20,419 bases of DNA, taken from positions 1 through 20,419 of IMG/VR virus record IMGVR_UViG_3300046010_004030, one strand, 5' to 3'. Numbering within the stretch: the stretch's first letter is position 1; every line of letters starts with the position of its first letter. The position numbers were made by a program, and so were the translations under genes. Source of the DNA: a virus. This document shows positions 1 to 20,419 of the stretch, in pieces. The notes below the pieces were generated by a model that was not told the origin of the DNA, did not search any database, and saw only the letters and a list, made by a program, of their open reading frames with translations.

Positions 1-146
1 TTATTCTTTGGCGGAGTATCTACTAATACTTCTATGTTGTTACCCTTGACAAGGGTTTTAAGTTTGACTTTTTTTAGGAACGCCAATATCGCAGGCTCTG
101 GAGCCTCTTGGATTACTGTGCTTTCTACTATATCTCTAATTTTCAT
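1..146 (-). CDS. Small unknown phage protein, 3' end cut off by window edge
   Basis: An open frame of 48 codons runs from an ATG at 146 to the left edge without a stop, so only the N-terminus is present. The protein starts MKIRDIVEST and is rich in Lys, Val and Leu, with no recognisable motif. It begins 10 bases after the stop of the nucleotidyltransferase-cupin gene, and a late-promoter-like ATAAATA box (154-160) lies 7 bases before the ATG, which supports a real gene. The MKI-x-(E/D)-I opening resembles the start of the 121-residue protein at 14569-14934 (MKINEIITE). Function unknown. Confidence 0.6.
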   Translation of the reverse strand, partial: MKIRDIVESTVIQEAPEPAILAFLKKVKLKTLVKGNNIEVLVDTPPKN

Positions 147-153
147 GATATAG

Positions 154-160
154 TATTTAT
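154..160 (-). promoter_or_regulatory. T4-late-type promoter box before the leftmost gene
   Basis: The minus strand reads GATAAATACT here, containing the core ATAAATA of the T4 late promoter (TATAAATA). It overlaps the TAA stop of the upstream gene and ends 7 bases before the ATG at 146. The same ten bases occur before the 813-residue gene at 10871-10880. No other promoter element is visible. Confidence 0.45.
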
Positions 161-909
161 CTGCGTTCTATATCTTCTTCTACGCAGGCAATACCATACT
201 GGATTTCAACTATTTTACAGAGTGTATCGGTGGGATTGTGTAGTTTATGCCAACACTCAGCTTTGATCGTAAACTGATCGTGTCGTTTAAGTTTAATGTG
301 ACTTTTAGTAGTAGCATCTTCAAAGTCTACAGTACATGCGCCTTCTGCTACATGCCAGTGTTCGTCACGATCATAATGTCGTTGCATGGTTAGGCTTTGC
401 CTTGGATTAATAGTGAGTTCTTTTACTTTGGTGCCCGGAACTTCATGTAAGACACGATAATAACCCCAGGGACGAATTGTTTTGGGGGCTTTATATTCTT
501 CAAGGATCCAACTACTTGAATTCTTTTTATTATAACCGCCTACACCAAATTCAAACTTAACATCTGGTTCTGACATTTCTGGGATATTATCTGCTGTACG
601 ATCACCACCGTTAGCAAAGATGATTTCGCTGTTAGGATACATGGTTTTAACATTACGTATGGCTTCGATAGCGTGATCTTCTGCGTCGTTAAACAAGATA
701 CAGTGATCTACCATGCGGAGATTTTCAATGATCTGCACACGCTCATAGCTGGGCATGAACTCGCGGCCTTTTTTACGTTGTAGCCAGCTGTCGCTGTTTA
801 CTCCAACTACTAGGATGTCACCTAGACGACGAGCCTCACGGAAATATTCAATATGTCCAGAATGTATAGGGTCAAACCCCCCTGTAACTAAAACAACTCT
901 ATTTACCAT
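157..909 (-). CDS. Nucleotidyltransferase fused to a mannose-6-phosphate-isomerase-type cupin
   Basis: The protein has 250 residues and two domains. Residues 1-125 look like a cytidylyltransferase/RfaE-C-type domain: a beta strand into GGFDPIHSGH (10-19) with the HxGH nucleotide-binding motif H16-x-G-H19, then NSD (38-40), KKGR (46-49) and GGDRT (101-105). Family members move CMP or AMP onto sugar or polyol phosphates. Residues 145-240 look like a type II phosphomannose isomerase/ManC C-terminal cupin: RPWGYYR, a likely metal set of H178, E183/H184/H186, H221 and H224, and E235 late in the fold. The start ATG overlaps the methyltransferase stop by 11 bases and has GGAAGAG about 8 bases upstream. 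Together the domains suggest making or shaping an activated sugar. Substrate and nucleotide cannot be read. Family calls are firm; pathway is inference. Confidence 0.85.
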   Translation of the reverse strand: MVNRVVLVTGGFDPIHSGHIEYFREARRLGDILVVGVNSDSWLQRKKGREFMPSYERVQIIENLRMVDHCILFNDAEDHAIEAIRNVKTMYPNSEIIFANGGDRTADNIPEMSEPDVKFEFGVGGYNKKNSSSWILEEYKAPKTIRPWGYYRVLHEVPGTKVKELTINPRQSLTMQRHYDRDEHWHVAEGACTVDFEDATTKSHIKLKRHDQFTIKAECWHKLHNPTDTLCKIVEIQYGIACVEEDIERR

Positions 910-1807
910 GCTTATAGCTCTTCCTGGTAGGAGGTGTGCTTTTGATTGTTAATGGTTTAAGTATTCTAGTTTCTTTTGAAGCAGGATTAGCTTGGACTAC
1001 TGTAGATTTGTCAGATTTGGTTGTTTCGTTAAATATCCCAGTAGTGTCTGTGGGTGCCGGAAATTCCATCTTCGTACTTTGATAGTCAATAAAATAAAGT
1101 TCTTTGTCTAGCCAAGGCATGCAAATTTCTTCTTGCTTGAGATACCCGTTAGCATTGATGCTATCAACTATTGTAGGATGTAGCAAATTTTTGTCAGCTA
1201 GATCATACCAGGTGGTAGTCAGTGGGTCCATTGGCGCTATATCAGTTTTATATACAGCCATGTTAATCCATGGATCTTGGAATTTCTTTAATAGGTATGC
1301 GTCACGACAGTCAAATCCATTGACTGCTAACATGTAGATTAAGTTAATTGGATTATAGTGGAAGTAGCACCCGCTATATCCTCTACTGTAATGCCGATTG
1401 TATTCTATACCAGTATGTTGTGGAACGCTTAATAATAGCATACCATTAACAGTCATGTAACTGTTCCATAACCGGATAGTTTCTAGAGGATTTATGCTGT
1501 ACTGCAAACTATCATGCGCCCAGATTAGATCTATGCTGACTGGGAATAGGATCGGTCGATCATAGATGTCATGAATCTTGTGTATATTCTTGAGATTAGG
1601 AACCTGTGCTAGCCTGTCCTTGTTATTATCAACAGCAAAGCAATTGAAGTTATAGGGCTCTGGTGGATTATCGTTATTTTCTAAGGTGGCCCACCAGGTG
1701 ATGTCTTCACCTGTGCCGCACCCCAGATCTGCAACATGACGTATGCTTTCTAAAAACATGTCATACTGACGTACGGTTTCTAATATAGATAAACTGTGTC
1801 TAGCCAA
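899..1807 (-). CDS. Class I SAM-dependent methyltransferase
   Basis: The protein has 302 residues. Motif I, VADLGCGTGED (25-35), is the glycine-rich SAM loop; an acidic residue after strand 2 (FAVD, D60) would hold the ribose; and IDLIWAHDSLQY (93-104) matches the motif IV region of Rossmann methyltransferases. The tail after about residue 245 is rich in Thr, Ser, Lys and Pro and looks disordered. I chose the TTG at 1807 as start: GGAGGA lies about 9 bases before it, and it overlaps the uvsY stop by 8 bases in the same tight style as neighbouring genes. The first in-frame ATG, at 1759, would leave only about 8 residues before motif I. The fold resembles small-molecule or sugar methyltransferases more than DNA methyltransferases, since no DPPY or NPPY motif is present. 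Substrate unknown. Confidence 0.8.
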   Translation of the reverse strand: MARHSLSILETVRQYDMFLESIRHVADLGCGTGEDITWWATLENNDNPPEPYNFNCFAVDNNKDRLAQVPNLKNIHKIHDIYDRPILFPVSIDLIWAHDSLQYSINPLETIRLWNSYMTVNGMLLLSVPQHTGIEYNRHYSRGYSGCYFHYNPINLIYMLAVNGFDCRDAYLLKKFQDPWINMAVYKTDIAPMDPLTTTWYDLADKNLLHPTIVDSINANGYLKQEEICMPWLDKELYFIDYQSTKMEFPAPTDTTGIFNETTKSDKSTVVQANPASKETRILKPLTIKSTPPTRKSYKHGK

Positions 1808-2255
1808 TTGATGCGTCCTCCATACCAGCTGTACGTAAACGGGTCACGTGACCCAGCATAAAATTCTTGCTTTCAAGTCCTTTCATGATGCCTAACCAAC
1901 GATTACGCAGTAATGCGACTTCGTTGATGATAGTTTCAAAGTCAATGACTTCATCCTCGCCATCAACATATTTTTCTACGTCACGACTTGTTAAAGCACG
2001 TTGATAGTTTTCTAAGTATTTCTTAAAGTGTTTAGTACGTATCTTGCGTAGTTGAATATTTAGATAGTTGAGAACCGCTTCAATCTCTTGTAACTGATTA
2101 AAGCGTCGTTCAGTAATACCGGGCAGGCCAGCAAGATTCTTTTCTATGTTTCCATAGACCCCAACTTCTGTTTTAGCTTCATCCAGTTCTTTTTCATAAT
2201 GATCAATGAAATCAGGAATACTGCCTAAACTTGCAACTACACGACTATACCACAT
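1800..2255 (-). CDS. uvsY: UvsY-like recombination mediator
   Basis: The protein has 151 residues; T4 UvsY has 137. It is mostly helical and charged, with a basic stretch RKIRTKHFKKYLE followed by SRDVEKYVDGEDEVIDFE and a C-terminal LLRNRWLGIMKGLESKN segment. I recognise this arrangement from UvsY proteins of marine T4-like phages. In T4, UvsY binds single-stranded DNA, displaces gp32 and loads UvsX, starting homologous recombination and recombination-dependent replication. Its start overlaps the stop of the 81-residue gene (TAATG, one base), implying translational coupling. Having uvsX and gp32 in the same block agrees with this role. No frameshift or truncation is visible. Confidence 0.85.
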   Translation of the reverse strand: MWYSRVVASLGSIPDFIDHYEKELDEAKTEVGVYGNIEKNLAGLPGITERRFNQLQEIEAVLNYLNIQLRKIRTKHFKKYLENYQRALTSRDVEKYVDGEDEVIDFETIINEVALLRNRWLGIMKGLESKNFMLGHVTRLRTAGMEDASIG

Positions 2256-2500
2256 TAATAATCATCACCGTCATCTTCTTCCTCGGCGATTGCTTCATCT
2301 TCTTCATCGCCGAGATACTCTTTAACTGCTCGCTTAAGATAAGCATCAGTACCACCAAAGGCTTTGATATCGCGCTCTAAAATATTATGATCTGCCACAA
2401 CGCTAATTACATGATCGGCAGCTGCTTGGCGATCCTTGGGATTGATATACTCTTTACAGGTTAACCAAACTTCACTTAATGCATCTAATTCAATGGTCAT
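2255..2500 (-). CDS. Small acidic unknown protein upstream of uvsY
   Basis: The protein has 81 residues. The N-terminal two thirds are probably helical (WLTCKEYINPKDRQAAADH near residues 12-30); the last 18 residues are almost all Glu, Asp, Ala and Gly and end in DDGDDY. It starts 10 bases after the stop of the radical SAM gene, with GAGG about 10 bases before the ATG, and ends in a TAATG overlap with uvsY. I do not recognise the function. The one-base coupling to uvsY hints that it is made together with the mediator. The acidic tail could mimic DNA or contact a basic partner, which is inference only. Confidence 0.75.
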   Translation of the reverse strand: MTIELDALSEVWLTCKEYINPKDRQAAADHVISVVADHNILERDIKAFGGTDAYLKRAVKEYLGDEEDEAIAEEEDDGDDY

Positions 2501-2510
2501 GCTTCATTCC

Positions 2511-4061
2511 TCAGTGTGTTAAAATAGGTATAACTTTATTTTTCTTTTTCTCTTTGGCCGCCTTCATATTTGCGGTAAACTCTTCAACATATAATTCTAT
2601 ATATACTAAATTATCGATACTCATCGGATATCTCAATTCTGTTAACAATTTTGACATTTCAATATATCGTCGAAGTCTTTCTTTAACAGTTAATGTGGGG
2701 TTAACCCCAACAGTCCAATTACTAATGTTAGAATATTGTGTATTGTGTATTTCTATTCCTAATTCGTCAAACTTCTCCCACAATGGTGTATTTGTATAAA
2801 GTACTGTAGTGCCGCCCATACTTGTACCAATGATGGTACTATCTATTAGATATTTTTGATTCTTTTTATAAAAAGTTACAGTATCTTCCCAATCTTCTAT
2901 GGTTTCTGTAGGATAACCAGTAAACGTCGTGATAAAGTTTTTAATTCCATATTTAGACGACATTTCAAAATGGTAGTCAATGTCGAGATTTGAAAATTTC
3001 TTACCCATATGATTACGCACACGTTCACTGCCTGACTCTATACCTACTTGAAGATGATCACACCCGGAATCTCTTAACAGCTCATATAGATATTCCGGAT
3101 GTTGATCTTTTGGGCGGATAATAAATTGTCCCGAATAAGTCATTGATTCAAAGCCCGAGATTGTTTTTTTTGCGTTTAATATTTCCTGCATGACTTCTTT
3201 AAATTGTTTCAATGATCCATTGATTAAGCTATCGTTAAAAAAATAATTAGTACATTCGGTTTCATTGTAATTTCTAATTATTTCTGCTACGATATGTTTG
3301 GCACTTCTAAATCTGAATTTTTTCCATATGGATCCAATATCACAAAATGTACATCGACGCACACACCCTCGACTACCGGTTATATTTATAGTAGGTGGTA
3401 TTTTATTTTTGCTTAAAGTATTTGCATGACCATACTGCATTATATCAATTTTTTTATATGTAGGTAAAATTAAATTATCTAAATTATCGATCTGTGCAAC
3501 CCACGCATCAGTTAATGTAGATTTAGAGTTTACCCCGATATCAATTTGACCGTGAAGGAAATTACTAAATGCGAAGTCACCTTCTCCTAATACAAAATAG
3601 TCTAATATACCTTTGTCAACTAAAATCCTTCCTGCTGTTTTTCCTATTTCCTGTTCGTAACTTATACCGGGACCACCTGCAATAGTTGTTACATTACTTT
3701 TCTTTTTTAAAGTAGCTAAAAATTTTTCTGTCCAGGCGATTTGCATGGCGCTTAGTGAAGTAATAGCAACCAGATCCGGATCATGAGCTAGAACTTTTTC
3801 TACGGCTTGCTCACTTGCTTCATTGACTATTTTCTCTATTTCTTCGTTGGGATAGACAAATTTCATATTATATGAACAGGCTTCTATCTTAGTCCAAACA
3901 TCAATGTCATATGTTTGTTGTATAAACAGATTAAGATCAAACAATTCATAGTTAACTTGATTGTGATCACAGATTCCTGCTAAGAAGGCCAATCCTGCAG
4001 GCGCCCGATCGGTCGTCAACATCGCCGATGATACTAATACTGCTTTCTTATACTTAGTCAT
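2511..4061 (-). CDS. Radical SAM enzyme with N-terminal B12-binding-like domain
   Basis: The protein has 516 residues. The radical SAM motif is C233-x3-C237-x2-C240 (CVRRCTFC), which holds the 4Fe-4S cluster that cleaves SAM. Residues 1-160 look like the Rossmann-type cobalamin-binding fold of this superfamily (KKAVLVSSAM, PAGLAFLAGICDHN, DLVAITSLSAMQ, TTIAGGPGIS, FVLGEGDFAF), but the DxHxxG motif is absent, as in many base-off members. After the cluster come GIESGSERVRNHMGK and TFTGYPTETIEDW, typical of the Elp3/MiaB-type barrel. Family reactions include methylation at unreactive carbons and ring changes. The start overlaps the stop of the 173-residue gene by 8 bases. Base composition is more AT-rich than in the terminase or gp32 genes, which suggests later acquisition. 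The lysine-rich tail is unusual. Substrate unknown. Confidence 0.88.
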   Translation of the reverse strand: MTKYKKAVLVSSAMLTTDRAPAGLAFLAGICDHNQVNYELFDLNLFIQQTYDIDVWTKIEACSYNMKFVYPNEEIEKIVNEASEQAVEKVLAHDPDLVAITSLSAMQIAWTEKFLATLKKKSNVTTIAGGPGISYEQEIGKTAGRILVDKGILDYFVLGEGDFAFSNFLHGQIDIGVNSKSTLTDAWVAQIDNLDNLILPTYKKIDIMQYGHANTLSKNKIPPTINITGSRGCVRRCTFCDIGSIWKKFRFRSAKHIVAEIIRNYNETECTNYFFNDSLINGSLKQFKEVMQEILNAKKTISGFESMTYSGQFIIRPKDQHPEYLYELLRDSGCDHLQVGIESGSERVRNHMGKKFSNLDIDYHFEMSSKYGIKNFITTFTGYPTETIEDWEDTVTFYKKNQKYLIDSTIIGTSMGGTTVLYTNTPLWEKFDELGIEIHNTQYSNISNWTVGVNPTLTVKERLRRYIEMSKLLTELRYPMSIDNLVYIELYVEEFTANMKAAKEKKKNKVIPILTH

Positions 4062-4575
4062 CTGTTTCTTTCAAAATTTTTCCAAATTCTTGATATTTTT
4101 TAATCATCTCTTGCCATTTTACACGTGTAGATTTTGTAGGAGGATTATATTTTTCATCATTCTCTGTCTTTTTATCTAATACCCAAGTAATTATTGGAGT
4201 TGCAAATGGCCAATCCCATACCCCGTTGACTCCCCAAATTTTAGCTTGTGGGTAGGTTGTATTATTAAATACATACGTTCCTAAATATGTAAACCACTCA
4301 GGTAATTTTATACTATCAACATATATATCTAATAATTCAACTAGTTGATCTTTCAATATGTTACCTTGCTGATCAACCATAGTATTATTAACAATTTTAC
4401 CATAACGTTCTATAGATATGATATGATCGCCATCTAATACCTCAATTGGTACCGTTATTTCTTCTAATTCTGAAGTAAATTGACGGTCTTCATATAAGTC
4501 GTTATCTACTAATACCCGTATTTTTGGCCAACCGTTACATTCCGTTAGTTTAAATGTAAATTTTATATGATTCAT
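4054..4575 (-). CDS. Unknown beta-rich protein paired with the B12-type radical SAM gene
   Basis: The protein has 173 residues. Residues 1-60 alternate hydrophobic and polar residues in strand-like blocks (IKFTFKLTE, PKIRVLVDN, ITVPIEVLDGDHIISIE), suggesting a small beta-sandwich. The middle is rich in Trp, Tyr and Asn (LPEWFTYLGTYVFNN, IWGVNGVWDWPF), and the C-terminus is a charged helix. This profile recalls carbohydrate-binding modules, but I do not recognise a family. It follows uvsX by 11 bases, with a TTAAATA box 3 bases before its ATG, and overlaps the radical SAM gene by 8 bases. The overlap suggests the two are made together, perhaps as binding partner and enzyme. That function is speculative. 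Confidence 0.75.
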   Translation of the reverse strand: MNHIKFTFKLTECNGWPKIRVLVDNDLYEDRQFTSELEEITVPIEVLDGDHIISIERYGKIVNNTMVDQQGNILKDQLVELLDIYVDSIKLPEWFTYLGTYVFNNTTYPQAKIWGVNGVWDWPFATPIITWVLDKKTENDEKYNPPTKSTRVKWQEMIKKYQEFGKILKETDD

Positions 4576-4578
4576 TTG

Positions 4579-4585
4579 TATTTAA
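4579..4585 (-). promoter_or_regulatory. Late-promoter-like box (variant) before the 173-residue gene
   Basis: The minus strand reads GTTAAATACA between the uvsX stop and the next ATG; the box ends 3 bases before that ATG. It differs from ATAAATA at the first base and the region is AT-rich, so chance is possible. It is listed because the same core recurs at other gene starts in the window. Confidence 0.3.
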
Positions 4586-4586
4586 C

Positions 4587-5669
4587 TTAATCTTCTGCTG
4601 TTTCCTCTTGTGTTTGTTCAACTACTTTTGACTCAGTACTTAGCAGGTTGACATTAGATGATAATTCTTTCATTACTTTGTCCAAGCAATCGTCTTCATT
4701 GCGTTCCCATGCTTTGCGGAATTGTTTAATAGTCGTTTTATCAGCAAAAGTGTAAACCAAACTGTTACCTTCTTTCTTAAGCAAGTTCTTAGCTTCCAGC
4801 ATGTCTGTCAAGCCACTGTATGGACTCATACCAGTTTCATATGGAATTTCTACTTGTACTGACTCAAACGGTTTAGCATATCTGGTCTTCATAATCTTAC
4901 ATGCAGCACGGATACCGTTAACTGTTGTAGTCTTATTACCGTCAGCGTCTGTTTTAAGTTTAAGTTTTCGCATAGCTACAACGATACTTGATGCGTAAAT
5001 AAAGCCTTGTCCGCCTGAAATCTTATCGTCAGGATCGAACATGTCTTGTGAAGCGTATGTGTGATTAGTTGCTACTAGACCAATGTTTAATGAACCAAAC
5101 ATATTCACACAGTTACGAACAAGTGCTGTAAGTGCTTTAGGTTTACGACCCATATCACCCTTCATTTCACCTGCTTCAAACTGGTTAACGTCTGTTGGAG
5201 TTAACATCATACCTAAACTGTCTAGAACAAATAATACTTTTGGACGTTCTTCTGCAGGTAATGTTTTGTATTCTTTAACAAAGTCACTGATAACTTTAGC
5301 CACGTCATCAATCATAGCCATGTTAAGTTTAAGTAGTTTTTCTTCACTAGTGTCTACACCAAGTGCGTGTAACCATGCTTCATCAAGTGCATTTTCTGTA
5401 TCAATTAATATTACATAAATGCCTTGCTCTTGTGCGTGTCGAACAATATTACCTGAACAGATAAATGATTTTCCTGCGCCCGACTCCCCAGCAAACACTG
5501 TAACTTTACCCATCGGAATACCTTTGTTAAAGTCTCCACTTAGTAAGTAGTTTAATGTATAGTTGCCTGTTGAAATCCAGTCTGTAGGATCGTTAAATCC
5601 AATACCTAAACCTTCAATGCTTTTGGTAATCGACTTTCTAAATTTTGATATATCGAATGGTTTTGCCAT
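4587..5669 (-). CDS. uvsX: UvsX, RecA-like recombinase
   Basis: The protein has 360 residues, close to the roughly 390 of T4 UvsX. It carries the RecA-fold ATPase: Walker A GESGAGKS (61-68), a catalytic glutamate region at DTENALDE (90-97), Walker B VLFVLDSLG with D150, and the DNA-binding loop region around GEMKGDMGRKPKAL. NHTYASQDMFDPDDKISGGQG matches the conserved L2-side segment of UvsX. The last 20 residues are acidic (QTQEETAED), like the T4 tail. UvsX forms filaments on single-stranded DNA and drives strand exchange, with UvsY and gp32 as partners; both genes are nearby. It has its own sigma70-like promoter (5713-5741) and a GAGAGG ribosome site about 10 bases before the ATG, fitting early or middle expression. 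Confidence 0.96.
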   Translation of the reverse strand: MAKPFDISKFRKSITKSIEGLGIGFNDPTDWISTGNYTLNYLLSGDFNKGIPMGKVTVFAGESGAGKSFICSGNIVRHAQEQGIYVILIDTENALDEAWLHALGVDTSEEKLLKLNMAMIDDVAKVISDFVKEYKTLPAEERPKVLFVLDSLGMMLTPTDVNQFEAGEMKGDMGRKPKALTALVRNCVNMFGSLNIGLVATNHTYASQDMFDPDDKISGGQGFIYASSIVVAMRKLKLKTDADGNKTTTVNGIRAACKIMKTRYAKPFESVQVEIPYETGMSPYSGLTDMLEAKNLLKKEGNSLVYTFADKTTIKQFRKAWERNEDDCLDKVMKELSSNVNLLSTESKVVEQTQEETAED

Positions 5670-5712
5670 AAATATTTGCCTCTCTATTAAAATATATAAT
5701 ACTTCTTTACTA

Positions 5713-5741
5713 ATTGTAACATGCTTTTTGGTAAATGTCTA
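5713..5741 (-). promoter_or_regulatory. Sigma70-like promoter for uvsX
   Basis: In the 83-base gap before uvsX the minus strand has TAGACA (5736-5741), then exactly 17 bases, then TACAAT (5713-5718). Each hexamer matches consensus at 5 of 6 positions. Transcription would start near 5706, leaving a leader of about 37 bases that includes the ribosome site. A weaker overlapping candidate, TTACAA-17-TATATT, lies just downstream. No late box is present, so uvsX probably uses the host sigma factor. Confidence 0.6.
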
Positions 5742-5752
5742 ATTTAAACTGT

Positions 5753-6640
5753 TCATATACCCCTCAACTTGCTTTGTTCTTGTATGTATGCCAATGACTC
5801 TGGCGTGCCTTTATTTTCAATTGCTAATTCACTTGGTGTTGTTAGATAAGCGTAGCTATGGTCAATACCGTGTTCTTGAGCAAATGCTACGATGTTTGGC
5901 AAATCATCTACGTTTAATACACTTACAGTAGTCCACAGATTTAATTTTACAGGCATTGTTTTATATGTCATTAAGTTTTTGTAGAACTTGTCCCATTTAA
6001 TTGGCCAACGTACAAAATCATGTACGGCGCCAATTCCATCTAAACTAACGGTCACAGTAATATCAATGCCGCGAGCCTTCAATGGCAACAATTCTTCTAA
6101 TACTTTACTACAGTTTGTATTAAGCCTGACTGATTTTACATTCTTAGGTAAATTTGCTAGTAAGTGCTTATAATTTTTACTATGACTTGGTTCACCGCCA
6201 TTGATATCCAAATGAATAATACGTTCTTGTGGTAATTCCCAAAACTTGTTAGCATTGTTGATTTTAATGTATTTTTTATTAGTCAAACTACCAATTTTAG
6301 TACTAAGTTGTTCGTTACAGGTTAGACAGGCACTATTACAAACATTGTCTAATACCCCGCCAACTATCAAATAGTCTTTGCGTATCTTTTTAAAAATTTG
6401 GTCTCGTTTGATGCTATCTAGTCTGATGCTAGTATTAGATTCTTGTTCTGTTGTTTTACAGCGGTGACATTCCGCGGGCCAAGCATCACGGGACATTTTA
6501 TCTTTTATATCTACGATCCAATCACTGGATTCTAGTTCACTGTATGAGTTAAATCTAGGACCAGCAGTCATATGGCCGCAACAACCGACTGTGCCGTCAG
6601 GATTAAATCTAACAAAATGGTCTAGTCTAGGACAATACAT
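5753..6640 (-). CDS. Radical SAM protein with N-terminal twitch/auxiliary cysteine cluster
   Basis: The protein has 295 residues. The radical SAM motif is C101-x3-C105-x2-C108 (CNSACLTC), followed by HLDINGGEPSHSK, the usual GGEP strand that contacts SAM. It also has a cysteine set before the barrel: C3, C20, C21, C58 and C61 around NPDGTVGCCGHM and ECHRC. In twitch/SPASM proteins such cysteines hold a second iron-sulfur cluster, normally after the barrel; here they come first. The barrel continues through TVSLDGIGAVHDFVRWPI and is short, ending soon after YAYLTTPSE. Family members modify peptides or sugars. The start overlaps the sulfotransferase-like stop by 14 bases, suggesting coupled translation and a shared pathway. 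Substrate unknown. Confidence 0.85.
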   Translation of the reverse strand: MYCPRLDHFVRFNPDGTVGCCGHMTAGPRFNSYSELESSDWIVDIKDKMSRDAWPAECHRCKTTEQESNTSIRLDSIKRDQIFKKIRKDYLIVGGVLDNVCNSACLTCNEQLSTKIGSLTNKKYIKINNANKFWELPQERIIHLDINGGEPSHSKNYKHLLANLPKNVKSVRLNTNCSKVLEELLPLKARGIDITVTVSLDGIGAVHDFVRWPIKWDKFYKNLMTYKTMPVKLNLWTTVSVLNVDDLPNIVAFAQEHGIDHSYAYLTTPSELAIENKGTPESLAYIQEQSKLRGI

Positions 6641-7247
6641 GAGCGCATGCCTTGGGATCTTTCTCTTTAAGATATTTTAATATCTCATCAAATGTCATAC
6701 TTTCGCCGACTAAGTTTAATAATAGATTATCAATTCTTAAATACATTTCATTGTGTATGTTAGTGGTTAGTCTATCTACTACTTCAGCAGATAATAATGG
6801 GGTTTCATTGGGCTTTATATTCAATGGTGTAAAATTTTTTAAACTATCCATGCCTAATAGATGTAGTTTGGTATGTTTGTCAGCATATCTAGTTAGATTG
6901 ACTATCCAACTGAACTGTGGTGCGTAGTGTCTATTCAAAAATAAATATGTTTCAGCAAAATAAATTACGGTGTCTAAATCTAGTTGTGGATTTTCTTGTT
7001 TAGTATTATAGACGTAAGTGTTAAATCCTGAAATAAATCGTTCTTGCGGATTTCTTATGATTATGTTAATATCAGATAATTTTCTTATCTGCTCATTGAA
7101 TAGAATCTTTAGTTGTTGAGCTTGTGCGTATTCGGTAAGACTACTACTACCATTTTTAAAAATGGGGTAGATGTACCGTTGTGAAGCTTCTATTTCTATA
7201 ACTTCACAACGGTTTGGATAGATTATGTCATCTAATCTACTCAACAT
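6627..7247 (-). CDS. Sulfotransferase-like protein
   Basis: The protein has 206 residues, short for the family, which usually has 250-300. YPIFKNGSSSL (27-37) matches the 5'-phosphosulfate-binding loop (PxxKxGSSS), and IIIRNPQERFISGF (62-75) matches the 3'-phosphate-binding motif, with the conserved R/S pair of PAPS-dependent sulfotransferases. The rest is helical. Family members move sulfate from PAPS to sugars, lipids or proteins. The gene starts 14 bases after the gp32 stop and overlaps the radical SAM gene downstream. No strong ribosome site is visible, so translation may depend on read-through from gp32. The acceptor is unknown, and the compact size leaves open a minimal or altered enzyme. 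Confidence 0.75.
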   Translation of the reverse strand: MLSRLDDIIYPNRCEVIEIEASQRYIYPIFKNGSSSLTEYAQAQQLKILFNEQIRKLSDINIIIRNPQERFISGFNTYVYNTKQENPQLDLDTVIYFAETYLFLNRHYAPQFSWIVNLTRYADKHTKLHLLGMDSLKNFTPLNIKPNETPLLSAEVVDRLTTNIHNEMYLRIDNLLLNLVGESMTFDEILKYLKEKDPKACAHVLS

Positions 7248-7261
7248 CTAGATTGTACTAC

Positions 7262-8275
7262 TTAGCTAGTCTTCTGACGGTTACGGATCATCGCTAGGAT
7301 GTCTTCAGCTCTAGCCGCGCCACCTGCTGGAGGTGTTGCAACCGGTGCTGTAGGAGCTGCTGGTGCAGCCTCTGCGATCACGGGTGCCGGTGTGTCTTCA
7401 ATTTCATGCACATCACCATGACCATCAACTGTCAGTGTAGGAGCGACCACTGCTGGAGCAGATGATTCAGCTGTAACGATCGTTACGCCTCTTGGTTTGT
7501 AGTAGTTACCCCAACGATCTACGTCATATGCTTGACCATCTACTGATGCTTCAAACATTTCTTTCATAACTTTAAGTTCAACTTCGCTAGGTTTCTTAGG
7601 TAAGAAATCTTTCAAGTTGTATAAGCCATGAGTTTCGATCGCCGCAGCTTCTTCTGCTGTTAGTGCAGATTCTTTGCGTGACCATTTACTTGTTGAGTAG
7701 TCAGCATAACCACCTTTTGATGTTTTAGTAACTGTAAAGTCTAAACCACCTTGATAGTCTGTTGGAAGGTTTTCTAGTTCTGGATCTAACAATGCAGCTT
7801 TTACTAGATTGAAAATCTGTGGGCTGATGATAAATCTACGAATTGGGTTTTCTGGTGTCTTGTCGTCTGCAAGTGGATTCTCACGCACAAAACCTTGGAA
7901 CAAGTATGATCTTTTCTTCCAATACTTACGACCCATTTCTTCTAGACTTTGGTCTTTAAACCAAGTACGTACTTCTGCTAAGATTGGACATGCTTCACCC
8001 CACATCTCAACGCATGGTACTTGAACTGTGACTGGTTTACTGTCTGCTTGGCCTTTGACGCCAGCAAATGGTAAATTGATCATTGCTCGTTCTACCCAAA
8101 AGAATGTGTTTTTTGTGTCTGCGTCTGGAAGGAATCTAATGCGAGCGTTTGTGCCTTCTTGGATGTTCCAGTGTGCGTAGATAGCGTTGTCGCCACCACT
8201 TTGTGAATTACCGCCTGTGCCACGGTTTTCTGATGCTTGTAACTTTGCACGGATTTCTGCTAATGATGTTGCCAT
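7262..8275 (-). CDS. gp32: gp32-like single-stranded DNA-binding protein
   Basis: The protein has 337 residues; T4 gp32 has 301. The N-terminus (SLAEIRAKL) fits the basic cooperativity domain. The core carries blocks typical of aquatic T4-like gp32: WNIQEGTNARIRFLPD, FFWVERAMINLPF, GRKYWKKRSYLFQGFVREN and NPIRRFIISPQIF. The C-terminus is Ala/Pro/Glu-rich and ends AEDILAMIRNRQKTS, a likely partner-binding tail. The ATG at 8275 is chosen because AAGGAGA sits 7 bases before it; 19 further in-frame codons upstream look like leader sequence. Only two cysteines, C88 and C96, lie where T4 has a three-cysteine, one-histidine zinc site, so that site is altered or absent. The gene is preceded by a terminator, a sigma70-like promoter and a late box, implying expression through much of infection. 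Confidence 0.96.
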   Translation of the reverse strand: MATSLAEIRAKLQASENRGTGGNSQSGGDNAIYAHWNIQEGTNARIRFLPDADTKNTFFWVERAMINLPFAGVKGQADSKPVTVQVPCVEMWGEACPILAEVRTWFKDQSLEEMGRKYWKKRSYLFQGFVRENPLADDKTPENPIRRFIISPQIFNLVKAALLDPELENLPTDYQGGLDFTVTKTSKGGYADYSTSKWSRKESALTAEEAAAIETHGLYNLKDFLPKKPSEVELKVMKEMFEASVDGQAYDVDRWGNYYKPRGVTIVTAESSAPAVVAPTLTVDGHGDVHEIEDTPAPVIAEAAPAAPTAPVATPPAGGAARAEDILAMIRNRQKTS

Positions 8276-8330
8276 GTTGTTTCTCCTTAAGTTGGTCTTT
8301 AATATGCCTAAACGTGTTATGCATCTTAAC

Positions 8331-8359
8331 ATAATACGCTAATATTATTTATGTCGCAA
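8331..8359 (-). promoter_or_regulatory. Sigma70-like promoter for gp32
   Basis: The minus strand has TTGCGA (8354-8359), 17 bases, then TATTAT (8331-8336): 4 of 6 and 5 of 6 matches to consensus. Predicted start is near 8324, giving a leader of about 50 bases with an AAGGAGA ribosome site. The late-type box at 8346-8352 lies inside the spacer, so the two promoters would compete for the same DNA. Confidence 0.55.
8346..8352 (-). promoter_or_regulatory. T4-late-type promoter box upstream of gp32
   Basis: The minus strand reads CATAAATAATA, with ATAAATA ending 70 bases before the gp32 ATG. This is the only late-type box in the window with a long leader, and it sits in the spacer of the sigma70-like promoter. 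T4 gp32 is likewise transcribed from several promoter classes. Confidence 0.45.
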
Positions 8360-8384
8360 GACTAATTTAGCCAAAATTTTAGTC

Positions 8385-8413
8385 AAAACAAAAGGGCCTC
8401 GAAGACCCTTTTG
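8385..8413 (-). terminator. Rho-independent terminator after the 813-residue gene
   Basis: On the minus strand an 11-base-pair stem (CAAAAGGGTCT pairing with AGGCCCTTTTG, one G-U pair) closes a 3-base TCG loop and is followed by TTTTG. It lies 14 bases after the gene's stop codon and just before the gp32 promoters, so it separates the head/packaging block from the recombination block. The complementary strand lacks a good T run after the stem, so minus-strand use is favoured. Confidence 0.8.
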
Positions 8414-8426
8414 GTGATTTAGTATT

Positions 8427-10868
8427 TTATTTTACGCCTGCTAGTTTCCTAAGTTGTTGTTGTTCTTGATCGTATTGTGCTTTTCTCTTGTAAGCAGGTT
8501 CAGCAGTATTAATACCTGCCCATGGTTGTTTTTCTCTTTGAGCTGCTGGGTTAACGCCTGGTAACGTGCCTGTGGGTTGTCCTGGAGTGATGCCTTTACG
8601 TTGGAATGTTGGTTTATCGTATGGTTTGTAATCAGGATTGTCTGGCATTTCTATCGCTTCTTTGGCTACCTTTTCTGCATCTAATTTTTTAATGTGATAT
8701 ATTTTATCATCAACTTGTATAGTATAATTTTCTTCCATGTCACCTACTACTTTGCCTGAGATTTTTGGTTGAGTTTTATCTCTGATCATATCGCCTACAT
8801 TGATTGATCCTTCGTTTACTAATTTTTCAAATGTTTCTTCTAATGTTTCGTCTTTAGCCATCTTTTCTGTTCGTCTGCGAGCAACATCACTCATGTGATG
8901 GATCTTACCAACAGGATCTTTCTTCTTAGTTTGTTTTTTCCAATCACCTTCGTGTTCCCAGCCTGTTAATTTGCCTGTTTTAGGATCATATTTAATAGTA
9001 TCTTTTTCTTCATTGACTTCATTGTCTTTGTCAAATTCTTTCTTTGTGATAAAATGATTTTCATCACAGCAACCAAGTTTGTCATCACGTGGATCACCAC
9101 AATAGACACATACCTGTTCACTGTCTTCAATATCTCGTTCTTCTGTTACTTCTTTACTTTCGATACCGGCGTCCTGTTCAATTTGGCGAACCCAGCCACT
9201 GACATCGCTAGTACCAATTTCTTCAACAGGTGCAGCATATTCTGCTATTTCACGTGCCGCTTCTAATACACTATCTGGACCTAGTTTCATCAATAGTTCA
9301 TGATGGCTGTGTGCAATCCTGCGTATGATAGCTGATTGGATCGCTTCGAAACCACCATCATCATCTTCTTCGTCTTCTTTTACTGTATCTTTGTATAAGT
9401 CGTCAATGTCACCTAGGTAACCATCGCAGGCGTGTTCTTCATCATGTGGACAATCACCGCCGCAATATTTGCAATCTTCTTTGTCTTCTTCGTAGACCAC
9501 ACCATCTATACCACTGTTGCTTGAGCCATAAGTGTTACCTTCGTCTACTTCTTGATTGTCTTCTGCTGGTTCTGCTGGTGTATCTTGGTCACCGATTTCA
9601 TTCATGATCTGTTGATAGATGTGTGGTAGGTTATCCTGTAGCCAATCAACTACTAGGTCACGTGCATCTGCTTCTGGATCTGATTTAGCCAGTTCTCCTA
9701 GACGATCAAACAGTCTGTCGTCACCGATGATATTGTACAGTGCGTTAGTAGCGTTCTGCCCATCTACTCCTACTGGCAAGGGTTGATTTAGTACATCGAT
9801 CAACTTAGCAACTTCATCATCACTGTCTGGCACTGCCCAGGTACCTTCGCTGACCGTGTCAGCCCAGCTTTCAAATTGTTCTGCAAATTTATTTTCTTTC
9901 TTCATGTTATATGCCTTATGTACCAAAGGTAATGCTTCCTCTAACCGTTCATCAAATGTGCGTTTAACGAAACGCTCTTTCATTTCATCTGTATCAACTT
10001 CTGGAATATAGCTGGTTGATGTTGCTACAAATTGTTCTGCGCATTTTTTGTAACCTTTCTTGCCTGTCATGCGAGTTAGTGTGTTATTTAATAGGCCATG
10101 ATATTCAAATGCTGCTTCTACCATCGCGTGTGTTTGCGTGTCTTCAAATGTTCTGTAGCGGACTTTGTTCAAAAATGGTTTAAGTTTAGCCGCTTCTATA
10201 GCCATTTCACAGATGTGTCGACCTAAATCATCGTGTAGATCGCCACCTTGTTTGAAATGCTGTGCTACTGCACGGGCTAGTTTCAAGCTCTTGACTGGCA
10301 TCTTGAAACGCTCACCTTCTTGATTTTCAACATAGATATTGTTAATATGATGTGCTCGGGAACGGCGATTTTCTTCATCTATGATAGGTTGGCTGTGGCG
10401 AACTATGATGCGTACAGGACCTTTCTTTTCATAGCTTGATCGTCGGGTACCATATAGGCTTTCGCTGACTACATCGTCTCTAGTATAGGTATCATCTGAC
10501 TTGCTGATCTGCTGTATATCACGATGTTTTAGTGTTGAGCGTGTGATATCTCTGGGCTCAAAGCTCAACAGATTACGCTTGGCAAATTCACGCAGTTCAC
10601 GCAGGAATCTATACCATTCTTTTTTGTGTTCGTCATCTAGATCATCGCTGATATTCTTGCTAAAATAGACTTTTAGACTAGTTTCATCTATCAGGCTGAT
10701 GGTGATATTACCGTGATCATGGTCATCTATCACATAGTCAAAGTTGAAAAAACGTGCAGATTCTGGATCTGTAGTGGCCTTGGCTTTATCATCGCCCAAA
10801 CTGACATCCTCGAATCTATCACGGATTTTCTCAAATAGGCCTTCTGCTATCTTGTTAATTTCTCTCAT
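8427..10868 (-). CDS. Large acidic protein with two cysteine clusters, probably virion-associated; unknown
   Basis: The protein has 813 residues. Residues 1-160 are charged and helical, opening MREINKIAEGLFEKI. Residues 180-300 look like an ordered helical domain (LARAVAQHFKQGGDLHDDL, FEYHGLLNNTLTRMTGKKGY). The middle is very acidic and holds two separate clusters: C466-x2-C469-x3-C473-x7-C481, and C587-x2-C590-x9-C600-C601 with H605 nearby. Near residue 690 a short beta-rich stretch (NVGDMIRDKTQP to DKIYHIKKL) resembles a KOW/SH3 barrel. The tail is Pro/Gln-rich and ends LRKLAGVK. I recall similar proteins in marine T4-like phages annotated only as structural or hypothetical. It follows the terminase directly, with a late box 5 bases before its ATG, which fits a late head or packaging role. 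Function is not established. Confidence 0.8.
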   Translation of the reverse strand: MREINKIAEGLFEKIRDRFEDVSLGDDKAKATTDPESARFFNFDYVIDDHDHGNITISLIDETSLKVYFSKNISDDLDDEHKKEWYRFLRELREFAKRNLLSFEPRDITRSTLKHRDIQQISKSDDTYTRDDVVSESLYGTRRSSYEKKGPVRIIVRHSQPIIDEENRRSRAHHINNIYVENQEGERFKMPVKSLKLARAVAQHFKQGGDLHDDLGRHICEMAIEAAKLKPFLNKVRYRTFEDTQTHAMVEAAFEYHGLLNNTLTRMTGKKGYKKCAEQFVATSTSYIPEVDTDEMKERFVKRTFDERLEEALPLVHKAYNMKKENKFAEQFESWADTVSEGTWAVPDSDDEVAKLIDVLNQPLPVGVDGQNATNALYNIIGDDRLFDRLGELAKSDPEADARDLVVDWLQDNLPHIYQQIMNEIGDQDTPAEPAEDNQEVDEGNTYGSSNSGIDGVVYEEDKEDCKYCGGDCPHDEEHACDGYLGDIDDLYKDTVKEDEEDDDGGFEAIQSAIIRRIAHSHHELLMKLGPDSVLEAAREIAEYAAPVEEIGTSDVSGWVRQIEQDAGIESKEVTEERDIEDSEQVCVYCGDPRDDKLGCCDENHFITKKEFDKDNEVNEEKDTIKYDPKTGKLTGWEHEGDWKKQTKKKDPVGKIHHMSDVARRRTEKMAKDETLEETFEKLVNEGSINVGDMIRDKTQPKISGKVVGDMEENYTIQVDDKIYHIKKLDAEKVAKEAIEMPDNPDYKPYDKPTFQRKGITPGQPTGTLPGVNPAAQREKQPWAGINTAEPAYKRKAQYDQEQQQLRKLAGVK

Positions 10869-10873
10869 GTAAG

Positions 10874-10880
10874 TATTTAT
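10874..10880 (-). promoter_or_regulatory. T4-late-type promoter box before the 813-residue gene
   Basis: The minus strand reads GATAAATACT, identical over ten bases to the site at 151-160. ATAAATA follows the terminase TAG directly and ends 5 bases before the next ATG. No Shine-Dalgarno sequence fits in the remaining 5 bases. Confidence 0.45.
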
Positions 10881-12449
10881 CTATGTAATGAAGAATGGCA
10901 TGGGCTCGATCACATCTTCCAAGCTGTCTTTCATGGTCAAATCCAGCTGGCTGTCAAAGCTCTGCAACATCTGCGCCATGCGTACTATTAGTATCAAGCT
11001 CATTACTAGATCGTCAGTTTCGCCTGGTTTTGCCGCATAACTACTGCCATGTGCTACAAAAGTCTTGAGTTCTGATATCAATGGACGGCTGACGATCGTC
11101 ATGCGTTTGGATTCTATTAGATTTTTAAGTTTAGCGCAGGCTGATATCTTGCTGGAATTAGTGGTATTAAATCCCTTGCGATAACGCCGGCCAGATCCCA
11201 TGCGTTTAGATTCGCTTAGGAATATGCCCTTGATGTTCTCTTCACCAATTTCACTGATGCTGATCAGAGCCGCTTCGCCTACGGTGTTATTTTCTACACT
11301 GTAGTAAATATTGTTGGGATTGACTGTTTCGGCGAGATATTTGGTTATTTCTGTTAGGATCCCTACCTGTTGCTGTATGGGTGTGCGATTATGCTGCCAC
11401 TCACCTACTTGCCTAAATGTAGGCAATTCAAATATCTGTATACCTGCAGGATCTCCACCCGTGCCTAAGCTGGGATCTAAAGACACCACATAGGTATATT
11501 GCGCTTCTGGACGTTTATACCAGCGCACTTGCCCCTGGCGTTCTATGGGATCCAACCCTTGCATTTCGACTAAGAAACTAGGACTGATTAGGGTTTCTTC
11601 CCAGATGATGAATTCACAATCCATTTCACGGCGGAAACGTTCATCACCTAGCTGTGCTCGTTGTTGTACGGCCCAAGCTTCATCACGATCTGGGTGTTCG
11701 TTCCAATAGCTACGGAATGCTTTGAATCCATTGATGCCAAGTTCAGTTGGATTACCAAACTCGTCAAACTGCTTGTTAGCACCTTTCCATAAGGTAGCAA
11801 ACTGATCTTCATCGCTGTTAGGGGTACTAGTGATAATACATTTACCACCAGTGGCTAATGTAGGACTGATTGAAGTCCAGAATTCACGACCTATAGTAGG
11901 GCGAACGAAGGCAAACTCATCAGCATACAGCAATGAAATACTCAGGCCTCGACCTGTATTTTCTGTTGTTGTAGCTGATATAATACGACTACCATTATCA
12001 AAATCTATACTACCTTTGTTGTAACTCACCGCACCTGCACGTATGAAATCCGGCACGCTTTCGTAAGCGTAACGGATACGTTGCATGATTTCTTGTGAGC
12101 CTGTGTATTTGTGTGCGGCAATTAGGATAGTGCTGTCAGATTTAAACATAGCATACCAAAGTAGGTATCCCGCTGCTGACGTTGACTTACCTGTTTGCCG
12201 GGGCATTAGACTGATGCTAAAGCGATAGTTATGATAGGTATGGATTAGGCGTTTCTGATAGTTAAATGGTGCATACAGCATACGTCCTCGAGTAGGATGC
12301 TGTATGTAAAAGTAGTTGCTCATAAAGTATTCAGGGCCCGTGCTAGGGTCTGCGCACTTTGCGAATTCTCTTAATTGTTCTTCAGTAAAGCTCTCACGGG
12401 TATGAGGCTTCTTTACTAGAACACTATCTGTTCCTTTAGCCGTTGCCAT
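10881..12449 (-). CDS. gp17: Large terminase subunit (gp17-like packaging ATPase-nuclease)
   Basis: The protein has 522 residues from the ATG at 12449; T4 gp17 has 610. The N-terminal ATPase has an adenine-side motif near YAPFNYQKRLI, Walker A PRQTGKST (83-90), Walker B LLYADEF with D177 and E178, and a coupling motif near ITSTPNSD. The C-terminal RNase H-like nuclease has its acidic triad at D325 (SLDPSLG), E386 (ENNTVGEA) and D479/D480 (ETDDLVMS), matching T4 D401, E458 and D542. It pumps DNA into the prohead through the portal and cuts concatemers. I prefer the ATG over a TTG five codons earlier, because the TTG lies inside the end of the preceding gene and has no ribosome site. The preceding radical SAM stop is 4 bases upstream. 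All key residues are present. Confidence 0.97.
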   Translation of the reverse strand: MATAKGTDSVLVKKPHTRESFTEEQLREFAKCADPSTGPEYFMSNYFYIQHPTRGRMLYAPFNYQKRLIHTYHNYRFSISLMPRQTGKSTSAAGYLLWYAMFKSDSTILIAAHKYTGSQEIMQRIRYAYESVPDFIRAGAVSYNKGSIDFDNGSRIISATTTENTGRGLSISLLYADEFAFVRPTIGREFWTSISPTLATGGKCIITSTPNSDEDQFATLWKGANKQFDEFGNPTELGINGFKAFRSYWNEHPDRDEAWAVQQRAQLGDERFRREMDCEFIIWEETLISPSFLVEMQGLDPIERQGQVRWYKRPEAQYTYVVSLDPSLGTGGDPAGIQIFELPTFRQVGEWQHNRTPIQQQVGILTEITKYLAETVNPNNIYYSVENNTVGEAALISISEIGEENIKGIFLSESKRMGSGRRYRKGFNTTNSSKISACAKLKNLIESKRMTIVSRPLISELKTFVAHGSSYAAKPGETDDLVMSLILIVRMAQMLQSFDSQLDLTMKDSLEDVIEPMPFFIT

Positions 12450-12453
12450 ACTA

Positions 12454-14301
12454 TTACTTATCAAGTTTAATTTTTACTTTACTAGAACCACTTCTTCTTC
12501 CTATATAAAATCTTCTGCAAAACTCATCAATATTAGTTTCGTTGATGATCGAATCCAGTATCAGAGTTGTTTTTCCAGATGCTTCCTTAGAAAAAAATGT
12601 TTGATTATAAATGTTGCTGTCTATGTCGATGTGGTAAGGATATTTTTGCTTAAAATCAACATTAAAATGTTTTTGAAATAACACTAGTTCATCAATCTCT
12701 GATATTTTATAACTATTTCTTACAAAATTTTCTAATTCGGTCTGAACCTGTGTTAGTTCAACCGGAAACACTCTAGTAGAATTCCATATTATATTTGTTC
12801 CAGATTTAAATTTTGACGACGAATCTAATCGCCCTGTATTAAGATAAGAATTTATAATATTTTTTACATTCTTATATTCTTTATTCAATATACCGTTTGA
12901 CTTTATTATAAAATCATATAATCTATTATAGAATGTTTCATAACTTATACTGTGTGCATTATTTAGATATCTACTATAAATCTGACTGTAACCAATATAA
13001 TGAAAAGTAGTCATCATCCAACTAAACATAAACGATTCTATTAGTTCAGATATATCCATATATTTTGTAGCTCGAATTAATTTTTGTTTCTCAATTATTG
13101 AATCAGTCAAATCATCTTTGCCGCTTAAATAATTTTCTACCTCAATCAATTCAAGTTGGTGCTTTTCTATCTGTTCAACACTGTTAAGTTCTGAATTTTC
13201 CAAAATCATTGTCAAATAAACATCTACCGTTGAGTGCTGATTATGATTTAATAATGCAAAATGACCTAATCGCCACGATTCATTGGTCTCAAACGGCAAG
13301 CCTAATATCAATTCAGAATAAACAGGAACACCAGCTATTTCACATTTAGGCAAAAGTGCCGCCATATTACTTAAATCCATATTTTTTCTTTTAATTTCTG
13401 TTAGCACTTCATCAGACATGCTTTGCACAGAAACTGTTAATCCCCTAGGCCCTAATATTTTTGCTATTTCGAGCACTTTAAGGCTGGACGTTTTGTTCCA
13501 ACTAACTGATAATGTGCGGGGATAACCTGTTGTTCTTTTGAGTCTATCTATTTCTATTGCTATTTGTTTATCTCGTTCTACAAAAATACCAAAATTAGCA
13601 TCTGGTATAGCGATATATTCTATTTTATGTTTTGATGCCCACTCTAACTCTTCAAATACTCTTTCAAGATTAAATTTTTTTATTTTACTATAGGTAACTC
13701 CGCCCCAATCACAAAACGTACAGGAAAACGGGCATCCCCTGTTTGTTTCTAAAATCATCTGCCATTTAATTGAATCATTTGATACTAATTGATCAAATAC
13801 TCCTGTTAAATACGGACTTGGTATGCTATCTAAATTATCTATTCTAGCCGATGAATAAACTTTTTTAATTATTCCGTTAGTAAGAATTGTATCTAAAACA
13901 TCCTTAAAAGCATATTCTCCTTCTCCGTTAACAATACAATCTACATATGGGTGATTTTTAAAGAATAATTTTTGGAATGGTTTATTAGTTACTTGCGGAC
14001 CACCAAATACTATTAAGGAGTCAGGGAATTCTTTTTTAATTTGTTTGGCTAACTCTTTGTTATATTCCCAATTCCAGACATAACAACTAAACGCTACAAT
14101 TTTGGGAGTTTCTAATCGAGATATTATTTGTTTAATATTTTCTCGTTTAAAAAATATTTCACCTAATTTAAAATTATTTTTTATGTTGTCAAATTGTGAA
14201 ACATAACTCCATAATATTCCAACAGAATAAGGCAAAAAATATTCAGGTGTTGAAGTAGGGCCAAAATCAAAATTTGGCTGAACCAAATATACATTATACA
14301 T
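12454..14301 (-). CDS. AT-rich radical SAM enzyme with N-terminal B12-binding-like domain
   Basis: The protein has 615 residues. The cluster motif is C190-x3-C194-x2-C197 in RGCPFSCTFCDWGG. The N-terminal 160 residues look like the cobalamin-binding fold (VYLVQPNFDFG, KIVAFSCYVWNWEYN, LIVFGGPQVTN, VNGEGEYAF) without the DxHxxG motif. The barrel continues through IAIPDANFGIF, LTVSVQSMSDEVL and ELILGLPFETNESW. Residues from about 370 to the end form a long helical extension rich in Ile, Asn, Tyr and Lys that matches nothing I recognise. Composition differs sharply from the terminase: I counted 10 G/C of 60 at 12841-12900 against 32 of 60 at 11641-11700. A late box precedes it, and its start is 5 bases after that box. 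Substrate unknown; probable horizontal acquisition. Confidence 0.88.
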   Translation of the reverse strand: MYNVYLVQPNFDFGPTSTPEYFLPYSVGILWSYVSQFDNIKNNFKLGEIFFKRENIKQIISRLETPKIVAFSCYVWNWEYNKELAKQIKKEFPDSLIVFGGPQVTNKPFQKLFFKNHPYVDCIVNGEGEYAFKDVLDTILTNGIIKKVYSSARIDNLDSIPSPYLTGVFDQLVSNDSIKWQMILETNRGCPFSCTFCDWGGVTYSKIKKFNLERVFEELEWASKHKIEYIAIPDANFGIFVERDKQIAIEIDRLKRTTGYPRTLSVSWNKTSSLKVLEIAKILGPRGLTVSVQSMSDEVLTEIKRKNMDLSNMAALLPKCEIAGVPVYSELILGLPFETNESWRLGHFALLNHNQHSTVDVYLTMILENSELNSVEQIEKHQLELIEVENYLSGKDDLTDSIIEKQKLIRATKYMDISELIESFMFSWMMTTFHYIGYSQIYSRYLNNAHSISYETFYNRLYDFIIKSNGILNKEYKNVKNIINSYLNTGRLDSSSKFKSGTNIIWNSTRVFPVELTQVQTELENFVRNSYKISEIDELVLFQKHFNVDFKQKYPYHIDIDSNIYNQTFFSKEASGKTTLILDSIINETNIDEFCRRFYIGRRSGSSKVKIKLDK

Positions 14302-14306
14302 AGAAT

Positions 14307-14313
14307 TATTTAT
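14307..14313 (-). promoter_or_regulatory. T4-late-type promoter box before the AT-rich radical SAM gene
   Basis: The minus strand reads TTCATAAATAATTC; ATAAATA ends 5 bases before the ATG at 14301. It would let this gene be expressed late together with the terminase downstream. The local AT-richness raises the chance of a random match. Confidence 0.4.
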
Positions 14314-14317
14314 GAAC

Positions 14318-14344
14318 TACCGGTGCTACCGGTAATTAATTACC
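14318..14344. repeat. Hairpin and palindrome at the edge of the AT-rich radical SAM gene
   Basis: Two inverted repeats adjoin. TACCGGT-GCT-ACCGGTA (14318-14334) can form a 7-base-pair hairpin with a 3-base loop, and GGTAATTAATTACC (14331-14344) is a perfect 14-base palindrome that overlaps the stop of the 75-residue gene. No T run follows on either strand, so a rho-independent terminator is doubtful. It may be a weak transcription pause, a protein-binding site or a junction scar. Confidence 0.4.
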
Positions 14345-14567
14345 AGGGCTTTTCGCCGGTTAGATATGGTTTTGAGAACCATAATTGGAACCATTCTGGG
14401 GTTCCTGGTTGGACGTTGTGTTCTTTTTGATATTGTATTTTTTCGTTGGCAGTTATGCTCATATTACTGCCTTCTGTGCTAACTGTACCTTCGCCTTTGT
14501 ATTCCTGTAGGCGACCAATGTTTTGTGTGATGCCGGCTAGTTGCTTGATTTGGTCTATATCGTCCAT
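14340..14567 (-). CDS. Small unknown protein, 75 residues
   Basis: The protein starts MDDIDQIKQLAGI and is polar, with an aromatic C-terminal part (PEWFQLWFSKPYLTGEKPW). The ATG at 14567 comes one base after the stop of the preceding gene, with GGAG about 8 bases upstream inside that gene's last codons. The opening I-K-Q-L-A-G-I resembles LAG motifs in the 1097- and 813-residue proteins of the same block. No function is recognised; its place among head/packaging genes suggests late expression. Its small size and clean coupling make it a probable real gene. Confidence 0.65.
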   Translation of the reverse strand: MDDIDQIKQLAGITQNIGRLQEYKGEGTVSTEGSNMSITANEKIQYQKEHNVQPGTPEWFQLWFSKPYLTGEKPW

Positions 14568-14568
14568 G

Positions 14569-14934
14569 TTAAACTCCGTATTTGTTACGTTTAGGTTTAG
14601 CGACAGGGCTGACTTTGTTAATTTTTTCTAATTCTTCACTGCCTTTTCCGCTGTGTTTTCTTATTTTTAATCCAAATTCTTTACGTGCATGATCGATGAT
14701 TTCTTGATCAGCATCACTATATCCAACCGTTGTAAATTCACTACCTATTGGACCTAGGGGATCAACTACATCATCGGGACTTCTAGCCAACGCCATACCA
14801 AATCTATAGGCTACATAAGGATGTGAATTATTATCTAAATATGGATAACTATCTACGTTTGATAGAGATTGGCGAGTTGACTTACGAAACTTACCTCTTT
14901 CTAATACTTCTGTGATAATCTCATTAATTTTCAT
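14569..14934 (-). CDS. Conserved unknown phage protein, 121 residues
   Basis: I place the start at the ATG at 14934 (MKINEIITEVLERGKF) rather than 12 codons earlier, because it gives an 11-base overlap with the preceding stop and the MKI-x-EII opening is common in proteins of aquatic T4-like phages. The middle contains NNSHPYVAYRFGMALARSP followed by FTTVGYSDADQEIID, a pattern I recall from uncharacterised proteins in aquatic viral genomes. The tail is basic (AKPKRNKYGV). No catalytic motif is visible. It is probably a minor structural or assembly protein, judged only from neighbours. Confidence 0.7.
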   Translation of the reverse strand: MKINEIITEVLERGKFRKSTRQSLSNVDSYPYLDNNSHPYVAYRFGMALARSPDDVVDPLGPIGSEFTTVGYSDADQEIIDHARKEFGLKIRKHSGKGSEELEKINKVSPVAKPKRNKYGV

Positions 14935-15253
14935 AATCGTCTTGATCTTCGTCTTCATCACCGCTGTCAATTAACATACTGCGTAGGCTAGCTACGCTGC
15001 CTGGTTGGCGACGATCATCTATGAAGCTTTCTAAATGTGGTGTAAGATAGCTACGGATTTGTCCTGAGAATGGGCCTGGAAGATCGCGACCATAGCGTGC
15101 CAGATCACTAGCGATGCCCGAAGCTTGATTGAGATGTTCTTCAAGTTGATCTAGCATATCGCTGAGATGTGCTCGATCTACGGCATCTTCTTGGATAGGT
15201 TCGCCTGCAGCAATAGCGTCCATCATCTCAACAAATTCTTTTAACTCTTTCAT
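14924..15253 (-). CDS. Small acidic unknown protein, 109 residues
   Basis: The protein starts MKELKEFVEMMDAIAAGEP and continues as amphipathic helices (LSDMLDQLEEHLNQASGIA), then YLTPHLESFIDDRRQPGS, ending in a run of Asp and Glu (DEDEDQDDYEN). The start lies 2 bases after the stop of the 1097-residue gene and the end overlaps the next gene by 11 bases. The helical, acidic make-up fits a partner-binding or core protein, but no family is recognised. Confidence 0.7.
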   Translation of the reverse strand: MKELKEFVEMMDAIAAGEPIQEDAVDRAHLSDMLDQLEEHLNQASGIASDLARYGRDLPGPFSGQIRSYLTPHLESFIDDRRQPGSVASLRSMLIDSGDEDEDQDDYEN

Positions 15254-15255
15254 AA

Positions 15256-18200
15256 TTATGCCTTAACGTCGTTGATCATACTTTCGTATGCTTTCCAAAG
15301 ACTTTCTTCTTTAGCTTCTGCTACTGCCATTGGATTGTCACCACGGAATGGTTTATCACTGTATGCTTTCTTAGAACGATGTAGATCAGTACCACTCGGA
15401 ATAGCTGCATCTGTGCCTGCAACTTCTTCGCGTGGTGTGTTTGTGTATTCTATGTCACGCTCTTTAGGACCTTCTTCAGCAACAACTTCTTCAGCCATCG
15501 CTGGTTGTGCTTGGATAGCAACAACTGGCATACCACTTAGCTTGCGGATTAGATTAACTACATCTTCTTCACCGTTTGCTGATACATTAATGTTGATATC
15601 TTCTTTTACTGTATATTTTTTACCGTCCACTTCAAACTCCTTTTTCCCTTCAGCGCGAGCTTTGGCTAGTGCACCTGAGAATTCGTTACCTTCACCTACT
15701 TCTTCTTCACTTACTAATACTTCATCTTCAGCGTCTTTGATGGGTGTAGTATCAACCCCTGCAGCTGCCAAGAACATTTCTTTTTTAAATCTTGGATTTT
15801 GTTGTTTGAATATGTCTGCATGATACATGGCCAATTCAGTACGTTTGGCTATATCTGGAATCGATTTAAGCAAGTCTGCTACCATGCGGAAATCTTTTCT
15901 TGTTGCAGCTTCATTTAATTCATCTTCGCTACAGCCCATACCTTCGTCCATGGCTTTTTCATCTTCACAGCAACAAGGGTCAGCATTGCATTTTGAACAA
16001 CCTGCATAGGTCAATGGACTTGCTGAGTCACCTGGTACCATTGGATTGAAGTCCTCACGTGCTAGGCCTGCTAGTTTAGCGATTTCTGCTAGCTCGTGTT
16101 CTGCATCTAATAGAGGTTCCTCACTGACGAAACTGTTCATCGGTGCACCACATTCCATAGCTTCTTTTTCTTTGCTATCACAGAAATGGCTGTATGATGT
16201 AGCACAGTCACTGATAAAGTCTTCATCATAATGGACTAACCAACGAGCTGCCTTTGGTGTCATTTTCATTTCAATCAATTCGTCATAAACTGCTTTAACG
16301 AACGCTTCTGAATTGCAGTCTAATCCTGGTTGTTCATCTGATAGAATACGACCAACTGTTTCATAAGTATATTCACTGCTTTCTGGGTTACGTCCTTCAT
16401 GGACCATTTTATGTTTTTTCATTTCTGCTTTGGAATTTTTAATAGTGTCACCAAATTTTGTAGCTTCTTCTACTTGGCCTTTGTTGTGTGCTTTCCAAGC
16501 AGTAGCATAAGCGATGCCTTTTTCTTTCTTAGATAGTTTGCCATCTTTGGCATAACCTTTCTTGATGTGTTTAACCATGCGTTCTGCTTTAGCGCCTGGA
16601 GGTGCTACTTCGTCAACTTGTTTAGCATCCTTGGCTGCTTTCTTCATAGGTTCTGTTTTGTTGCCATCTTTATCGAGATCGATATAGTCTGGCTTAGCTG
16701 ATTCATCAAACTTGTCATGTTTAGCACGGATACTAGCCATTTTCTCTTTGCTTGCGCCTTCACGACCTGCTTTTTGTAGGGCTGCCATCCCATCTTTACC
16801 ATATTTCTTTTTACCTAGATATGCTTGTAGGCCACTTTCATCTACTTCATCTTTTTCTTCATCATCTTTTTGTGCGGCACCACCATAAGCACGACCTTTA
16901 ACAACACGTGTTGATGATTTGCTATCATAATCACCTTTCTCAGCACGTTCATCTTCTTGTTTGTCTTTAAGTGCTTGTAGGCGTTTGCGTTTAGCTACAG
17001 CATCACTATCTGGTTTTGCTGGCTCTTCGTCTTTAGCATCTTTAGCGGCCTTCTTCATTGGCTCTTCAGTGTCGCCATCTTTGTCAAGATCTAAGAAGTC
17101 TGGTTTAGCATCTTCTTTGAAGTTCATGAATCGCTCCATGAGGCTTTCTGCTATTTTTTCTAAGTTTTTCATACCTGGGTTTCCTAAAAATTTTTTATTT
17201 TCAAACTGTGGATCTAAATAAGGATCACGTGCTCCGGCTGGCAATTTTTGTTGTGCTAGATCAGGTTGATCAAACATATCAGGAGTTTGCCCTTTTTTCA
17301 ACTGCTGTTGAGTTGTTTGTGGAGCAGTGATCTTACGTGGAGAATTCATATTTTGTAAGAACCAATTTAATTGTTCTCTATCACTCAACACTGAGTTAAT
17401 CATAGCTGTTCTTTGTGCAACTCTCATTTTTGTGAACACTGTGATCATTCTATCAATAGTAGCTTTTGATAGGTTAACCGCACCGTCTGGAAATTCTAAT
17501 TTAACAGACTGTTGCGGTGGTGTAGGTGCAGGTTGTCCTGGTTGCGGTGGTTCTTGTAAATGTTCATAATATTCAGCCATTGCACCTGACCAGTCAGACA
17601 ACGCTTGTGAATTTTTTGCTGCTACGGGATTATATTGCTCATTTAATTCTATAGATTCGTTATTTGTACCGAAAGTCTTTTGTCCACCAGCATATTTTTT
17701 TGTTTGTGTCTTCATTGGTACAGGTTGATCCTTTGATGCTGGTGCAGATTTTTGTTGTGTCTTTGAAGTTGTTGATTTTGGTGCAGGAGTAATTGGCAAA
17801 TCAGTACCAAATCTGGATTTTATGACCTCTGGACTCCAACCAGTTGTACTAGTAGTCGCTGTTGTATCTAGTTCTTTTTTATCTGTAGTGCCTGCATCAG
17901 CAGAACCATCAGTTGGTTGGGCTTGGATTGATGGTTGCTCTTTTTCTTTCGCTTTGGCCTTTTGTTTGGCTTTGGCTACAATCTCTTTACCCTGCGCGGC
18001 TATTTTTTCTGGAGCAGCGCCAGAGTCTTTTGTTGCCTTAGCAAAATCCACAGCGGCCTGGGCCTGTTGTTGGACTGGTAAGTCAGCGGCAGCTACTTGT
18101 TGAGTGAAATCTTGGAATCGTTTTTCCTGTGCATCATAGCGTGCATTAGCAGCCACGATAGCCTGTTCTGTTCGTTTTATTTCTTTCTGTTGGGCATCTA

Positions 18201-18549
18201 TAGTAGCCTTGGCGTTGTTTATCCACTCGCCGGTTTCTCTATCGCGCTGATCGAGTTCTTCAGTCTTATCGCCCATCGCTGCGACTACTGCTTCTAGATC
18301 GCTAGCAGTTTCAGGATATTTGGCCTTGGCCAACTGGACTGTTCGCTTGGCTTTGGGATTTAACCAATTACCTTCACTCTCATCTCCAGGATTAAATTTA
18401 CTGAATTTTTTTTCTAACAGACTAACAGCACTAGATAGATCATCGGGGTCTATGCTTTCTACGATGGGATCAGCTTCAACGGTACCAGATGGCATCTTGC
18501 CCATAGCACCATTTAATTTAGATAAGATATCGTAGATATTTTCACTCAT
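15256..18549 (-). CDS. Giant mosaic protein, probably virion-associated; unknown function
   Basis: The protein has 1097 residues and is a string of modules. Residues 1-205 are helical and coiled-coil-like. Residues 205-310 are Thr/Lys/Gln-rich and probably disordered. Residues 310-450 include a Pro/Gln stretch and LSDREQLNWFLQNM. Residues 465-481 (KIAESLMERFMNFKEDA) and two DLDKDG loops (D487 and D624 onward) follow. Lysine-rich helical modules (KYGKDGMAALQKAGREGASK, ERMVKHIKKGYAKDGKL) come next, then a possible folded domain near 730-800. A cysteine knot C851-x2-C854-x4-CCC (859-861) and a module RKDFRMVADLLKSIPD precede an acidic tail. I recall several of these modules from uncharacterised aquatic phage proteins. 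Position between the terminase genes suggests a head, core or injected protein. It could be matured by a prohead protease; no cleavage site is proven. Confidence 0.8.
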   Translation of the reverse strand: MSENIYDILSKLNGAMGKMPSGTVEADPIVESIDPDDLSSAVSLLEKKFSKFNPGDESEGNWLNPKAKRTVQLAKAKYPETASDLEAVVAAMGDKTEELDQRDRETGEWINNAKATIDAQQKEIKRTEQAIVAANARYDAQEKRFQDFTQQVAAADLPVQQQAQAAVDFAKATKDSGAAPEKIAAQGKEIVAKAKQKAKAKEKEQPSIQAQPTDGSADAGTTDKKELDTTATTSTTGWSPEVIKSRFGTDLPITPAPKSTTSKTQQKSAPASKDQPVPMKTQTKKYAGGQKTFGTNNESIELNEQYNPVAAKNSQALSDWSGAMAEYYEHLQEPPQPGQPAPTPPQQSVKLEFPDGAVNLSKATIDRMITVFTKMRVAQRTAMINSVLSDREQLNWFLQNMNSPRKITAPQTTQQQLKKGQTPDMFDQPDLAQQKLPAGARDPYLDPQFENKKFLGNPGMKNLEKIAESLMERFMNFKEDAKPDFLDLDKDGDTEEPMKKAAKDAKDEEPAKPDSDAVAKRKRLQALKDKQEDERAEKGDYDSKSSTRVVKGRAYGGAAQKDDEEKDEVDESGLQAYLGKKKYGKDGMAALQKAGREGASKEKMASIRAKHDKFDESAKPDYIDLDKDGNKTEPMKKAAKDAKQVDEVAPPGAKAERMVKHIKKGYAKDGKLSKKEKGIAYATAWKAHNKGQVEEATKFGDTIKNSKAEMKKHKMVHEGRNPESSEYTYETVGRILSDEQPGLDCNSEAFVKAVYDELIEMKMTPKAARWLVHYDEDFISDCATSYSHFCDSKEKEAMECGAPMNSFVSEEPLLDAEHELAEIAKLAGLAREDFNPMVPGDSASPLTYAGCSKCNADPCCCEDEKAMDEGMGCSEDELNEAATRKDFRMVADLLKSIPDIAKRTELAMYHADIFKQQNPRFKKEMFLAAAGVDTTPIKDAEDEVLVSEEEVGEGNEFSGALAKARAEGKKEFEVDGKKYTVKEDININVSANGEEDVVNLIRKLSGMPVVAIQAQPAMAEEVVAEEGPKERDIEYTNTPREEVAGTDAAIPSGTDLHRSKKAYSDKPFRGDNPMAVAEAKEESLWKAYESMINDVKA
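16614..16698 (-). repeat. Second copy of the DLDKDG calcium-loop-like module
   Basis: This encodes residues around 618-645 of the 1097-residue protein: AKPDYIDLDKDGNKTEPMKK then AAKDAK. It matches the first copy (17034-17109) at most positions. D624, D626 and D628 plus G629 are spaced like EF-hand or dockerin loops. Confidence 0.75.
17034..17109 (-). repeat. First copy of the DLDKDG calcium-loop-like module
   Basis: This encodes residues around 481-506: AKPDFLDLDKDGDTEEPMKK then AAKDAK. D487, D489, D491 and G492 form the DxDxDG part of a calcium loop, but position 12 is Met rather than Glu or Asp, so calcium binding is uncertain. Confidence 0.75.
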
Positions 18550-18550
18550 G

Positions 18551-19174
18551 CTATTTTGCGCTCGGTATCTTGTTTTGTTTGCTTAATGGAGCATCCTTAC
18601 CGCTCGGAATATCATTAGTAGTCTTACCATGTGCAGGATTTGCAACACCACCAATGGTATTGTCGCTGCCTGCGATCTCAAACTCTGCTGGTTTGCTTAA
18701 TTCTTTAAGTATGGTTCCTGCTTCGCTATAAGCCTTGCTGGCTGCTTTTTGATCTGCATCAGCTTCTGGAAGAGGTTTAGTTAGTTCTGCATCACCTTGT
18801 TTGTATTCTTTGATCTCGCTTTGTCCATCGACATCCCAGCGCCAAATTTCTTCTGGATGATTCTTAGGAACGACTACAACATTGGCGATAGGACAACCAA
18901 GACGTTCTGCTACGATCGTACGTAGTTGTTGATCATTCACTGGATATTTTAGCACAGCATCCATCAAGAATACTTCGCAGTTAGGAATACTAGGGAAATC
19001 AATGTCGTTGGCCTTGATCGGCAAGCGTTTAGCTGTGCTGACACTTTCCACTGCATATTTAGATAACCCAACCTTAAGACCATCTAACTGATCCTTGGGA
19101 TCACAGTTAGCGATCTTGATGCGGAATTCGTAGGTTTTTTGTACTTCACTTAGATATTTTAAAAAGTTTTTCAT
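18551..19174 (-). CDS. Conserved unknown phage protein, 207 residues
   Basis: The protein starts MKNFLKYLSEVQKTYEFRIKIA. Residues 12-105 look like a compact alpha/beta domain (YEFRIKIANCDP, NCEVFLMDAVLKYPVN, IVAERLGCPIANVVVVP); the last 90 residues are Ala/Lys/Pro-rich and probably flexible (KELSKPAEFEIAGSDN, then a basic end). I recall the KTYEFR-IKIA opening from a family common in aquatic T4-like phages, usually unannotated. A late box lies 21 bases upstream with AGGAT between, the most conventional late-gene start in this window. One base separates its TAG from the next ATG. A structural or assembly role is inferred from position only. Confidence 0.75.
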   Translation of the reverse strand: MKNFLKYLSEVQKTYEFRIKIANCDPKDQLDGLKVGLSKYAVESVSTAKRLPIKANDIDFPSIPNCEVFLMDAVLKYPVNDQQLRTIVAERLGCPIANVVVVPKNHPEEIWRWDVDGQSEIKEYKQGDAELTKPLPEADADQKAASKAYSEAGTILKELSKPAEFEIAGSDNTIGGVANPAHGKTTNDIPSGKDAPLSKQNKIPSAK

Positions 19175-19195
19175 ATGAATGTATCCTATTAGTGT

Positions 19196-19202
19196 TATTT
19201 AT
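19196..19202 (-). promoter_or_regulatory. T4-late-type promoter box before the 207-residue gene
   Basis: The minus strand reads TGATAAATAACAC in the 42-base gap between gp16 and the next gene. ATAAATA ends 21 bases before the ATG, leaving room for an AGGAT ribosome site. Spacing is like classical T4 late genes, making this the best late promoter candidate here. Confidence 0.6.
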
Positions 19203-19216
19203 CAAGAATCCGGAGA

Positions 19217-19696
19217 TTATTTACCTAGGATCTGCTTGAGCAGTTCGTTGCGATCTAATACCACACCCTTGCCATCTGCGGCATCTACTAGTTTGTCACC
19301 GTCATTTTTGGCATTTGCTTGGTCTAAACGAGCCTTTTTCAGCTGTAGATCTACCATACGTAGCTTTTTATCTAGCTTGGCTTGCTTGGCTGTAATAGCA
19401 TGTCCTAACAGGGTGCCTGCTGTGGCTAGGATGTGTCCGCTGAAGCGTGCTTCAACGTTCATGCCTAGATCAATTAGGTCCTGGAATTTTTCTTTAGCAA
19501 GATCGCTGAGCTCATCTAGCTCTCGATCGCTGACGTCTAAGTCTGCTACGAATGGTAGTGCGGCATCGATCTTATCAATGGCTAGATCAACTTCTTGTAT
19601 GATAGCGCGATTTTCTTCAATAGTAGATTTGGCTTCTTCTGAAGTAGTAGTGTCAACAGGTGGCAGGTTAAATAGTTCTTCTAGTTTTTGTGTCAT
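19217..19696 (-). CDS. gp16: Probable small terminase subunit (gp16-like)
   Basis: The protein has 159 residues; T4 gp16 has 164. It is nearly all helical: MTQKLEELFNLPP, then coiled-coil-like segments (EENRAIIQEVDLAIDKID, LDELSDLAKEKFQDLIDLG), a central ARFSGHILATAGTLLGHAI helix, and a charged helix KLDKKLRMVDLQLKKARLDQ. This layout and the FNLPP opening match gp16 proteins of aquatic T4-like phages as I remember them. In T4, gp16 forms a ring that recognises DNA and stimulates gp17 ATPase. It lies directly after gp4 and about 6.8 kb from gp17. A different helical assembly protein is the main alternative. Confidence 0.68.
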   Translation of the reverse strand: MTQKLEELFNLPPVDTTTSEEAKSTIEENRAIIQEVDLAIDKIDAALPFVADLDVSDRELDELSDLAKEKFQDLIDLGMNVEARFSGHILATAGTLLGHAITAKQAKLDKKLRMVDLQLKKARLDQANAKNDGDKLVDAADGKGVVLDRNELLKQILGK

Positions 19697-19701
19697 GCAT
19701 G

Positions 19702-19708
19702 TATTTAC
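19702..19708 (-). promoter_or_regulatory. Late-promoter-like box (variant) before gp16
   Basis: The minus strand reads GGTAAATACA, overlapping the gp4 TAA stop, with GTAAATA ending 5 bases before the gp16 ATG. It differs from the T4 core at the first base. Listed because spacing matches the other close boxes. Confidence 0.3.
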
Positions 19709-20136
19709 CGCTTCTGATTCTTGAAGATATCGTATTCGGTTATGACGCGAAATCGCATGTTATTGGCGCGAGCCCACGAATCCGCGGCCGCCCACTTGGC
19801 CATGTTCATGGCTACACTTAATTTATCGCGATAACTGCGTGCTGATTCCATGGTAGTCTCAGCTGAGGGCTTTACTTCTACTAGTTCAGTATGTTGCTTT
19901 TGATTAGCGTCTACATAAACTATGAGAAAGTCTGGCACGTAGATAGTATTCTTACCGCTGACGGGATTGAAATAGGGTATTTTCACGCTCTCTGACGTCC
20001 AATTTAACACCGCTGGATTGTTGTCAGCGAAGCTCATGAAAGCAAATTCCCAACTGCTGCGATAGGTAGGACTGCGCTTGCCCATATATTTTTCGGGATT
20101 CTTGACAGTGTATTTGCCGCTAGCGTACTTGGCCAT
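19705..20136 (-). CDS. gp4: Head completion nuclease, gp4-like
   Basis: The protein has 143 residues, near the 150 of T4 gp4 (also called gp50). It resembles T4 gp4 in KYTVKNPEKYMGKRSPTYRSSWEF, in the NNPAVLNWTSESVKIPYF segment, and in the nuclease-like core VPDFLIVYVD followed by ELVEVKPS. The D in PDF and the E-x-K in VEVKP fit a PD-(D/E)xK-type endonuclease fold. In T4 gp4 acts late in head maturation, before tail joining. The ATG overlaps the upstream stop by one base (TAATG). Key acidic residues are intact. The call is by remembered family pattern. Confidence 0.82.
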   Translation of the reverse strand: MAKYASGKYTVKNPEKYMGKRSPTYRSSWEFAFMSFADNNPAVLNWTSESVKIPYFNPVSGKNTIYVPDFLIVYVDANQKQHTELVEVKPSAETTMESARSYRDKLSVAMNMAKWAAADSWARANNMRFRVITEYDIFKNQKR

Positions 20137-20419
20137 TATGCTAAGATAGTTCTCTGTATGTATTTGCCAGTCCTGGGACTGTTACTTAATCCAAGTAAAC
20201 TGGTTCCCACGCGATTAAGATTCAACAGCATGGTCAAATATGCGTCAAGTTCGCTGAGATTATTATAAGGCAGGCTAGGACCCGGTTTAGCATACTGTTT
20301 TGATCCTGCGTTCCAGTTTCCTGTATTTGGATTATAGACATTTGTGTCTTGTGCATCGCTATTGGTTTCACTGGAATATGTAGGACTTGTTAGCCTATTT
20401 TTGTCACTGAATTTTTTCA
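20136..20419 (-). CDS. Unknown phage protein, 5' end cut off by window edge
   Basis: An open frame enters from the right edge and stops at a TAA (20136-20138) that shares its last base with the gp4 ATG. The visible 93 residues are Ser/Asn/Thr-rich (SPTYSSETNSDAQDTNVYNP), then LDAYLTMLLNLNRVGTSLLG, ending GKYIQRTILA. No family is recognised. Position directly before gp4 suggests a head or tail completion gene, but T4 neighbours gp2 or gp53 cannot be claimed from this fragment. Confidence 0.65.
   Translation of the reverse strand, partial: KKFSDKNRLTSPTYSSETNSDAQDTNVYNPNTGNWNAGSKQYAKPGPSLPYNNLSELDAYLTMLLNLNRVGTSLLGLSNSPRTGKYIQRTILA

Follow-up and report, generated by a model that had tools for sequence, protein, structure and literature searches.

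A radical SAM gene between p75 and the terminase gene

The window analysed here is a whole IMG/VR record of 20,419 bases and represents a piece of a large T4-like phage. The terminase encoded on it shares 54% identity with that of Pseudomonas phage PA5oct and about 50% with its counterparts in Sinorhizobium phage Phosso and Agrobacterium phage Atu_ph07. Two further contigs belong to the same phage by overlap: L250, which is 100% identical over 2.5 kb, and L002, which is 99.97% identical over 18 kb. Read from its conserved ATG, the gene for the large subunit of the terminase occupies positions 10881–12449 on the minus strand (the ORF list places a TTG start at 12464). An open reading frame of 615 codons lies directly in front of it, covering exactly 12454–14301 (-). 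By reading frame, Pfam, profile and fold, this gene encodes an intact cobalamin-dependent radical SAM enzyme of the TokK/CysS type, hereafter SAM615. On its upstream side, it is bordered by p75, a conserved small gene (14340–14567 (-)), whose stop codon is 38 nt away from the SAM615 start.

Two Pfam domains were found in SAM615, both above their cut-offs: Radical_SAM (PF04055; E = 4.6e-12, 46.8 bits, cut-off 29.5) and B12-binding (PF02310; E = 1.3e-10, 41.6 bits, cut-off 32.1). The first-pass annotation, which had called a 615-residue radical SAM/cobalamin-type enzyme at this position, was therefore correct. It had also stressed the contrast in composition with the terminase. Indeed, the GC content of SAM615 is 29.7% (GC3 21%) versus 44.2% (GC3 41%) for the terminase, but further genes of the window (p173, the sulfotransferase-like gene, SAM516 and p133) lie at 30–36% as well. 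The contrast is thus sharpest against the terminase, and low GC marks probable cargo genes generally.

SAM615 shares the complete architecture of TokK and CysS

Known TokK-type enzymes belong to a few antibiotic pathways. Among proteins of solved structure, TokK (E = 9.4e-81) and CysS (E = 2.7e-46) were the best relatives of SAM615 by sequence. A family profile built from 92 relatives matched TokK with an E-value of 1.5e-156 over profile positions 21–590 of 638, reaching TokK residue 610. The AlphaFold (AF2) model of SAM615 (pLDDT 94, pTM 0.93) was compared with known structures using Foldseek: TokK matched over the whole chain with a TM-score of 0.87 and CysS with 0.77, and TsrM and OxsB reached just 0.46–0.50. 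The protein consists of an N-terminal Rossmann-type cobalamin domain (residues ~1–165), a radical SAM domain (~166–375) and a C-terminal domain (~376–615), which is the arrangement of class 1 enzymes. The last of these had been described in the first-pass annotation as a long unmatched extension; instead, its 240 residues match the C-terminal domain of TokK, both in the profile alignment, which runs to TokK residue 610, and in the fold.

The residues expected to hold the cofactors are also in place. Codons 190–200 (13702–13734 (-)) read CPFSCTFCDWG and supply the putative [4Fe-4S] cysteines C190, C194 and C197, together with Trp199, two residues past the last cluster cysteine. According to sequence and fold, this CxxxCxxC motif is carried by a TIM-barrel domain, as in the radical SAM superfamily. 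The three cysteines are invariant in the family (92/92 sequences), as is Trp76 (codon 14074–14076 (-); 92/92), while Trp199 is present in 91 of 92. Trp76 corresponds to the tryptophan under the cobalt, at the lower face of the cobalamin, which is Trp76 in TokK and Trp75 in CysS (PMC9692996, PMC12846815), and Trp199 corresponds to TokK Trp215, the bridge between SAM and cobalamin (PMC9692996). Both tryptophans that characterize TokK/CysS-type enzymes are accordingly found in SAM615. We regard it as nearly certain that SAM615, with all the elements of the TokK/CysS architecture, belongs to the class-1 cobalamin-dependent radical SAM enzymes, and methylation is likely to be its reaction, rather than another of the reactions of cobalamin-dependent radical SAM enzymes.

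The top NCBIfam match was the KedN5 family of methylcobalamin radical SAM C-methyltransferases (NF033712; 234.3 bits, residues 23–374); membership was rejected in view of the curated cut-off of 700 bits. A search of the PHROGs library returned no match to SAM615. We also rejected the idea of a degraded copy: the frame is open, the catalytic residues are all present and the model has a pLDDT of 94.

TokK (PDB 7kdx/7kdy), a carbapenem methylase, has in common with SAM615 the three full-length domains including the C-terminal one, the CxxxCxxC motif, the bridging tryptophan of CDWG and Trp76. However, the two proteins are only about 28% identical, and SAM615 is the cargo of a phage without a beta-lactam pathway. 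CysS (PDB 9n1b-d), the iterative methylase of cystobactamid, resembles SAM615 in its fold and in the tryptophan equivalent to Trp75, but identity is 23%, its substrate is held on a pantetheine arm, and no carrier-protein pathway was seen in the phage. Two proteins of uncultured Caudovirales in BFVD (A0A6J7XS70 and A0A6J5LGQ4, annotated as B12-binding-like or COG1032) match over the full length with TM-scores of 0.73–0.76, but they share only 18–20% identity with SAM615 and are without an assigned function.

The gap in front of the terminase is a slot for exchangeable cargo

The site was surveyed in 80 terminase relatives with 75–97% identity. Both flanking genes were present in 75 loci, a count that takes in near-copies as well as L002, the second contig of the window's own phage. 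The gap between p75 and the terminase was empty (up to 89 bp) in 57 of these loci. In 17, it held other cargo, namely HNH/NUMOD3 or HNH_5 nucleases or a protein of ~245 residues. SAM615 was found in one locus, and this was L002. Relatives without the gene at the terminase site, which the first-pass annotation had suggested looking for, are hence the rule. The gene is neither at this locus in all relatives nor degraded, the two outcomes which that annotation had set against its own reading. In PA5oct and Phosso, too, the gene was not found in front of the terminase. The inserts of the relatives are mostly AT-rich (30–37% GC, versus 39–43% for their terminases), with two exceptions close to the terminase value.

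At its 3' edge, the insert runs into the conserved terminase leader, GATAAGTAATAGTATGGCA. The final two codons and the stop of SAM615 (GAT AAG TAA) are read from this leader, and the stop codon (12454–12456) overlaps the end of the conserved terminase box ATAAGTA (GATAAGTAATAGTATG; 12455–12461 (-)). When empty and filled junctions were compared by eye, no flanking repeat pair or duplication was seen. The terminal inverted repeats, target duplication and nuclease or transposase expected of a transposon or homing insertion were not found. Located between p75 and the terminase in a viral contig and variable among relatives, SAM615 has the properties of an auxiliary metabolic gene.

As judged from these comparisons, the site before the terminase is a slot for exchangeable cargo. 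The earlier description of the gene as packaging-linked did not hold up: in sister phages the slot is occupied by HNH nucleases or an unrelated gene, TokK-type genes are placed elsewhere, and T4-like viruses that are not related often have them on the strand opposite to the head genes. Since SAM615 is slot cargo whose stop lies inside the terminase box, it is best described as late-box cargo and not as a packaging gene. A packaging function was accordingly rejected, as the slot holds unrelated cargo and homologs are found elsewhere in sister phages. With sister phages that are empty, nuclease-filled or enzyme-filled, the slot provides a clean natural experiment.

The ~245-residue protein found in the slot of L025, L033, L054 and L089 has an SGNH-like 'GCSFTEGVG' motif and belongs to no Pfam family.

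SAM615 has a late-type box of its own

The first-pass annotation had noticed a late-type box belonging to the gene itself, and we confirmed it: ATAAATA (as CATAAATA; 14307–14313 (-)) lies 5 nt ahead of the SAM615 ATG, and the same box stands at the terminase, also in 41/50 relatives. The spacing between box and ATG is equal for SAM615, the terminase (12461–12455) and the gene after the terminase (10880–10874). Four boxes are located 2–8 nt ahead of an ATG, and in each case this ATG is the start of a real gene, against a chance expectation of 1.55; the fourth of these genes was read on L250. SAM615 thus has, directly upstream, the TATAAATA-like box of T4-type late genes, which is promoter-like by sequence and suggests late expression.

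In the clade (L013–L092), ATAA[AG]TA is located right before the terminase ATG in 41 of 50 distinct starts and before the gene after the terminase in 45 of 48, a gene start at which a Shine-Dalgarno sequence occurs in 0/48. The genes for gp32 (42/42), RecA (28/28) and p81 (18/18) have a Shine-Dalgarno sequence and no box. If transcription starts as it does in T4, the late mRNAs of this clade would be leaderless.

A 10-bp hairpin (AATTACCGGT-AGC-ACCGGTAGTT; 14315–14337 (-); fold z -2.5) is situated between p75 and SAM615. It accounts for the inverted-repeat pair that had been taken to mark the upstream edge of the gene. The hairpin itself is real, but it lacks a T run, pairs with nothing at the far edge of the insert and gives no sign of a mobile-element end. 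Longer-range inverted repeats in the AT-rich stretch are weak (70–88%). As the hairpin is one-sided and without a duplication, we rejected it as a mobile-element end.

TokK-type enzymes are widespread in uncultured viruses

The family was found on at least 79 uncultured virus contigs, and the best 80 loci in the scan of viral stretches all match SAM615 with E-values of about 1e-125 or better. Three members were searched with tblastn against 50,697 phage records; two partial matches only, with 22–26% identity, were obtained, on human fecal contigs. Scanning bacterial genomes with a single protein yielded nothing, and the clostridial homologs described below were recovered with an alignment query. 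The first-pass annotation had proposed a tree with other radical SAM/B12 proteins. In this tree, SAM615 is placed in a virus-rich clade with a support of 98, which comprises 56 viral rows and another 5 (some short) from genome-collection contigs. SAM615 itself forms a long lone branch, its nearest relative being L095 with 45% identity; the tree was sampled by nearness to the query, so the direction of transfer is not readable from it.

Of the viral relatives, 67 remained after dereplication, and 17 of these have the gene no more than five genes from that of a T4 portal, tail tube, sheath or prohead protease; in those 17 loci it is on the strand opposite to them. Homologs within the phage's own clade are found beside UvsW (G012/L253, 41% identical), inside a radical SAM cluster (G019/L254, 33%) and near AhcY (L255 and L256, 28%). 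In the second of these (L254, 2096–7077), several SPASM-like radical SAM genes, a carbamoyltransferase-like gene and SGNH-like genes adjoin the TokK-like gene. L121 and L119, both from T4-like viruses, have two tandem TokK-like copies on the opposite strand between the genes for the portal and a gp21-like protease.

Radical SAM cassettes and LPS genes have been reported generically in marine T4-like phages (PMC7029224, PMC7150976). In pelagi- and cyanomyophages (PMC7029224), the variable islands are similar in that radical SAM and sugar/LPS genes form variable cargo in T4-like structural regions. However, the enzymes were not identified there as TokK-type or cobalamin-dependent, and they belong to the host recognition cluster, not to a p75-terminase slot. 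No report of TokK-type enzymes in viruses, or of B12-dependent radical SAM enzymes in connection with polysaccharide or cyanophage glycan, turned up in a literature search. The enzyme class as such is known; in the literature searched, we found no description of the TokK-type identity, of the breadth among viruses or of the terminase slot. Many uncultured viruses and gut Clostridia carry a TokK-type machine, beside nucleotide-sugar genes, and it is nearly absent from isolated phages. This breadth points to a large pool of candidate sugar C-methylases, and to phages that would use up vitamin B12 of the host, and two SAM for each methyl group, on a surface or virion sugar.

Neighbouring genes and the sugar operon of the phage

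In L095, the nearest relative, the gene order is GT1, NAD epimerase, SGNH-like, SAM, DegT aminotransferase. Among viral neighbours up to two genes away (n = 150), there were eight epimerases, four DegT proteins and two UDPG-dehydrogenases; genes further away, used as a control, gave one epimerase in 150, so that the excess is modest. The clostridial homologs are arranged in tandem with each other, with epimerases, NTP (sugar nucleotidyl) transferases, cupins, GT2 and polysaccharide genes nearby.

The phage has glycan genes of its own. The first of them (157–909 (-)) encodes an RfaE-domain-II-like adenylyltransferase joined to a mannose-6-phosphate-isomerase-type cupin, and the series runs on past the window edge in L250. 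There, the operon comprises an RmlB-type dehydratase, an epimerase, an NDP-sugar C-methyltransferase (Methyltransf_13/14), an NTP transferase and GT2. SAM615 lies outside this operon, the first sugar gene past the window being well over 10 kb away. Sister phages largely share this operon, and the fragmentary sister contig L257/G002 has it without a match to SAM615, so operon and gene appear not to be strictly linked.

The earlier suggestion that the enzyme acts on virion proteins, glycans or a host metabolite can be narrowed: neighbours and sugar operon best support a glycan or nucleotide sugar, and a virion protein is without support. DNA, RiPP and virion-protein modification were considered as well, and no supporting partner gene for them was present in the window or in L250.

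L250 also has a complete gene for AhcY, the adenosylhomocysteinase, at 9890–11215 (-) (608 bits, cut-off 498). AhcY was detected in 12 of 17 clade contigs, some of which have an in-frame stop within the part that matches, and in just 3 of the 50,697 phage records.

Proposed function of SAM615

With moderate confidence, we propose that this cargo gene is expressed late and that its product, SAM615, is an active C-methylase of the TokK/CysS type which most likely acts on a nucleotide sugar or glycan intermediate of the phage's operon. The neighbours of its viral and clostridial relatives, together with the phage's own sugar operon, favour this kind of substrate. GenK, the gentamicin C-6' C-methylase, provides a precedent for the methylation of a sugar carbon by a cobalamin-dependent radical SAM enzyme (PMC4039129); the likeness drawn here is one of reaction. 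Several points speak against the proposal: SAM615 is not part of the sugar operon, which already contains its own C-methyltransferase, the epimerase excess near viral homologs is modest, and two divergent relatives have neighbours suggestive of a small-molecule pathway (see below).

According to this scheme, a first SAM would donate its methyl group to the cob(I)alamin above Trp76, which yields methylcobalamin and leaves SAH. The second SAM, bound to the [4Fe-4S] cluster on C190, C194 and C197, would be cleaved to the 5'-deoxyadenosyl radical, which would abstract a hydrogen from the substrate at an unactivated sp3 carbon; the resulting substrate radical would receive the methyl group from methylcobalamin. 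The cobalamin would have to come from the host, and the phage's AhcY could clear the SAH left by methylcobalamin regeneration. The product might be a C-methylated surface sugar on host LPS or capsule or on a phage glycan. Such a sugar might exclude competing phages or hide the virion or the cell. A wider generalization is offered only tentatively, and we would not yet bet on it: a broad TokK-type lineage, mainly in uncultured T4-like viruses, might C-methylate unactivated nucleotide-sugar carbons of host-surface or phage glycans during infection. If this is true, the viral lineage would represent the first such enzyme for polysaccharides, and the B12 of infected cells would become a phage resource.

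An enzyme of the same class in the same slot could instead act on a small host or phage metabolite such as an amino acid, a lipid, a cofactor or a secreted compound, which we consider rather unlikely. TokK and CysS themselves act on small antibiotic intermediates (PMC12846815). Moreover, in L255 (8368–14917) and L256 (7500–14174), a divergent TokK-like protein belongs to a conserved block with AhcY, a flavodoxin-like oxidoreductase, a desaturase-like protein, a TauD oxygenase and a methyltransferase (Pfam was run on the L255 copies), and this block looks like a small biosynthetic pathway for a small molecule rather than a glycan. However, with an identity of just 28%, these relatives align to only a part of the profile, no comparable block was seen in the 36 kb of the SAM615 phage, and both the nearest relative and the clostridial homologs adjoin nucleotide-sugar genes.

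A late modification of phage DNA or of a virion protein by SAM615, to protect the genome or tailor the capsid, seems improbable to us. It would fit the late-type box, the position beside the terminase and the 17 of 67 relatives with T4-type structural genes close by. In addition, GTP cyclohydrolase I is encoded no more than five genes away in 10 of the 67 dereplicated viral relatives. Against this last point, GTP cyclohydrolase is common among T4-like phages. Against this stand the use of the terminase site by unrelated cargo, the opposite orientation to the head genes in those 17 loci, the sister-phage homologs beside UvsW or in a radical SAM cluster, and a TokK fold without a nucleic-acid domain. 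We give equally little weight to a selfish or passenger insertion which the slot tolerates and from whose enzyme the phage draws no benefit. The presence of SAM615 at the terminase site in one lineage only, the HNH/NUMOD3 nucleases in the slot of other phages, the AT-rich composition and the long lone branch would agree with this idea. Nevertheless, cofactor residues and the whole fold have stayed intact at about 40% identity to the relatives, the gene has its own promoter-like box, and the family recurs in dozens of virus lineages.

Further radical SAM genes in the window

The window contains a second B12-type radical SAM enzyme of 516 residues at 2511–4061 (-). Distant relatives of it (29–35% identity) were found in L021, L023, L024, L057 and L088 between the gene after the terminase and gp32, and L054 has a relative as well. 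At 5753–7247 (-), a sulfotransferase-like gene (206 residues) is paired with a twitch-type radical SAM gene (295 residues). Several relatives have the same pair between gp32 and RecA, and it may form a two-gene module.
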